Shown piece after piece: positions 1-64,000 of a stretch of DNA of 64,000 nt. Every line of letters starts with the position of its first letter. The stretch's first letter is position 1. The notes under the pieces were generated by a model. That model did not search any database. It saw only the letters and a program-made list of their open reading frames with translations, and was not told the origin of the DNA. The translations under genes were made by a program, and so were the position numbers. Source of the DNA: Lysobacter antibioticus (GTDB lineage: Bacteria > Pseudomonadota > Gammaproteobacteria > Xanthomonadales > Xanthomonadaceae); the NCBI RefSeq assembly GCF_001442535.1, contig NZ_CP013141.1:124037-188036 (forward strand). Direction: 5' to 3'.

Positions 1-51
1 GGCCGCGAGACGGCGGCCCGGGCCGCCGCCGCGCCGGCGCTGAATTGGGAC
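1..51. other. Intergenic edge with an 18-bp perfect palindrome
   Basis: The first 51 bases hold a perfect G+C palindrome at 11-28 (CGGCGGCCC/GGGCCGCCG), just past the stop of the esterase gene on the minus strand. It could act as a terminator stem, but there is no T tract on either side. Confidence 0.35.
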
Positions 52-1878
52 TCAGGGCCGGTATTCGACCCGCAATTTCGCGCTCGCGCCGCGGTCGATC
101 CACAGGTGGTGGGTGGCGCCCGGCGGCTGTTCGAAACGCAGGCGCAACTGGGTGCGGCCGCCGCGGTTGAGCGCATTCAGGCCGGCCGCGCTGAATGCGG
201 TGCTGGTCTGGCGGCCGCCGCTGAAGCGCGCGAGTTCCGCCACCGCCGCTGCATCGGCCGAGGCGGCGTAGTCGCCGGTTTCGATGGTGCAGGCGCCGAA
301 GCAGCCGCTGCGCGCATCGACCAGCAGGCGATTGCCGGCCGGCTGGCTCCAGGGATCGCCGTAGGCGCTGCGATAGGCGACGCTGAGCGAGGCCGCGACG
401 ATCTCAGCGCCATCGGGCAGGGCCGAGGTGTCGAACGACAACAGGCTGCGGTTGTGTTTGCCGTCGCTGCCGCGGCCGATCGCCAAGCCGTAGCTCGCTT
501 CGAGCGCGCCGACCGCTGCCGCGCTGGCATCGGCATTGGCCTTGACGTAACCGTCGTTGATGTCTTCGTTGTCGAATTCCATCACCAAGGGCGGTCCGTT
601 GCCGCCGCCGCTGACCTCGACCTGGACCGCGAGCGAGGTGGCGGTATTGCCGGTTACGTCCTCGGCGCGTGCCTGCAGATTGTGGATGCCGTTGCTGGCG
701 GTGCTGCTGTCCCAGCTCGCCGCATACGGCGCTTCGCCATCGCTGGCGAGCAAGGCGCCGTCGACCAGGAAGTCCACCCGCTCCACGCCGACGTAGTCGC
801 TGGCATTCGCGCTGAGGGCGACCACGCCGCTGACCGAGGCGCCGTTGGCCGGCGAGGTCAGGGCGACCTGCGGTGGGTTCGGATCGATATCGTCCAGCCC
901 CCAGAAGCGGCCGATGTAGTAGCTCGAACACAGGTTGACGTCGAGTACGTAAGCGCCGGCCGTGCCGCACTGGCTTTCGCCGCTGCCGGGGTCGACCGGC
1001 GTGCCGTGGCCCATGCCGGTGATCGAGTAGGTTTCGACGCGCGCCTGTCCGGCGGCATCGCGATACACCTTGTGCGGATAGCCGGCGATGCTGTCCTCGA
1101 CGTCGGCGACAGCGTCGATGCCGTGTACGTTGGTCCATTGCTGCAGGCTTTCGGCTTGATTGGCCGGACGCACGACGTAGTCGGCGTCGCCGTGCCAGAT
1201 CGAGACGATCGGCCAGGGGCCGGCGTGGCTGCTCGCGGCGCGCACCTTGTCGCCCCATTGCGCCGGCGTCAGGTCGGTGCCGGGCGACATGCACGAGAAC
1301 GCCGCGCTCGAACCGAGCGCGCAGCGGTAGGGAATGCCGGCGACGATGGCGCCGCCGGCGAACACCTCGGGATAGGTCGCCAGCATCACCGCGGTCATGG
1401 CGCCGCCCGAAGACAGGCCGGTGACGTAGACGCGATGGGCGGCGCTGGCGTGATCGCTGCGCATGCGCTCGATCATCTGCCTGATCGACAAGGCCTCGCC
1501 CTGGCCGCGCGTGCTGTCGCCGCTCTCGAACCAATTGAAGCAGGCGTTGGCGTTGTTGGCGCTCTGCTGCTGCGGCAGCAGCAAGGCGAAATGCCAGCGC
1601 TGGGCGAGCAACTCCCAACCGGTTTCGGCGTCGTAGCTGGCCGCACTCTGGGCGCAGCCGTGCAGAGCCACGACCAGCGGCGCATCGGCCGGCAATCCCG
1701 GCGGCACGTACTTGTACATGCGCAGATTGCCCGGGTTGCTGCCGAAGCCGGTGACTTCGGTCAGGGCCAGCGCCGGCGTCGCCGCGCACAGCGCGCCGAG
1801 GGCGAGGGCGAAGCCGGCGATGCGCGCGGCCGCGCGATGCGGACGCGGGGTGACGGAGGGACGGTGCAAAGCGGACAT
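52..1878 (-). CDS. Secreted PHB depolymerase family esterase with Ig-like and C-terminal beta-rich domains
   Basis: 608 aa, predicted secreted ester hydrolase of the PHB-depolymerase/feruloyl-esterase type. Seen: a signal peptide ending near ALA at residue 38; alpha/beta-hydrolase core with the HGC oxyanion region (VVALHGCAQS, 69-78) and the lipase box GLSSG at 154-158 with Ser156 as the nucleophile; a later HGDADYVV segment supplying the probable catalytic Asp and a GMGHG supplying the probable His. After about residue 325 comes an Ig-like domain (VALTSPANGASVSG...) and then a roughly 160-aa C-terminal module resembling the DNRLRE/CBM96-type beta-sandwich. The frame stays open 171 codons further upstream, but the ATG at 1878 is the one directly before the signal peptide. 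The substrate (polyhydroxyalkanoate or plant ester) cannot be read from sequence. Confidence 0.85.
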   Translation of the reverse strand: MSALHRPSVTPRPHRAAARIAGFALALGALCAATPALALTEVTGFGSNPGNLRMYKYVPPGLPADAPLVVALHGCAQSAASYDAETGWELLAQRWHFALLLPQQQSANNANACFNWFESGDSTRGQGEALSIRQMIERMRSDHASAAHRVYVTGLSSGGAMTAVMLATYPEVFAGGAIVAGIPYRCALGSSAAFSCMSPGTDLTPAQWGDKVRAASSHAGPWPIVSIWHGDADYVVRPANQAESLQQWTNVHGIDAVADVEDSIAGYPHKVYRDAAGQARVETYSITGMGHGTPVDPGSGESQCGTAGAYVLDVNLCSSYYIGRFWGLDDIDPNPPQVALTSPANGASVSGVVALSANASDYVGVERVDFLVDGALLASDGEAPYAASWDSSTASNGIHNLQARAEDVTGNTATSLAVQVEVSGGGNGPPLVMEFDNEDINDGYVKANADASAAAVGALEASYGLAIGRGSDGKHNRSLLSFDTSALPDGAEIVAASLSVAYRSAYGDPWSQPAGNRLLVDARSGCFGACTIETGDYAASADAAAVAELARFSGGRQTSTAFSAAGLNALNRGGRTQLRLRFEQPPGATHHLWIDRGASAKLRVEYRP

Positions 1879-2064
1879 GCGATCGACTCCCGCGCCGGTA
1901 GCGAGTCCGGCGTGGCCGCAGTGGGCCACCGCGGGCCCGCGCCCGCCATCGTCCGATGGGGCACATTGCGCTGCAGCACGGGGCCGCACCGCTGCGTCGC
2001 GGCTGGGCGATACTGCCGCGGGCCGCGGTCGAGCGGCCGCAGATGCCGATACGGAGCGGTCCAC

Positions 2065-2751
2065 ATGCACTACCTGTCTCAAGACCTGGCCTGGGTGATC
2101 GACGGCTTGCCGCCGTTGGCCCTGGCCAAGCCGCATTTCCTCGCCGCCATGCTCGCCGCCGGCGAAGAACATGCGCCGGTGCTGGCCGGATACCCGCAAG
2201 CGCGCCACGAAGACCTGGAGGCGTATTACCTCAGCCTGCGCGGCATCGGCGCTCTCGACGAGGATCTGCTCCACGACCTGCTGTTCGCGCATTCCTTTCG
2301 CGAGCTGGCTTGCGGCGCCTGGCTGGCGGCCTTGGCGCCGCAGCCCTCGTATCGCCGCTACCTGCTCGAAGCGCGCGATCGCGCGCCGCATCAGCAGTAT
2401 CTGATCGATCTGGCCCTGGCCATGCTCGACGGCGAAGCCCGCGACGGCGGCGAATGGCCTTGCGATGCGCAGACCTTCGCCGATACGCAGCGTATCCGCG
2501 CCACGCTGGATGCCTTGCCGAGGCCTGCAGTGCCGCTGCGTCGCGCGCCCGCGCCGTCGCTACAGCAGCGTCTGCAGGAAGAGGATCAACGCATTCGCGA
2601 GCTCTACCGCCGCGAAGGCAGCGCCGCGACGCTGGCGGCGATCAGCGGCAGCGCTACGGCGTTCTATCGCATGGACTATCCGGCCTGGCATCGCCTCGGC
2701 TGTCCCCGCCTGGAGGAGTTCCTGGCCGGGCAGGGCGGCCGCGACGCTTGA
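2065..2751 (+). CDS. Hypothetical protein, 228 aa
   Basis: Not recognised. The ATG at 2065 follows GGAG (2053-2056) and opens a 228-aa soluble, mostly alpha-helical protein rich in Ala, Leu and Arg, without signal peptide or membrane segment. The frame is open far upstream, but that part is antisense to the esterase gene. It diverges from the esterase; the 186-bp gap probably holds promoters for both. Codon usage matches its neighbours. Function unknown. Confidence 0.7.
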   Translation: MHYLSQDLAWVIDGLPPLALAKPHFLAAMLAAGEEHAPVLAGYPQARHEDLEAYYLSLRGIGALDEDLLHDLLFAHSFRELACGAWLAALAPQPSYRRYLLEARDRAPHQQYLIDLALAMLDGEARDGGEWPCDAQTFADTQRIRATLDALPRPAVPLRRAPAPSLQQRLQEEDQRIRELYRREGSAATLAAISGSATAFYRMDYPAWHRLGCPRLEEFLAGQGGRDA

Positions 2752-2823
2752 ATTCGCCGTTCGGCGCGGTTGCCGGCGGCCGCGACCGCATCAGGGGGCG
2801 CGTTCCCGCGCCGCCGCTCGTCG

Positions 2824-4302
2824 TCAGTAGCTCGACAGCCCGCTGGCTTCGCCGAAGCGGTACCAGAGTTTGCGCCAGCCCGATTCGTCGGCGTAGGCCG
2901 GATAGTCGACGCTGATGCCGCGGTGGTCGCCGTTGCCCCAGCTCTGCTCGAAATAACCCGCGGCCTGGCGTGCCACCGGCGCGTCGGACTCGGCCACCAC
3001 GCGCGCGCTGCTTTCCAGGTTGTAGTCGTCGAGATTGCGGCGGGTGTAGTTGGCCGAGCCGGCGATCAGTTCGATGCGGCCGTCGCGGGCGGTCTTCAAC
3101 AGCAGCTTGGCGTGGCATTGCTCGCCATGGGTGTCGCACCAGCGCAGCGGCACGCCGGCGGCATGCAGTTCGCTGGCGACCTGGCGATTGGGCACGCCGT
3201 CCTTCTTGCGCCCGAACGCGTCTTCGTTGGGATCGAGCAGCACACGCAAGGCGACGCCGCGTTTGTGCGCGGCGACCACGGCATTGACCAGGTCGCGATG
3301 GGAGAAATAGAACACCGCGATGTCGATGCGGTCGCCGCCGCGAGCGCCGTCGATGGCGGCGAGCAAGCCGTCGCGGATCCTGGCTTCGGTCAGCAACTGC
3401 ACGCGCGGCGCCGAGGTGGTGTCGACGATGGTCGGCGGCGGCGCCGCGACCGGCAGGCCTTGCGGCCAACGCCCCCCGGACATCGCCACTACCGCGCGCT
3501 CACTCATCAGCACGTCGAGCGCGGCCGCGCCGCGAAAGCGCAGGGCGATATTGCCGTGGCGGCTGCTGCCGTCGTGCGGATTGGCCGAGGACACTAGGGC
3601 GGTCCACCCATCGCCTTCGTCGACGACCAAAGTCTTGCGATGGTTGGCGTTGAGGTTGAACAGCGCGAGCCAACTGCGCAGAGTGACCTTGCCCGGCCCG
3701 AACGGATTCGCGAGCCAGCCGCCCTGCGCGTCGTTGCCGGCCCAACTGCAGCACAGATGCCACAGCCCCGACCAGGTCGGGTTCGGCGTGCGCAGGCGCC
3801 GCAGGTCGGTGATCACCACCTCCACGCCGGCCGCGCGCAAGGCCTGCAGCTGCGGCGATTCGAGGCCGCCGTACACGGTATTGATCGGATCGGTGATCAG
3901 CACGGCGCGCAACTGCGGCACGGCGCGCTTGCGTGCGATCAAAGTCGCGCTGAGCTCGGCGCTGAGGCGGCGGTGCCGCGGGCTGCCGGCATCGGTGCCG
4001 AAGTCGTTGAACAGGAACAGGTCGGCGACCACGCCGCGCTGCGCCTGGCCGATCAAGCGCAGGGTTTCGTCGAACACGTGTTGCTCGGCGAGCCCTTGTT
4101 TGGCGCCGTCGACCCAGGTGACGTCGGTCAGCAACTCGACATTGTCGGCCGAACGCAAGGGCCAGTGCTGGCCGATGCCGGGCGGCAAGGGTTTGTAGAC
4201 GTGATAGACGCCCATCGCCAACCAGGCCAGCGCGAATACAGCGAGGGCCGAACGCAGCCAGCGGCGTCGGCGAGGGGCGGGCGGATCGAGTTCGATGTTC
4301 AA
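2824..4302 (-). CDS. Phospholipase D-like (HKD family) membrane-anchored protein
   Basis: 492 aa, two-domain PLD superfamily protein related to cardiolipin synthases and phosphodiesterases. Seen: an N-terminal cytoplasmic Arg-rich stretch, one TM helix (about 18-34) and a long extracytoplasmic part. The first HKD motif is complete (H221-R-K223 ... D228, followed by SSANPHDGS). The second has H397-A-K399 but Thr404 where the family Asp is expected, followed by GSANYTRRN. The start is a TTG (4302) behind AGGAA; the next in-frame Met lies inside the TM helix, so the TTG is preferred. A phosphatidyltransferase or phosphodiesterase role at the inner membrane is inferred from family. Confidence 0.8.
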   Translation of the reverse strand: MNIELDPPAPRRRRWLRSALAVFALAWLAMGVYHVYKPLPPGIGQHWPLRSADNVELLTDVTWVDGAKQGLAEQHVFDETLRLIGQAQRGVVADLFLFNDFGTDAGSPRHRRLSAELSATLIARKRAVPQLRAVLITDPINTVYGGLESPQLQALRAAGVEVVITDLRRLRTPNPTWSGLWHLCCSWAGNDAQGGWLANPFGPGKVTLRSWLALFNLNANHRKTLVVDEGDGWTALVSSANPHDGSSRHGNIALRFRGAAALDVLMSERAVVAMSGGRWPQGLPVAAPPPTIVDTTSAPRVQLLTEARIRDGLLAAIDGARGGDRIDIAVFYFSHRDLVNAVVAAHKRGVALRVLLDPNEDAFGRKKDGVPNRQVASELHAAGVPLRWCDTHGEQCHAKLLLKTARDGRIELIAGSANYTRRNLDDYNLESSARVVAESDAPVARQAAGYFEQSWGNGDHRGISVDYPAYADESGWRKLWYRFGEASGLSSY

Positions 4303-4696
4303 GGTATTCCTGTCGGCTGGCGCCGTGCATTCCGTGACGAAGTTATAGGACTGGACATGCCGTGTCAGTGTGGCTCGGCATAGACGCCGAGCGAGCCTTG
4401 CGACGACACCGCGATGCAGGGTGCGGCATGGCCGGTCAAGGCGAGGTCATGCGCAAGCCGATGGTGCATTGCAGCGGCGTAATTGACAGTTGACATCGAC
4501 CGGTCCGAGCGCGCAGCGTGTCGGCGCGGAGTTGAGGCGACGGGGTTCGATGGCGGCACGTTATCGCTCCGGAGCAAAGGGCTTCGCTTACGTTCGACGT
4601 CAACGATCGGGACCGGCCCAGGCTCGGACATCGATGAACGGATGTCCGGGATGGACTGTGACCGATTTCACTTATGTTGTGAACAAGGAGAAGTTT
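4303..4696 (+). other. Leader/intergenic region upstream of the lanthipeptide precursor
   Basis: No gene is supported here. It separates the PLD gene from the precursor. It holds a TTGACA-like sequence at 4483-4488 and 4490-4495 without a convincing -10, a hairpin at 4625-4648 (arms CGGACATC and GATGTCCG, 8-nt loop), and a TTCAC/GTGAA inverted repeat at 4667-4683 directly before the ribosome-binding site. The last two could be regulator sites or mRNA structure. Confidence 0.4.
4685..4690 (+). promoter_or_regulatory. Strong ribosome-binding site of the precursor gene
   Basis: AAGGAG, 6 nt before the ATG at 4697. It decides the start among several longer possibilities in the same frame, and suggests strong translation, as expected for a precursor peptide. 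Confidence 0.75.
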
Positions 4697-4882
4697 ATGC
4701 AACAGATCGACGACATCGTTTCGGGCTGGCTGAGCGGTGCGGAAGGCGGCATGGAAAATCCTGCCGGTCCGCTGTACATCGAAGGCATGTCCGCGACCGA
4801 AGCCGCGTTGACCGACAGCAGCCTGCCGCTGTTTACGCGTTGCAGCAGCTGTAGCGCTTCCAGCGGCGGCCAGTGCTGCTAA
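4697..4882 (+). CDS. Candidate class II lanthipeptide precursor (LanA)
   Basis: 61-aa peptide beginning MQQIDDIVSGWLSG, with an acidic amphipathic leader, a central NPAGPLYIEGMSATEAAL segment and a Cys/Ser-rich C-terminus (FTRCSSCSASSGGQCC) with four Cys (49, 52, 60, 61) and many Ser/Thr that could be dehydrated. An excellent AAGGAG at 4685-4690 lies 6 nt before the ATG and fixes the start. It is followed 260 bp later by a LanM synthetase on the same strand, the expected order for class II lanthipeptides. There is no classical double-Gly cleavage site next to the core; GG at 17-18 would leave a 43-residue product. From memory, small proteins of the DUF6229 type beside proteobacterial LanM genes look like this; not verified. 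The precursor role is inference from composition and context. Confidence 0.82.
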   Translation: MQQIDDIVSGWLSGAEGGMENPAGPLYIEGMSATEAALTDSSLPLFTRCSSCSASSGGQCC

Positions 4883-4902
4883 GCCGCAGCTGAGCTGAAG
4901 GG

Positions 4903-4933
4903 CTCGCTCCCGACCCGCGTCGGGAGCGAGTTT
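4903..4933 (+). terminator. Intrinsic terminator or attenuator between precursor and LanM
   Basis: Perfect 12-bp stem (CTCGCTCCCGAC at 4903-4914, GTCGGGAGCGAG at 4919-4930), 4-nt loop CCGC, then TTT. It begins 20 nt after the precursor stop. The short T run suggests partial termination, so the precursor would be made in excess over the enzyme. Confidence 0.75.
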
Positions 4934-5142
4934 CGCAAGCGGCGACGACGATAAGGTTCGCCGCCGCCGACACCGCCACGACCCCGGTCGCACGGCTCTG
5001 CCGCAGCTGCATCGCTGCGCCGTGCATCCACCGCCATACCGGGCAGCGCCGCGCGCCGGATAGAGGCCGCCGCCGCGATGCGCGCCGCGCCAGCCGGGCT
5101 CGTGTTTGCTTCCCATCGATCCAGGCAGGACGCATCGAACCG

Positions 5143-7980
5143 ATGAGCGAAACCCGTAGCGGCGAATCGTTTTTACCGATCATCGAGCTGTTCACCGCCG
5201 ACGCGCGCCGCGCGCTCGGCGCAAGCCTGCAAGCGCTGGCGCCGGGCCTGCACGGCGACGAGATCGCCTTGCTGCGCCGGGTCGGCGAACAAGGCCTCAA
5301 CGACAACGCCCGGCTCAAGATCAGCCGCACCCTGTTGCTGGAACTGCATGCGGCCAAGCTGGGCGGGCAACTGAACGCCGAAGACGACGCCGGCCAGTTC
5401 GCACAGTTCATCGCCCTGGCCACGCAGCCGGAATTCGACCCGCATCTGCGCCGCCGCTATCCGGCGCTGCACGAACGCCTGGGCCGTTCCCTGGAACTGC
5501 AACGGCTGGCGCTGGAAGCGCTGGCGGCGCGTTTCGCCGCCGATCGCGAGGCCTTGTCGGTATTGCTCGGCCGGCCGGCCGGGCGTCTGCTCGCGGTACA
5601 ACCGGGCGAGGGCGACCTGCACGACGGCGGCCAGACCGTCGCCCGCCTGACCCTGGAAGGCGGGCGGGTGATGTACAAGCCGCGCTCGCTGAATATCGAT
5701 CTCGCGCTGGACGTCTTCCTCGGCCGGGTGTTCGCCGACGATGCGCAGCGCATCCGCGTGCCGCATGCGCTCGACCGCGGCGCCTACGGCTGGGCCGGTT
5801 TCGTCGAGCATCGTTACTGCGAGGGCGACGACGAACTCGCCGGCTTCTATCGCAACCTCGGCCATTGGCTGGCGGTAATGCAATTGCTCGGCGGTACCGA
5901 CATCCACCAGGAAAACCTGATCGCGGCCGGGCCGGTGCCGGTCGTCATCGACGTCGAGAGCCTGTTCGCGGTCGAAGTCGAGCCGCCGCCGTCCGGGCGC
6001 GGGCACGCTTTCGATCTGGCCTCCGAATTGATCCGCACCTCGGTGCTGCGCACCGGCATCGTGCCGTTCCGCGCGCCGACGCTGGGCTTGGGCGGCATCG
6101 ACCTGTCCGCGGCCGGGGGCTTGCCCGGCGAGCAGCCGCAGATCCGCGTGCCGACCATCGCCGACGAGGGCACGATGCGGGCGCGGCTGGCGGTGGTCAG
6201 CGCCGACTTCGGCCAGTCGCAGAACCATCCCAGCCCGCATCCGGACGTGTCGCGCTATTGGGACCGCATTACCGACGGTTTCCTGGCCGCGACCGCGCGT
6301 CTGCGCGCGCTCGATGCGGACGGCGCGCTGGCGCCGCTGTTGCAAGGTTTTCTCGGCTGCCGGGTGCGCGACATCCGCCGCCCGACTCAAGCCTATGTCG
6401 AGATCATGCGCATGCTCTGGCACCCGGCCTCGTTGCACGACGAGCCCAAGGCGATCGAGCGCGCCCGCGACATCCTGGCGCGCAACGCGGCGGTGTTGCC
6501 GATCGCGCCGTCGGCGCCGGCCGAGATCGACGGCGAGATCGACGATATGCGCCGCGGCGACGTACCGATCTTCGTCGCTTCGCTCGACGCGGCACGCATC
6601 GAGGAAGCGCTGGTGCATTGGCGCGGCATGCGGGTCGAGCTGGAAGAGCTGACCATCCGCAGCGCCCTGGTCACGGTCGACCTCAATCAACGCCTGGGCC
6701 GGAACGAACGCGTACGCAGCGACGTCTTCGCTCGTCATCCGCATGCCGAACGCCTCGATGCGCGCCGGCGCGCGGTGGCCGCGCGCGCGGTCGAACAACT
6801 GCTGCAACTGGCGGTGCGCGGGAGCGACGGCACGGTGACCTGGATCAGCCCGGTGCTCGGCGATACCGGTTGGGTCACGCGTCCGCTGCAGGCCGACCTC
6901 TACACCGGCCTGGGCGGGGTGGCGCTGGCGCTGGCCGGTTATCTGCACGAAGTCGGGCAGGGCCGCGCAGACCCGGTCGACGGCGCCGAGGCCGCGCTCG
7001 ACGGCGCCATCGCGGTGATGCGCGCGATCGAAACGCAGGACCGGCCGACCACGGTCGGCGGCATGATCGGCTTTGGTGCGCAGGTCTGGACCTGGGTTGC
7101 GCTGCACGATCTGTTGCGGCGACCGCAGATGCTGGAGTGGGCGGTCGAACGCGCCGAGGCGATGGCCCAGGCCGGCTTCGACGGCGACCAATACCTCGAC
7201 CTGCTCGAAGGCGCCAGCGGCACCATCGTGCCCTTGCTGCAACTGGCCGAAGTGCATGCCGACCCGCGTTGGCCGGCGTTGGCCGCGCAAGCCGCGCGCT
7301 ATATGGAAACCCAGGCGATCGTCGACGAACGCGGCGCGCGCTGGCCGTCGACGATCTTCGCCGAGCCGGTCGGCGGTTTCGCCCACGGTGCCAGCGGCAT
7401 CGGCTGGGCGCTCACCCGGATCGGGCTCAGCGAGGCCGGCGATGCCGACGAGCGCGCGCGCTGGCTGACGCTGGCCGAACGGGCCTTCGCTTTCGAAGAC
7501 AGCCTCTACGACGAGGCGGCCGGCAGTTGGCTCGACGCGCGTGTGCCCGACGAACGCCAGTTCCTGCATGCCTGGTGCCACGGCAGCGTCGGCATCGGCT
7601 TGGCCGCGAGCGATCTCTATGCCCGTACCGGCGAGGCCCGGCACCTGCGCACTCTGCGACGCGCGGCCGCCGCGGCTGGCCGCGACGGTTGGGGGCTCGG
7701 GCATACGCTGTGCCATGGCGACCTGGCGCTGTGGGAGTTGCTGACCCGTGCCGCGCGCCTGGACCCGGACGGCGGCGCCCAGACCGACCCGGTCGAGCAC
7801 AGCGCCCAGATCGTCTCGGCGATCGAGGAACATCGCGGCGCGGTCGGCAGCCGCGCCCGCGATGCTTTCACCCCGGGGTTGATGACCGGGGTGGCCGGCG
7901 CCATCCACACCCTCAACCGCATGCACCCGCAATGCGCTCTGGCCTCGCCCTTGCTGTTCGAGCGGCATGCGCCGGGGTAA
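5143..7980 (+). CDS. lanM: Class II lanthipeptide synthetase LanM
   Basis: 945-aa bifunctional enzyme that would dehydrate Ser/Thr of the precursor and form (methyl)lanthionine rings. Seen: N-terminal kinase-like dehydratase domain with a Lys in VMYKPRSL (K179), the DIHQEN loop (D253-N258) and VVIDVES (D270, E272); C-terminal LanC-like cyclase with GFAHGASG (H748) and the zinc ligands C812 in WCHG and C857-H858 in LCHG. All key residues are present and the length fits the family (about 900-1050 aa), so the enzyme looks functional. The ATG at 5143 starts right before the conserved N-terminus. A glycosyltransferase follows after 49 bp with no terminator between. No LanT (ABC transporter with C39 peptidase) lies within the window. 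Confidence 0.93.
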   Translation: MSETRSGESFLPIIELFTADARRALGASLQALAPGLHGDEIALLRRVGEQGLNDNARLKISRTLLLELHAAKLGGQLNAEDDAGQFAQFIALATQPEFDPHLRRRYPALHERLGRSLELQRLALEALAARFAADREALSVLLGRPAGRLLAVQPGEGDLHDGGQTVARLTLEGGRVMYKPRSLNIDLALDVFLGRVFADDAQRIRVPHALDRGAYGWAGFVEHRYCEGDDELAGFYRNLGHWLAVMQLLGGTDIHQENLIAAGPVPVVIDVESLFAVEVEPPPSGRGHAFDLASELIRTSVLRTGIVPFRAPTLGLGGIDLSAAGGLPGEQPQIRVPTIADEGTMRARLAVVSADFGQSQNHPSPHPDVSRYWDRITDGFLAATARLRALDADGALAPLLQGFLGCRVRDIRRPTQAYVEIMRMLWHPASLHDEPKAIERARDILARNAAVLPIAPSAPAEIDGEIDDMRRGDVPIFVASLDAARIEEALVHWRGMRVELEELTIRSALVTVDLNQRLGRNERVRSDVFARHPHAERLDARRRAVAARAVEQLLQLAVRGSDGTVTWISPVLGDTGWVTRPLQADLYTGLGGVALALAGYLHEVGQGRADPVDGAEAALDGAIAVMRAIETQDRPTTVGGMIGFGAQVWTWVALHDLLRRPQMLEWAVERAEAMAQAGFDGDQYLDLLEGASGTIVPLLQLAEVHADPRWPALAAQAARYMETQAIVDERGARWPSTIFAEPVGGFAHGASGIGWALTRIGLSEAGDADERARWLTLAERAFAFEDSLYDEAAGSWLDARVPDERQFLHAWCHGSVGIGLAASDLYARTGEARHLRTLRRAAAAAGRDGWGLGHTLCHGDLALWELLTRAARLDPDGGAQTDPVEHSAQIVSAIEEHRGAVGSRARDAFTPGLMTGVAGAIHTLNRMHPQCALASPLLFERHAPG

Positions 7981-8029
7981 GCGCCGCGGCCGCCACAAAT
8001 CCGTCATGGGCGAGGCCTAGGCTGGCAGG

Positions 8030-9250
8030 ATGAACATCCTGATGCTGTCGGACGTGTACTTCCCGCGGGTCAACGGCGTGTCGACCTCGATCCGCACTTT
8101 CGCCCAGTCGCTGGCGCGCAGCGGGCATGCGGTGACCCTGGTCGTGCCCGACTACGGTCCCGGCAGCGGCCAGGAGCTGCACGACAGCGACGAGTTCGAG
8201 ATCGTCCGGTTACAGGCGCGGGTGATCTTCTTCGACCCCGAAGACCGTCTGATCCGCGCACCGGAACTGCGCCGGATTCTGCCGCAACTGGCGCAGCGGC
8301 ACTGGGACGTGATCCACATCCACACGCCGTTCCGCGCCCACCGACTCGGCGTGCAACTGGCGCAAGCCAGCGGCCGGCCCACGGTCGAGACTTACCACAC
8401 CTATTTCGAGGAATATATCGGCCACTACCTGCCGTGGGCGCCGGCGCCGCTGCTGCGCTTCGTCGCCCGGCGCGTGTCGCGCACGCTCTGCCACGGCGTC
8501 GATCACCTCATCGTGCCGACCGCGCAAATGGTCGAGGTGCTGGACCGCTACGGCGTGACCACGCCGTCGACGGTGCTGCCGACCGGCATCGACCTGAGCG
8601 AGTTCGCCCGCGGCGACGGCGCGCGTTTCCGCGCCGAGCACGAGATCGATGCGCGGCGGCCGACCATCGTCACGGTGAGCCGGCTCGCGGTGGAAAAGAA
8701 CATCGCCTTCCTGTTGCAGGTGGCGCGGCGCCTGATCGCCGATTTCCCCGAGCTCATGTTCATCATCGCCGGCGAGGGGCCGGATGCGGAGCGCCTCAAG
8801 CGCCTGTCGAAGGAGTTCGGCCTGGAACGCAACGTGCGTTTCTTCGGCAACCTCGACCGCCGCACCAGCCTGCTCGATGCCTACCGCGCCGGCGATGCCT
8901 TCGTGTTCGCCTCGCCGACCGAAACCCAGGGCTTGGTGCTGATCGAAGCGATGGCGCTCGGCGTGCCGATCGTCTCGACCGCGGTGATGGGCACGGCGAC
9001 CGTCCTGCGCGGCGCGCGCAGCGCCGTGGTCAGCGAGGAGAACGTCGAAGCTTTCGCGAGGCACGTCGGCGATGTGCTGCGTTCGCCGCAGCGCCGCGCC
9101 GAACTGGCGGCGGCCGGCCCGCTCGACGCGCGCGCCTGGAGCACCGAAGGCCTGATGGAGCAGGTGGTGACCTTGTACCAACGCCTTGCCCAAGCCAAAC
9201 CGGCGTTGATGACCACGACTTCGACGACGGCGACCGAGTTGTCGCGATAG
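8030..9250 (+). CDS. Family 4 (GT-B) glycosyltransferase
   Basis: 406 aa, cytoplasmic or membrane-associated retaining glycosyltransferase of the GT4 type. Seen: N-terminal MLSDVYFPRVNGVSTSIRTF, typical of the MgtA-like/diacylglycerol glycosyltransferase branch, followed by YHTYFEEYIGHYLPW; donor-binding half with VTVSRLAVEKN and the E-x7-E motif in SPTETQGLVLIEAMALG. It begins 49 bp after lanM on the same strand, so co-transcription is likely. It may sugar-modify the lanthipeptide or may make a glycolipid; the sequence motif resemblance is to glycolipid enzymes, so the link to the peptide is only positional. Confidence 0.87.
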   Translation: MNILMLSDVYFPRVNGVSTSIRTFAQSLARSGHAVTLVVPDYGPGSGQELHDSDEFEIVRLQARVIFFDPEDRLIRAPELRRILPQLAQRHWDVIHIHTPFRAHRLGVQLAQASGRPTVETYHTYFEEYIGHYLPWAPAPLLRFVARRVSRTLCHGVDHLIVPTAQMVEVLDRYGVTTPSTVLPTGIDLSEFARGDGARFRAEHEIDARRPTIVTVSRLAVEKNIAFLLQVARRLIADFPELMFIIAGEGPDAERLKRLSKEFGLERNVRFFGNLDRRTSLLDAYRAGDAFVFASPTETQGLVLIEAMALGVPIVSTAVMGTATVLRGARSAVVSEENVEAFARHVGDVLRSPQRRAELAAAGPLDARAWSTEGLMEQVVTLYQRLAQAKPALMTTTSTTATELSR

Positions 9251-10419
9251 GCTCGGCGCGAGGCCGCGGCTGCACGGTAGCGACTGACGTAGCTCCTACA
9301 GAGTTCCTGTCGTTACCGGCGCACATGTCGTGGACGTAAATATTTTGCCATTGCCATTGCCATTGCCGTAGCCGTAGCCGTAGCCGTGCTGTTGCTGTGC
9401 GCAGCTTCGCACTAGCGAAGGCAACAGAAGACCCGGAGGGCGGTGCGCAGGGATGCGCGCCGTTTTTCATCGGGACAGGGATGTCCCGTATGAAAAATCC
9501 CTGCGGAGGCATCGAACGCGCGGGCCTGTGATTCAAAAAGAAGCATTTTTCTTTGGTTACCTTTCTTTTGTTGCTTATGACAAAAGAAAGTAACCCGCCG
9601 CTTTAGTGGCGGAAGCTTTTGGCGTTTGATCCTGGTCGTGTTTCTGAGAAGCTTCAAGCAAGAGCAGGGCTTCCGTCCGCTGACGCGGCCGGGTTACTTT
9701 CTTTTGCTAAGCCCAAAAGAAAGCTAACCAAAGAAAAGGGCTCTCCTTGCAAGGGCACAAGCCACCAGTGCGATGCCCGCGCCGGGATTTTCCGATAAGA
9801 CGTCCCTGTCTTATCGGAAAACGGCGCACGTCCTGTGCGCCGCCCTCCGGGTCTCCACTTGACCGGCAAAGCAGCAAAGCAGATCAGAATCTCGGCAACG
9901 GCAACGGCAACGGCAACAGCAACGGTTAAATTCCACTGTGCTGTTGCTGTGCGCAGATTCGCACTAGCGAAGGCAACAGAAGACCCGGAGGGCGGCACGC
10001 AGGGATGCGTGCCGTTTTTCATCGGGACAGGGATGTCCGGTATGAAAAATCCCCGCGGCGGCAACGCTCGTGCGGGCCTGTGATTCAAAAGAAAAGCATT
10101 TTTCTTTGGTTACCTTTCTTTTGTTGCTTATGACAAAAGAAAGTAACCCGCCGCTTTAGTGGCGGAAGCTCTTGGCGTTTTATCTAGATCTTGGTCTTGC
10201 TTGAAAGAGACGCCGCAAGACCATCGCAGCGCGGTCGCGGCTCGCGCCGCTCCTACCCTCGCGACAGCTCACGCCTTCGATCAATCGCGAAGGCGCTGAA
10301 AAACCTGCGAATCCCGCGGTCGCGACTTATGACCGAAGGAAATCCAGTAGGACGCCGCTCCTACAGGGACGGAGCCGCTGTGCCGTGTCGGTCGAGCAAG
10401 TGTGTGAGTAAAGCAAGTC
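9251..10419. repeat. Gene-free block of three structured intergenic repeat elements
   Basis: Contains no supported gene. It holds three copies of one element: copy 1 about 9389-9640 (forward), copy 2 about 9651-9923 (reverse), copy 3 about 9930-10186 (forward). Each copy is a row of hairpins, and hexamer tracts sit at the tail end (GCCATT/GCCGTA at 9347-9388; GGCAAC at 9894-9923). 10230-10400 adds REP-like palindromes of the GTCGCGGCTCGCGCCGCTCCTAC type. Several short open frames inside are artefacts of the repeats. Confidence 0.85.
9442..9612 (+). repeat. Hairpin array of repeat copy 1
   Basis: Four hairpins in a row: H1 9442-9461 (GGTGCGCA/TGCGCGCC, loop GGGA); H2 9463-9497 (outer arms TTTTTCAT/ATGAAAAA, inner arms CGGGACA/TGTCCCG, loop GGGA, one bulge); H3 9555-9595 (9-bp CTTTTG-side arm plus GGTTAC/GTAACC, 10-nt loop); H4 9595-9612 (CCGCC/GGCGG). 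The same order recurs in every full copy. Confidence 0.8.
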
Positions 10420-11856
10420 TCAGGCCGCGGTCTTGCTGACCCGCACCCGCGCCGCCAGCATCAAGCCCAACAAGGCCAAGCCCAGCGCGATGGCGAACCC
10501 GCACAGATAGGCCAGGGTATGCGAGCGCGCCATCAGTGCCGCGAACAACGAGCCGCCGACCGCCAGCGCGGTGGCGGTGAAAATCGCATCGCCGAGATGC
10601 AGCGCCGAGGAGTTCACGCCCTGTTGTTCGGGCGGCGAGAGCTCGAGCATCAGCACTGACAGAGTCGGGTAGATCAGGCCCATGCCAAGGCCGGCGACGA
10701 TCCAGCCGGCGACGCCGAGCGCGAGCGGAGCCTGCGTCCATACCAGCGTCGCGATCGCAATCACGCCGAGCGCGACCATCGCCATGCCGGCCTGCAGGAA
10801 GCGCTGCGGCGCCGCCGCGACCGCGGTGCGTCCGCGATACCAGGAGCCGCTCGACCAGCCGACCGCGCCCAGGGTCAATACCAGCCCGGCCCAGGTCGGC
10901 GACAGGCTGCGTTGCTGCGACAGCAACAGCGGGATGTAGGCCTCGGTGAGGAAGAACGCGCCCGCGCCGATGCCGCGCAGCGACACCACGGTCGGCAGGC
11001 CGCGTGCGGCGCGCAGGGCGCCGCGCGGCAGCAAGCGCGACGCCGCCAACGCCAGCGCAGCGAGCGCAGGGACCAGCACCGCCCAGGCCAGCCAGCCGCG
11101 TTGCTGGCCGCCGTAGTGCAGGGCGAGCAGGCTGGCCGTGGTCAACAACGCCCACAGCAGGCGTGTGCGTTGATCGGTGCCGGCATCGGCGCCGCCGGCA
11201 GTCGGGCCGAGGTTGCGTAGCGACGGCAGCACCAGCCACGCCGCCAACACGGCGGCGATCGGCACCGACAGGAACACCCAGCGCCAGCCGGCATGTTCGA
11301 CGATCGCGCCGCTGATCGCCGGGCCGACCACCGCCGGTACCACCCAGGCCGCGGCGAACGCGGCGAAGATCCTGACCCGCAGTTGCGGCGGATAGACCCG
11401 GCCGACCACCACGTACAAGGCGACCGAGATCAATCCGCCGCCGAAGCCCTGGACGACGCGGCCGGCGATCAGCCAGCCGATCGACGGCGCCAGCCCGGCC
11501 GCGATCAGGCCCAGGGCGAACCAGACGATGCCCTGGCGCAACGGTGCGACCGGCCCGCGCGCGTCGGCCCAACGGCCGGCCGCGACCATGCCGACCACGC
11601 TCGCCGCGAGCGTGCCGCCGAAGGCGAGCGCGTACAGGGCCAGGCCGTCGAGCGCGCGGGCGACGCTCGGCATCGCCGTGGTCACCGCCAGGGCTTCGAA
11701 GGCGACCAAGGCCACCAGCGCGACCGCGCCGATGGTCAAGCTGCGGTAACGCGGCGCGTACAGACTTTCCGGAACCGCGGCCGCTTCGTCGTGGGTCGGC
11801 GCCAGGCCGAGACCGGCATCGGCGAGCGGGCGTTCGAGTGCGCTGGCCTCGTTCAT
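10420..11856 (-). CDS. MFS efflux transporter
   Basis: 478-aa polytopic inner-membrane transporter of the major facilitator superfamily, predicted drug:proton antiporter. Seen: about a dozen or more hydrophobic helices beginning LTIGAVALVALVAFEALAV, the TTAMPSVAR segment near the end of TM1 typical of the drug-efflux branch, and GRWADARG at the TM2-TM3 loop. The ATG at 11856 overlaps the TGA of the upstream oxidoreductase by 4 bp (ATGA), so the two are translationally coupled. The frame is open upstream, but that part overlaps the oxidoreductase. As the second gene of a SoxR-controlled operon it probably exports redox-cycling compounds; the substrate is inference. Confidence 0.87.
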   Translation of the reverse strand: MNEASALERPLADAGLGLAPTHDEAAAVPESLYAPRYRSLTIGAVALVALVAFEALAVTTAMPSVARALDGLALYALAFGGTLAASVVGMVAAGRWADARGPVAPLRQGIVWFALGLIAAGLAPSIGWLIAGRVVQGFGGGLISVALYVVVGRVYPPQLRVRIFAAFAAAWVVPAVVGPAISGAIVEHAGWRWVFLSVPIAAVLAAWLVLPSLRNLGPTAGGADAGTDQRTRLLWALLTTASLLALHYGGQQRGWLAWAVLVPALAALALAASRLLPRGALRAARGLPTVVSLRGIGAGAFFLTEAYIPLLLSQQRSLSPTWAGLVLTLGAVGWSSGSWYRGRTAVAAAPQRFLQAGMAMVALGVIAIATLVWTQAPLALGVAGWIVAGLGMGLIYPTLSVLMLELSPPEQQGVNSSALHLGDAIFTATALAVGGSLFAALMARSHTLAYLCGFAIALGLALLGLMLAARVRVSKTAA

Positions 11857-12848
11857 GCGCTGTGCTTCATCGCCATGGCTTCGTAGACCATCAACACGAC
11901 CTTGCCGCGGCCGTGGCCGCGTTCCACCGCGCGATGCGCTTCGGCGGCGCGGGTCAGCGGGAACATTTCGCGCACATGCACCAGCAGGCCGTGGCGCACG
12001 TGCATGGCCATCAGCTCGTGCAGATGCGCGCGGCTGCGTTGGCTGCGCAAGGTGCGCAGGCCGAGACGCCGGGCCTGGTCGGAGTCGCACAAGGTGGCGA
12101 TGCGCGAGGGCGCCGCACCGAGCGCCAGCCAGCCCTCGTGCACTTCGCTGCCGAGCGCGTCGAAGATCGCATCGACGCCCTGCGGCGCCAGCGCGCGGGT
12201 CTGTTCGATGCCTTCGCGGTCGTCGAGCACCGGCTGCGCGCCGAGCGAGCGCAGATAATCGTGGTCGTTGGCGGCGGCGCTGCCGATCACCTGTGCGCCC
12301 CAGGCCCGCGCCAGTTGCACCGCGACGCTGCCGATGCCGCTGGCGGCGCCATGGATCAGCACGGTGTGGCCGTGTTCGACGCCGAGCACGCGCAAGGCGC
12401 CGAGCGCGCTCTGGCCGGTCGAGGGCAGGGCGCCGGCGACCGCCCAGGACATCGTCTCGGGCTTGTGCACGACTTGCTCGGCCGGCACCGTCAATACTTC
12501 GGCATAACTCATCGCCACCGCCCAGCCGAGCACTTCGTCGCCGATGTCGAGGTCGCGCACGCCGGCGCCGACCTGGTCGACGATGCCGGCGAACTCGTTG
12601 CCGAGGCGGCGCGGAAACGCCTGCCCGGCATCGGCCGCGCCGATGCCGCGACGCAGGGCGATGTCGCTGGGACGCACGCCGGCCGCGCGGACGCGGATCC
12701 GTACTTCACCGGGCCCGGCCTGCGGCATCGGCAGTTCGATGGCGTGCAGGACTTCGGGCGCGCCATAACGGTCGAATACCACCGCCTTGACCTGCGGCGG
12801 AACGGGCAGGGACGTCGTGGTGCGTTCGTAAGCGCGGGTGGGGGCCAT
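11853..12848 (-). CDS. Zinc-independent medium-chain dehydrogenase/quinone oxidoreductase
   Basis: 331 aa, NADPH:quinone reductase-like MDR protein. Seen: GroES-like N-terminal half (VKAVVFDRYGAPEVLHAIELP, GNEFAGIVDQVG) and a Rossmann half with VLIHGAASGIGSVAVQLARAWGAQVIG; structural-zinc cysteines are absent. The ATG at 12848 (MAPTRAYER) is chosen although the frame continues to an ATG at 12881, because that codon lies inside the predicted -10 of the SoxR-type promoter and would not be transcribed. It probably detoxifies quinones or other redox-cycling molecules together with the downstream efflux pump. Confidence 0.88.
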   Translation of the reverse strand: MAPTRAYERTTTSLPVPPQVKAVVFDRYGAPEVLHAIELPMPQAGPGEVRIRVRAAGVRPSDIALRRGIGAADAGQAFPRRLGNEFAGIVDQVGAGVRDLDIGDEVLGWAVAMSYAEVLTVPAEQVVHKPETMSWAVAGALPSTGQSALGALRVLGVEHGHTVLIHGAASGIGSVAVQLARAWGAQVIGSAAANDHDYLRSLGAQPVLDDREGIEQTRALAPQGVDAIFDALGSEVHEGWLALGAAPSRIATLCDSDQARRLGLRTLRSQRSRAHLHELMAMHVRHGLLVHVREMFPLTRAAEAHRAVERGHGRGKVVLMVYEAMAMKHSA

Positions 12849-12875
12849 GGCTTGACGTCGAAATGAGACCGAGTG

Positions 12876-12906
12876 CAGCATAGAACCTCAATATAAGTTG
12901 AGGTCA
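12876..12906 (-). promoter_or_regulatory. SoxR-type promoter of the oxidoreductase-efflux operon
   Basis: Read on the minus strand: -35 TTGACC, a 19-bp spacer, then -10 TATGCT. The spacer holds the SoxR palindrome. An over-long 19-bp spacer is the known hallmark of promoters that activated SoxR (MerR family) untwists. Transcription would begin around 12870, upstream of the ATG at 12848. Confidence 0.82.
12885..12904. promoter_or_regulatory. SoxR operator
   Basis: Perfect inverted repeat ACCTCAA-TATAAG-TTGAGGT, matching the classical CCTCAA-n6-TTGAGG SoxR box. It lies between soxR and its divergent target, so it also covers the soxR promoter region and the GAGG in front of soxR. Confidence 0.92.
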
Positions 12907-12913
12907 ATAGCCG

Positions 12914-13399
12914 ATGAGCATGACGATGGAGCTGACCGTGGGCCAGGTTGCGGAGCGCTCGGGCGTGGCGGTATCGGCCTTGCACTTCTACGAGTCGAAG
13001 GGCCTGATCCACAGCCTGCGCACGGCCGGCAACCAGCGCCGCTACAGCCGCGACACCTTGCGCCGCATCGCCATCATCCGCGTCGCCCAGCGCGTCGGCA
13101 TGCCCCTGGCGACCATCCGCGAGGCGCTGGACACCTTGCCGGACTCGCGCGTGCCGACCCGCAGCGACTGGTCGCGCTTGTCGGCGACGTGGAAGGACGA
13201 GCTCGAGCAGCGCATCGCCAACCTGACCCTGATGCGCGACACCCTCGACCAGTGCATCGGCTGCGGTTGCCTGTCGATCGACCGTTGCCGGCTGGCCAAC
13301 CCCGACGATACTTGGGGCGACCAGGGCGCGGGCGCGCAGCGTTGGGCGGCGGCCCTGCAACAAGCCAAACCGCGTCGCCGCGCCAAGTCGCCGGCTTGA
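12914..13399 (+). CDS. soxR: Redox-sensitive transcriptional activator SoxR
   Basis: 161-aa MerR-family regulator. Seen: winged helix LTVGQVAERSGVAVSALHFYESKGLI, dimerisation helix, and the [2Fe-2S] ligand set C114-x2-C117-x-C119-x5-C125 (CIGCGCLSIDRC) diagnostic of SoxR. Starts possible at 12914, 12920 or 12926 (MSMTMEL); 12914 has GAGG 10 nt upstream. It diverges from the oxidoreductase-MFS operon and shares the operator. In non-enteric bacteria SoxR usually controls a few genes that handle redox-active metabolites such as phenazines; this layout fits that model. Confidence 0.95.
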   Translation: MSMTMELTVGQVAERSGVAVSALHFYESKGLIHSLRTAGNQRRYSRDTLRRIAIIRVAQRVGMPLATIREALDTLPDSRVPTRSDWSRLSATWKDELEQRIANLTLMRDTLDQCIGCGCLSIDRCRLANPDDTWGDQGAGAQRWAAALQQAKPRRRAKSPA

Positions 13400-13487
13400 T
13401 GCGTGCGCCTGCCGCCTCGGTGCGGCAGAGCAGCGGACCCTCCGCCGTCGTACCATGGCGGCTTTCCCCTGCACGAATCCAGCCACC

Positions 13488-13997
13488 ATGCCCATCTCGA
13501 TGTATTCCGCGTCCGTCCCCGTGCTCAAGCAGTTGCTCGGCAGCCTGGCCGAGATCCTGGCCCGTACCGAAGCCCACGCGACCGAGCACAAGATCGACCA
13601 CGACGCCTACCTGCAGGCGCGTCTGTTCCCGGACATGTTCCCCTTGTTGCGCCAGGTCCAGATCGCCTGCGACTTCGCCAAGGGCGTGAGCGCGCGCCTG
13701 GCCGACGTCGAGGTCCCGGTCTACGACGACAAGGAACGCAGCTTCGCCGAATTGCAGGCGCTGATCGCCAAGACCATCGGCTTCGTCGACGGCCTCGAGC
13801 CGGCCCTGTTCGAAGGCGCCGAAGACCGCGAAGTGGTGCTGCGTCCGGGCACGCCGAAGGAACGCCGCTTCGGCGGACACGACTACCTGGTGCACTACGG
13901 CCTGCCGCAGTTCTTCTTCCACGTAACCACCACCTACGCGATCCTGCGCGGCCATGGCGTCAACATCGGCAAGCGCGATTTCATGGGGAAATACTGA
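13488..13997 (+). CDS. DUF1993 family protein
   Basis: 169 aa. The whole length matches the DUF1993 pattern (ISMYSASVPVLKQLLGSL at the start, DYLVHYGLPQFFFHVTTTYAILRGHGVNIGKRDFMG at the end in two parts), a helical DinB-like fold with unknown activity. The start at 13488 (MPISMYS) gives the family's usual length of about 170 aa; 13455 would add 11 residues without support. A strong terminator follows at 14069. Confidence 0.85.
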   Translation: MPISMYSASVPVLKQLLGSLAEILARTEAHATEHKIDHDAYLQARLFPDMFPLLRQVQIACDFAKGVSARLADVEVPVYDDKERSFAELQALIAKTIGFVDGLEPALFEGAEDREVVLRPGTPKERRFGGHDYLVHYGLPQFFFHVTTTYAILRGHGVNIGKRDFMGKY

Positions 13998-14068
13998 GGT
14001 AAGTCATCGCCGCAGGCCCGGCCGCCTGCCTCCTGCGCCCGCGCCGGGCGCCGCAGCCCGGTCGCCCC

Positions 14069-14100
14069 CGAAGGCCCGCATGCGCGGGCCTTCGTCGTTT
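14069..14100 (+). terminator. Intrinsic terminator downstream of the DUF1993 gene
   Basis: Perfect 11-bp stem CGAAGGCCCGC (14069-14079) / GCGGGCCTTCG (14084-14094), loop ATGC, then TCGTTT. Confidence 0.75.
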
Positions 14101-14753
14101 CAGATCGAACCGCATAGCGCGCCGCCCGGTCTCCAGGGTAGGAGCGGCGCGAGGCGCGACCCACCGAAGAGACGATCGTAAGCGTGGTCACCGAAGCCCG
14201 GCCGTTCGGCTGCCTTAGGGCGCGCGCGCCGTACGTCTCGGCTCCGGGCACGGCGCTGGCATACACCTTTTGGATGGGTTGCGGCTTACGCCGCTCCTAC
14301 ATTATGAGGTGCGGCTTCGTCGCTCCCTTGTAGGAGCGGCGTAAGCCGCGACCGCGTTGTCGCACGCGCCAACGTCACCGCGAACGAGCGCGAGTCGCAA
14401 CGCCTGCGACCGCGATGTGGCGTATTCGACAGACCGCCTCGCACCGCGCTGTCTCGGTCGCAGCACGACCACCGCGAATGCGCCTTCTGCGCGAACCCAG
14501 GCGAGCCGCCTCCGCCGGAAATCCGCCGCGCGATTCAATTTATTCGCTTCGCCTCTCTCTCCGTCTCGGCCTATGCGACGCCTGCCTGCGATCATGCTTT
14601 CCCGGTGGCGACAGGAGGTCGCAAGCGGGTCCGGACAGGGCGATGCAGGAGAAGGATCCCCGGTCGCCGTCGCGATCGAACGGCGATCCAGCGCAAGCAA
14701 GCGCAATCCGGAACAGACGATAGATCCGTTTCCATTCAGACCAAGGAGTAGGC
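14101..14753. repeat. Intergenic region with REP-like palindromes
   Basis: No supported gene. REP-like units of the GTAGGAGCGGCG-YRAG-CCGCGAC type lie at about 14131-14153 and 14332-14355 (forward) and 14281-14302 (reverse); the last two form an inverted pair that could fold into one long hairpin. From about 14360 to 14740 the composition becomes less coding-like, and I see nothing further up to the AAGGAG of the next gene. Confidence 0.6.
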
Positions 14754-15311
14754 ATGTTGTCCAAGAGTATCCAGGGGCCCGTCGTACTGTGCCTGACGCT
14801 GCTCGCGAGCAGTGCCGGTGCGTTCGGCGCCCCGAGTTCGAGTTTCAGCCACGGTTTTGCGCGCGACGCGCAAAGCGAAACTGTCATGTCCAACCGTAGC
14901 GATGCGCTGCGTCCGTCGACGCCGATGTTCACCCAAGCCGGCTTCGGTCACTCCGACAGCCGTCATCCGGTGGCCCTCGTCGAAGACAGCGTGCGCGGCT
15001 TCAAGCGCTACGAACCGCTCGCCGCGGCGGACCTGGTCACCAACAGCGTCGACGGCGCGACCTCGACGGTCGCCTTGCGCGGTTCGATCGGCAGCGGCGC
15101 CTCGTTGAGCTACAGCATCGTCGAATCGCCGCGGCACGGTGCGGTGAGTTTGCAGGACGGTCAGGCGACCTATACGCCCGATCCGGATTTCGAAGGGGTC
15201 GATACCTACACCTATCGCGTCCATGCCGGCGATGCCAGCGTCGATGCCGTGGTGGCGGTGACTTCGATCCGCGGCCGGGCGCTGCCGCCGAGCGCCGCCG
15301 CGGCCTTGTAA
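14754..15311 (+). CDS. Small secreted protein with one Ig-like/cadherin-like domain
   Basis: 185 aa, exported. Seen: signal peptide (VVLCLTLLASSAGAFGA), a linker, then one beta-sandwich repeat from about residue 85 to 170 with SYSIVESPRHGAVSLQDG and YTPDPDFEGVDTYTYRV, the fold signature also found many times in the giant autotransporter at 18986-25657. AAGGAG lies just before the ATG at 14754. Function unknown; the shared domain type suggests a surface or extracellular role. Confidence 0.75.
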   Translation: MLSKSIQGPVVLCLTLLASSAGAFGAPSSSFSHGFARDAQSETVMSNRSDALRPSTPMFTQAGFGHSDSRHPVALVEDSVRGFKRYEPLAAADLVTNSVDGATSTVALRGSIGSGASLSYSIVESPRHGAVSLQDGQATYTPDPDFEGVDTYTYRVHAGDASVDAVVAVTSIRGRALPPSAAAAL

Positions 15312-15957
15312 ACGCAGTTGCAGGGTTTTGCTGCTGTCGCGATCGATCTCGCGGCGGCGACGCAGGTACCCCTCAGAAAGGGGTAGGGGACGGTTTCCCG
15401 CGCCACGCGCGAAAGCCGACAACGCAGCCTCCAGGCCTACGTCCGCGCAGATAGCGCGGCGGGTCCGCCGATCACCGCGTCGTGGTGGTGACGGCAGGGC
15501 TGCGTCTTCCCCGGTGTCGACCGGTCCGCGGCGTCCGCCGGCTTCGAGCCTGGCGGGCGCCGCGGCCGGCACGGACCGCAAGGTTTGGAATCTTTCATCT
15601 CCGTCAGTGATGAAAGCAGGGACGGGCAGGGATCGCCCGCGCTGTCGGCGGCTCCGGCCGTCGTCCGCCGCGAACTGGGATCGCGGCGGCGCGTCCGGAG
15701 CCGGCGGCGGTGATCATCGGTTGCTCGTAGCCCAGCCTCGCCGGCCGAGGGGCGACGATGTCCCGTCTGCCGCCTCGCTGGCCGCTCTCTCGGCTGCGCG
15801 TTTGCCGGTGCGGTTCGGCTGGGAGCCAGGCGCCGCAGACGCCGGAAGGCTGACTGCGGCTCGCATGCAGCCGCGAATCCGTCGCAAAACCGACGACGGG
15901 ACTTGCATCGGGCGCCGGACACGACGACGATGCGGCCTCGGCTTGGGGAGGCCTGCA
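15312..15957. other. Gene-free stretch, 646 bp
   Basis: Open frames here have coding-unlike composition and no ribosome-binding sites. Visible structure: TACCCCT/AGGGGTA at 15367-15385 and CTTTCATC/GATGAAAG at 15592-15616. Probably the promoter/leader region of the gene at 15958; nothing else seen. Confidence 0.5.
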
Positions 15958-16248
15958 ATGGAACTACTGACGCTGGAACACTTCGCTGCGCACGTGAACG
16001 AGACCTACTCGGCGCAGCTCAACGACAACGAAGTGCCGTTCGTGCTGGTCGAGGCGCGGGCGTTGAGCACGCGTCCGCAGCAGGGCGAACGTGCGGCGTT
16101 CTCGCTGCTGTTCCGCAACGGCTCGTCTTTCCTGTTTCCGCAGCAGATCTACATGATGCGCCACGACTCCATCGGCGAAGTCGGCATCTTCCTGGTGCCG
16201 GTCGCGCGCGAGCGCGAAGGCTTTTTGTACCAGGCGATCTTCAACTGA
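15958..16248 (+). CDS. DUF6916-like small protein
   Basis: 96 aa, soluble, no signal. The pattern LEHFAAHVNETYSAQL...VEARAL...AAFSLLFRNG...LPQQIYMMRHDSIGEVGIFLVPV...YQAIFN matches what I remember of DUF6916, a family usually found beside tail-collar proteins. GGGAGG precedes the ATG at 15958. It points towards, and lies 0.7 kb from, the tail-collar operon on the other strand. Function unknown; perhaps a partner or chaperone of the collar proteins. Confidence 0.72.
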   Translation: MELLTLEHFAAHVNETYSAQLNDNEVPFVLVEARALSTRPQQGERAAFSLLFRNGSSFLFPQQIYMMRHDSIGEVGIFLVPVAREREGFLYQAIFN

Positions 16249-16364
16249 AGCCAGCGCGCACGGGCCGTGTTGCGGCCGATTCTTGCGCTGCGGTTGATTC
16301 CTGAGTTTGGACGAGTCCGCATCGCGTGATGCGCTGCCGGCCGGCGATGCAGTGACGGGGCGCT

Positions 16365-16916
16365 TCAGCCCTGGGCCGGCGTCCAACGCATCATGATGTG
16401 GGTCGGCAGGGCTTCGACGACGCGGAAGCCGAGGCGGTCGTACAGCTGTTGCGCTGCGGTATTGGCGGACTCGACGTGCAGGCGCATGCCGCGCCCGAGC
16501 GCGGCGGCTTCCTGCTGCGCCATCGCGATCAGCGCGCCGCCCAGGCCTTGCCCGCAGCTCGCCGGCGCCAGGCTGATGTCGACCAGCAAGTGCTCGCGCG
16601 CCTCGCGTAACAGATAGAAGCGTCCGACCGGGCGGCCGGCCTGCTCGACGATGAGGAACTCGGCTTCGCCGTAGTGGCGCAGGTAGTGCACGTGCTGGAG
16701 CATGAACTGCTGGTCGAGAAAGGCGTGCAGGGCCGATTGCGGCCAGCCCAACTCGGCGAACTCCGGCGCCCGCAGATCGCGATAAAGCAGGCGCAGCCAG
16801 TCGATGTCCTCGCCGCACGCCGCACGCAGGCCGATCCCGCGCCCGCTCAGCGACGCGGGTAGGGGCCCTATGCCGCTGCGTTCTTGCGGGAACGACAGCG
16901 GCGCGGCGGAGTGCAT
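16365..16916 (-). CDS. GNAT family N-acetyltransferase
   Basis: 183 aa. Acyl-CoA binding motif QGLGGALIA within DISLAPASCGQGLGG, and the C-terminal NTAAQQLYDRLGFRVVE typical of GNATs. The ATG at 16916 is preferred; an in-frame TTG lies at 16925. No clear ribosome-binding site. It is the last gene of a row with the three tail-collar genes (gap 53 bp), so a role in modifying one of those proteins is possible. Substrate unknown. Confidence 0.85.
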   Translation of the reverse strand: MHSAAPLSFPQERSGIGPLPASLSGRGIGLRAACGEDIDWLRLLYRDLRAPEFAELGWPQSALHAFLDQQFMLQHVHYLRHYGEAEFLIVEQAGRPVGRFYLLREAREHLLVDISLAPASCGQGLGGALIAMAQQEAAALGRGMRLHVESANTAAQQLYDRLGFRVVEALPTHIMMRWTPAQG

Positions 16917-16920
16917 GACG

Positions 16921-16960
16921 TTCAAGCGATTGGCTCAAGGTTCAAGCGATTTGCCTGAGA
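16921..16960. repeat. 20-bp tandem direct repeat
   Basis: Two imperfect copies beginning TTCAAGCGATTTG/GGC lie head to tail between the acetyltransferase and the collar gene. Unknown role; might reflect local duplication. Confidence 0.5.
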
Positions 16961-16969
16961 TTTAACCTA

Positions 16970-17509
16970 TCAAGGGAACGACGGGAAGATACCCTGCAGG
17001 GCGATGCAGAAGTTCATCGCCAGGTAAGGCTGCCGGTTCTCATGCGGCTGACCACCGCCGGTCGGGCCGATCATGTTCGGCGGGAACGGCGAATTGGCGG
17101 TGGGGGCGGAAGTGAACGCCGAGGCCGCCGGACTGCCGAGCGCGACGCCGTTGGCCGGTGCCGACTGCCGCTTACTCACATCGTTTTGGTTGTAGATCTG
17201 CATCGTGTGGGTATGCGCCGGCATCTCCTGGGTGGTCAGGGTGACGCTGTTGGAACCGAAGTTTTCGCCGATCTGGTGCGGGGTGAGTCCCGGCGGCGAG
17301 CCCACCGGGCTTTGGTTGCAGCCGGCGCGGTTGACGAAGTTAGGCAGTTGGAAGGTGGTGGTTCCATTGCCGCCGTACTGGGTGCCCAGCAGCGCGAACA
17401 GCGCGGTGTTCTGCTGGATCGCCAAGGTCGCGCCGTTGCAGAACGCCCAACCGCGCGGCGCGAAGTTGAAACCGAAGATCTGGATCTGGCCGATGAAAGG
17501 TTCGGTCAT
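16970..17509 (-). CDS. Tail-collar domain protein (microcystin-dependent protein-like), copy 3
   Basis: 179 aa. N-terminal MTEPFIGQIQIFGFNFAPRGWAFCNG, the phage tail collar domain start (PF07484 type), with LALLGTQYGGNGTTTFQLPN, and a MPAHTHTM segment whose HxH motif recalls metal-binding tips of phage fibres. No signal peptide. GAGG 8 nt upstream of the ATG. It is the third of three tandem paralogues. Such proteins are common in non-phage loci; the role is not established. Confidence 0.87.
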   Translation of the reverse strand: MTEPFIGQIQIFGFNFAPRGWAFCNGATLAIQQNTALFALLGTQYGGNGTTTFQLPNFVNRAGCNQSPVGSPPGLTPHQIGENFGSNSVTLTTQEMPAHTHTMQIYNQNDVSKRQSAPANGVALGSPAASAFTSAPTANSPFPPNMIGPTGGGQPHENRQPYLAMNFCIALQGIFPSFP

Positions 17510-17540
17510 GGTGATGTCCTCTGGAATGCGATCGGCGAGA

Positions 17541-18071
17541 TCAGCTTTGCTGCGGGAAGATGCCGGCCCAGGCGATGCAGTACTGCACCGTCAAAGTCGG
17601 CATCAGGTTGGCGTGCGGCTGGGTGTTGCCGGCCGGCGTCACGGCGGTGGCGGCTTCCGGGATCGGCGGCAGGCCAGTGATGTCGGTCAGATACATGGTG
17701 TCGCCGGACAAGGCGCCGGGCTGCACGTTCGCCGCCGGCGTGTTGGAGGTGGCCAGCGAAGTGGTGGCGAACATGGTGTGGGTGTGCGCGGGCATCTGGG
17801 TACCGATCAGGGTCACGCTTTCGCTGCCGCTGGCCTGGCCGATGACGTAGTTGCTCAGCCCCGGGCCGGTGCCGCTGTGGATCGGCACGCGGCTACGCAG
17901 GTCGGGCACGGCGAAGGTGCTCTGGCCGTCGCCGCCGTAGGTGGTGCCGATCAGGGTGAACAAGACCTCGTATTCGGAGATCGGTTGCAGGCTGCCGTCG
18001 CAGGGGAACCAACCGTTAGGGGTGCGGCCGAAGCCGAATAGACGGATTTCTCCGACGAAGGGTTCGCTCAT
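17541..18071 (-). CDS. Tail-collar domain protein, copy 2
   Basis: 176 aa paralogue of its neighbours: MSEPFVGEIRLFGFGRTPNGWFPCDG at the start, TTYGGDGQSTFAVPDLRSRVP, MPAHTHTM and a conserved TQPHANLMPTLTVQYCIAWAGIFP end. GGAG 9 nt before the ATG. It is the most diverged of the three in its central loop. It lies 31 bp upstream of copy 3, so they are probably co-transcribed. Confidence 0.87.
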   Translation of the reverse strand: MSEPFVGEIRLFGFGRTPNGWFPCDGSLQPISEYEVLFTLIGTTYGGDGQSTFAVPDLRSRVPIHSGTGPGLSNYVIGQASGSESVTLIGTQMPAHTHTMFATTSLATSNTPAANVQPGALSGDTMYLTDITGLPPIPEAATAVTPAGNTQPHANLMPTLTVQYCIAWAGIFPQQS

Positions 18072-18135
18072 GATGTGTACTCCGGAACGGAATGCTTTGA
18101 TTGGCGTCGCGAGGACGCCCCGCTGGTCGGCCGCG

Positions 18136-18666
18136 TCAGTTGCGCGATGGGAAAATGCCGCTCAGAGCGATGCAGAAGTTGATCGCCAGGTAGGGCTGCA
18201 GATTGTTGTGCGGTTGCGTGCCGCCGCTCGAGCCGAGCACGGCTTGCGACAAGGCCACCTGCGGGCCGCCGACGTCGGCGTACAGCGGGATCGTGCAGTT
18301 GCCGTACAAGGAGTCGCGTGCGCCGCGTGAATTGGCGTTGGCGCTGGTGCCGACGAGGCCATGGTTGTGCGCCGGCAACTGCGTCGTCAGCAGGGTGACG
18401 TTCTCGACGCCGCCGGTTTCGCCCAACTGATAGGCCGTCGGGTTCCAGCCGCCATCGGCGGACTGGCCGAACCCGACCGGCGTGCGGCTGCGCAGGTCCG
18501 GCAGTTGGAAGGTGGTCTGGCCGTTGCCGCCGTAGGTCGTGCCCAGCAGCGAGAACAAGGCCTGGTTCTGTGCGATCGGCAGGATTTGGCCGGCGCAGAA
18601 CGCGAAACCCTTCGGGGCGAAATTGAACCCCACCGTGATGATCTGTCCCAGGAATACTTCTGTCAT
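18136..18666 (-). CDS. Tail-collar domain protein, copy 1
   Basis: 176 aa, first gene of the row. MTEVFLGQIITVGFNFAPKGFAFCAG, TTYGGNGQTTFQLPDLRSRTPVG, LPAHNHGL (HxH kept) and NLQPYLAINFCIALSGIFPSRN. GGGGGAAGAG directly before the ATG at 18666; the frame is open further upstream but without a better start. Divergent from the giant autotransporter, 319 bp apart. Confidence 0.87.
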   Translation of the reverse strand: MTEVFLGQIITVGFNFAPKGFAFCAGQILPIAQNQALFSLLGTTYGGNGQTTFQLPDLRSRTPVGFGQSADGGWNPTAYQLGETGGVENVTLLTTQLPAHNHGLVGTSANANSRGARDSLYGNCTIPLYADVGGPQVALSQAVLGSSGGTQPHNNLQPYLAINFCIALSGIFPSRN

Positions 18667-18985
18667 CTCTTCCCCCAGAGGATGTCGTCCGGGCACCGTG
18701 CGAGCCCGGACTGCGTACCGGAGAGCCCCGCCCGCACGGCCCGCCCGCGCACGGCGGAGGGGGCCGATCCGAGCGGATCCGGCATGGCGCCGAAGCGCCA
18801 TGACTTTCCTTAACGCAATGAGGCGGCGAAAGCGGCCGGTTCCGGCGCCGATTTGCGTACTAGATCAAGGATAGGGGTGCGCCGAGGCCATTCGGCGCGT
18901 GGGACCAGACCAGGTCGAACAGGCGGAACGTCGGCGGCGGCAGCGGAGAAACCGCGCCACCGGTCGATGTCAGGGGATCGGAATC
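18667..18985. promoter_or_regulatory. Divergent control region between collar operon and autotransporter
   Basis: 319 bp with no supported gene. It should hold promoters for both directions; I see no convincing -35/-10 pair. Confidence 0.4.
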
Positions 18986-21900
18986 ATGCATCTGCATTGG
19001 GCACGTCGCGCGGGCATCTCGAATGTCGGGCGTCAGGGACGGTACCTGCAACTGGGTCTGGGCCTGCTCCTGCTGTGTCTGGCTGGGTTGTGGTCCACGA
19101 TGGCCGTTGCCGCGCCGTCGCCGCATTGCGGGCCGTTCAATATCTCCGTGGTTAATGGCGGCACGCAGATCATCAATGCCAGCGCCTGCGACGGCCCGGA
19201 CAACGGCGGCATCGGCGGCATCGTGACCCACCCGGCACACGGCACCGCGACGAGCGATCAGTTCGGCCAGACGGTGACCTACGTGCATAACGGCAACACG
19301 GCGACCAGCGACACCTTCGTGTTCGGCGACGGCCTCGGCAACGATGTCACCGTCAACGTCACCATCGGCGCGCCGACCTCGCCGATCATCGTCAGCCCGG
19401 CCTCGATCTCGCCGGTCCTGGGCGTGCCCTTCAGTCAGGCGCTGAGCGCCACCGGCGGTGTCGGGCCCTATAGCTTCGTGCATACCAGCGGCACCTTGCC
19501 GACTGGCCTGACCTTCTCCGGCGGCGCCTTCGGCGGCACCCCGACCCAGCGCGGCAACTTCGCGGTCAACATCACCGTGACCGATTCGACCACGCCGACG
19601 CCGCTGACTACGGTCAAGTCTTATGCGATCGTCATTCCCATCGTGGCGCCGGTGATCTCGCCGACGACCCTGCCGGCGATGGCGGTCGGCATTCCCTACA
19701 ACACGACTTTGAGCAGCAGCGGCGGCGTTGCGCCGTACATCTATTCGGTGCAGGCCGCGCCGGACCTGTTGCCGCCGGGCCTGAGCCTGAGCAGCGGCGG
19801 CGTGATCAGCGGCACCCCGACCACCACCGGCACCTACACCTTCCGCATTCTGTCCGAGGACAGCAGCGGCTCGCAGGACGGCTCCGACAATATCGGCAAC
19901 CGGCTCTATACCGTTACCGTCACGGCGGCGCCGACCATCGTGGTCGACCCGGCCACGATTCCGGGCGCCACCGTCGGCGCCGCCTATAGCCAAACGTTCA
20001 CCGCCAGCGGCGGCACCTCGCCGTACACCTTCGCGATCTCGGCGGGCGCCTTGCCGGCCGGCCTGACGCTCGCGAGCGGCGGCGGCCTGACCGGCACGCC
20101 GACCGCGGCGGGCACCTTCAACTTCACCGTGCGCGCCACCGATGCCAACACTTTCACCGGCACTCGTGCCTACACCCTGACCGTTGCCGCGCCGACGACC
20201 TCGATCGCACCTACGACCCTGCTGAACGGCACCGTCGCGGCGGCCTATAGCCAGTCCATTACCGCGAGCGGTGGTATCGCGCCGTATACCTATGCGATCA
20301 CCGCCGGCGCGTTGCCGGCGGGCTTGAGCCTGAGCAGCGCGGGCCTGTTGAGCGGCACTCCGACCGCGGGCGGCAGCTTCAATTTCACCGTCACCGCGAC
20401 CGGCAGCAGCACCGGCACCGGCGCTCCGCATACCGGTTCGCGCGCCTACACCCTGGTCATCGCCGCGCCGACGATCAACCTGCCGGCGACCACTCTGGCC
20501 AACGGCACGGTCGCCGTGGCCTATGGCGCCACCCTCAACGCCGCCAGTGGCGGTACCGCGCCGTACACTTATGCGCTGAGTGCCGGCGCGCTGCCGCCCG
20601 GCATCAGCCTGAGCAGCGCCGGCGTGTTGTCGGGCACGCCCACCGCGGCCGGCACCTTCAACTTCGCCGTGATCGCGACCGACAGCAGTACCGGCACCGG
20701 CGCGTACAGTTCGGCGCCGCGCGGCTATTCGCTGCAGATCATCAACATCCCGCCGGTCGCCAATGCGGTCTCGGCCAGCGTCGCCTACAACAGCGGCGCC
20801 AACCCGATCACCTTGAACATCACCGGCGGCGTGCCGACCTCGGTGGCCGTCGGTACGGCGCCGCTGCACGGCACCGCGATCGCCAGCGGCACCTCGATTA
20901 CCTACCAGCCGACGGCGGGTTATGCCGGTCCGGACAGCTTCACCTACACCGCGAGCAACGGCGCCGGCACTTCGGCACCGGCGACGGTCACCATCACGGT
21001 GAGCCCGCCGACGATCACCGTGACCGCCTCCAGCCCGCTGACCGCGCAGATCGGCGTGGTGTATACGCAGACCTTCACCTGGTCCGGCGGCACCCAGCCG
21101 TTCAGCGGTTACAACGTGACCGGCCTGCCTGCCGGTTTGAGCATCATCGGCACCACCGGCAACAGCGTGACCGTCAGCGGCACGGCGACCGCGGCCGGTA
21201 CTTTCCCGCTCAACGCCAGCGCAATCGACAGCAGCACTGGCGACGGTCCGTTCACCGTCGGCCAGGCCTTCGTCCTGTCGGTGAGTGCGCCGACGCTGAG
21301 CATGACCCCGGCCGCAGGCACCTTGTCCGCGACCTATGGCAGCGTCTATAGCGAGACCTTCGTCGCCAGCGGCGGCACCCTGACTTACGCCTACAGCGTA
21401 TCGGCAGGCGCTTTGCCGGCCGGCCTGAGCCTGGACGGCGGCACCGGCGTGTTGTCGGGTACCCCGACCGTGACCGGTTTGTTCACCTTCTCGGTCCGCG
21501 CCGTCGACAGTTCCACCGGTTCCGGTGCGCCGTTCTCGCGCACCCAGAACTACGTGCTGCAGGTCGCTGCCCCGACCATCGTGATCGCACCGGCCACCGT
21601 GCCGGGCGCGCAGATCGGTGCGAGCTACAACGAAGCGTTGAGCGCGAGTGGCGGCATCGGCCCGTATAGCTTCGCGGTGACCGCCGGCGCTTTGCCGGCC
21701 GGCGTGAGCCTGAGCTCGACCGGAACCATCGCCGGTACGCCGACTGCGGGCGGTACCTTCAACTTCACCGTCACTGCGAGCGACGCCAACGCCCAGACCG
21801 GTTCGCGCGCCTTTGCGCTGACCGTCGCGGCGGCGACCATCAGCGTTGCGCCGACGACGCTGCCGGCAGGCGGTGTGGCCCAGGTCTACAGCCAGACCTT

Positions 21901-24900
21901 GACCGCGTCCGGCGGCACGCCCGGTTACACCTTCGCGATCACCACCGGCGCCTTGCCGGCCGGCCTGAGCCTGGCCAGCAACGGCACGCTCAGCGGCACC
22001 CCGACCGCGGGCGGCAGCTTCAACTTCACCGCCACCGCGACCGACAGCAGCAGCGGCAGCGGCCCATACACAGGTTCGCGCGCCTACACCCTGAGCATCG
22101 GCGCCTCGACCGTGGTGTTGCCGCCGACCTCGTTCGCCGGCCCGACCGTCGCATCGCCCTACAGCGCCAACATCAATGCGGCCACCGGCGGCACTGCGCC
22201 CTACAGCTATGCCGTGGTCTCCGGCTCGCTGCCGCCCGGCATGAGCTTCAGCAGCGCCGGCCTGATCAGCGGCACGCCGACGGCACCGGGCACGTTCAAC
22301 TTCAGCGCGACCGCAACCGACAGCAGCACCGGCACCGGTCCCTACACCTCGGCGCCGCAGAGTTATTCGTTGACGGTCGCCGACATAGCGCCGGTCGCTA
22401 ATCCGGTCTCGGCCACAGTGGCCTACGGCAGCGGCGCCAACCCGATTACGCTCAACATCACCGGCGGCATCCCGGCTTTGGTCGCGATCGCGGCGGCACC
22501 TGCGCACGGCACGGCCATCGCCAGCGGCACCACGATCACCTACCAGCCGGCCGCGGGCTACGCCGGCAGCGACAGCTTCACCTACACCGCGAGCAACGTC
22601 GCCGGCACTTCGGCGCCGGCCACGGTCACCATCACCGTCACCAACCCGGTGATCACGGTGACCGCGGGCGGCCCGCTGACCACGCAGGTCGGCGCCGCTT
22701 ATAGCCAGACCTTCACCTGGGCCGGCGGCACTTCGCCGTATAGCGGTTATAACGTCGCCGGTTTGCCGGCGGGCCTGAGCATCACCGGCACGACCGCCGA
22801 CAGCGTCACCGTCAGCGGCACGCCGACTGCGGCGGGCAGCTTCAGCCTCAACGCCAGCGCAACCGACAGCAGCACCGGCAACGGCCCGTTCACCCAGGGC
22901 CAGGCCTTCACCCTGACGGTCGGCGCGCCGACCCTGGCGATGACCCCGGCGCCGGGCAACCTGCCGATGAACTACGGCGTCGCCACCACCATCAACTTCG
23001 CCGCGAGCGGCGGCTCGGCGCCGTACAGCTTCAGCCTCGCCAGCGGTTCGCTGCCGGTGGGCGTGAGCTTCAGTTCGGCCGGCGTGCTCAGCGGCACGCC
23101 GACGGTGCCCGGCAACTACAACGTGGCCGTGCGCGTGCAGGACAGCAGCACCGGCACCGGTGCGCCGTTCGCCCTGCAGCAGAATTACACCATTGTGGTC
23201 GCCGTCCCGAGCATCGTCCTGGATCCGCCGACGCTGCCCAACGGCACCGCGGGCACCGCCTACAACGCCACCATCACCGCCACCGGCGGCGTCGCGCCGT
23301 ACAACTTCTCGCTGCTCAGCGGCGCGTTGCCGGTCGGCATGACGTTCTCCTCGGCCGGCGCGCTCAGCGGCGTGCCGCGCTCGGACGGCAATTTCAGCCT
23401 GACCGTGCAGGGCACCGACAGCAACGGCCAGACCGGTTCCAGGGTGTACACCTTCACCATCGCCCCGGCCACCGTGGTGATTTCGCCGGCAACCTTGCCC
23501 GGCGGCGTGGTCGGTGTGCCCTATAACCAGAGCCTGAGCAGCAGCGGCGGCATCGCGCCGTACAGCTACTCGATCGCCTCGGGCAACCTGCCGGTCGGCC
23601 TGTCCTTCAGTTCCGCCGGCGTCTACAGCGGCACCCCGACCACGGCCGGCAGCTACACCGCCAACATCCGTTCCACCGACGACGCCGGTTACAACACCAC
23701 GGTGCCGCTGACGATCGTGATCGTCGACGCGGTGCCGGTCGCGGTCGACGACAGCGCCACCACGATGTCGAACCAGGCGGTGACGATCCCGGTCACCGCC
23801 AACGACACCGGCATCATCGCCAGTGTCGCGGTCGCCTCGGCGCCGAGCCACGGCACCGCGGTGGTCAGCGGCCTGGATGTGGTCTACACGCCGACCAGCA
23901 ACTACTTCGGCAGCGACAGCTTCACCTACACCGCCAGCGGCCCAGGCGGCACCTCGGCGCCGGCCACGGTGACGATCACCGTCAACGCGTTGCCGGTGCC
24001 GCAAGGCCAGCCGCAGACTGCGACGATCCTGTCGACGCAGACCGCGACCATCGATGCGGCCGCCGGCGCCACCGGCAGCCCGTTCACCGGTGTGACCCTG
24101 TTGAGCCCGCCGTCGTCGGGCACGGCGGTGGTCAGCGGCACCCAGATCGTTTACACCCCGGCGGCCAACACCGTCGGCCCGATCGCCCTGGTCTACACGC
24201 TCAACAACGCCTTCGGCCCGTCCGCGCCGATTACCTCGACCATCACCGTCAACGCGGTGCCGGTCGCGCAATCGCGTCGCGTCCGCACCATCGCCGGTGC
24301 CGCGATCACGGTCGATCTGACCGCCGGCGCCACCGGCGGTCCGTTCACCGCGGCGAATCTGGTGTCGTTGACCCCGGCGTCGTCCGGCAGCGCGGCGATC
24401 AGCGGTTCCGGCGGTGTGTACACCTTGCGCTATACGTCGGTGATCGGTTTCTCCGGCGTCGCGGTGGCGAGCTTCACTCTCAACAACGCCCATGCGACCT
24501 CGGCGGTGGCGACCATCGAAATCGAAGTCGCGCCGCGCAGCGATCCGTCGAAGGACGCCGAAGTGCTCGGCGTGCTCAACGCTCAGGCTTCGGCCACGCG
24601 TCGTTTCGCCAACTCGCAGATCGGCAACTTCCAGCAGCGCATGCAGGGCATGCACGAGGGCGGCAGCGACGGCGCACGCTTCGACAACGGCCTGAGCTTC
24701 TCGATCGACCAACGCTGCCGCGACGAAGCGCGGCGCACGCCGGGCAGCGATTGCCGCCAGCCCCTGCTCGGCGACGAGCAGGCCGCGATCGAGCCCAAGC
24801 CGCCGGTCGAAGGCAGCGGTACCCGCTACGGCATCTGGACCGGCGGTTCGATCAACACCGGCAACCGCGACGGACGCGGCGGCGGTTCCGCCGGCTTCGA

Positions 24901-25657
24901 CTTCGAGACCAGCGGCATCAGCGCCGGCGCCGACTACCGCCTGCGCGACGATTTCGCGCTCGGCGGCGGCATCGGCTACGGTCGCGACGACACCGACGTC
25001 GGTCAGCGCGGCAGCCGCAGCAAAGCCAAGAGCTACAGTGCGGTGTTGTACGCCAGCTACCACCCGGGCGAGAGCTTCTATCTCGACGGCCTGCTCGGCT
25101 ACCAGTGGCTGTCGTTCGATACCCGCCGCTACGTCACCGACACCGGCGGCATGGTCCGCGGCGACCGCGACGGCACCCAGTGGTTCGCCTCGGTCTCGGC
25201 CGGCATGGACTACCGGCGCGATCGCCTGCACGTCTCGCCGTATGCCCGTCTCGACGTCGCTCGCGCCCGCCTGGACGGCTATACCGAACAGGGCGATGCG
25301 TCGTACTCGTTGACCTATCGGGACATGGACGTCGATACCACCACGACCAGCCTGGGCGTGCGTCTGGACTATCGTTATCCGGTGCGCCTGGGTACGTTCT
25401 CGCCGATGGTCCTGCTGGAGTATCAGCACGACTTCCAGGACGAGAGCTTCGCGACGATGAGCTATGCCGACATGGTCGGTGGTCCGTTCTTCCGCGCCCG
25501 CCTCGAAGGCCTGGACCGCAACCGCTTCGTGTTCGGCATCGGCGCGGTCCTGCAGACCGAGCGCGACCTGGTCCTGCGCTTCGAATACCGCGGCCTGTTC
25601 GGCAGCGGCAACGACGACGACAACAGCTTCATGATCAACATCGAGAAGAAGTACTGA
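18986..25657 (+). CDS. Giant Ig-repeat autotransporter (outer-membrane surface protein)
   Basis: 2223 aa. Seen: long signal peptide (Arg-rich n-region, LGLGLLLLCLAGLW core, cut near VAA/PS); a passenger of about 1800 aa built from some 14 putative-Ig (He_PIG-type) modules of about 85 aa with the core pattern GTPTAGGTFNFTVTATD, interspersed with about five cadherin-like modules (GYAGPDSFTYTA); a linker around 1850-1940; and a C-terminal 12-strand type beta-barrel from about 1945 (GTRYGIWTGG) ending in Tyr. A 1638-bp block is duplicated inside (about 19930-21560 and 21570-23200). The start is the ATG at 18986 behind AGGGGA; the GTG at 18899 has no support. Probably an adhesin or surface fibre. 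It diverges from the tail-collar operon. Confidence 0.9.
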   Translation: MHLHWARRAGISNVGRQGRYLQLGLGLLLLCLAGLWSTMAVAAPSPHCGPFNISVVNGGTQIINASACDGPDNGGIGGIVTHPAHGTATSDQFGQTVTYVHNGNTATSDTFVFGDGLGNDVTVNVTIGAPTSPIIVSPASISPVLGVPFSQALSATGGVGPYSFVHTSGTLPTGLTFSGGAFGGTPTQRGNFAVNITVTDSTTPTPLTTVKSYAIVIPIVAPVISPTTLPAMAVGIPYNTTLSSSGGVAPYIYSVQAAPDLLPPGLSLSSGGVISGTPTTTGTYTFRILSEDSSGSQDGSDNIGNRLYTVTVTAAPTIVVDPATIPGATVGAAYSQTFTASGGTSPYTFAISAGALPAGLTLASGGGLTGTPTAAGTFNFTVRATDANTFTGTRAYTLTVAAPTTSIAPTTLLNGTVAAAYSQSITASGGIAPYTYAITAGALPAGLSLSSAGLLSGTPTAGGSFNFTVTATGSSTGTGAPHTGSRAYTLVIAAPTINLPATTLANGTVAVAYGATLNAASGGTAPYTYALSAGALPPGISLSSAGVLSGTPTAAGTFNFAVIATDSSTGTGAYSSAPRGYSLQIINIPPVANAVSASVAYNSGANPITLNITGGVPTSVAVGTAPLHGTAIASGTSITYQPTAGYAGPDSFTYTASNGAGTSAPATVTITVSPPTITVTASSPLTAQIGVVYTQTFTWSGGTQPFSGYNVTGLPAGLSIIGTTGNSVTVSGTATAAGTFPLNASAIDSSTGDGPFTVGQAFVLSVSAPTLSMTPAAGTLSATYGSVYSETFVASGGTLTYAYSVSAGALPAGLSLDGGTGVLSGTPTVTGLFTFSVRAVDSSTGSGAPFSRTQNYVLQVAAPTIVIAPATVPGAQIGASYNEALSASGGIGPYSFAVTAGALPAGVSLSSTGTIAGTPTAGGTFNFTVTASDANAQTGSRAFALTVAAATISVAPTTLPAGGVAQVYSQTLTASGGTPGYTFAITTGALPAGLSLASNGTLSGTPTAGGSFNFTATATDSSSGSGPYTGSRAYTLSIGASTVVLPPTSFAGPTVASPYSANINAATGGTAPYSYAVVSGSLPPGMSFSSAGLISGTPTAPGTFNFSATATDSSTGTGPYTSAPQSYSLTVADIAPVANPVSATVAYGSGANPITLNITGGIPALVAIAAAPAHGTAIASGTTITYQPAAGYAGSDSFTYTASNVAGTSAPATVTITVTNPVITVTAGGPLTTQVGAAYSQTFTWAGGTSPYSGYNVAGLPAGLSITGTTADSVTVSGTPTAAGSFSLNASATDSSTGNGPFTQGQAFTLTVGAPTLAMTPAPGNLPMNYGVATTINFAASGGSAPYSFSLASGSLPVGVSFSSAGVLSGTPTVPGNYNVAVRVQDSSTGTGAPFALQQNYTIVVAVPSIVLDPPTLPNGTAGTAYNATITATGGVAPYNFSLLSGALPVGMTFSSAGALSGVPRSDGNFSLTVQGTDSNGQTGSRVYTFTIAPATVVISPATLPGGVVGVPYNQSLSSSGGIAPYSYSIASGNLPVGLSFSSAGVYSGTPTTAGSYTANIRSTDDAGYNTTVPLTIVIVDAVPVAVDDSATTMSNQAVTIPVTANDTGIIASVAVASAPSHGTAVVSGLDVVYTPTSNYFGSDSFTYTASGPGGTSAPATVTITVNALPVPQGQPQTATILSTQTATIDAAAGATGSPFTGVTLLSPPSSGTAVVSGTQIVYTPAANTVGPIALVYTLNNAFGPSAPITSTITVNAVPVAQSRRVRTIAGAAITVDLTAGATGGPFTAANLVSLTPASSGSAAISGSGGVYTLRYTSVIGFSGVAVASFTLNNAHATSAVATIEIEVAPRSDPSKDAEVLGVLNAQASATRRFANSQIGNFQQRMQGMHEGGSDGARFDNGLSFSIDQRCRDEARRTPGSDCRQPLLGDEQAAIEPKPPVEGSGTRYGIWTGGSINTGNRDGRGGGSAGFDFETSGISAGADYRLRDDFALGGGIGYGRDDTDVGQRGSRSKAKSYSAVLYASYHPGESFYLDGLLGYQWLSFDTRRYVTDTGGMVRGDRDGTQWFASVSAGMDYRRDRLHVSPYARLDVARARLDGYTEQGDASYSLTYRDMDVDTTTTSLGVRLDYRYPVRLGTFSPMVLLEYQHDFQDESFATMSYADMVGGPFFRARLEGLDRNRFVFGIGAVLQTERDLVLRFEYRGLFGSGNDDDNSFMINIEKKY

Positions 25658-25666
25658 TCCGGACTC

Positions 25667-25690
25667 ACGGCGCGGCTTCGGCCGCGCCGT
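25667..25690 (+). terminator. UUCG-capped hairpin after the autotransporter
   Basis: Perfect 10-bp stem ACGGCGCGGC/GCCGCGCCGT closed by a TTCG tetraloop, 9 nt after the stop codon. No T tract; probably protects the 3' end or assists the following terminator. Confidence 0.65.
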
Positions 25691-25701
25691 GGCAGGGCTC
25701 G

Positions 25702-25731
25702 AAACACCCGGTTCTGCCGGGTGTTTCTTTT
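25702..25731 (+). terminator. Intrinsic terminator of the autotransporter gene
   Basis: Perfect 10-bp stem AAACACCCGG/CCGGGTGTTT, 5-nt loop, then CTTTT. Forms a tandem with the preceding hairpin. Confidence 0.85.
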
Positions 25732-25785
25732 CAAGGGCTCTGCAAGCGAACCGCCGGCGAAGACCGGCCTGCAGAACCTCCCACC

Positions 25786-25830
25786 CGTCGTCCCCGCGAA
25801 GGCGGGGATCCAGGGCTTCACCGGGACAGG
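25786..25830. repeat. REP-like element
   Basis: CGTCGTCCCCGCGAAGGCGGGGATCC-type palindrome common between proteobacterial genes; relatives at 34078-34165 and 34936-35010. Confidence 0.6.
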
Positions 25831-25978
25831 GCCCGAGGTCTCCGCGCCGCGGCGATGCACTGACGTTGATCAAAGCCGCGTCGTAGCCCGCGCAAGCGCG
25901 CGCCGCGACCGACCCACGACGCCACCAGCGCGGCAACATGCCAAGATGCCGCCATCGCCCCTGCGTAACCTTGCCGCG

Positions 25979-26635
25979 ATGCCGATGTCGTTCACCGAAT
26001 CCAGACCCAGCCTGCCCGAGACCCTGCTCGCGGAACTGCCGCTGCAGCTTGCGCCCGAGCAGCGCGCTGCGCTCGAAGCCGCGTATGCGACGCCGACGCG
26101 GGCGTATCACAACATCGGCCACGTCGCCGAAGTGCTGCGCCATTACCTCGACGTCGCCGCCGGCCCGGGTTGGCGGCAACCGCGCGAAGTCGCACTGGCG
26201 GTGCTGTATCACGACGCGATCTACGAAGCCGGGCGGCGCGACAACGAAGCGCGTTCGGCCGTGCTCGCACGCGAACACATCGCGCGCTGGTTGCCGGAGG
26301 CCGGCATCGATGCCGACCGCGTCGCCGAGCTGATCGACTTGACCGCGCGCCACGGCGCCATCGTCCGCGACCAGGTCGATGAGGAGACGCGTTTGTTCCT
26401 CGACGGCGACATGGCCATCCTCGGCGCCGAACCGGCGGTGTTCGACGCCTACGATCGCGGCATCGCCTCGGAATACCGCGGCCATGTGCCGGGGCCCTTG
26501 TTCCGGCTCAATCGCCGCCGCTTTCTCAAGGGCTTGCTCAAGCGCGAGCGGATCTTCCTCAGCGATTACTACCACGCCCGTTACGACGCGGCCGCACGCA
26601 ACAACCTGCGCCGGGCGATCACCACCAAGCGTTGA
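25979..26635 (+). CDS. HD-domain phosphohydrolase-like protein
   Basis: 218 aa, soluble. Resembles the predicted metal-dependent HD superfamily (COG4339 type): RAYHNIGHVAEVL supplies the first His, AVLYHDAIYE the HD pair, and LTARHG plus LFLDGDMAILG the remaining metal-site residues. The ATG at 25979 (MPMSFTES) or 25946 (MPPSPLRN) are both possible, without clear ribosome-binding sites; the shorter is preferred. Substrate unknown. Confidence 0.78.
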   Translation: MPMSFTESRPSLPETLLAELPLQLAPEQRAALEAAYATPTRAYHNIGHVAEVLRHYLDVAAGPGWRQPREVALAVLYHDAIYEAGRRDNEARSAVLAREHIARWLPEAGIDADRVAELIDLTARHGAIVRDQVDEETRLFLDGDMAILGAEPAVFDAYDRGIASEYRGHVPGPLFRLNRRRFLKGLLKRERIFLSDYYHARYDAAARNNLRRAITTKR

Positions 26636-26693
26636 GCGGTCGGGCAGGGCAGGGATGCCGCCGCACCGACACGTTGGTCTGCATCGAAAAACA

Positions 26694-26721
26694 AGGGCCG
26701 CCGCATCGCTGCGGCAGCCCT
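26694..26721 (-). terminator. Terminator of the HPF/RaiA-like gene
   Basis: 12-bp stem (26694-26705 with 26710-26721, one G-T pair on the minus-strand transcript) and 4-nt loop; on the minus strand it is followed by TGTTTTTC. It may also stop transcription arriving from the plus-strand HD gene. Confidence 0.7.
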
Positions 26722-26773
26722 CGTGTTCGAGCGCCGGCGGTCCTTGCCGCCGGCCGGGTTCGTTTCGTTTATG

Positions 26774-27085
26774 TCAGCTGGACAACCGGCCCAGCGAGCT
26801 GTCGAGCACGCGTTGCAGCTTGCGCGCCGCGCCGCTGATCGCTCCGCGCATGGTGTCGGCGTCTTCGGTCGCGGCCACCGGCGGGCGGCCCTCCAGACGC
26901 GCTTCCATGGTGCAGTGTTTGTCGCCGCCGCCGGCCTTGGCGCCGTTGACGTCGCGCAGGTGGACTTCGACCCGGGTGACCTGGTCGCGGAACCGCGACA
27001 GGCTGTGGTCGACCACGCCTTCGACGTGCAGGGCAAGCGACTGATCGCCGCGGAGATGGTGGTCGGTGTTGAGCTGTACCTTCAT
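26774..27085 (-). CDS. HPF/RaiA family ribosome-associated protein
   Basis: 103 aa. MKVQLNTDHHLRGDQSLALHVEGVVDHSLSRFRDQVTRVEVHL in two parts matches the beta-alpha-beta start of ribosome hibernation factors, and RVLDSSLGRL ends the second helix. A near-perfect AGGAGG (27092-27097), 7 nt before the ATG at 27085, fixes the start; the frame runs open to 28018 only as antisense of trhO. Likely binds ribosomes under stress; a sequence-divergent, short member of the family. Confidence 0.78.
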   Translation of the reverse strand: MKVQLNTDHHLRGDQSLALHVEGVVDHSLSRFRDQVTRVEVHLRDVNGAKAGGGDKHCTMEARLEGRPPVAATEDADTMRGAISGAARKLQRVLDSSLGRLSS

Positions 27086-27292
27086 GCAAACGCCTCCTGA
27101 TGGAGCAGTTGAGAGGGCAACGCCGCCGCCCTTGCGGCGGCGTTTCACGCGGTCCGGGCCTGCTTGGCCGTCTTGTCTGGGCCGCGCAATTGTTGGGACC
27201 GCGGTTCGCGCGGAAGGTTCGCGGCGCGGTTCAGGTCCGGCCCAGGGGGGACGTGTCAGGCTCGCACAGGCGCCGCGCGGTAGAATGGCGGC

Positions 27293-28033
27293 ATGATCGT
27301 CAATATCGCCGCCTACCATTTCGCCGTTATCGACGACCCGCCGCAGTTGGCCGCCTGGGTCCGTGAACAGGCCGAAGCCGGCGAGCTGCGCGGCACCGTG
27401 CTGGTCGCGGGCGAGGGCATCAACCTGTTCCTGGCCGGCGCCGCCGCGCCGGTCGAGGCCCTGCTCGACGGCCTGCGCGCCGACCCGCGCTTTGCCGGTT
27501 TGGTCGTCAAATACAGCCACAGCCGCAGCCAGCCCTTCGCTCGGCTCAAGGTCAAGCTGAAGAAGGAAATCATCGCCTTCCGCCGCGATAAGGCTTCGCC
27601 CTTGCGCGAGCGCGCACCAACCGTGACGCCGGACACGCTTGCGCGTTGGCTCGATCGCGGTCACGACGACGGCGGCCGCCGGGTCGTACTGCTGGACACG
27701 CGCAATCGCGAGGAAGTCGATTACGGCAGCTTCGCCGACGCGCTGACCCTGCCGATCGACAATTTCACCGAACTGCCCGAGGCCTTGGCGCCGCATCGCG
27801 AGGCCTTGGCCGATGCCACCGTGGTCAGCTTCTGCACCGGCGGTATCCGCTGCGAAAAGGCCGCGTTGTGGCTGCGCGCCGACGGCATGGACAATCTGCT
27901 CCAGCTCGACGGCGGCATCCTGGGTTACTTCGAGCAGGTCGGCGGCCGTCATTACCAGGGCCGCTGTTTCGTGTTCGATGAACGCGTCGCGCTCGATCCG
28001 GCGCTGCAGCCCCTGCACGATGCGGCTGCCTGA
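27293..28033 (+). CDS. trhO: tRNA uridine(34) hydroxylase TrhO (rhodanese-like, YceA family)
   Basis: 246 aa. N-terminal acylphosphatase-like half with RGTVLVAGEGINLFLAG, then a rhodanese domain with LLDTRNREEVDYG and the active-site loop CTGGIRCEKAALWL (Cys181, Cys187). TrhO uses oxygen and prephenate-independent chemistry to make 5-hydroxyuridine at the tRNA wobble base. It lacks the Cys-rich C-terminal extension of the E. coli protein, as other xanthomonad members do from memory. TAGAAT lies 6 nt before the ATG, so the mRNA may be leaderless. Confidence 0.88.
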   Translation: MIVNIAAYHFAVIDDPPQLAAWVREQAEAGELRGTVLVAGEGINLFLAGAAAPVEALLDGLRADPRFAGLVVKYSHSRSQPFARLKVKLKKEIIAFRRDKASPLRERAPTVTPDTLARWLDRGHDDGGRRVVLLDTRNREEVDYGSFADALTLPIDNFTELPEALAPHREALADATVVSFCTGGIRCEKAALWLRADGMDNLLQLDGGILGYFEQVGGRHYQGRCFVFDERVALDPALQPLHDAAA

Positions 28034-28218
28034 GCCTAGCCCGCGGCCCGCGCGGCCTTACGAACTATTAACGGCGAACGGTTAGGCTGCGCGTTCGCGC
28101 CGCGCCGGCACCCTCGTGCGGGCCTCCCCCAACGACGCGACACGGACCTGCGTCGGCGCCGTCGACGCATTCGCGACCCGCAGCAACCGAATCCAGGATT
28201 TTGCACAGAGGACCCCTG

Positions 28219-28848
28219 ATGAACCGACGTCTGTTCCCCGCTTTGTCGACGCTCGCGCTCGCCGTCGTGGCGCTCGCCGCGTGCAACCAAAGCGCGCCGG
28301 TCAACACTGCTGCCCCGCAGGAAACCACCGCGGCCCTGCCGCAGGCGCCGCAGGCGGTGCCCGACCCGAACGCCGAACCGGTCTCGCGCGCGGCTCCGCC
28401 GATGCTGCCGCCGGTAGCCTTGGGCACTTTCGAGCCCGGCAACCCGGTGGCCCAGGCGACCACCGGCAAACTCACCATCGACGATCTCGAACTCAAGGGC
28501 GAGAACGGTTCGCTGTACAAGACCGAACGCGTCGCGCTGGTGCGCGGCGGCGACCAATACACCGCCGGCGAGACCTATGGCGCGATCATGCAGGTCGAAG
28601 CCAGCCAGGCGATCGAACTGCGCCGCGTGATCGAGCAGGTGCCGCCGAAGCAAACCCCGGGCAACGCGTTCTGCGGCACCACCCCGACCGGTTTCATCGC
28701 GCTGGCGAAAGTCACCGAGAGCACCGGCGACGTGGTCAAGCTGATCGCCCTGCAGGGCAGCGACGTGCCGGCCGCGACCGCGCAAGGCGTGGGCCTGTGC
28801 GCCTCGATGTTCTACATGGGCAAGGCGAGCGGGAAGCCGGCGGCTTGA
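28219..28848 (+). CDS. Predicted lipoprotein, 209 aa
   Basis: Signal peptide MNRRLFPALSTLALAVVALAAC with lipobox LAAC, a Pro/Ala-rich linker to about residue 70, then a compact domain of unknown type (KLTIDDLELKGENGSLYKTE ... NAFCGTTPTGFIALAKV). GAGG 7 nt before the ATG at 28219 sets the start. No family recognised; probably a periplasmic face lipoprotein. Confidence 0.75.
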   Translation: MNRRLFPALSTLALAVVALAACNQSAPVNTAAPQETTAALPQAPQAVPDPNAEPVSRAAPPMLPPVALGTFEPGNPVAQATTGKLTIDDLELKGENGSLYKTERVALVRGGDQYTAGETYGAIMQVEASQAIELRRVIEQVPPKQTPGNAFCGTTPTGFIALAKVTESTGDVVKLIALQGSDVPAATAQGVGLCASMFYMGKASGKPAA

Positions 28849-29006
28849 GAACGGCGCAAGCGCGCTGGTCGTTCGCCGAATAAACCGACTTGCGCTGCAT
28901 TCTCGCGGTTGCGCAAGTCCGCGGGGCTTGCCTCCCCGGCGAGGAGGCGGCTCTCGTCGATGCAGAATTACCGACAGGAAGGGCCTCACGGCTTTGGGAG
29001 GTAACG

Positions 29007-29369
29007 ATGGACGGTGGCCATGCGCTTGCGGCAGCGCTCGCTGTTGCGAGCCTGCTCCAGGCAAGTCCCGTGTCGGCGACCGAAAGCGTGCCGGAGAAGG
29101 ACGTGGTGGTTAAGAGGTCTACGTTCAAAGGTCGTTGGCCGCTGCCCTTCGACAGGGCGACGCTGACCTGCCGGCCAAGAGGGTATGCGAACACGATGAC
29201 CACGCCCGAGGGGAAGTTCGCCCTCAACGACGCGGCCAGGGCGGAAGGATTTCCAGAGTTGACGGCCTTGCGGCCGAAGGGCCGTCGGGTATCCGACGGC
29301 AAGGCCGGTTTGGACGAGTTCGCAAAAGCCGCGGACGAGATCTGCACGAGGAACTGGTCGCGTCGTTGA
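29007..29369 (+). CDS. Secreted DUF2511/YebY-like protein
   Basis: 120 aa. Hydrophobic N-terminus ending ASPVSATES, then KGRWPLPFDRATLTC, TTPEGKFALNDAARAEGFPELTALRP, close to the DUF2511 pattern (WPLTV...L.C......ANGKTYALNGTA...G). GGGAGG lies 6 nt before the ATG at 29007. Probably periplasmic; role unknown. Followed by an unrelated GTG-started frame. Confidence 0.7.
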   Translation: MDGGHALAAALAVASLLQASPVSATESVPEKDVVVKRSTFKGRWPLPFDRATLTCRPRGYANTMTTPEGKFALNDAARAEGFPELTALRPKGRRVSDGKAGLDEFAKAADEICTRNWSRR

Positions 29370-29398
29370 GGGCGTGGCAGGCAATCAGGGAGGAGCGC

Positions 29399-29827
29399 GT
29401 GGCGGACCCGGCCGACAAAAAGGCGCTGTTGATCGCGTTGAAGCGGCACCTGGAGGCGGAAATCAGCCGCACCCAGGCCAAGCTCGACATCTGCGACAGT
29501 TCGCAGGACAGGATTCATTTATCCGATTGCCGGGATAACCTGCGTGCGCTCGAACGCACGCAGGATCCGGAGCGGTCGATACTCGTGCTCGAAACCGAAG
29601 AGCAGGAGTTCTATCTGGACCGGCTGAGCGGCACCAGGCGCTACCTGGATCTGGTGGCCAAGGTGCCTTATCCGCTGTCGGGAAGCGCCGTGATCGAAGG
29701 CCGCGAGTACCGATTGTCCAGGCATTCGCAATGGCACGAGAGCGTGTGCCCGGGTGCGCAATTCGACGGCTCTACCAGGCGCGACGAGCGCTGGACGAGT
29801 CGGTCGATCGTCAGGTCGAAGATCTGA
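29399..29827 (+). CDS. Hypothetical protein, 142 aa, GTG start
   Basis: Start GTG at 29399 behind GGGAGGAG (29388-29395), 29 bp after the preceding gene. The product is charged and helical in the first 60 residues (KRHLEAEISRTQAKLDICDSS), with no signal peptide. No family recognised. Third-position G/C content is somewhat lower than in neighbours. The frame is open upstream but overlaps the previous gene. Confidence 0.6.
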   Translation: MADPADKKALLIALKRHLEAEISRTQAKLDICDSSQDRIHLSDCRDNLRALERTQDPERSILVLETEEQEFYLDRLSGTRRYLDLVAKVPYPLSGSAVIEGREYRLSRHSQWHESVCPGAQFDGSTRRDERWTSRSIVRSKI

Positions 29828-29889
29828 CCGCGCGGCGCCGCGCAGTCACCGGCGCCGAAATAAGATCGGGAGGGGCTGAAGTAAGATGG

Positions 29890-29952
29890 CCGAACCCGCC
29901 GAACCCGCCGAACCCGCCGAACCCGCCGAACCCGCCGAACCCGCCGAACCCG
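29890..29952 (+). repeat. Seven perfect copies of a 9-bp tandem repeat (CCGAACCCG)
   Basis: Lies between 29827 and 29978, 26 bp before the next start codon. An ATG at 29886 reads through it as repeated Ala-Glu-Pro and ends inside the next gene in another frame; not called as a gene. Confidence 0.9.
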
Positions 29953-29977
29953 CCTCGATGGAAGACAGGGAGATGTC

Positions 29978-30442
29978 ATGCGTATCGGATACGTGCTCGC
30001 TTTGCTGTCGTTGTTGCCGGTTGCATCGGCGTCGGCTGGGGCGGGCAATGAACCGCTGAGCGCCGAATTGCGCCTGGCTGGATTGAAGATCGGCGACTCC
30101 CTGGCCCGGGTACGCAAGCAACTCGGCGAGCCCGAGCGCATGGAGGGCCAGCCGGGCGAGCACCACTACGTCCTGCATTACCCCGGCTTGCGTATCGAGA
30201 TGGCCGAACCCGGTCGAGTGCTGATGCTGGGCTCGACCTCACCGCGCTATTGCACCTCGTCGGGCCTGTGCCCGGGGCAGCCGCTGGAACAGGCGCGCAA
30301 GCGCTTGGGCGAAGGCACGTTCTACGAGGGCGACGACAGCGGAAAGCTCAATTACGACAGCCGCGACGGTTCGTGTTTCCTGGCGATCGAACCGGACCCG
30401 TCGCGACGCCTCATCCACGGGGTGGAATTCTCCTGCCCTTGA
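29978..30442 (+). CDS. Secreted protein with BamE/SmpA-like segment
   Basis: 154 aa. Signal peptide MRIGYVLALLSLLPVASASA; then LRLAGLKIGDSLARVRKQLGEPERME, the beta-alpha motif typical of BamE/OmlA-like small periplasmic proteins, repeated more weakly at GQPLEQARKRLGEG. GGGAG before the ATG at 29978. Four Cys in the second half could form disulfides. Function unknown. Confidence 0.7.
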   Translation: MRIGYVLALLSLLPVASASAGAGNEPLSAELRLAGLKIGDSLARVRKQLGEPERMEGQPGEHHYVLHYPGLRIEMAEPGRVLMLGSTSPRYCTSSGLCPGQPLEQARKRLGEGTFYEGDDSGKLNYDSRDGSCFLAIEPDPSRRLIHGVEFSCP

Positions 30443-30485
30443 GCGAACGGCGCACTGCGTCGCCGCTCAGGTGCCGCTGCGCGGC

Positions 30486-31769
30486 TCAGTCGCCCGCAGC
30501 CGCCAGCAGATGCGCGGCCGCGGCGCGGCCGGCGATCAGTCCGCTGGCGAAACAGGCGGTCAGCAGATAGCCGCCGGTCGGGGCTTCCCAGTCGAGCATT
30601 TCGCCGGCGCAGAAGATCGCCGGTTTCGATGCTTCCAGGGTGGAATCGCCCTCGGCCGGCGTAAGCAGACGCAGTTGCGAATCCAACGCTTCCAGGCGCA
30701 CGCCGCCGGCGCTGCTGATCACTTCGGCGATCGGGCGCGCGCGCAACAGGCGCAGCGGCAGGCGCTTGATCGTCTGCGCGACGACGGTTGGGTCGTTGAG
30801 GCCATCCTTGCCCAATACCTCGAACACCAGCGCGGCCTTGACCCCATCGAGGCCGGTCTGGCGCCGCAGATGTTCGCCGACGCTGCGGCCGCGGCGCGGC
30901 TGGGCGAAATCGCGCTGCAGACGATCGAGCTCGCGGCCCGGCGCCAGGTCCAGGCGCAACACCGCTTCGCCGTGCGCGGCGATGCGATCGCGCAAGCCCG
31001 CCGACAGCGCATAGATCAGGCTGCCCTCGATGCCGGTCGCGGTGATCACGCATTCCCCCTGCAAGCCGTGTTCGCCGGCTTCGTCGTGCCAATGCGCGAT
31101 CACCGGCTTGAGCGGTGCGCCGGCATGGCGGCTGGCGAAATGTGGGCTCCAGCCGATGTCGAAGCCGCAATTCGAGGGTTGCAGCGGGGCGACGTCGATG
31201 CCGCGTTCGCTCAACCACGGCGCCCAGGCACCGTCGGAACCGAGTTCGGGCCAACTGCCGCCGCCGAGTGCCAGCACCGTCGCCGCGGCGTGCACTTGCG
31301 ACTCGCCATCGGGCGTGGCGAAACGCAGGGCGCCGTCCTCGCTCCAGCCGGTCCAGCGGTGATGGACGTGGAAGCGCACGCCGTCCTCGCGCAATCTGCG
31401 CACCCAGCCGCGCAGCAGCGGCGCGGCCTTGCGGTCCATCGGGAATACCCGCCCGGAGGTGCCGACATAGGTCTCCACGCCGAAACCGCGCGCCCATTCG
31501 CGCAAGGCCTCGCCATCGAATTGGTCGAGCCAGCGGCCGACCGCCTCGCTGCGCGCGCCGTAGCGGCGATCGAAGGCCGGCCGCGGTTCGCCGTGGGTGA
31601 GGTTGAGCCCGCCCTTGCCGGCGATCAGGAACTTGCGCCCGACCGAGCCCATGGCGTCGAACAGGTCCACCTCGACGCCCATCGCGCGCGCGGTCTGCGC
31701 GGCCATCAGGCCGGCGGGGCCGCCGCCGATCACGACCAGGCCGGGCAGGGTGCTTGCGTTGACGGACAT
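30486..31769 (-). CDS. HI0933/BaiN-type FAD-dependent oxidoreductase (TIGR03862-like)
   Basis: 427 aa. FAD-binding GxGxxG (VVIGGGPAGLMAAQTARAMG) at the N-terminus, SVGRKFLIAGKGGLNLTH (HI0933 family signature), and C-terminal FCAGEMLDWEAPTGGYLLTACFASG. Length fits. The ATG at 31769 is preferred; the frame continues upstream without support. The reaction is not known for this subgroup. Confidence 0.88.
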   Translation of the reverse strand: MSVNASTLPGLVVIGGGPAGLMAAQTARAMGVEVDLFDAMGSVGRKFLIAGKGGLNLTHGEPRPAFDRRYGARSEAVGRWLDQFDGEALREWARGFGVETYVGTSGRVFPMDRKAAPLLRGWVRRLREDGVRFHVHHRWTGWSEDGALRFATPDGESQVHAAATVLALGGGSWPELGSDGAWAPWLSERGIDVAPLQPSNCGFDIGWSPHFASRHAGAPLKPVIAHWHDEAGEHGLQGECVITATGIEGSLIYALSAGLRDRIAAHGEAVLRLDLAPGRELDRLQRDFAQPRRGRSVGEHLRRQTGLDGVKAALVFEVLGKDGLNDPTVVAQTIKRLPLRLLRARPIAEVISSAGGVRLEALDSQLRLLTPAEGDSTLEASKPAIFCAGEMLDWEAPTGGYLLTACFASGLIAGRAAAAHLLAAAGD

Positions 31770-31909
31770 GGGCGGGAAGGCACGGCGGCGCGGTAGCGGC
31801 CGGCCATTATGCCGCCCCGGCGTGCGGGCCGCGCCCGGACACGACTTCCGACCTCTGGCGCGCGCCGCGACGATCGCCGAGAGTGGACGTTTTTCCGGGA
31901 AGGACAACG

Positions 31910-33652
31910 ATGCGAGCCAACGACTGGAAGGCGCACGGCGCCGGTCTGCTGTTGTGCGTAAGCGCCGCCGGTGCGGCCGCGCAGGCGCCCGAAGCGGTGG
32001 CCGCGGCCGCGGCACCGGCGCTGCCCGAGCAGTTGCAGGATTTCGACGCCTATGTCGAAGCGGTGCGCAAGCAGTTCGAGGTGCCCGGCATCGCGGTGGC
32101 GATCGTCAAGGACGGCCAGGTCGTGCTCGAACGCGGCTACGGCCTGCGCGAGATCGGCAAGCCCGAGCCGGTCGACGCCCATACTCTGTTCGCCATCGCC
32201 TCCAACACCAAGGCCTTCACCGCGGCCTCGCTGTCGATGCTCGCCGACGAGGGCAAGCTCAGTCTCGACGACCGGGTGATCGACCGCTTGCCCTGGTTCC
32301 GCATGGCCGACCCTTACGTGACCCGCGAGATGCGCTTGCGCGATCTGCTCGCCCATCGCAGCGGCCTGGGCCTCGGCGCCGGCGACCTGCTGTATTGGCC
32401 GGGCACCGACTACAGCAACGAGGAAGTCGCCCGTCGTCTTGCCGATGTACCCCTCAGCGGCGGCTTCCGCGGTCAGTACGCCTACGACAACATCCTCTAC
32501 GGCGTCGCCCAGTTGGTGATCGAGAAGGTCAGCGGCCAGAGCTATCGCGACTTTCTTGGCGAACGCATCTTCGCCCCGCTCGGCATGGACGAGACGCGTT
32601 ACAACAGCGACGCCCTGCGCAGCGGCGACGCGGTCGCGAGCGGCCATGCCAAGGCCGATTTCAAGGATCTGCAAACCGCGCCGCGCATGACCTGGGCCAA
32701 CGTCGCCGGCGCCGGCGGCCTGTACTCGAGCGTGCACGACATGGGCAAGTGGATGCGCGTGCAGCTCGACGGCGGCGTCTACGGGCGCGACGGCGACAAG
32801 GAGCGGCGCTTGTTCAGCGCCAAGCGTCAGCAGGCGATGTGGTCGGTGGTCACGCCGATGCCGATCGCCGAACCGTCGGTGCCGGAACTGGCGCCGGCGA
32901 AGCCGAATTTCGCCGGCTACGGCGAAGGCTGGCAGTTGACCGATTACCGCGGACGCAAGCTGGTCTGGCATACCGGCGGCTGGCCCGGCATGGTCTCGCG
33001 CGTAACCCTGGTGCCGGAGCAGAAACTCGGCGTGGTGGTGCTGACCAACGCCGAACTCGGCGGCGCCTTCCAGGCGGTGACCATGCGCGCGCTGGATGCC
33101 TACCTGGGCGCGGCCAAGACCGACTGGAACGCGGCCTATGCCGCCGCCCTGGCCAAGAGCCGCAGCAAGGCCGACGACGATTGGAGCAAGCATGTTGCCG
33201 CGCGCGATACGAAATCGAAGCCGTCGCTGCCGTTGCAGGCCTATGCCGGCGCCTATCGCGACCCGTGGTACGGCGAGGTCTTCGTCGAAGCAGCGGGCAA
33301 CGGCCAATGGCGGCTGCGTTTCGGCCGCAGCAAGGACCTGGTCGGCGTACTCATGCACTGGCAGCACGACACCTTCATCGTCCGCTGGAACCAGCGCTGG
33401 CTCAATGCCGACGCCTTCGTCAATTTCGCCCTGACCCCCGACGGCAAGGTGCGCGAAGTGCGGATGGAGGCGATTTCGCCGCTGACCGACTTCAGCTTCG
33501 ACTTCCAGGATCTGCGCCTGGCGCCGGTGGCCGCGGCGGACCCGGACGCGGCTCCGCCGGCGCTTGCGCCGAAGGGCGCACCGGTCAAGGAGGTCCCGGC
33601 CAAGGACGCACCGGTCAAGGCCGCCCCGGCCGCGGGCAAGCGCGCGGGTTGA
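31910..33652 (+). CDS. Class C beta-lactamase-type serine hydrolase with DUF3471-like domain
   Basis: 580 aa, exported (signal around AGLLLCVSAAGAAAQA). Catalytic Ser98-x-x-Lys101 in ASNTKAFT, Tyr-x-Asn as YDN in GQYAYDNILYG, and HTGG as the third motif. The C-terminal 180 aa form a DUF3471-like beta domain, then an Ala/Pro/Lys tail. GGGAAGG before the ATG at 31910. More likely an esterase/peptidase (EstB or ClbP-like group) than a drug-resistance beta-lactamase. Confidence 0.87.
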   Translation: MRANDWKAHGAGLLLCVSAAGAAAQAPEAVAAAAAPALPEQLQDFDAYVEAVRKQFEVPGIAVAIVKDGQVVLERGYGLREIGKPEPVDAHTLFAIASNTKAFTAASLSMLADEGKLSLDDRVIDRLPWFRMADPYVTREMRLRDLLAHRSGLGLGAGDLLYWPGTDYSNEEVARRLADVPLSGGFRGQYAYDNILYGVAQLVIEKVSGQSYRDFLGERIFAPLGMDETRYNSDALRSGDAVASGHAKADFKDLQTAPRMTWANVAGAGGLYSSVHDMGKWMRVQLDGGVYGRDGDKERRLFSAKRQQAMWSVVTPMPIAEPSVPELAPAKPNFAGYGEGWQLTDYRGRKLVWHTGGWPGMVSRVTLVPEQKLGVVVLTNAELGGAFQAVTMRALDAYLGAAKTDWNAAYAAALAKSRSKADDDWSKHVAARDTKSKPSLPLQAYAGAYRDPWYGEVFVEAAGNGQWRLRFGRSKDLVGVLMHWQHDTFIVRWNQRWLNADAFVNFALTPDGKVREVRMEAISPLTDFSFDFQDLRLAPVAAADPDAAPPALAPKGAPVKEVPAKDAPVKAAPAAGKRAG

Positions 33653-34223
33653 ACGAAGCAACGACGGCATTCGTCATCGGAGCCACGGACGCCGCACGCA
33701 GCCGTCATGGCCTTCGATGTAGTACCGCTGCCGGCGAAAGCGGGAGTGGGTCGCGATCCGACGATCGGCAGCGTTTTCCTGGCCGGACGAGGTAGGGGGG
33801 CGGCGATCCTGCCTCGTTGTTAGCTAGGACTGGGTACCCGGTCGTCCCCGCCTGCATGTCTCCAGGATGCCGGCGGCAGCTTGTGGCGCATAGGGACCGT
33901 GCCCATTGCGTCACTTAAGGCCCTGCATCGCCGTGTCCTGCGATGCAGGGCCTTCTTCATTGGGGCTACCGTCGGCGGCGCTCCTCGACAGGTCGCCGGG
34001 TTCGCGACCGGCGCATAGCGGCACAGGCGCCGGCGCATTGGTGCACCGGTTGTTGAACATCAGCGATTCACAGTCGGCCATCCCCGCAGGCGGGAATCCA
34101 GAGACTTCAGAGCGGTGTAGCGGTAAGGCCATGGGTCCCCGCCTGCGCGGGGACGACGGCGTGGAGGAAGAGCTAGTATCGGCGAATGGATGCTCCGCTC
34201 AGGAATCGGCCCCGGGGATCGGC
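33653..34223. other. Intergenic region with terminator and REP-like elements
   Basis: 571 bp without a supported gene. A segment at about 33868-33912 is repeated near 35008-35050. REP-like palindromes lie at 34078-34165. A terminator lies at 33917-33954. Confidence 0.55.
33917..33961 (+). terminator. Long intrinsic terminator-like hairpin
   Basis: Perfect 14-bp stem AAGGCCCTGCATCG (33917-33930) / CGATGCAGGGCCTT (33941-33954), 10-nt loop, then CTTCATT. It lies 265 bp after the serine hydrolase, so it may end that transcript or an unseen RNA. Confidence 0.55.
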
Positions 34224-34850
34224 ATGCGAACTCACGGCACCTTGATCAAATGGAACGATGAGCGGGGGTTCGGATTCATCGCCCCGGCCCAGGGTGGCGA
34301 CGAGCTGTTCGTGCATATCTCAGCGTTCAACCGCCGCGGCGTCAGGCCGGCCCTCAACGAACTGGTGTCCTTCGAGATTCATACGAAGAGCGATGGCACG
34401 CGCCAGGCCGTCCGGGTCATGAGGGCAGGCGAAGGCAGCCGAGCGGCATCGGCGCGACGTCGCGATTCGAACGCTCCCGCACGAAGCGGGATCGGCATCG
34501 CGGCCCTGGCGATCGCGGCCATGGTCGCAGTCGGCGGGTACGTCTACAGCCGCTCATCGCCGCCGCGTCTGGATGGGACCGGGTTCGCACGCCCGGCGGC
34601 ATCGGCTTCGTCAGCCGCGCAGGCACGGCCATCGGTGGCGGCGCCTGCGCCGGACTCGGCATCCTCGTCCGGGTCGGCGTCGGTACGGTCGTCGACGCAG
34701 TCGTCGCAGGGTTTCGTTTGCGATGGCCGTCAGCATTGTTCGCAGATGAGCTCGTGCGCCGAGGCCGAGTATTTTCTTCGGCATTGTCCCGATACGAGAA
34801 TGGACGGTGACAGCGACGGAGAACCTTGCGAGCAACAGTGTCCGCGTTAG
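34224..34850 (+). CDS. Cold-shock domain / TM / excalibur-like fusion protein
   Basis: 208 aa. N-terminal cold-shock domain (1-68) with RNP1-like RGFGFIAP and RNP2-like LFVHIS; basic linker; one TM helix (about 89-108); a Ser/Ala/Pro-rich stalk; and a Cys-rich C-terminal domain (about 163-208) with FVCDGRQHC and DGDSDGEPCE, resembling the excalibur calcium-binding domain. Predicted topology puts the nucleic-acid-binding domain in the cytoplasm and the Cys-rich domain in the periplasm. GGGGA before the ATG at 34224. Confidence 0.82.
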   Translation: MRTHGTLIKWNDERGFGFIAPAQGGDELFVHISAFNRRGVRPALNELVSFEIHTKSDGTRQAVRVMRAGEGSRAASARRRDSNAPARSGIGIAALAIAAMVAVGGYVYSRSSPPRLDGTGFARPAASASSAAQARPSVAAPAPDSASSSGSASVRSSTQSSQGFVCDGRQHCSQMSSCAEAEYFLRHCPDTRMDGDSDGEPCEQQCPR

Positions 34851-35299
34851 CGATGGATGCATAGGTACCTCGATGGATACGAACATCGCTGCATCGGCGC
34901 GGGCTTTGCTGCGCAGTCGTGGTGATTCGTAGCTGTCATCCCCGCGCAGGCGGGCTCCGGAGACTTCGCAGCGATGGCGCGGTAAACCCCCAGGCCCGCC
35001 CGCGCGGATGACGGCGGCAGCATGCGGCGGATAGGGGCCGTGCCCATTGCGTCGCTTCTTCATCAGGCTTCCGGCACGGCCCTCATCCGCCCTGAGGGCA
35101 CTTTTTCCCGCAAGCGGGGGAAGGAAACCGCCCCCTGTCGTGGAAAGAGTCGAATCCTCAAGCAGTTGGGGGCGCCTCTGCCGCTTGCGGGAGAGGGGTT
35201 GGGGTGAGGGCGGCCGGCCGCTAAGTGATCGGGTTCTCATTGCCTTGATCGCGGTCGAGGCATGCTCCAGCCGATGTCAGGCAACTACAGGAGAACGAC
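34851..35299. repeat. Intergenic region with dispersed repeats
   Basis: 449 bp without a supported gene. REP-like units at 34936-35010, the second copy of the 33868 segment at 35008-35050, and a CCCGCAAGCGGG / CCGCTTGCGGG inverted pair about 85 bp apart (35105-35205) of the type that ends GAGAGGGGTTGGGGTGAGGG. Confidence 0.6.
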
Positions 35300-36613
35300 A
35301 TGGCCTCAGCATTGAGAGTTGTCGCTTCGATACTGTCGGTATTGATCCTGACCGCCTGCGGCGAGACCGCGACCCTGCAGGTGGCCGACGGCACCGGCCA
35401 GCGCCCGACCTTGCCGGCACCGAACAAGACCATGCTGCCGACCGTCAACATCGCGCCCGCGGTGGGCTGGCCGTCCGGCGGTAAGCCGGTCCCGGCGCCG
35501 GGCCTGGCAGTGACGGCGTTCGCCGACGGCCTCGATCACCCGCGCTGGCTGCATGTGCTGCCGAACGGCGATGTGCTGGTGGCCGAAAGCAATGCGCCGG
35601 CATCGGACAAGAAGGCTTCGGGCATCAAGGCCTGGATCGCGGGGCGGATGATGAAGCGCGCCGGCGCGGCGGTGCCCAGTGCCGACCGCATCAGCCTGCT
35701 GCGCGATGCCGACGGCGACGGCGTCGCCGAGTTCCGCAGCGTGTTCCTGCAAGGCCTGCATTCGCCGTTCGGCATGGCCCTGGTCGGCAACGATTTTTAC
35801 GTCGCCAACGCCGATGCGGTGCTGCGCTTCCCGTACCGCGAAGGCGAGACCACGATCGCCCAGGCGGGGACCAAGGTCACTGACCTGCCGGCCGGCATCA
35901 ATCACCACTGGACCAAGAACCTGATCGCCAGCGCCGACGGCCGCAAGCTCTACATCACCGTCGGCTCCAACAGCAACGTCGGCGAGAACGGCATGGCCAT
36001 GGAGGAGGGCCGCGCCGCGATCTGGGAACTCGACCGCGCCAGCGGCAAGAAACGTTTGTTCGCGACCGGCCTGCGCAATCCCAACGGCCTGGCCTGGGAG
36101 CCCACGACGGGCGCGTTGTGGACGGCGGTCAACGAACGCGACGAGATCGGCAGCGACCTGGTCCCCGACTACATCACCTCGGTGCGCGACGGCGGTTTCT
36201 ACGGCTGGCCCTACAGCTATTACGGCCAGCACGTCGATGTGCGGGTGAAGCCGCAGAAACCTGAACTGGTCGCCAAGGCGTTGGTGCCGGATTACGCGCT
36301 CGGGCCGCATACGGCCTCGCTCGGCATCGCTTTCTCGCAAGGCACCAGCCTGCCGGCGCAGTTCGCCGACGGCCTGTTCGTCGGCCAGCACGGCTCCTGG
36401 AACCGCAAGCCCAAGAGCGGCTACAAGGTGATCTACGTGGCTTTCGAGAACGGCCAGCCGGACGGTCAGCCGGTCGATGTATTGACCGGCTTCCTCGATG
36501 CTGCGGAGAACGCCCAAGGCCGGCCGGTCGACGTGCGCCTGGACAAGCACGGCGCCTTGTTGGTCACCGACGACGTGGGCAACATCGTCTGGCGCGTCAC
36601 CGCCGCTAAATAA
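35300..36613 (+). CDS. Sorbosone dehydrogenase family lipoprotein (PQQ-type beta-propeller)
   Basis: 437 aa. Lipobox LTAC at Cys20; six-bladed beta-propeller of the soluble glucose/sorbosone dehydrogenase type with [60 protein letters not shown] and HGSWNR. CAGGAG before the ATG at 35300. Likely a PQQ-dependent periplasmic sugar oxidase; the cofactor is inferred from family and no pqq genes are in view. Confidence 0.87.
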
Positions 36614-36640
36614 CGCGTCGCCCGACGACGCGGCGAGGCC

Positions 36641-37306
36641 TCAGTCGCAACCGTCGCGGCGGCCGTCGAACAGCACTTTTTCTGGCATTTTGCTGGTGTG
36701 CGGATGGGTGCCGCCGATGCTGAGCTTGAGATGCTCGGGCGAGACCTCCACGCGCAAGAATGTCTGGTCGTGATGGTGGTAGAACATGACGCTGGTCTGC
36801 TCGGGCGCGCCGGCCGGAGGAGGGGACAGACCCGCCATGCGCCAGTAGTTCATCTGCGCCTTCGGCAGATGCACCAGGCCGGACTGCGCCGGGCGGATGG
36901 CTTTGAGGGTCTTCAGCGGCGCCGGTTTGACGTCGGCCGGCGCAGGCGTATCGCCGCTCGGTGTGTTGGGGCCGAGCACTGCGTCGAGGCCGCTGCGCGC
37001 GAACTGCAGGCGCAGGCGGCGGTCGGGGTCGTCGCCGTCGGCGCGTTGCAGTGCGCCGACCAGCCAATCCTTGCGCTCGGGTTCGGGCAACAGCCGCAGG
37101 AACAAGGTGGCCGGGCCATCGGGTTCGACCCGCTGGATCCAACAGCCGCGGACCTTGTCGATGTCGTCGGAATATTCAGCTGGCGCGGGCGATGCCTGAG
37201 CGCTCGCAGCCGCGAGCCCGCCGGCGGCGAGTGCGAGCGCGGCGAGAGCGACGAGCCGACGCGACGGGACGGCGGGCGAATGCGGACGGAGGCGATGGCG
37301 CGGCAT
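36641..37306 (-). CDS. Secreted hypothetical protein, 221 aa
   Basis: Signal peptide LVALAALALAAGGLAAASAQA; the mature part starts EYSDDIDKVRGCWIQR and ends in KVLFDGRRDGCD, with one Cys near each end that could pair. AGGAA precedes the ATG at 37306. Convergent with the sorbosone gene (27 bp apart). Family not recognised. Confidence 0.72.
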   Translation of the reverse strand: MPRHRLRPHSPAVPSRRLVALAALALAAGGLAAASAQASPAPAEYSDDIDKVRGCWIQRVEPDGPATLFLRLLPEPERKDWLVGALQRADGDDPDRRLRLQFARSGLDAVLGPNTPSGDTPAPADVKPAPLKTLKAIRPAQSGLVHLPKAQMNYWRMAGLSPPPAGAPEQTSVMFYHHHDQTFLRVEVSPEHLKLSIGGTHPHTSKMPEKVLFDGRRDGCD

Positions 37307-37416
37307 GGACGTTTCCTGCGCGGTGGACGCGCTCACCATAAGCGCCGCCGGCGCTTTTCCAAAGCGTCCGCGGCGGTCCGGGCGAGGCGGGGTTCAGTGT
37401 CGCCGCGAGGACCGCA

Positions 37417-39798
37417 TTACTGCACCACCGCGACTTCGATCTCGCGTTCGTCGCTGCGGCCGTGGTCGTCGACCACCGACAAGCGGAAGTGTCCGGTGCG
37501 GTCCGGGGTCCAGGCCAGGGCGGTGCCGGGTTCGGCGCTGCCGAGGAAGGTGCTGCCGACGAACCAGTACAGGCGCGAGACATCGGCATCGACGGTCGCG
37601 GCCAGGTTCAACGCGACCTGCTCGGGATGCGACAGCCGCATCGTGTAGCGGGTGGCGCGATACGGCGAGGTGATGCTCGGCGGCGAACCCAGCCAATCCT
37701 GCGAACCGGCGCAATCGTGGCCCGGCGGCGGGCGCCGGCGCGGAATGCCGGCCTGCACGAACACCCGTGCGAGGTCGGACGGCCAGAACTCGAACACCTC
37801 GTTGCGCATGCTGCGCGGATCGAAGGGGCCACAGGCCGGGCGACCGCTGGCAGTGTCGATGGCGATCGCACGGTGCACGGTGCTGATCCGGATCGGCGAT
37901 TTGCCGGGGATGAACCAGGTCATGCCGCGTTGCGGGCACCAGGCATTGGGCAGGTCGCCGCTGGCGCGGCAGATTTCCACGCGCTTGAGGTTCAGGGGCC
38001 ACTGCCGCACCGGCTCGGCGAGATCGACCCGTGCCGCCTGCAGGCCGTCGACGATGTCGAAGAACAGCGGCGCCGCGGCTTCGACGCCGACCAGGGCCGG
38101 GTTGCTGGAGCCGTCGAAATTGCCGAGCCAGACCACCAGCACGTAGGGGCCGACCAGGCCGGCACTCCAGGCGTCGCGGAACGCCCACGAGGTGCCGGTC
38201 TTCCACGCCACCGGCAAGGGCCGCGAGGCCGATTGCGAGCCTGCGTCGGGGCGCGGATTCTGGCGCAGCATGTCGCGGGTGACGAAGGCGGCTTCGGCGC
38301 TGAGCAAGCGCGCGCCTTCCTCCTGCGGATCGCCGTCGCGCCAGCGCAGCGCGCGCAGGCGACCGTCGTTGCCGAGCATCGCGTACATGCGCGCGAGTTC
38401 TTCCATCGTGACTTCGCCGCCGCCGAGCACCAGGGCGAGGCCGTAATGATTCTGGCTGGCGAGGTCGCGCACGCCGGCGCGGCGCAGGAAATCGTAGAAG
38501 CTCGGCTGCTTGAGCTGGGCGGCGACGCCGACCGCGGGGATGTTGCGGCTGCGCACCAGCGCTTCGGTCGCGGTCACCGGGCCCATGAAACGGCCGTCGA
38601 AATTCTCCGGTGTGTACGGGCCGAACGCGCTCGGCACGTCGCGCAGCACGCTGGCCGGATGCAGCACGCCCTGGTCGAGGGCGAGGGCGTAGATGAAGGG
38701 CTTGAGAGTCGAACCGGGCGAGCGCTTGGCGTCGGCGCCGTTGACCTGGCCCTGGATGCCGGCGTCGAAATAATCCGCCGAGCCGACCAGGGCGCGCACG
38801 CCCATGTCGCGTGTGTCGATCAGGATCGCGCTGGCGTTGCGCAAGCCGCGGCTGCGTTCGCGTTGCAGATGGTTGCGCACGCGTTCTTCGAGCAGGCGTT
38901 GCAGGCGGGTGTCGAGCGTGGTCTTGAGTTCGGGGCCGTCGTGCGGGTGCCAGGCGCGCTCGGCGAGCACGCGGTCGACCAGGTGCGGGGCGCGGAACGG
39001 CAGCTCGCGCGCGCTGTGCAGGCGCAGCGGCAGTTTCAGCAGCGCGTCTTCGGCGGCGTCCTCCGGGTGGCGCTCGCGCCAACGCGCGTACAGGCGTGCG
39101 CGCGCCGCTTCCAGGCCGCTGCCGATGTAGAAGGCGTCGTCGTCGCGCGCGGTCAGGCGGCCGCGCCGCGACGGCGCCTGCGGCAACACCGCCAGGGCCA
39201 GCGCTTCGGGCAGGGTCAGGCGATCGGAGGGCTTGCGGTAATAGATCAGACTCGCCGCGCCGACGCCTTCGATGTTGCCGCCGTACGGGGCGAGGTTGAG
39301 ATAGGCCTCGAGGATCTCGTCTTTCGAGTAACACAGCTCCAATTGCACGGCGCGCGCGATCTGCACCAGCTTGCCGCGCACGTCGCGGGTCTGCAGGCGC
39401 CAGCGCAGGCGCGCGAGCTGCATGGTCAGGGTCGAGCCGCCGATGCGCGCCTCGCCGCTGGCGTAGGTCGACCAGGCCCCGCGCACCAGGCTGACCGGGT
39501 TCACGCCGGCATGCCAGCGGAACCAGGCGTCTTCCTGCAGCATCACCGCCTCGACCAGCGACGGCGAGATCTCCGACAACGGCACCCACAGCCGGTAACG
39601 CTGGTCGCTGGCGAGGGTCAGCCGCAGCAGCCGGCCCTCGCGGTCGCGGACCACGGTCGACAGCGGCACCGATTCCGACAGCGATGGTCGCGGCGAATAG
39701 CGCACCGCGACCAGCGCCACAGCGACGGCAGTGAGACTCAGCAGCAGGAGCAACCACTGCCGTCGCATGTTTCCCGCCTTGCCCAACAGAACCCTCAT
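37417..39798 (-). CDS. pbpC: Penicillin-binding protein 1C
   Basis: 793-aa bifunctional peptidoglycan synthase. One N-terminal TM (MRRQWLLLLLSLTAVAVALVAV region); GT51 glycosyltransferase with Glu89 in QEDAWFRWHAGVNP and GGSTLTMQLAR; transpeptidase with Ser363-T-L-Lys366, SRN and Lys533-T-G; C-terminal BiPBP_C domain. The ATG at 39798 overlaps the TGA of the upstream alpha-2-macroglobulin gene by 4 bp, so the two are translationally coupled, the conserved yfhM-pbpC arrangement. Acts at the inner membrane, probably in envelope repair. Confidence 0.95.
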   Translation of the reverse strand: MRVLLGKAGNMRRQWLLLLLSLTAVAVALVAVRYSPRPSLSESVPLSTVVRDREGRLLRLTLASDQRYRLWVPLSEISPSLVEAVMLQEDAWFRWHAGVNPVSLVRGAWSTYASGEARIGGSTLTMQLARLRWRLQTRDVRGKLVQIARAVQLELCYSKDEILEAYLNLAPYGGNIEGVGAASLIYYRKPSDRLTLPEALALAVLPQAPSRRGRLTARDDDAFYIGSGLEAARARLYARWRERHPEDAAEDALLKLPLRLHSARELPFRAPHLVDRVLAERAWHPHDGPELKTTLDTRLQRLLEERVRNHLQRERSRGLRNASAILIDTRDMGVRALVGSADYFDAGIQGQVNGADAKRSPGSTLKPFIYALALDQGVLHPASVLRDVPSAFGPYTPENFDGRFMGPVTATEALVRSRNIPAVGVAAQLKQPSFYDFLRRAGVRDLASQNHYGLALVLGGGEVTMEELARMYAMLGNDGRLRALRWRDGDPQEEGARLLSAEAAFVTRDMLRQNPRPDAGSQSASRPLPVAWKTGTSWAFRDAWSAGLVGPYVLVVWLGNFDGSSNPALVGVEAAAPLFFDIVDGLQAARVDLAEPVRQWPLNLKRVEICRASGDLPNAWCPQRGMTWFIPGKSPIRISTVHRAIAIDTASGRPACGPFDPRSMRNEVFEFWPSDLARVFVQAGIPRRRPPPGHDCAGSQDWLGSPPSITSPYRATRYTMRLSHPEQVALNLAATVDADVSRLYWFVGSTFLGSAEPGTALAWTPDRTGHFRLSVVDDHGRSDEREIEVAVVQ

Positions 39799-42700
39799 GG
39801 CTTAGGCGCGTCGACCTGCAGTTGACCGGCGGGGCCGCCTTGCGCATACACCGAGCGTTCGTACATCGACTCGGCGTACACCGGCGGGACGATGAACTTG
39901 CCGGTGTTGTTGGCGCGCACGCTGTAGCGGAACTCGACGACCTCCGATCCGACATCGCCGTACAGCACGATGCGGTCTTCGCGTTGTTCGACGTGGTCGG
40001 GCACGAAGCTCGAACCGGGCAGGGCGAGGGTCTGCTGCGGCGCCGCGTTCTGCTCGTCGCCGTCGCGCGAAGGCTGGCCGTCTTCTTCGCCGCTTTCCTC
40101 GCATTCCTCCTCGCAGTCTTCGCTCTCGTCGTCGTTGGAGGCCGCTTCGACAACGGCCGACGCGGCCGCGTACTGCATCACCGGCTCGAAACCGCCCGGC
40201 AACAAGTCGACGATGGCGATGTTGCCGCGGGCCGGCGCACCGAGCGCACGCACGCGCAGGCGCACGGTGATTTCCTGGCCCTGCTTGAGCGCGGTGACCG
40301 GCTTGCCGGCGGCGTCCAGATAATCGCGCACCACTTCCAGACCGCGATCCTGCACTGCCTTCGGCGCGGCGCGGTCGTAACCGCTCTGGTTGACCAGGTA
40401 CCAGGCCGGGACCGGGCCGGCCGGCGCCACCCACAGGCGCAGATCGCTGCCGGTGAAGGCGCTGCGGGCGATCGAACCCTGGCTGCTGCCGATGCGTCGC
40501 GACTTGCCGTCCTTGCCGGCCGCTTCCAGCACCGGTGTCGCCTGCGCCGGTTGCGCGCTGGCGTAGGCGTCCATCGCCAGCACGGTCAGCGCCGAGGACA
40601 GCGTGTTGTAGCTGTTGTTGCGCAGCGGATCGAGCAAGCGCTCCAGCGCCACCGGCTTGAGCTGGTCCTTGGCCAAGGCGGCGAAGTGGCGGTTGAGCAG
40701 GTACACCGTCCAGGCTTGGTCGATGCCGCCGTCGTAGTAGTACGAATACGCGGTCGGCTTGGCGCCGGCGGTGCGGTTGGCGCGGGTGAACGCCTTGACC
40801 GCGAGCGGACGCGCCGCCTTGTCCTGTTGCAGCAATTGGTAACTCGCCGCGATCAACAGGCCGGCGCTGTCGTTCTCCCAGGTCTTGGGTTGGTCGCGCT
40901 TGATCTGCTCGTGCACCGAGCTGAGCAGGTTGCTGGCGGTGCGGCCTTGGCGCACCAGCAGATACACCGCGAAGGCGCGGCTGCGCAGCGCCGCCAGGTC
41001 GTTGCCGGAGCGGTCGGCGGCCAAGGACTCCAGATAGCCGTTGAGCGACTTGAGCAGATCGTCCGGGATCGGCTGGCCGCGTTCGCGCGCTTCGATCAGG
41101 TACAAGGCGGCATAGGCGGTGACGAAGGCGTCGGCCTGCGGCGTCGCCGTCCACAAGCCCAGGCCGCCTTCGCTGTTCTGGCGCGAACGCAGCACGTCGA
41201 CGATGTTCTGCTTCGGCTGGCCCGCGCCCGGGCCGACCACCTTGCCGAGCTCGGGATGCGATTGCAGCACCAGCGCCGGGAATGCGCCGCTCAGCAATTG
41301 CTCGGTGCACTGATGCGGGTAGTCGCCCAGATACGCGCTGAGGCCGTCGAGCGCGACCAGGGGCGAAACCGAGGCCGACAACTGCCGGGTCGCGCGCTGG
41401 TCGTACATCTTGCGCAAGGGTTGGATGACGGTGCGCTGGGTGGCGCGCCCGGCGATCAGATCCTGGCGCGCGACCAAGGCCGGGCGCAAGGACAGCTCGA
41501 TGCGCCGCTGCGCCTTGAACGCGCCCGAGCTCGCCTGGATCGCGACCGGCACCGCGCCGAGCGCCTGACCGGCACGCACACGGAAGCGCAGCGTGGTTTC
41601 GCCGCGCGGGGCGATCGATACCGGCGCCGGCGCCGCGCCGACCAGGGTCAGCGACGGCGGCAGCTGCAACGCGACCGCGACCTTGGCCGCCGATTTGGCG
41701 CCTTCGATGGTGTTGGCCACGCCGACCGGCAGGTCGAATTCGTCGCCCGGGGCAACATGCGTCGGCACCGTCGGCGTCAACACGAAGTCGCCGCGCACCA
41801 ACGCCTCGGTCTGGAACACGCCGACCCGTTCCGGGGTCACCGCGACCGCGACCACCCGCACCTGGCCGTTGAAATGATCGGGCAGGGTGAACTTGAACTG
41901 GTGCTGGCCGTCGACATCGACGATGCCCGACCACCACACCGCCGGTTTCTCGGATTTGCGCTTGAACGGATTGAGGTGCTTGGCCATGCCGCCTTCGCCG
42001 TCGCCGCCCGGCGCGGCCTGGCCGGCGATGCGGCTGAACTCGGGCAGCAACAGGTCGAGGATCTGTGCGGTGTCGACCTGCAGCATCTTCTTGCGGAAGA
42101 AATGATCGAGCGGGTCGCCGACGCGATAGCGCGCGACCTGCAGGATGCCTTCGTCGACCGCGAACAGCACCACCCGTGCCTTGCCCTGGGTGACCACATC
42201 GGCGGTCATCGGCGTGCCCGGCTTGGTCACCCGCGGCAGGCTGACCTTGATCGGCTGGGTGCGCGCACTGCGGTCGACCGCGAACGGCGCCACGCCGTAG
42301 GACAGCGGACTCATGTAAATCTCGTCCGAGTTCGGGTCGCGCAGGAACTGCACGTTGACGTAGCCGTTGCCCTCGAAATCGGCGGGCACGACGATCTTCT
42401 GCACGCTGGCGTTGCTGTCGGCGCGGAACCAGACGTGGGCGTAGACGCGATCGCGCTCCAGGGTGATCAGGCCGCTGCCGGCATACGGCGCGCGCACGCT
42501 GATCTCGATGGTCTCGCCGGGCTTGTAGCTGGGCTTGGACAGATTCAGGCTCAGCTCGGCGTTGCGTTCGAGCGAACGCGACAGGTTGGCGGCACCGGCG
42601 ATCTGGTAGCCGATCTGGTTGAGCACCTTGCCGTCGGCGGCGCGCACTTCGAGCACGAAATCGCCGGGCTGGTCGGTGCTCAGCGACACGTTCTCGCGGC

Positions 42701-45700
42701 CGCCGGCCAGGGCCAAGGCCTGGTCGCGGCGGTCGAAGCGGCGTTCGTGCGAGACGTAGCGGTACAGGCCCGAATCCTGCTTGGTCAGCACCGACACATA
42801 GCGCTTCTCGACCACCACTGCGCGCAGGCCGGCGACCGTCTTCGGCTTGCCGTCCTGGCCGATCGCCAGCAACTGCAGGGCACGCTTGGCGCCGCGCTGG
42901 ATGTAGTTCAGATCGTCCTGCGACTTGATGCCGACCAGGTGATCGTTGCTCGACACCAGGGCGCTGGTCTGGGCGGCGACGTTGCGGCCGCTGCCGGGTT
43001 CGAAGGCCCGGGCGAGGAAACTCAGCTGATAGGTCGCGCGCTCGTACTTGGTCAGGTCGAGCTTGAACTCGGCCCGGCCTTCGGCGTTGGTGGTCTGGTC
43101 GCTGAGCGATTCGTCGTAGCCTTCCTTGGCGCGCTGCGGGTCGAAGAACTGGTAGCCCGGATAGGCCGGGAAGCTCGGGAAGGCCGGGCGCAGCACCATC
43201 GTGCCTTCGACGCGGCGCTGCTGCGCGGGCGTGCCGAACAGATTCTCGGCATCGACCAGGGCGGCGAGCTGTTCGGGCTTGATCCAGCCGTTGGGGTTCT
43301 CCGCCGACAGCTTCGCCTTGACCCGCATGGTGTCGGGCGCGAACTCGCGCACCTGCACCGAGGTCGAGCCGATGGTGGTGCGCTTGTCGTCGCGGCCGAG
43401 CAGGAACAACTGTACCTGCCAGGTGCCGCTGGGCGCGCTGTCGCTCGGGGTGAAGCTGGCGCTCTCGAAACCGCTGGCGCTGAGCTTGAGCCGCTCGCGC
43501 TTGGCGACGGTGCCGCGCGGATCGGTGAACTCCCATTCCAGCGGCAGGCCGGTCAGGGCGCGCTTCCAGTCGGCGGCGCGCACGATCATGCCGATGTTGA
43601 CGGTGTCGCCGGGCCGGTACAGGCCGCGGTCGGAGAACAGGAAAGCGTTGAGCGCGCCGGCCTCCAGGTCGTTGGGCTCGCCGCCGATGTCGAAGCGCGA
43701 ATAGTCCAGGGTGCGGTCGTGGTCGCCGATCGGCAGGAACGAATAATCCTCGCCCTGGCTCACGGTCAGCATGGTCGGTTGCTTCTCGCGCTTGAAGCCT
43801 TTCAACGAGGGCAGTTGCGCGCGGCCGCTGGCGTCGGTCTCGGCCTCGACCAGGGTTTCGCCGTTGCGGGCGACCGCGCGCACGCGAGCGCCGGCAACCG
43901 GCGTGCCGTTCGACAGCGATTGCACGAACACGTCGCGGCGGCCGTCGAGCGCCTGCTTGACCGCCATGCCCAGGTCGGTCAGCACCACCAGGCGGCTGTC
44001 CTCTTCGCTGCCGGCTTCGTCGGCCAGGGTGTCCTCGGCGCTGCGTTTCTTGTCGTCTTCCTCGAGCGTGCGCAGGCTCAGCAGGAACACGCCGCGGCGG
44101 CCGGGCTTGAGGTATTGGCCGAGGTCGACGCCTTCGTAATGGGCCTTGGCCGGATTCTCGGCCGGCAGGGTCAGGCGTTTTTCCTCGCGTTCGACCAGAC
44201 TGTCGGCGGACAGGTTGTAGAAGCTGGGCTTGGCGTAGCTGCCTTCGTTGTTGAACACCAGGTGCTGGATCTGCTCAGGCAGGACCCGGGCGATTTCCAG
44301 GCGCGCGCCGGCGACGTTGCGCGAGACCAGGCTGATCCGGCGTTCGCCGCGCAGCGACAGCAGCGCGCCTTCGCCGACGAAGCGCAACAGCTTCGGGTAG
44401 TCGGGCACGGTCACGACCGTGGTGTGGGGCGCGCCGAGCATGAAACCGCCGAAGGCCTTCAGGCCCTTGTCGACGCGCAGATAGATACGGCGGCCGGGCG
44501 GGGCCTGGAACTTGAAGCTGTGGGTCTCGACGTATTCGCGTTCGGTCGGCACTGCGCTCAGCGGCAGCGGCGTGGCGTGCTTCAGCACCGCCTCGTCGAC
44601 GTCGTCGCGGCTCCAGGTGTAGGCGCCGCTCTGTTGTGCCGCGGGGCGGCGCGGGTCCTTGACCGGCAGCAGCCAGGCGCGCACGGCGCCGGCGACCTCG
44701 CTGTCGCGCATGGCGTTGTTGAAGCTAAGCACCAGCACCTGTTCCGGCTCGAAGCGCTCGTTGTCGACCAGGGCGGCAGCGGCGTCGGTGACGTTGACGC
44801 TGTACAGCGAGGGCAGGGCGACCGTGGCGCCGAGCGCCTCGGCGCTGCCGCTGCCGCCCAGGGTGCTGACGATGCCGGCGGCGAGTTCGAGCTTGAGGCT
44901 GCCGCCGTTCTCCGGCAGGGTCAGCGGCTGCGAATGGATCCAGGCTTTGAGCCGGCCCTTTTCGTCGTAGTTGACCGTGTACTTCGGCGCCGCCAGCGCG
45001 GTGCCGGCGCCGTCGGCGAGCTTGAGGGCAATGCGGCGCTCCAACTGGGCGGCATCGACCGGGTGCGAGAACTTGAGTTCGTACACGCCTTTCTTGAGCG
45101 CGGGGTCTTGCGGGTCCTGGTAGAACTCGCTGCTGGCGATCTGCGCGGTGAACGGCGCGGTCTCGAATTCGAACTCGTATTCCTGCAGCAGCACCTTGGG
45201 GGCGAGGCTGAGCTTGGGATCGAGTTCGACCGTGTAGCGGGTCTTGACGGGCCAGTCGGCCGAGGGCTTGAACACCAGGGTCTTGTCGTCTTCCCAGCGC
45301 CAGGCGCCCTTGAGTTCGGGGCTCATGGTCACGCCGGCCGGCGCCAGGCCGACTTGCTTGATCGGCGCGGCCGTGTCGGAGAAGGTCAGACGCAGGCTGT
45401 CGACCTCGGCCGGCGCGCGCGCGTAGTCGGTCAGCGCCGGAGTGTGGACTTCGACGTCCAACGCGCCGGGAACGACCGGCTTGGGCCGGGTGGCGAGCCA
45501 ATAACCGAGCGTGCCGACCAGGATCAGACCGAGCACGCTGCGCAGGTACAGCCTCGGGCGTTGCCGCACCCGGGCGAACACGGCGGCGAGCCAGGCCGGC
45601 GGGACCCAGTCGATTTGGCCGAACAGGGAGCGCGAAGCCCGCGCCCAGGGTGTGGCGCGGCCGGCGTCGCCGGCCTCCGCGGTGGGAGCCGGTTGCGACG

Positions 45701-45719
45701 GCGAGTCGGTGTTTTGCAT
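39795..45719 (-). CDS. yfhM: Bacterial alpha-2-macroglobulin
   Basis: 1974 aa, periplasmic protease trap anchored to the inner membrane. Seen: TM helix at about 59-76; MG-type beta domains; the thioester motif C1471-T-E-Q1474 (HQCTEQLLSG) followed by the alpha-helical thioester domain; C-terminal receptor-like beta domain. It has a TM anchor rather than the lipobox of E. coli YfhM. An acidic insert at about 1858-1886 (NDDESEDCEEECEESGEED) sits in the C-terminal region. Coupled to pbpC, with which it is thought to guard and repair the envelope after breach. Confidence 0.94.
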   Translation of the reverse strand: MQNTDSPSQPAPTAEAGDAGRATPWARASRSLFGQIDWVPPAWLAAVFARVRQRPRLYLRSVLGLILVGTLGYWLATRPKPVVPGALDVEVHTPALTDYARAPAEVDSLRLTFSDTAAPIKQVGLAPAGVTMSPELKGAWRWEDDKTLVFKPSADWPVKTRYTVELDPKLSLAPKVLLQEYEFEFETAPFTAQIASSEFYQDPQDPALKKGVYELKFSHPVDAAQLERRIALKLADGAGTALAAPKYTVNYDEKGRLKAWIHSQPLTLPENGGSLKLELAAGIVSTLGGSGSAEALGATVALPSLYSVNVTDAAAALVDNERFEPEQVLVLSFNNAMRDSEVAGAVRAWLLPVKDPRRPAAQQSGAYTWSRDDVDEAVLKHATPLPLSAVPTEREYVETHSFKFQAPPGRRIYLRVDKGLKAFGGFMLGAPHTTVVTVPDYPKLLRFVGEGALLSLRGERRISLVSRNVAGARLEIARVLPEQIQHLVFNNEGSYAKPSFYNLSADSLVEREEKRLTLPAENPAKAHYEGVDLGQYLKPGRRGVFLLSLRTLEEDDKKRSAEDTLADEAGSEEDSRLVVLTDLGMAVKQALDGRRDVFVQSLSNGTPVAGARVRAVARNGETLVEAETDASGRAQLPSLKGFKREKQPTMLTVSQGEDYSFLPIGDHDRTLDYSRFDIGGEPNDLEAGALNAFLFSDRGLYRPGDTVNIGMIVRAADWKRALTGLPLEWEFTDPRGTVAKRERLKLSASGFESASFTPSDSAPSGTWQVQLFLLGRDDKRTTIGSTSVQVREFAPDTMRVKAKLSAENPNGWIKPEQLAALVDAENLFGTPAQQRRVEGTMVLRPAFPSFPAYPGYQFFDPQRAKEGYDESLSDQTTNAEGRAEFKLDLTKYERATYQLSFLARAFEPGSGRNVAAQTSALVSSNDHLVGIKSQDDLNYIQRGAKRALQLLAIGQDGKPKTVAGLRAVVVEKRYVSVLTKQDSGLYRYVSHERRFDRRDQALALAGGRENVSLSTDQPGDFVLEVRAADGKVLNQIGYQIAGAANLSRSLERNAELSLNLSKPSYKPGETIEISVRAPYAGSGLITLERDRVYAHVWFRADSNASVQKIVVPADFEGNGYVNVQFLRDPNSDEIYMSPLSYGVAPFAVDRSARTQPIKVSLPRVTKPGTPMTADVVTQGKARVVLFAVDEGILQVARYRVGDPLDHFFRKKMLQVDTAQILDLLLPEFSRIAGQAAPGGDGEGGMAKHLNPFKRKSEKPAVWWSGIVDVDGQHQFKFTLPDHFNGQVRVVAVAVTPERVGVFQTEALVRGDFVLTPTVPTHVAPGDEFDLPVGVANTIEGAKSAAKVAVALQLPPSLTLVGAAPAPVSIAPRGETTLRFRVRAGQALGAVPVAIQASSGAFKAQRRIELSLRPALVARQDLIAGRATQRTVIQPLRKMYDQRATRQLSASVSPLVALDGLSAYLGDYPHQCTEQLLSGAFPALVLQSHPELGKVVGPGAGQPKQNIVDVLRSRQNSEGGLGLWTATPQADAFVTAYAALYLIEARERGQPIPDDLLKSLNGYLESLAADRSGNDLAALRSRAFAVYLLVRQGRTASNLLSSVHEQIKRDQPKTWENDSAGLLIAASYQLLQQDKAARPLAVKAFTRANRTAGAKPTAYSYYYDGGIDQAWTVYLLNRHFAALAKDQLKPVALERLLDPLRNNSYNTLSSALTVLAMDAYASAQPAQATPVLEAAGKDGKSRRIGSSQGSIARSAFTGSDLRLWVAPAGPVPAWYLVNQSGYDRAAPKAVQDRGLEVVRDYLDAAGKPVTALKQGQEITVRLRVRALGAPARGNIAIVDLLPGGFEPVMQYAAASAVVEAASNDDESEDCEEECEESGEEDGQPSRDGDEQNAAPQQTLALPGSSFVPDHVEQREDRIVLYGDVGSEVVEFRYSVRANNTGKFIVPPVYAESMYERSVYAQGGPAGQLQVDAPKP

Positions 45720-46048
45720 TGCGGGTGTTCCAATCCGTGGTGCTGTGGCTAGTGCCGGGCCAGTGCGATCCGTTGCCTGGCCGGTCCCCGTGTTTGTCCC
45801 TTCCCCGACCGGGCCCGACGCTTGCGCGCGGGCTGGCGATGTCGATCGAAAGCCTAGACCGGAATGTTAGAAATTCGTTCCTGCCGTTCGTCGGAATCTT
45901 AAGTATTTTTTAACGCCATGGAAATCGGCAGCGACGACCGCCTGCGTCGGCGGCCGAAACGCCAGGGCGGCAGTCGGGACGCCCGGCACTTGGTCGCCTC
46001 GTCCGCGAGCGCTTAAGCTCGGGACCGTTTTGCACTGTGGGAGCTGGC
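45720..46048. promoter_or_regulatory. Divergent control region upstream of the alpha-2-macroglobulin gene
   Basis: 329 bp, no gene supported. An AT-rich patch around 45895-45915 (TTAAGTATTTTTTAAC) stands out against the high-GC background and is the likeliest promoter core; direction not decided. Confidence 0.4.
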
Positions 46049-46201
46049 ATGGACATCGTGGCGATCGTGATGGTGGCGTTGGGGCTGTACCTGGCCTTCA
46101 AGTTGGTCGGCTTCCTGCTGAAGTCGGCGATGTGGCTGCTGGTCCTGGCCGGGCTCTACTACCTGATCGCACCGCTCGCCGGTTGGCCCGTGCCCTGGTG
46201 A
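46049..46201 (+). CDS. Small membrane protein, 50 aa
   Basis: ATG at 46049 preceded by GGGAG. The product begins MDIVAIVMVALGLYLAFKLV and carries two hydrophobic segments (about 3-22 and 25-43), ending WPVPW. Codon third positions are almost all G/C, as in neighbouring genes. Probably an inner-membrane miniprotein; function unknown. Confidence 0.65.
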   Translation: MDIVAIVMVALGLYLAFKLVGFLLKSAMWLLVLAGLYYLIAPLAGWPVPW

Positions 46202-46251
46202 GCGCCGCTGCGCCGTCGTCTTCGTCCCCGTCGCAAGGAAACCGACTCGCC

Positions 46252-46722
46252 ATGAACGACCGCACCGACGCCGTACCCGCCCATTGGCACGCAGACACTC
46301 AGGACGCCGGACACCTGGTCCGGGCCGTCTACGAATGCATTTCCGGACCGGCCGGCGCGCCGCGCGACTGGGCGCGCTTTCGCTACCTGCAGCACCCGCG
46401 CGCGCTGAGCCTGCGCACCGTGGTCGAGGCCGACGGCTCGACCCGCGCCGCGGTGTTCGACGTCGACAGCTACATCGCCGACGTCGAAGCGTTCTTCACC
46501 GGCAACGACTTCCACGAAGTCGAGACCGACCAGCGGATCGAACGCTTCGGCCAGATCGCCCATATCTGGAGCAAGTACGAGGCACGGCCGACGCCGGACT
46601 CGCCGACCGTGCTCAAGCGCGGCGCCAACAGCATCCAGCTCTGCCACGAACAGGGGCGCTGGTGGGTGTTCTGCACGGTCTGGGACAACGAGCGCGAGGG
46701 GTTGCGCTTCGATTTGTTCTGA
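46252..46722 (+). CDS. NTF2-like/SnoaL-type fold protein, 156 aa
   Basis: Cytoplasmic. Pattern LVRAVYECISGPAGAPRDWARFR ... VEAFFTGNDFHEVETDQRIERFGQIAHIWSKYEAR ... WWVFCTVWDNER fits the cone-shaped NTF2-like fold (nuclear transport factor 2/ketosteroid isomerase-like). The ATG at 46252 has AAGGAA 12 nt upstream. Activity unknown. Confidence 0.75.
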   Translation: MNDRTDAVPAHWHADTQDAGHLVRAVYECISGPAGAPRDWARFRYLQHPRALSLRTVVEADGSTRAAVFDVDSYIADVEAFFTGNDFHEVETDQRIERFGQIAHIWSKYEARPTPDSPTVLKRGANSIQLCHEQGRWWVFCTVWDNEREGLRFDLF

Positions 46723-47035
46723 AGGCATGAGCGATAGGCGCTGCGCCATCGCGGCAAGCGCGGCGTCCGTTTTCCGAGCCCCTCTCCGGCATGTGGGGGA
46801 GGGGGCGCAGCTGGTGAGCGATGGGCTCGCACGGTCCCGAACGTTCTGGGCTCGGGCCGGGCGGGGATGGGGTTGAATGAGGGCGCATCGCAGCGCCCCG
46901 ACATCCAACACGTCGCCACCGCCGCGTCAGCGTCGCCTACGCAACACAGCATCGCGTCCGATCCAGGCGGGGCAGCACTGAATTCGCCCCGCATCGCCCC
47001 CAGATCGAAAGCAACTACGTTTCGAGCGCGACCGC
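46723..47035. other. Intergenic region, 313 bp
   Basis: Contains a degenerate copy of the CCCCTCTCC...GGGGGAGGGGG / GGGATGGGGTTGAATGAGGG dispersed repeat (about 46778-46885). No gene supported. Confidence 0.45.
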
Positions 47036-48019
47036 ATGCTGCCGTTTTCCGTACTCGACCTGGCGCCCGTCACCGAAGGCAGCGACACCCGCCAGGCCTT
47101 CGCCAACAGCCTCGACCTGGCCCGGCATGCCGAGCGCCTGGGCTACAACCGCTATTGGCTCGCCGAACACCACAACATGCCGGGCATCGCCAGCGCCGCG
47201 ACTGCGGTGCTGATCGGCCACATCGCCGGCGGCACCTCGACGATTCGCGTAGGCGCCGGCGGCATCATGCTGCCGAACCACGCGCCGCTGCAGGTCGCCG
47301 AACAGTTCGGCACCCTGGCGTCGCTGTACCCGGATCGGATAGATCTCGGCCTGGGACGCGCGCCCGGCACCGACCATGCGACCGCACGTGCCCTGCGTCG
47401 TTATTACGACGGCGCCGACAGCTTTCCACAGGACGTCAGCGAGCTGCTGCATTACTTCGAACCGGTGCAGCCCGGGCAAGCGGTGCGCGCCGTGCCCGGC
47501 GCCGGCCTCGAGGTGCCGGTGTGGCTGCTGGGATCGAGTTTGTTCAGTGCGCGGCTGTCGGCCGCGCTGGGTTTGCCGTTCGCCTTCGCCTCGCATTTCG
47601 CGCCTGACGCGATGGACGAAGCCCTGAGCCTGTACCGCCGCGATTTCCAGCCGTCCTCGCGGCTGCAACGCCCGCACGCGATGCTGGCCTTGAACGTGGT
47701 GGCCGCCGATACCGGCGCCGAAGCGCGGCGTTTGTTCACCACCCAGCAGCAAGCCTTCGTCAACCTGCGCCGTGGCCGCCCCGGTTTGATCCCGCCGCCG
47801 ATCGACGACATCGAATCGTTCTGGACCCCGCTCGAAAAAGCCGGCGTGGCCCAGGCCCTGGCCTGCGCCGTGGTCGGCGATGCCGGCGAAGTGCGCGAGG
47901 GCATCGCCGCCTTCATCGAACGGCACCGGCCGGACGAGCTGATGCTGACGGCGAACATTTACGACCATGCGGCGAGATTGCGTTCGTTCGAGATCGCCGC
48001 CGAGGCGTGTCGGGGGTAG
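47036..48019 (+). CDS. Luciferase-like monooxygenase (LLM class flavin-dependent oxidoreductase)
   Basis: 327 aa. TIM-barrel flavin enzyme: [88 protein letters not shown] in parts are the family signature (MsnO8/alkanal monooxygenase-like). No clear ribosome-binding site before the ATG at 47036. Substrate unknown. Confidence 0.88.
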
Positions 48020-48026
48020 ATCAATT

Positions 48027-48220
48027 GTAGGAGCGACGTGAGTCGCGACCAAGGGACGCGCAGAGGCGACAACGCCGATGCCATCTATCGAAGCGGCGCG
48101 CTGTCGCCGGGGTAGGAGCCGCGCGAGCCGCGACCAAGGGACGCGCAGAGGCGACAACGCCGATGCCGTCCATCGAAGCGGCGCGCTGTCGCCGGGGTAG
48201 GAGCGGCGCGAGCCGCGACC
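48027..48220. repeat. 85-bp tandem repeat with REP-like palindrome
   Basis: Unit starts at 48027, 48112 and 48197 (third partial). Each unit begins with GTAGGAGC-nnCG-nGAG-YCGCGACC and continues with a near-identical spacer. Period exactly 85 bp. Confidence 0.85.
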
Positions 48221-48350
48221 GCGTAGCCGCGATCTCGCTGCGTTTTCCTCAAGCAAGAGCAGAGCTTCCGTGAAAGCTGGCCGCACGTCCTGTGCGGTGC
48301 CCTCCGGGTCTCCAGGCGTTCTCGCGAGTTCGCTACTGCGCCAAGCTCAT

Positions 48351-48461
<111 letters not shown>

Positions 48462-49078
48462 GGTGATCTACCACTGGAGGAGCGGCGTGAGCCGTGACTA
48501 AACAACTACGATCACTCGCGCCGGCGGCCGCGGATCGCGGTCGCGGCTCGCGCCGCTCCTATCCCGAAGCAGCGTTGCCGTTGCTGTGCGCCGCCTCGTG
48601 CTCGCAAAGGCAATCGAAGACCCGGAGGGCGGCGCGCAGGGATGCGCGCCGTTTTTCATCGGGACAGGGATGTCCCGTATGAAAAATCCCTGCGTCGGCG
48701 TCGAACGTGCGGGCCTGTGATTCAAAGAAAAGCATTTTTCTTTGGTTACCTTTCTTTTGTTGCTTATGACAAAAGAAAGTAACCCGCCGCTTTAGTGGCG
48801 GAAGCTTTTGGTGTTTGATCTAGATCTTTGAGAAGCCTCAAGCAAGAGCAGAGCTTCCGTCCGCTGACGCGGCCGGGTTACTTTCTTTTGCTAAGCCCAA
48901 AAGAAAGGTAACCAAAGAAAAGGGCTTTCCTTGCAAGGGCACAGGCCACGAGTGCGGTGCTGTCGCCGGGATTTTCCGATAAGACGTCCCTGTCTTATCG
49001 GAAAACGCCGCACGTCCTGTGCGGCGCCCTCCGGGTCTTCAGATGTTCTCGCGAGCTCGATACTGCGCCAAGCTCATC

Positions 49079-49124
<46 letters not shown>

Positions 49125-49784
49125 TGATCTACCACTGTAAGAGCGGCGTGAGCCGCGACTAAACAACTACGATCACTCGCGCCGGCGGCCGCGGATCGCG
49201 GTCGCGGCTCGCGCCGCTCCTACCCCGAAGCAGCGTTGCCGTTGCTGTGCGCCGCCTCGCGCTCGCGAAGGCCATCGAAGACCCGGAGGGCGGCGCGCAG
49301 GGATGCGCGCCGTTTTTCATCGGGACAGGGATGTCCCGTATGAAAAAGCCCTGCGGAGGCATCGCTCGTGCGGGCTAGTGATTCAAAAAGAAGCATTTTT
49401 CTTTGGTTACCTTTCTTTTGTTGCTTATGACAAAAGAAAGTAACCCGCCGCTTTAGTGGCGGAAGCTTTTAGCGTTTGATCTTGCTACGCAAGAAGCTAC
49501 AAGCCACAAGCAAGTGCAAAGCTTCCGCCCCCTAAAGGGTGCGGGTAACTTTCTTTTGGCCAAAGCCCCAAAAGTCCGTCTGGATTCCCTTCGGTCAAAA
49601 GTCACCAAAGAAAAGTGCTTTTCCTTGACGAAGCTCCCCTGCGAGCACGCAGCTTGCGCCGGGATTTTCCGATAAGACGTCCCTGTCTTATCGGAAAACG
49701 CCGCACGTCCTGTGCGGCGCCCTCCGGGTCTCCACTTGACCGGCAAAGCAGAAAAGCAGCAAAGCAGATCAAAATCTCGCCAAA

Positions 49785-49826
49785 GGCAAAGGCAAAGGCA
49801 AAGGCAAAGGCAAAGGCAAAGGCAAC
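49785..49826 (+). repeat. Hexanucleotide tract, 6 GGCAAA plus 1 GGCAAC
   Basis: Tail of the diverged reverse copy, directly before the FKBP gene end. The unit sequence differs from the other tracts. Confidence 0.95.
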
Positions 49827-49848
49827 GACAGAAGCGGCGCTACGCGCC

Positions 49849-50385
49849 TCAGTGCTTCTCCACCCGCAACAACTCCACCTCGAACACCAACGACGCATCC
49901 GGCGGGATCACCCCGCCGCCGGCGCCTTCGCGGCCGTAGCCCATCTCCGGCGGCACCATCAGGATGCGCTTGCCGCCCACGCGCATGCCGGCGACGCCGT
50001 CGTCCCAGCCGCGGATCACGCGGCCGGCGCCGAGCAGGAAGTCGAAGGGCTTGCCGCGGTCGAGCGAGCTGTCGAATTTAGTGCCGTGTTTGTCGGCAGC
50101 CTTCTCGTCGTAAAGCCAACCGGTGTAATGGACGATCACGTCCTGGCCCGACTGGGCGACCTCGCCGGTGCCGACGCGTTCGTCGATGGTCTGGAACTGG
50201 GCGATGCGGCCGCTGAAGACCTTCGGCGCCGCCGCTTCTTCCTGCGCCGCCGGTTTGCGGCAGGCGCTCACCGCGACGGCGGTCGAAACCAGGGCCAAGG
50301 CCAACGGCAGGGCGCGTGCCCAACGGCGCAGGCGCGACGGAACCGGGTTCGCGGACAAGCAGGATGTGGAACGACCGATGGACAC
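49849..50385 (-). CDS. FKBP-type peptidyl-prolyl isomerase, lipoprotein
   Basis: 178 aa. Signal with lipobox VSAC (Cys about 42), then one FKBP domain: GQDVIVHYTGWLYD, FDSSLDRGKPFDFLLGAGRVIRGWDDGVAGMRVGGKR in parts, IPPDASLVFEVELL. Active-site aromatic residues are present. The start is a GTG at 50385 behind AGAGG; no other Met precedes the signal. A periplasmic folding catalyst, Mip/FkpA-like but single-domain. Confidence 0.9.
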   Translation of the reverse strand: MSIGRSTSCLSANPVPSRLRRWARALPLALALVSTAVAVSACRKPAAQEEAAAPKVFSGRIAQFQTIDERVGTGEVAQSGQDVIVHYTGWLYDEKAADKHGTKFDSSLDRGKPFDFLLGAGRVIRGWDDGVAGMRVGGKRILMVPPEMGYGREGAGGGVIPPDASLVFEVELLRVEKH

Positions 50386-50460
50386 GCGCGACCTCTGAGT
50401 TTTCGCCGACAGGAAGCCAAGCTTAGCCGCTGTCGGCGCACCCCGTGCGGCTGCGCCGGT

Positions 50461-51012
50461 TCACGACGAAGGTATGCGCCGCTCGTACTCGGCCTCGACC
50501 CGGGTGTGGGTGCGCCAGAAGCCTTGAGGTTCTTCGCCCGACAGCAGCGCGAGCAGGATGCCCAGGTGGGTATGCCAGCCGCCGGCGACGCTGATCATCA
50601 TGGCGCGGTCGGCGAGGCGGCGATGAGTCACGATCAGGCGCACGCGCGCGCCTTCCTCGCTGAGTTCGAAGCTGACTTCCGAAGGCGGGGTGTCGCTCCA
50701 GGTGTAGCTGAGCAGATGCGGCGGGTCGATCGCGGTGATCCGGCCGCGTTCGCGGTGCTCGCCGCCGTACTGGGCGTATTTCGCCGGCGGCGGGTCGTCG
50801 TCGCGGGTGAGTCGGTCGTTGTTGAAGACCAGTTCGACCGCACCGCCCAGACGCAGATCCATGTCGCCGGCGGCGAGCCAGCGGCGGCGCTTGTCGGATT
50901 CGGTCAGATAGGCCCAGACCCGGTCGATCGGGCCGGGTAGCAGGCGTTCGATGCGCACCGTGTCGGCGGCGGTGACGGTGCCGTAGTCGTCGTGAGTCGT
51001 GGACAAGCTCAT
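50461..51012 (-). CDS. SRPBCC (AHSA1-like) domain protein
   Basis: 183 aa. VRIERLLPGPIDRVWAYLTESDKRRRWLA and LLSYTWSDTPPSEVSFEL are typical of AHSA1/START-like ligand-binding folds. CAGGAG 8 nt before the ATG at 51012. It lies 44 bp downstream of an ArsR-type regulator on the same strand, a very common pairing in which the regulator controls the SRPBCC gene. Ligand unknown. Confidence 0.88.
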   Translation of the reverse strand: MSLSTTHDDYGTVTAADTVRIERLLPGPIDRVWAYLTESDKRRRWLAAGDMDLRLGGAVELVFNNDRLTRDDDPPPAKYAQYGGEHRERGRITAIDPPHLLSYTWSDTPPSEVSFELSEEGARVRLIVTHRRLADRAMMISVAGGWHTHLGILLALLSGEEPQGFWRTHTRVEAEYERRIPSS

Positions 51013-51056
51013 GGCGGTCTCCTGAGGCCGCACGCGCGGCCAGGGTGGGGGGGCGG

Positions 51057-51476
51057 TCAGGCGCGAGGTTTGCGTCGCGCGGTGGCGGCGGTTTTCTTCC
51101 TGGTCGCAGACGGCTTGGCCTTCGGCGCGGATGCGCCGGACGCGGCTTGGTCTTCGGCGCGCAACAGGGCTTCGAGACTGTCGAGGCGGTCGTTCCAGTA
51201 GCGTTCGTAATGGCGCAGCCACTCGAAGCCGCCGTGCAGCGGCCCGGCGTCGAGCCGGCAGACGTGGGTGCGGCCGAGCACGGTGCGCTGAACCAGGCCG
51301 GCGCGTTCCAGCGCCTTGATGTGCTTGGAGGCCGCGGCCAGGGTCATGCGATAGGGCTCGGCGAGTTCGCCGACGCTGTGCTCGCGTTCGGCCAGGCGAT
51401 GCAGCATCGCCCGCCGGGTCGGATCGGCGAGGGCATGGAATACGGCGTCGAGCCGTTCGGAGCGATAGTCAACCAT
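51057..51476 (-). CDS. ArsR family transcriptional regulator
   Basis: 139 aa. Winged helix: LDAVFHALADPTRRAMLHRLAE, SVGELAEPYRMTLAAASKHIKALERAGLV, then a Lys/Arg/Ala-rich C-terminal tail. No metal-binding Cys cluster is visible. The ATG at 51476 (MVDYRSER) is chosen because the upstream in-frame start at 51512 lies in the promoter. Probably represses itself and the SRPBCC gene. Confidence 0.9.
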   Translation of the reverse strand: MVDYRSERLDAVFHALADPTRRAMLHRLAEREHSVGELAEPYRMTLAAASKHIKALERAGLVQRTVLGRTHVCRLDAGPLHGGFEWLRHYERYWNDRLDSLEALLRAEDQAASGASAPKAKPSATRKKTAATARRKPRA

Positions 51477-51483
51477 GAGGTTG

Positions 51484-51512
51484 AATATCCGTCCGTCCAG
51501 GCCGATTGTCAA
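51484..51512 (-). promoter_or_regulatory. Promoter of the ArsR-SRPBCC operon
   Basis: On the minus strand: -35 TTGACA (51512-51507), 17-bp spacer, -10 GATATT (51489-51484). The ATG lies 7 nt after the -10, so the mRNA would be leaderless or nearly so. Confidence 0.65.
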
Positions 51513-51567
51513 CTGATTGGTATAATTTCGGTTGGCACGCCGACGAGCGGTCAGGCGGCGGCGACGA

Positions 51568-52386
51568 TCAATGCCCGGCGAACTGCGCCGGTTCGAGGCT
51601 GGCGCCGAAGGCGCGCATGGCCTGCGCGGTGGCGGCGTCGGCGGGGAAGAAGGATTCGATCGCCAGCTCCGACAGGGTGACTTCGAGCGGGGTGCCGAAC
51701 ACGGTGATGGTGCTGATGAAGGCGAGGTCGCCGAACTCGCTGCGTACGCGGAACGGCACCGCGACGTGCGCCGAGGCGGTCAGTTCGGATTCGTCGTAAG
51801 GATCGTCGCAGGGGTAGGCGGCCAGTTCGTCGTACAGCGTCGACAGGAACGGATCGCGGGTGGTGTCGGCCAGGTGACGCAGGCGGTGCAGCAGGTGCGC
51901 GCGCCATTCGCCCAGATTGATGATGCGCGGCGCCAGCCCTTCCGGGTGCAGGCTGACCCGCAATACGTTCGACGGCCGGGCCAGCAGGAAATCGGGAATG
52001 CCGGCGAGCAGCGGCGCGACCGCGCGGTTGTGCATGATCAGGTTCCAGTGCCGGTCGACCGCGAGCGCCGGATGGGGCTCGTGCCCGTACAACACCATCT
52101 CGATGGCGGCGTGGGCTTCGCGCAAGGCCGGGTCGTCGAGGGAGCGTTCGGCGTACATCGGCGCGAGGCCGGCTGCGGTCATCAGTTGGTTCCTTTCGCG
52201 CAGGGGCACGTCGAGGCGGTCGGCCAGGCGCAGCAGCAGCGCGCGGCTCGGCAACGAGCGTCCGGTCTCGATGAAGCTGACGTGGCGGGTCGAGACCTCG
52301 GCCATTTCGGCGAGGTCGAATTGGGTCAGGCGGCGACGCTGGCGCCAATTGCGCAGCAGCTCGCCCACGGGGCGGAGATCGTTCAT
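51568..52386 (-). CDS. XRE-family regulator with MmyB-like ligand-binding domain
   Basis: 272 aa. N-terminal HTH: LLRNWRQRRRLTQFDLAEMAEVSTRHVSFIETGRSLPSR in parts; C-terminal PAS-like MmyB domain with LAVDRHWNLIMHNRAVAPLL and ITVFGTPLEVTLSELAIESFFP. The ATG at 52386 starts right before the HTH. Divergent from a small membrane protein gene, with a palindromic operator between. Related regulators bind fatty acids in their C-terminal domain; the ligand here is unknown. Confidence 0.9.
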   Translation of the reverse strand: MNDLRPVGELLRNWRQRRRLTQFDLAEMAEVSTRHVSFIETGRSLPSRALLLRLADRLDVPLRERNQLMTAAGLAPMYAERSLDDPALREAHAAIEMVLYGHEPHPALAVDRHWNLIMHNRAVAPLLAGIPDFLLARPSNVLRVSLHPEGLAPRIINLGEWRAHLLHRLRHLADTTRDPFLSTLYDELAAYPCDDPYDESELTASAHVAVPFRVRSEFGDLAFISTITVFGTPLEVTLSELAIESFFPADAATAQAMRAFGASLEPAQFAGH

Positions 52387-52420
52387 GCGGCCACGATAGC
52401 CCGACGACCCGGTCGGCGGC

Positions 52421-52437
52421 ATTACCTGGCAGGTAAT
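52421..52437. promoter_or_regulatory. Palindromic operator of the XRE regulator
   Basis: ATTACCT-GGC-AGGTAAT, a perfect 7-bp inverted repeat with 3-nt centre in the divergent gap. AT-rich against its surroundings and placed to control both genes. Confidence 0.75.
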
Positions 52438-52518
52438 CGACCGGCCGCGCTCGCAGGGGTGTGATGGCTCCCGAATTCCACACCAACCTTCCACCCGCGA
52501 AACCTTCAGGAGTCGACC

Positions 52519-52923
52519 ATGGCCATCGCCACTCAAGCTCGTCCTTCTTCTCTTCTGCGCCGTGCGCTGCTCGCCGACGCCGTCATTTCCGGCGCGGCCG
52601 GCGCGTTGCAACTGGCCGCCGCAGGTCCGCTGTCCGGCTTGCTGGCCATCGAGGCGGGCTGGCTGCAGCGCAGCGGCATCATTTTGCTGGCCTGGACCGT
52701 CTTCCTGGGCTGGGTGCTGACCCGCAAGCCGGTTTCGCCGTCGTTGGCCTGGACGGTCATCGGGCTCAACCTGGCCTGGGTCGCGGCCTCGATCCTGGTG
52801 TTGGTCGAAGGCGCGATCGCGCCGAACCCGCTGGGCATGGGCTACGTGTTGGCGCAGGCGGCGGTCGTGGCGATCTTCGCCGAACTGCAGTTCTTCGGCC
52901 TGCGCAGGCAGTCGCGTGGCTGA
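52519..52923 (+). CDS. Four-helix integral membrane protein, 134 aa
   Basis: Four predicted TM helices (about 14-36, 45-63, 73-92, 103-122), short loops, C-terminal Arg. CAGGAG 6 nt before the ATG at 52519. Sits opposite the XRE regulator and its operator, so it is its probable target. Function unknown. Confidence 0.8.
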   Translation: MAIATQARPSSLLRRALLADAVISGAAGALQLAAAGPLSGLLAIEAGWLQRSGIILLAWTVFLGWVLTRKPVSPSLAWTVIGLNLAWVAASILVLVEGAIAPNPLGMGYVLAQAAVVAIFAELQFFGLRRQSRG

Positions 52924-53078
52924 GGCGAGCGGCAGGACTGCGCACTCAGCGCTCGCGTCACGGCTCTCGCGCAGGCGAGGGCCGTTGTCGTTTCACCACC
53001 GTGGCCTGAACGCGTTAGATTGCGCGTCAGATCAATCGTCCGGCATAACCCGCGCCGGCGGTGCCAAGGGGGAATGCG

Positions 53079-53723
53079 ATGAAACCGATCCTGTGTCTGC
53101 TGGCAGTGGCGTTGCTGACCGCTGCGCCGCTGTCGGCGCAACCCGGTCCGATTCCGGCGATGAGCGCCGAACAGGTCGCCAGCCTGCTCGACGGCGGCAA
53201 CCGACTGGAAAAGCGCATCGACGGCGACCTCAACGGCGATGGCGACATCGATACGGTGTTTGTCGGCCGCGGCGAGGACCAGCGCAGCCTGATGGTCTGG
53301 CTGGCGTATCGCGGCGAGGTCGATTTCGGCCATCAGCCGGTCGGCACGCTGCAACTCGATCCCTATCCGCTCGGCGATGTCGATCTGTCGATCCGCAAGG
53401 GCGTGCTGCTGATCGAAGACCTGACCGGCGGGACCACCGCGACCCAGTCGACCTATCGCTATCGTTACGACCCCAAGGCCGAACGCATGCGCCTGATCGG
53501 CCTGGACGCGCAGCGCTATAGCCGCACCAACAGCCACGGCACGGTCAAGCTGAGCTGGAATCTGCTGACCGGCGACCGCATCGTCGAACGCGGCGAGGTC
53601 AACGATTCCGGCCAGGGCGATCAGGCGATCAATTACGCGCCAGCCAAGCGCGAGAAAAAGCCGAGCAAGCCGCTGTACATGGAAACCACACCGAATCCGG
53701 ATGCGTTGCTGGAGTCTTTGTAA
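53079..53723 (+). CDS. Secreted protein with EF-hand-like calcium loop
   Basis: 214 aa. Signal peptide MKPILCLLAVALLTAAPLSA; DGDLNGDGDIDTVFVG resembles an EF-hand/FG-GAP calcium loop; the rest is beta-rich and not recognised. AGGGGGAA before the ATG at 53079. Probably periplasmic or secreted. Confidence 0.75.
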   Translation: MKPILCLLAVALLTAAPLSAQPGPIPAMSAEQVASLLDGGNRLEKRIDGDLNGDGDIDTVFVGRGEDQRSLMVWLAYRGEVDFGHQPVGTLQLDPYPLGDVDLSIRKGVLLIEDLTGGTTATQSTYRYRYDPKAERMRLIGLDAQRYSRTNSHGTVKLSWNLLTGDRIVERGEVNDSGQGDQAINYAPAKREKKPSKPLYMETTPNPDALLESL

Positions 53724-53795
53724 GACGGCCAGGGAGCGAATCGCCGCGCCTGCCGATCTGCGCCGAACGTCAGCGCGGTCGCGGCACCGACTCGA

Positions 53796-54275
53796 TCAGG
53801 CCTGCGGCGCCCGCCACAGCATCGGCGTCGACGGTATGCCGCGGCGCGTCTGCTCCTCGCCTTGAGCCTCGAAGCCCAGGCGCAGATAGACGCCGATGGA
53901 GTGGCGCGACGCGTTGACGGTGACCTGCGCGGGCCAGGCGTCCTTTAATAAGGGGTGCGCGCGCAGGCCGGACCAGAGCCGGCGCGCGATGCCGCGGCGC
54001 TGGAAGCGGTCGTCGACGAACAGATTATAGAGATGCGCCGGCAGGCGCAGCGCGGCCACGCCGACGATGCGGCCTTCGGCCTCGGCGACGAGATAAGCAT
54101 GCCCAGCGAGCAGGCGTTCGCGGGTGGCCTCGGCGCCTATCGAGGCCGCCAGCACGGCGCGGCCGTCGATGTCGCAAAGCGGAAAGATCCAGTGTTGCGC
54201 CGAAGTGAGGACCAGGGCGCTGATGGCTTCGGCGTCCGCCGTCGTGGCGATCCGCAGGCTGACATCGTCGGTCAT
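53796..54275 (-). CDS. GNAT family N-acetyltransferase
   Basis: 159 aa. VSLRIATTADAEAISALVLTS start, LYNLFVDDRFQRRGIARRLW acetyl-CoA loop, NASRHSIGVYLRLGFEAQG end. Begins 7 bp after the greB stop, so it is in the same operon. The ATG at 54275 is clean. Substrate unknown. Confidence 0.88.
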   Translation of the reverse strand: MTDDVSLRIATTADAEAISALVLTSAQHWIFPLCDIDGRAVLAASIGAEATRERLLAGHAYLVAEAEGRIVGVAALRLPAHLYNLFVDDRFQRRGIARRLWSGLRAHPLLKDAWPAQVTVNASRHSIGVYLRLGFEAQGEEQTRRGIPSTPMLWRAPQA

Positions 54276-54282
54276 CGGCCGC

Positions 54283-54798
54283 TCACTCTTCGGCGGGCGG
54301 CCGATAGGCGACCTCGACGATCGCGTAACGTTGCGGGCCGGCCGGCAGCATCGCCTCGAACTCGTCGTCGATGCGGCGCTTGAGCATGGCCCGCGCCAGC
54401 GGCGAGTCGATGCTGATGTGGCCGAGCTTGGCGTCGGTCTCGTCCGGGCCGACGATGCGATAACGCGCCAGTTCGCCGTTGGCGACGTTCTCGACCTCGA
54501 CCCAGGCGCCGAAGAACACCGAGCGCGGGTCGCTCGGCGTGGTTTCGATGACATGCAGCAGCGGCAGGCGTTTGCTGAGATAGCGCACGCGCCGGTCGAT
54601 CTCGCCGAGCTGCTTCTTGCGGTAGATGTATTCGGCGTTTTCCGAGCGATCGCCCTCGGCCGCCGCGGCGGCCAGGGCTTTGACGACTTCCGGCCGGCGC
54701 ACGCGCCACAGGTCGTCGAGTTCGTGCTTGAGGCGCGCGTGGCCCTCGCGCGTGATCAGCGCGGTGCTGTGTTCGGCAGGAGGGCGCCAGCGGGCCAT
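54283..54798 (-). CDS. greB: Transcription elongation factor GreB
   Basis: 171 aa. Coiled-coil N-terminal domain with [49 protein letters not shown] in parts (the acidic DRSENAEY tip that enters the RNA polymerase channel), then the FKBP-like C-terminal domain ([26 protein letters not shown]). Starts 10 bp after the NlpE-like gene. Rescues backtracked polymerase. Confidence 0.93.
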
Positions 54799-54808
54799 GA
54801 GTGCTCGC

Positions 54809-55309
54809 TTACTGCGCCGCGCTGACGCGCTTGAGGTTGTAGTTGAGCTGCGAGTCGATCGCCTTGCCTTCCTGGTCGAGCAGGCGGATCTCTTCCTTGG
54901 AGACGACTTCGAACAGGCGGTCCTGATCGCTCTTGCTGTTCGGGTCCAGGCGCAGGCGCTTGCCTTCTTCCTCGGCGGTCCAGGTGCCGTCGCCCTTGGC
55001 GTTGCCGTCCTTCTTGCCCTGGTAGGTCTCTTCGATGGCGTAGGTGCCGTCGCTCTTGAACTCGAGCTTGGTGTCGATGCCGGCGCAATCGGCGCAGGGC
55101 AGGGTGCCGCTGAAGCTGCCGGCGAAGGCGGCGATATCGAAGCCGGTCTTCGGCACTTCGGCCGGGATCGGTTCCGGAGCGGGTGCGGCCGGTGCGGCTT
55201 CGGCGGCCTTGGGCGCATCGGCCGGCGCGGTCGGCGCTTCGGCGGGCTTATTACATGCGCTCAGGGCGAGCGCGGCGAGGCAGGCGAGAGCGAGCGATTG
55301 CTTGGTCAT
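54809..55309 (-). CDS. NlpE-like lipoprotein
   Basis: 166 aa. Lipobox LSAC at Cys19, Ala/Pro-rich linker, then [25 protein letters not shown], the CxxC-containing beta-barrel start of NlpE N-terminal domains, and [16 protein letters not shown] 7 nt before the ATG at 55309. In E. coli NlpE senses surface contact and lipoprotein traffic through CpxA. First gene of an operon with greB. Confidence 0.85.
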
Positions 55310-55429
55310 GAGCGACTCCGGGTTGGGATGGTGGAAACGATCGATGAAACCGATGGGGGTTACGACGAAACAAGGCACGGCCAGGCCGGGCGGCCGCGCA
55401 CCGCGGTCGCGGCGGGCCGTGCCGGAGGG

Positions 55430-56965
55430 CTAGCGCTTTCCGCCGAAGATGCCGCCGAGCAGGCCGCGCAGGATCTGCCGGCCGATCTGGTTGCCGACCG
55501 TGCGCGCGGTCTGCTTGGCCATGGTCTCGACCATGCCCTGGCGGCGCTTGGTGCCGAACACCGCGTCCTTGATCGACTGGCCGATGCCGCCTTCTTCCTG
55601 GTCGTCTTGCTCGCGGGTCTTGGCGGCGGGGGCGTCGGCCTGCACGGCGGCGGTCTCGGCGCGCTTGGCCAGCATTTCCGCGGCCGATTCGCGGTCGATC
55701 GAGGTGTCGTACTTCGGCCCGATCGGGCTGCCGGCACGCAACTGCGCGCGTTCGGCCTCGGTGATCGCACCCATGCGGCAGCGCGGTGGCGCCACCAGGG
55801 TGCGTTCGACCGGCATCGGCACGCCCTTGTCCTGCAGGGTCGAGACCAGCGCCTCGCCGGTGCCGAGCTGGGAGATCACCTCGGCGACCTTGAGCGCCGG
55901 ATTGGGCACGAAGGTTTCGGCCGCGGTCTTGACCGCCTTCTGGTCGCGCGGGGTGAAGGCGCGTAGCGCGTGCTGCACGCGGTTGCCGAGCTGGCCGAGA
56001 ATGTTGTCGGGGATGTCGTCGGGAAACTGCGAGCAGAAATACACGCCGACGCCCTTGGAGCGGATGATGCGCACGACCTGTTCGACGCGTTGCTGCAGCG
56101 CCGGCGGCGCGTCGTCGAACAACAGATGGGCCTCGTCGAACACGAACACCAATTTGGGCCGGTCGAGGTCGCCGACTTCGGGCAGTTGCTCGAACAGCTC
56201 CGACAGCAGCCACAGCAGGAAGCTCGAATACAGGCGCGGCTTGAGGATCAGCGAATCGGCGGCGAGGATGTTGATGACGCCGCGGCCGTCGCTGGTGGTG
56301 CGCATCAGGTCGTTGAGTTCCAGCGCCGGCTCGCCGAAGAAATGGGCGCCGCCTTCCTGTTCCAGGCGCAACAGCGAGCGCTGGATCGCGCCGACCGACT
56401 GGGTGCTGACCAGGCCGTAGCTGGTCGAGATGTCCTTGCGCTCGTCGGCGACCAGGCCGAGCAGGGCGCGCAGGTCTTCCAGGTCGAGCAGCAGCAGGCC
56501 GCGGTCGTCGGCGAGCTTGAACACGATGTCGAGCACGCCCGACTGGGTGTCGTTGAGTTCGAGGATGCGCGCGAGCAGGGTCGGGCCCATTTCGCTGACC
56601 GTGGTGCGCACCGGATGGCCCAGCTTGCCGAACAGGTCCCAGAACACCGTCGGGTTGCCGGCGGGGGTGAAGTCGCTGATGCCGATCTCGCCGAGGCGGG
56701 CCTGCAGCTTGTCGTTGAGGGTGCCGGGCATGGCCAGGCCGGCGACGTCGCCCTTCACGTCGGCGAGGAATACCGGCACACCCTGGCGCGAAAAGCCTTC
56801 GGCCAGCGTCATCAGGGTGACGGTCTTGCCGGTACCGGTGGCGCCGGCGACCAGGCCGTGGCGGTTGCCGAGCTTGGTGTGCAGGAACACCTGGCCGCTG
56901 TCGGGGGTGGTCACGGCCTTGCCGATCAGGATGTCGTTCTGGGTTGCGCCGGGGGTCGAAGCCAT
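55430..56965 (-). CDS. HerA-like ATPase (DUF853/YjgR family)
   Basis: 511 aa. Walker A GATGTGKT (41-48), [11 protein letters not shown] after it, Walker [15 protein letters not shown] with arginine-finger-like region later ([20 protein letters not shown]). C-terminal Gly/Arg tail ([11 protein letters not shown]). Family of bacterial HerA-related DNA-translocating ATPases with unestablished role. The ATG at 56965 has a weak ribosome-binding site. Confidence 0.9.
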
Positions 56966-57206
56966 ATCCGCGTCCGTGATCCATGAAGAGAAAGCGAAGG
57001 GCCGATTCTAGCGGCAGCGTCATGAGGTTCGTGAACTGTGATCCGGCCCGGCTCATGCGCCGGCGCGACCGGGGTCGCGATTCGCCGCAGACGGCGCCGG
57101 AATGAACCCGGCAAACCCGGAAAAGCCGGCGATGTCGTGTTTTCTTGCCGCGCCCGGACCCCGCCGTTACCCTGGGCCCCCGCAACAAGGACCTGCCGCA
57201 CGCCAC

Positions 57207-58787
57207 ATGCCTGCTTCCCTCCGCATCCCTGGCGCACTCGCGCCGCTCGCCGCCGCGCTCGCGCTGTCCTGTCTTTCGCCCGATGCCGCCGCGCTGTCCA
57301 AGCGCGACCAGGCCGCCGTCGATGCCCTGACCCAGCGCATGCAGTCCGGCGAGGCCCGTTATCAGTCGGCCCTGGTCAAGATCCGCAACGCCGACCCGGC
57401 CGGGCGCCGCGAGAGCGATGCCGCGCTCGAGGACATGGAGGACGTGATCGCCGCCTGCATGAAGCAGAAGGGTTGCCAACTGACCACGATGCTCGCCGGC
57501 TATAAGCGCCTGCTCAAGGCCAATGCCGACGCCTCCACCGCCGCCGGCGACGAAGAAGTCGACGAAGGCGGCACGCTCGACAGCGAAGGGCTCGGCGCCG
57601 ATGTGCCGGAGGCCGCGCGCGCGGCCGCGCTGCTCAGCGACGACGGCCAGCGCTTCGTCAAGATGGTCCAGTACAACCCGGCGGTGCAGGCCGGCATCCG
57701 CCGCTGGCTCACCGACATGCGCGGTTCGTTGATCCAGACCCATGAGAACTACCAGTACATGCGCCAGATGATGTGGCCGCAGTTCGAGCGCGCCGGCCTG
57801 CCGGAAGCGCTGCTGTTCGGGATCATGGCCAAGGAGTCCAACGGCAAGGTCCACGTGACCTCGCGCGCCGGCGCCGCCGGCCCCTTGCAGTTCATGTTCG
57901 CCACCGGCAAGCGCTTCGGTCTCGGCGACGACGGCAGCGGTTTCGACACCCGCTACGACCCGCGCGCTTCCTCCGAGGCCGCCGCTTCTTACTTGAACGA
58001 GCGCCTGGGCCAGCTCAACAACAGCATCGAGATGTCGCTGGCGGCCTACAACGGCGGCGAAGGCCGCGCGCTGCGCATCAACAACGCCAGCGGCGGGCGC
58101 AATTTCTGGGACGAGTCGGTCTACAACCAGTTTCCGGCCGAGACCCGCGACTACGTACCGATGGTGATCGCGGCCGCCTGGCTGTACCTGCATCCGCGCG
58201 AATACGGCCTGCGCTTCCCCCGTATCGACGCCAAGCCGGCGCCGCTGCGTCTGAGCAAGGCTACCTCGATCTACGAGCTGACCATCTGCCTGGGCAACGG
58301 CGGCACCCGCGAGGGCTATATGCGCGCCCTGCGCAACCTCAACCCGCGTTACCAGCCCAGCAGCTATCTGGCGGCCGGCACCAGCCTCAACGCCACGGTC
58401 AAGATGGTCGGCCTGTACAACCGCTGGTGCACCCAGGGCAAGCGCGCGGACCTCGCCCATACCCTGGTCATGAGCGATGCCAGCAATGCCATCGTCCGCA
58501 TCGGCCCGCTGACCGTGTTGCCGTCTTCCGACGGTGCCGTCGACGGCACCCAGCCGACCACCATCGCCGCCGGCGAACTGGCCGGCCTGGCTTCGCCGCA
58601 AGCGCCGGCGAAGAAGAAGCCGGCGACGCCGCGCGACTACCGCGTGCAGCGCGGCGAAACCCTGACCGACGTCGCGCAAAAGTTCCAGTGCGACACCAAG
58701 CAGCTCGCCAAGGCCAATGGCATCAAGGCCCCGCGTTATATGGTCAAGCCGGGACAGAAGCTCAAGCTCAACGGCTGCGGGCCCTGA
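57207..58787 (+). CDS. Lytic murein transglycosylase with LysM (MltD-like)
   Basis: 526 aa. Signal peptide around LAAALALSCLSPDAAA; SLT domain with catalytic Glu210 in MAKESNG, GPLQFM and AAYNGGEGR; C-terminal LysM (DYRVQRGETLTDVAQKF...KPGQKLKLN). The start at 57207 (MPASLRIPG) sits directly before the signal; 57102 would add 35 unlikely residues. Cleaves peptidoglycan glycan strands. Confidence 0.92.
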   Translation: MPASLRIPGALAPLAAALALSCLSPDAAALSKRDQAAVDALTQRMQSGEARYQSALVKIRNADPAGRRESDAALEDMEDVIAACMKQKGCQLTTMLAGYKRLLKANADASTAAGDEEVDEGGTLDSEGLGADVPEAARAAALLSDDGQRFVKMVQYNPAVQAGIRRWLTDMRGSLIQTHENYQYMRQMMWPQFERAGLPEALLFGIMAKESNGKVHVTSRAGAAGPLQFMFATGKRFGLGDDGSGFDTRYDPRASSEAAASYLNERLGQLNNSIEMSLAAYNGGEGRALRINNASGGRNFWDESVYNQFPAETRDYVPMVIAAAWLYLHPREYGLRFPRIDAKPAPLRLSKATSIYELTICLGNGGTREGYMRALRNLNPRYQPSSYLAAGTSLNATVKMVGLYNRWCTQGKRADLAHTLVMSDASNAIVRIGPLTVLPSSDGAVDGTQPTTIAAGELAGLASPQAPAKKKPATPRDYRVQRGETLTDVAQKFQCDTKQLAKANGIKAPRYMVKPGQKLKLNGCGP

Positions 58788-58813
58788 GCCGGCGTTGAGT
58801 CCGGAGCGAACGC

Positions 58814-59242
58814 ATGGACGCGCCCGCCGACGAAAAAGGTTTACCGACCCAGGCGGCGTCCGCCGCCTGGGACTTGTCGCCACGTTGGCAGAGCTTCTTC
58901 GGCCGGCTTAACCTCCTGTTCGGCGCAGTTGCGACGTGATGGCTTTTTTCCCAAGCTTGGCGCGCGGGCAACCCCGCCGTGCTCGATGCCTTGGATGCGA
59001 AGCAGCCCGCGTTCTGGTACACGCCGCATCTGGTGCCGCGCCTGTGCGCCCTGGCAGCGGCACTGCGCGACGACGGGGAAGCGGCCCGCAAACGACTGGC
59101 TGTGTCGCGGCGATATGCTGAGGGAGCGGCCGATCCCTCGCTACGTACTGAAGAGGCACGTTTGCGGCGAGACATCGAGGCCTTGATCGACAACGGTCGC
59201 GTTTCGAAGCGCAGCGATCGGGAGACAGTAGCGTCTGTATGA
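58814..59242 (+). pseudogene. Gene split by an in-frame TGA; YhhN-operon partner
   Basis: An ATG at 58814 with GGAG 8 nt upstream opens a frame that runs to 59242 with one interruption, TGA at 58937-58939 (codon 42). Before it the frame reads SPRWQSFFGRLNLLFGAVAT, after it WLFSQAWRAGNPAVLDAL, continuous in character. The final TGA overlaps the ATG of the YhhN gene (ATGA), as in a coupled operon. A CGA-to-TGA mutation is the simplest explanation. No family recognised. Alternatively the part from GTG 58979 (87 aa) is still made. Confidence 0.6.
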
Positions 59243-59925
59243 ATACCACTGCAGCGGGATCGGCTTCGAATAGAAACCCCTGGCTAGCCGCGATCGCGCT
59301 GTCGGCCGCGCTGGCGATCGCCGGCAGTTATCTGTCGCCCTGGTTGCACTATGTATTCAAGCCGCTGACCACGCTGTTGATCGTGGCGATGCTGCTCAGG
59401 CGCGGTGGCGAAGCCGAACCCGAGGCCGACCGAGGTCCGGGCTACCGGCGCGCGATCCTGGTCGGCCTGCTGCTGTCGACCCTGGGCGACGTGTTCCTGA
59501 TGTTGCCGGGCGACTGGTTCGTGTTCGGGCTCGGCAGTTTTCTCTGCGCCCATATCGCCTACCTCGTGGGTTTGACCCGGCGCGCACCGTGGTTCGCCGC
59601 GGTCTGGCCGTTTCCGGCTTATGCCGCGCTCGCCGCGGCGGTGCTGTCGGTGCTGTGGCCGCATCTGCCGGGGGAACTGCGGGTTCCGGTGATCGTCTAC
59701 GTGGTCGTGCTCGCGGCGATGGCGGCGCAGGCCGCCGCGGTGTGGCGCTGCCGCGCTTCGCGGGCGACCGCGCTGGCGGCCTTGGGCGGGGCGTTTTTCG
59801 TCGCCTCCGACGCGACCCTGGCCATCGACCGTTTCGCCGCACCGTTCGCGGCGTCGTCGCTGGCGGTGCTGGCGACCTACTGGATCGCCCAGACCCTGAT
59901 CGCGCTGTCGGTCCGCCGCGGCTGA
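59239..59925 (+). CDS. YhhN family protein (lysoplasmalogenase-like)
   Basis: 228 aa with about eight TM helices from residue 16 onward; GLLLSTLGDVFLMLP and FLCAHIAYLVGL are the conserved YhhN segments, with acidic and His residues at the proposed active site. Family members hydrolyse lysoplasmalogens in animals and some bacteria; the bacterial substrate is uncertain. Starts inside the stop of the broken upstream frame. Confidence 0.87.
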   Translation: MNTTAAGSASNRNPWLAAIALSAALAIAGSYLSPWLHYVFKPLTTLLIVAMLLRRGGEAEPEADRGPGYRRAILVGLLLSTLGDVFLMLPGDWFVFGLGSFLCAHIAYLVGLTRRAPWFAAVWPFPAYAALAAAVLSVLWPHLPGELRVPVIVYVVVLAAMAAQAAAVWRCRASRATALAALGGAFFVASDATLAIDRFAAPFAASSLAVLATYWIAQTLIALSVRRG

Positions 59926-60032
59926 TCGCGCTTTTGTTTTATCGCCCCGTAACCGGACCCGGGTCCGGGAATCGGTTTACTAAAGCCAGGGCGCGTGCTA
60001 AATCGCTGCGCATAGTCCGTCTGGAGTCCGTC

Positions 60033-60497
60033 ATGCTTACAGGATGTAACCGCGCCGCCGCGGCGCTGCTGACCTTGCTGTTGTGTTCCTGCGCTTCGGC
60101 CGGGGTGCGTTTCGACGGCCAGTGGAGCTATCAGCAAAGCTGCGGCTGGAACCACACCGCCAACCTGGACCTGGCCGGTTCGGGCCCGTCCTACACCGGC
60201 AGTTGGGACGACGGCACCCGCGTCGGCGGCGACAGCGGCAAGCTCAAGGGCGAGCTGCGCGACGACAAGTTGTTCCTGCAGTTCTGCAGCGACACCGGCA
60301 CGCCGGCCTGTCCGAGCTACGGCGAGGCTTCGGCCTATCTCGTGCGCGATAAGGCGACGGTGGTCTGGTACCGCAAGTTCGGCAGCGACTACAAACCGTA
60401 TCTGACCTTGCACGAGGCCAAGGCTGGGCAGAAGGTGCCGAGCGACGACCAGTGCGCCGACGACGAAGCCAAAGACGACGAACCCAAAGACAACTGA
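60033..60497 (+). CDS. Secreted protein or lipoprotein; candidate immunity protein (X-Tfi) of the T4SS effector
   Basis: 154 aa. Signal with possible lipobox (LLLCSCAS), then FDGQWSYQQSCGWNHTANLDLAGSG in parts, TGSWDDGTRVGG, three further Cys, and an acidic Asp/Lys-rich tail. GGAG 8 nt before the ATG at 60033. Located 76 bp upstream of, and in line with, an XVIPCD effector. Immunity proteins of such effectors are typically periplasmic lipoproteins encoded next to them, so this is the natural candidate; not proven. Confidence 0.7.
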   Translation: MLTGCNRAAAALLTLLLCSCASAGVRFDGQWSYQQSCGWNHTANLDLAGSGPSYTGSWDDGTRVGGDSGKLKGELRDDKLFLQFCSDTGTPACPSYGEASAYLVRDKATVVWYRKFGSDYKPYLTLHEAKAGQKVPSDDQCADDEAKDDEPKDN

Positions 60498-60573
60498 GCC
60501 GCGGACCATCGAGTCCGAACAGACAGCGAAGCCGCGGGCGCTCCGGCCCGCGTCGCAGCAAGGAGGCTAGACC

Positions 60574-62352
60574 ATGAACCAACCCGCACAGAACGACGCT
60601 GCGGCGACGCCGCCCGCCGCCCCGCCGCCGCGCGTCATGACCGACGACGAACGTCGCGCCATCGCCTATTTCGCCATCGGCGTGGGCTCCGAGGGCAGCA
60701 TCGGCGGCCGCGACGTCTCCAATCACCTGTCCTTCGCCGGCAACACCGTCAATGGGGTGATGCAGCCGGTCGGCAACAGCGGCTATTCGATCGGCACCTT
60801 GCAGACCGACCTGGGCCAGCATCCGGACGTGGTGCCGTCGCTGGTCGACGCTTATCAAGGCTGGGCGCGTGCGAATCATCCCGAGCGCGTGCTCAGCGCC
60901 GCCGAACGCACCCAGACCATCGCCGACCTCGGCCGCAACGGCAACACCATCACCGCCCAGGGCGGGCGTGCGATGGACGCACGCATCGAAGGCAATCTCA
61001 ACGAGTTCCTGCGTTCCGACGCCGGCGTCACCTACATCCACAACCGCGACGTCGCCCAGGCCAACGAACTGGTCAGCGGCGTCATGGCGCAGGTCAGCCA
61101 GACCGCGCTGTATCGCAACTCCACGCCTGACGACCAGGTGCGTCTGACCACGATGGTGGCCAAGGTCGAGAACCAGAGCGGCACGCGCTGGACCCCGGCG
61201 CTGCTGCGCGACATGAACAACGGCACTCACAACAATGTTGCCGACGTCAGCGGCGCGATCGATCGTTTATTGCCGAGGACCAGCGGCGACCGCGACTACA
61301 TGGAGACCGGTCGCGACGCCGCGCTGCAGGGCGCGGAAGTGATGATCGCGCTGCGCAACGCCGACTCGCGCAGCCCGATGCACCAGACCTGGCAGGACGT
61401 GATGGCCAATCCCCTGGTGAATCCCAGCCAGACCGGTCAAGACGCCGCGCGCCCGCACCTGGCCGCCGAATACGACACCGCCAAGAACCTGTTCCTGCAG
61501 AAGGTCGAGGCCCCGGCCTTGATCCATGCGCTCGACCAGGGCGGGGCGTATGCCTATGGCCGTCCGCAACAGGAAGGCCAGGGCCGGGCGGGGCGGCCGA
61601 CCGCCGGCCTGTACGCCTCCGGCAACGACTTCGTGGTCTGGAATCGCGACGGTAGCGGCCATTCCAATATCGGCGGCGTATGGGCGGACGTGGATCGCAA
61701 CGAGTTGTCGCGGGTGCGCAATCGCGACGGCACTACCGACCTCAGTCAGACCCACAACGGCGCCACCACGCGCCTGCTGCATGTCGACCCGCATGCGCCG
61801 GTGCTACGCACCACGCCCGATCCGGCTCTGCAGCCTGCTCCGCAGCAGCCTGCTACCCAACAGCCCGGTGCGCAGACGCCGGCCACGCAGACGCCGGGCG
61901 TGCAGGTGCCGGAGGTTCAGCCGCAGGCGACCCAGCCGCATGCGAACGCGAGCGGACGTGCCGGGCCGGAAGATCCGTTGGTGCAGCAGGCGCGGGCCCA
62001 GGTCAATCAACTCGATGCCCGGCTCGGACGCACGCCGGACCAAACCAGCGAATGCATGATCTTCAGCGTCGCCTGTCTTGCCCGCCAGAACGGCTTCGAG
62101 CGCATCGACGGCGTGTTCCTGAGCCAACAGACCGAAACCCAACGGGCCGGGCAGAACGTGTTCGTGGTGCAGGGGGCGGCCAACGATCCGGCCAGCCTGC
62201 GCGCGCACATGCCGACCGCCGACGCGACCAATACGCCGGTGCAGGATTCGCAGCAGCGCCTGAGCCAGCTCGGCCCGCAGCAGGCGGCGCAACAGGAACA
62301 GCAGCAACACACGCAGCAGCAGTCGTTGCCGCCGCACGCGCGGGGCATGTAA
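60574..62352 (+). CDS. Xanthomonadales T4SS bacteria-killing effector (XVIPCD protein)
   Basis: 592 aa. No signal peptide. N-terminal toxin region (about 20-400) with GVGSEGSIGGRDVSNHL and SGYSIGTLQTDLGQ, whose Glu and GTLQ placement recalls lysozyme-like folds. A Pro/Gln/Thr-rich linker (about 410-462), then the XVIPCD secretion domain from about 465: LARQNGFERIDGVFLSQQTE, FVVQGAANDPASLRAHMPTADA, followed by a Gln-rich tail. AAGGAGG 8 nt before the ATG. Exported by the chromosomal T4SS into rival Gram-negative cells. The T4SS itself is not in this window. Confidence 0.88.
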   Translation: MNQPAQNDAAATPPAAPPPRVMTDDERRAIAYFAIGVGSEGSIGGRDVSNHLSFAGNTVNGVMQPVGNSGYSIGTLQTDLGQHPDVVPSLVDAYQGWARANHPERVLSAAERTQTIADLGRNGNTITAQGGRAMDARIEGNLNEFLRSDAGVTYIHNRDVAQANELVSGVMAQVSQTALYRNSTPDDQVRLTTMVAKVENQSGTRWTPALLRDMNNGTHNNVADVSGAIDRLLPRTSGDRDYMETGRDAALQGAEVMIALRNADSRSPMHQTWQDVMANPLVNPSQTGQDAARPHLAAEYDTAKNLFLQKVEAPALIHALDQGGAYAYGRPQQEGQGRAGRPTAGLYASGNDFVVWNRDGSGHSNIGGVWADVDRNELSRVRNRDGTTDLSQTHNGATTRLLHVDPHAPVLRTTPDPALQPAPQQPATQQPGAQTPATQTPGVQVPEVQPQATQPHANASGRAGPEDPLVQQARAQVNQLDARLGRTPDQTSECMIFSVACLARQNGFERIDGVFLSQQTETQRAGQNVFVVQGAANDPASLRAHMPTADATNTPVQDSQQRLSQLGPQQAAQQEQQQHTQQQSLPPHARGM

Positions 62353-62403
62353 GCCCCGCTGCGGGCGGTACCGCCGTCGCCTGGTGCGACGGCGCGGCGG
62401 TTA

Positions 62404-63396
62404 CTACGGTTTTGCGGCTTCCGGCGCCGCCTTCGCGTCGGACGAGACCGCGTCGCGGGCTTTGTTCCACCAGCTTCCGGCGACTTCGCGGGCCTTGCCG
62501 GCGCCGTCCTTGACCGACTCGTTCAAAGGCTTCCAGGCCTGCTCCTCGGCGAAGCGCGTGGTGGTGCGCAGCACGTCCGGCCCTTCCTGCTTGACCGCTT
62601 CCCAGGTCAGCACCGCGATCAGCCGCGGCATGAAGACGAAGGAATCGACGTCGCCGCCCTTGGCTTCGACCTTGGCGATGAAACGCGCGAGTTCCTTGCG
62701 CACCGGCTCGGGGGCGCTCGGGTCCTGGCTCATGCGCTTGAGCGTGACCAGTCCGTCGCGGGTGCGGCCTTCCTGGAATGCCAGGCCGGCGCGCGGCAGC
62801 TCGCTCATCCACGGCTGCTTCAACAACTGCCCGAGCGCATCGATATGCACTTGCGCGCGGTCCCAGCGCTTTTCGGTGACCGCCAGATAGGTCAGCGCGG
62901 CGTGCAGGGTAATCACATGCGCGACTGGCGGCTGGTCCGTGCCGGGCGTCTGCGGCGCGGACCAGACTTTGTCGCTTTCGGCCTGGGCCAGTTGCGGCCA
63001 TTCCAGACGCTGGAACACCACCGAGCGCAGCGAGTTCGCGGCGACGCGATCGAAGCTGCCGCAGTTGCGCGCCTCGACGATGTCGCTTTCGGCCAGGGCG
63101 ATCGTGCTCTTGTCGGCGACCAGCGCGCCGTAAGCGAGCAGCACGTGCATGGCGCAGTAGTCGGCTTCGTCGAATTCGACCGGCGGCGCCTTGCCACTCC
63201 ATTCCATGCCCTTGCGATAGGCGCCGATCGCGCCCGGCAAGCCGCTCTCGGACAGACGCCGATATTGGGTATAGGCCAGGCCGTCGCGCAGCTCGAGCAA
63301 CTGCTCGTTCTCGCTCTTGCTGCTGCAGGCGGCGAGGGCGGCGATCAACAACAGACACGACACCCGGCGCATGGCCGGGCGATGATGGGATGGCAT
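62404..63396 (-). CDS. Predicted lipoprotein, 330 aa
   Basis: Lipobox LAAC near residue 24, then a helical, TPR-like body (HVITLHAALTYLAVTEKRWDRAQVHIDALGQLL) and an amphipathic Lys/Ala-rich C-terminus. AAGGAGG 6 nt before the ATG at 63396 selects that start over MRRVS at 63372. No family recognised. Convergent with the effector gene; unlikely to be its immunity protein, because it is large and on the other strand. Confidence 0.78.
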   Translation of the reverse strand: MPSHHRPAMRRVSCLLLIAALAACSSKSENEQLLELRDGLAYTQYRRLSESGLPGAIGAYRKGMEWSGKAPPVEFDEADYCAMHVLLAYGALVADKSTIALAESDIVEARNCGSFDRVAANSLRSVVFQRLEWPQLAQAESDKVWSAPQTPGTDQPPVAHVITLHAALTYLAVTEKRWDRAQVHIDALGQLLKQPWMSELPRAGLAFQEGRTRDGLVTLKRMSQDPSAPEPVRKELARFIAKVEAKGGDVDSFVFMPRLIAVLTWEAVKQEGPDVLRTTTRFAEEQAWKPLNESVKDGAGKAREVAGSWWNKARDAVSSDAKAAPEAAKP

Positions 63397-63436
63397 GGTT
63401 CCCCTCCTTGGGTGAGGTCTGCGAAGTCGCAGCGAT

Positions 63437-64000
63437 TCAGTCGTTGCGTCGGGCCAGGGCTTCGCCCAGGCGCACCGCGGTTTCCGCGCCGAGGCCGTCG
63501 GCCAGGTTCGCCACGCCCGGCGGCAACAGCACGATCACGGTCGAGCCGTAATTGAAGCGGGCCATTTCGGCGAAACGTTCGAGCGCGATGCCCTTGCCGC
63601 GATAGTCCTTGTGCTGGACGCGATCGCCGTAGCGCGGGATCTCGACTCCGCTCCAGACCGTTTCCACGCCCGAGACCAACAGCGCGCCGACCATGACCAT
63701 CGCCATCGGCCCGAAGTCGGTATCGAAGTGGCAGACCAGGCGCTCGTTGCGGGCGAACAGGCGCGGCACGTTGCGCACCGCGTCCGGGCCGACGCTGAAC
63801 AAGCGGCCCGGCACGTGCACGGTTTCGCGCAGGGTGCCCGCCCAGGGCATGTGCACGCGGTGATAGTCCTTCGGCGACAGATAGACCGTGGCGAACACGC
63901 CGTCGCGGAACGGCGCGGCCGCGGCTTCGTCGCCGCCGAGCAGTTCGGTCGCGGTGAACGACTGGCCCTTGGCCTGGAAGATCTCGCCGGCGCGGATCGG
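63437..64000 (-). CDS. psd: Phosphatidylserine decarboxylase, C-terminal part (5' end outside window)
   Basis: The frame is open to the window edge; 187 codons plus stop visible. [32 protein letters not shown] and the [14 protein letters not shown] segment with the GST autocleavage site, whose Ser becomes the pyruvoyl group. Makes phosphatidylethanolamine at the inner membrane. Confidence 0.93.

Follow-up and report, generated by a model that had tools for sequence, protein, structure and literature searches.

Our analysis of a 64,000-nucleotide stretch of the Lysobacter antibioticus genome (the window) points with high confidence to a class II lanthipeptide cassette of two genes, in which a DUF6229 precursor gene (LanA) is followed by the gene of a LanM synthetase predicted to modify the precursor; this very probable reading includes the mechanism proposed here. 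LanM would bind the NPAGPLY leader of the precursor, would dehydrate Ser and Thr residues in its C-terminal part and would then close likely thioether rings with the four Cys residues. The cassette is probably functional. The precursor peptide, which the initial annotation had treated as an oddity, is thereby reread as a member of a published precursor family, the likely borders of the cluster are fixed at 4697-7980, and a ring pattern is proposed for a core that is found in three phyla. The result also sharpens the question of how lanthipeptides encoded by a precursor and a synthetase alone are trimmed and exported. What looks new is a TxCSSC[ST]xS...CC core in three phyla, ancestral-looking in part of the LanM tree and sharing its spacing with rhodanocins.

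Features of the LanA-LanM cassette and their positions in the window
Feature	Position	Strand	Basis
Ribosome-binding-site-like AAGGAGAA 5' of LanA	4685..4692	+	read from the sequence
LanA precursor gene, 61 aa, DUF6229 / PF19740	4697..4882	+	PF19740 match, alignment, pairing with LanM
13-bp GC-rich hairpin in the LanA-LanM gap	4902..4931	+	z -3.2 and -3.5
LanM class II lanthipeptide synthetase, 945 aa	5143..7980	+	domain, family and motif matches

The synthetase comprises a LanM dehydratase domain (DUF4135, PF13575; residues 106-479) and a LanC-like cyclase domain (PF05147, LANC_like; residues 581-928), and it scores 502.7 bits against TIGR03897 (cut-off 304). Its motifs KPRS (179), TDIHQEN (252), VIDVESLF (268), WCHG (811) and LCHG (856) align with LicM2; that their residues fill the kinase-like and zinc-site roles we presume from work on CylM and NisC. 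The initial annotation had described a complete LanM with zinc and kinase-like residues, and the corresponding motifs are present. Homology extends to LicM2 (E 1e-52 over residues 60-876) and CylM (E 1.5e-22), so that by sequence the enzyme belongs to the same family as CylM and LicM2 (PDB 5dzt, 6st5). Of the features expected of class II, the fused dehydratase and cyclase, the motifs and an adjacent precursor with C-terminal Ser, Thr and Cys are present. The nearest relative is genome G001, where LanM is 94% and the downstream glycosyltransferase 98% identical.

The LanA frame, as read from the sequence, runs from an ATG at 4697 through 61 codons to a stop codon at 4880-4882. Counted by eye, AAGGAG occurs within 60 nt 5' of 27 of the 34 DUF6229 ORFs of the genus. 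The peptide ends in TRCSSCSASSGGQCC, a terminus of the CSSC...CC type, and its residues 39-61 hold four Cys and nine Ser/Thr. Both the four C-terminal Cys and the order of peptide and LanM had been described correctly from the outset. Against PF19740 the peptide scores 91.5 bits over residues 1-61 (E 3.1e-26; curated Pfam cut-off 25 bits), and this E value together with the retention of the gene in relatives makes the match more than chance. By its sequence LanA is thus not an oddity: it belongs to DUF6229, a published precursor family, and the supposedly unusual precursor carries an ordinary DUF6229 leader. NPAGPLY (residues 21-27), which had been called distinctive, is by the same comparison the leader signature of the family, PAG being present in 140 of 140 distinct DUF6229 precursors including that of the window (73 came from a scan requiring NPAG, the rest from Pfam searches without that requirement). 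A CC pair stands among the last five residues in 130 of the 140. The statement that no GG lies next to the core holds literally, but at the position of Glu29-Gly30 the family has GG in 59 and EG in 47 of the 140 precursors, the LanA of the window having EG. Compared with G001, LanA shows one synonymous and four non-synonymous codon differences in 61 codons, and LanM 144 synonymous and 55 non-synonymous ones in 945; synonymous changes in LanA look few in this comparison. In the 200 nt upstream, two substitutions and one internal indel separate G000 (the genome of the window) from G001, whereas 199 of the 945 LanM codons differ.

Findings of this kind are already in print, since PMC9576775 and PMC11451712 describe DUF6229 lanthipeptides. 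According to the accessible sections of PMC9576775, a Dyella DUF6229 precursor was dehydrated and cyclised by its own LanM in E. coli, its rings were assigned by NMR, the group was named rhodanocins, and DUF6229 is said to hold at least two lanthipeptide groups. Rhodanocins (Dyella sp. 333MFSha and other Rhodanobacteraceae) share the DUF6229 leader and the LanM partner with the cassette of the window. The accessible text of PMC11451712 reports 72 class II clusters mined from 24 Lysobacter genomes, with 27 unique precursors, 21 of them DUF6229, and a precursor similarity network of six families; cultures yielded known compounds only. These lanthipeptides match ours in genus, precursor family and class, and the core of the window may be one of those precursors. 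The view that Lysobacter lanthipeptides are little described is accordingly out of date as far as genomics is concerned. A two-gene border, an empty site or a core common to other phyla is not mentioned in the accessible text of PMC11451712. In the parts accessible, PMC10745450 and PMC10380237 report raised LanM gene expression for L. gummosus and L. capsici; according to both, no lanthipeptide had been isolated from Lysobacter. PMC12715929, as far as its text is accessible, sorts class II clusters on the basis of their core peptide, their transport machinery and their LanM, criteria by which cassettes like LanA-LanM could be left out, and the accessible part of PMC11251773 names none of the genera sought. 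The string NPAGPL had no match in the open-access literature searched.

The pairing of precursor and synthetase is constant. In the genus, 34 DUF6229 genes were found in 16 of 20 genomes (that of the window included) and none in the other four, and each of the 34 is followed on its own strand by a LanM at a distance of 2-430 bp; there are only 31 LanMs for these 34 precursors because three genomes have tandem precursor pairs. At least 23 of 297 genomes in a family sample and at least 44 of 398 in an order sample carry DUF6229, with at most 15-20 candidates per genome scored, and outside the genus LanM lies beside 58 of 58 DUF6229 genes among the matches listed in these samples. Among named genomes, LanM follows 78 of 80 DUF6229 genes (cut by a contig end in three, in pieces in one), and at the two loci without LanM the contigs stop 93 and 20 bases past the peptide. 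The named scan, which kept 80 of 102 relatives, used the single pattern NPAG[PS]L[YF][ILV][EGS]G and favours that motif; the Pfam searches of the genus, family and order samples have no such bias. The genus, named and order sets overlap in part and together yield the 140 distinct precursors. No relative of the cassette was found on viral contigs, and plasmids gave no match.

Conversely, the genus holds 51 DUF4135 matches, reduced to 43 when eight weak partial ones (31-47 bits) are set aside, and 31 of the 43 genes have a DUF6229 gene no more than 5 kb away. The other 12 are, judged by sequence, different enzymes: eight are only 27-29% identical to the LanM of the window, five of these standing beside a different small precursor, and the other four are some 8.2 kb distant from a C39 domain. 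Homologous LanM genes consistently paired with another small ORF had been proposed at the start as a counter-indication, and in the genus such ORFs were seen only beside distant LanMs. With a LanM beside all 34 DUF6229 genes of the genus, all 58 from the rest of the order sample and 78 of the 80 named loci, the original suggestion that the peptide is the substrate of the adjacent LanM is very likely right. Prochlorosins are LanM substrates encoded in trans, and LanM enzymes with such substrates do exist. That the 61-aa peptide is not a LanM substrate and that the true one is encoded elsewhere is nevertheless very improbable, given the constant pairing over three phyla, the clustering of core types on the LanM tree (see below), the single DUF6229 gene in the entire L. 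antibioticus genome and the modification of a characterised DUF6229 precursor by its own LanM (accessible sections of PMC9576775). The second LanM-type gene of the window's genome (G000:C1:5326325-5334908, locus L069) has its C39 domain 8.2 kb away, the same distance as for LanM-type genes of G001, G008 and G014. The distant LanMs L191-L195 (G008, G014, G010, G003, G002) stand with a small precursor MPMNAEISQD...SCVYTSCHNC, for which a scan of one copy gave no Pfam family above cut-off.

Precursor and synthetase genes are flanked by a phospholipase-D-like gene (2824-4302) and a glycosyltransferase gene (8030-9250), neither of which we accept as a cluster member. The case for the glycosyltransferase as a member that decorates the product is its position, 49 bp past the LanM stop on the same strand, and its presence after LanM in five of the five genus genomes of this subtype. 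Against it, every one of the 20 genus genomes (that of the window included) yields a single match to the gene at E 1e-100 or better, and LanM adjoins it in only five of them, leaving 15 without LanM next to it; among the 31 genus contexts, its protein cluster (c6) is confined to those five; and the named loci show no recurrent glycosyltransferase cluster. The flanks stand next to each other (140-506 bp) without LanA and LanM in 10 of the 20 genomes, with the pair between them in five, while in the remaining five the fetched stretch showed no phospholipase-like gene. Because the flanks adjoin without the pair in these 10 genomes, the glycosyltransferase falls outside the cluster, and its membership is hardly credible; the phospholipase-D-like gene is likewise a conserved flank. 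Adjacency of the flanks and the presence of the glycosyltransferase in all 20 genomes make 4697-7980 the likely extent of the cassette, as judged from these genome comparisons. The compact class II locus proposed initially is thus upheld, with its 3' end drawn back from 9250, which had taken in the glycosyltransferase. At the empty site of the other genomes the cassette would have been either lost or gained. Seen by eye, 9300-10250, 3' of the glycosyltransferase, has long near-repeats with runs like GTTACCTTTCTTTTG and its inverse.

CSSC cores were found in Lysobacter, Luteimonas, Streptomyces, Kitasatospora and Corallococcus as well as in a further family of the order, and at the sequence level the TxCSSC[ST]xS...CC core is present in three phyla. 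Five actinomycete and myxobacterial peptides that were scanned match PF19740 at 72-90 bits. The LanM tree was built from 70 of 102 usable LanMs and an outgroup of three distant LanMs, on which its root lies; 10 near-duplicates and 22 of 33 CSSP rows were dropped, LanM matches shorter than about 800 residues and the rows with internal stops (L159, L169, L179) had been left out beforehand, and the 58 LanMs from outside the genus (order sample) are absent from it. Core type clusters on this tree, with nine label changes against 45.1 in shuffles and as low a number in 0 of 200, a statistic helped by near-copies. CSSC rows form a grade across the three phyla with three label changes, and the 51-row branch that makes this grade (deepest fork) has a support of 89, unstarred. 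Within this branch, the remaining Luteimonas, Lysobacter and Dyella cores are nested inside the grade, which suggests that CSSC is perhaps ancestral there; by itself the tree is compatible with a single gain and two losses as well as with other histories. Outside this branch lies another Lysobacter branch, whose cores are of other types. The CSSC core type is hence wider, and perhaps older, than it had appeared at first. We found no report of a CSSC core common to several phyla in the open-access literature searched.

For rhodanocin, the accessible sections of PMC9576775 give four dehydrations and three rings by NMR (T6-C11, C8-S14 and T12-C23); the NMR structure also has a Dhb at position 18, formed from Thr. 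Seven rhodanocin-like precursors were found in the order, four of which have T6, C8, C11, T12, S14, T18 and C23 exactly when numbered from the residue after GG; the published precursor WP_043693394 was not among the sequences compared. Thr47, Cys49, Cys52, Ser53 and Ser55 of LanA have the same spacing as T6/C8/C11/T12/S14, and T18 and C23 are without a counterpart. We do not file the peptide as a rhodanocin, and it may work like one. From the match in spacing we propose three rings: Thr47-Cys52, a backward-closed Cys49-Ser55, and one from Ser53 to either Cys60 or Cys61; whichever of these two Cys is left over would pair with Ser50 or Ser51. The chances of this pattern are about even, and fully equal weight goes to the possibility that the rings are unrelated to those of rhodanocin and that the TxCxxC[ST]xS spacing is incidental, with, for instance, four forward rings. 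PMC11451712 states in its accessible text that the Cys, Ser and Thr positions of Lysobacter cores differ from rhodanocin, suggesting other structures. The tails differ too: rhodanocin has a single Cys nine residues past S14, whereas LanA has CC after four residues, and LanMs beside rhodanocin-like precursors are 38-41% identical to that of the window. The [ST]xCxxC[ST]xS spacing is absent from 98 of the 140 distinct precursors and arises in 3074 of 200000 shuffles of the last 22 LanA residues (1.5%). For the rhodanocin-like rings speaks that the spacing is kept in 42 of the 140 (34 with Thr first, 8 with Ser first), in three phyla and on either side of the deepest division that the tree shows among LanMs linked to DUF6229. 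The Thr47 position is Thr in 24 of 24 CSSC cores chosen from 93 distinct precursors by a pattern that fixes Cys and most [ST] but has no bearing on Thr47 or on the constant spacing; in the order set, eight of the precursors with the spacing carry Ser at this position.

In contrast to the cassette of the window, the gene clusters of lichenicidin and cytolysin include dedicated transporter-protease and immunity genes. A LanT with a C39 protease, usual though not universal for class II, is absent from the cluster; cleavage of the leader, near Glu29-Gly30 or deeper into the peptide, would fall to a protease whose gene lies outside the cluster, and export of the product to an unlinked system. Neighbour clustering over 31 genus contexts and 80 named loci returned LanM as the only gene recurring throughout; it used crude ORFs of at least 90 aa within about 9 kb (genus) or 6 kb (named) on each side, so that short or fast-evolving genes could be missed. 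In the 80 named loci the LanM cluster occurs in 77, precursor read-throughs in 11 and every other cluster in at most five; one five-locus cluster resembles an ABC transporter by eye. The window's genome has six C39 matches; along the linear coordinates the closest one (1607546) is some 1.5 Mb distant from the locus (128733). No C39 lies on the same contig within 106 kb of any of 21 DUF6229 clusters of the genus, and for 10 further ones the contig, in some cases shorter than 100 kb, has none. A tblastn search for C39 in 165 contexts also found none, a weak control with a query lacking the N-terminal active-site part. An M13 peptidase cluster (one member scanned, PF05649/PF01431) adjoins or nearly adjoins LanM in eight of the 31 genus contexts, none of which is of the CSSC subtype; as a putative leader protease it was not adopted.

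As an alternative, the product may be an antibacterial lantibiotic that leaves the cell, with export and trimming carried out by one of the genome's six unlinked C39-domain proteins. The six matches, the GG at the leader site of many family members and the inhibition of K. pneumoniae by AspN-cut rhodanocin at 126 uM (accessible sections of PMC9576775) lend it some plausibility. No exporter or immunity-like cluster recurs throughout the 31 genus and 80 named contexts, though small or fast-evolving genes could escape; LanA has EG rather than GG; the C39 protease LahT150 failed to cut the rhodanocin precursor despite a possible GG site (same source, same sections); and the rhodanocin activity reported was weak and came from a non-native cut. 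We regard this alternative as a serious yet somewhat doubtful one. An extension of the two-gene cassette reading, which we offer tentatively and think rather unlikely, is an ancient portable DUF6229-LanM system of Pseudomonadota, Actinomycetota and Myxococcota with an ancestral TxCSSC[ST]xS...CC core and a backward ring. Its product would use housekeeping export and proteolysis or stay inside the cell, from which a conserved cellular or signalling role would follow rather than that of a lineage-specific antibiotic.

LanA had been placed directly before LanM; in fact 260 bp containing a stable hairpin intervene. The hairpin is found in the same position in three related loci (z -4.5, -6.0 and -3.7), and in two tandem precursor pairs it follows the last copy only, the first copies giving z -0.1 and +1.0. 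For 28 distinct precursors of the genus, z has a median of -1.95 and falls below -2 in 13, so that the hairpin is common and not general. By analogy with other lantibiotic operons, on which such a role in the LanA:LanM ratio is modelled, it likely acts as an attenuator or stabilises the mRNA, thereby setting the ratio of precursor to enzyme, and it would likely keep the LanM transcript level under that of LanA. Pattern scans of 4300-5200 for promoters and T-run terminators found none, and Rfam gave three matches in that range (E up to 1), none above the gathering score. A CRP-like site, TGTGACCGATTTCACT, 40 nt 5' of the start codon was rejected, being present in the window's genome and G001 and absent from G006 and G016. 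The block GAGCGCGCAGCGTGTCGGCGCGGAGTTG (4507-4534, about 165-190 nt 5' of the precursor), for which no Rfam family reached threshold, is kept in all four loci printed (window, G001, G006 and G016).
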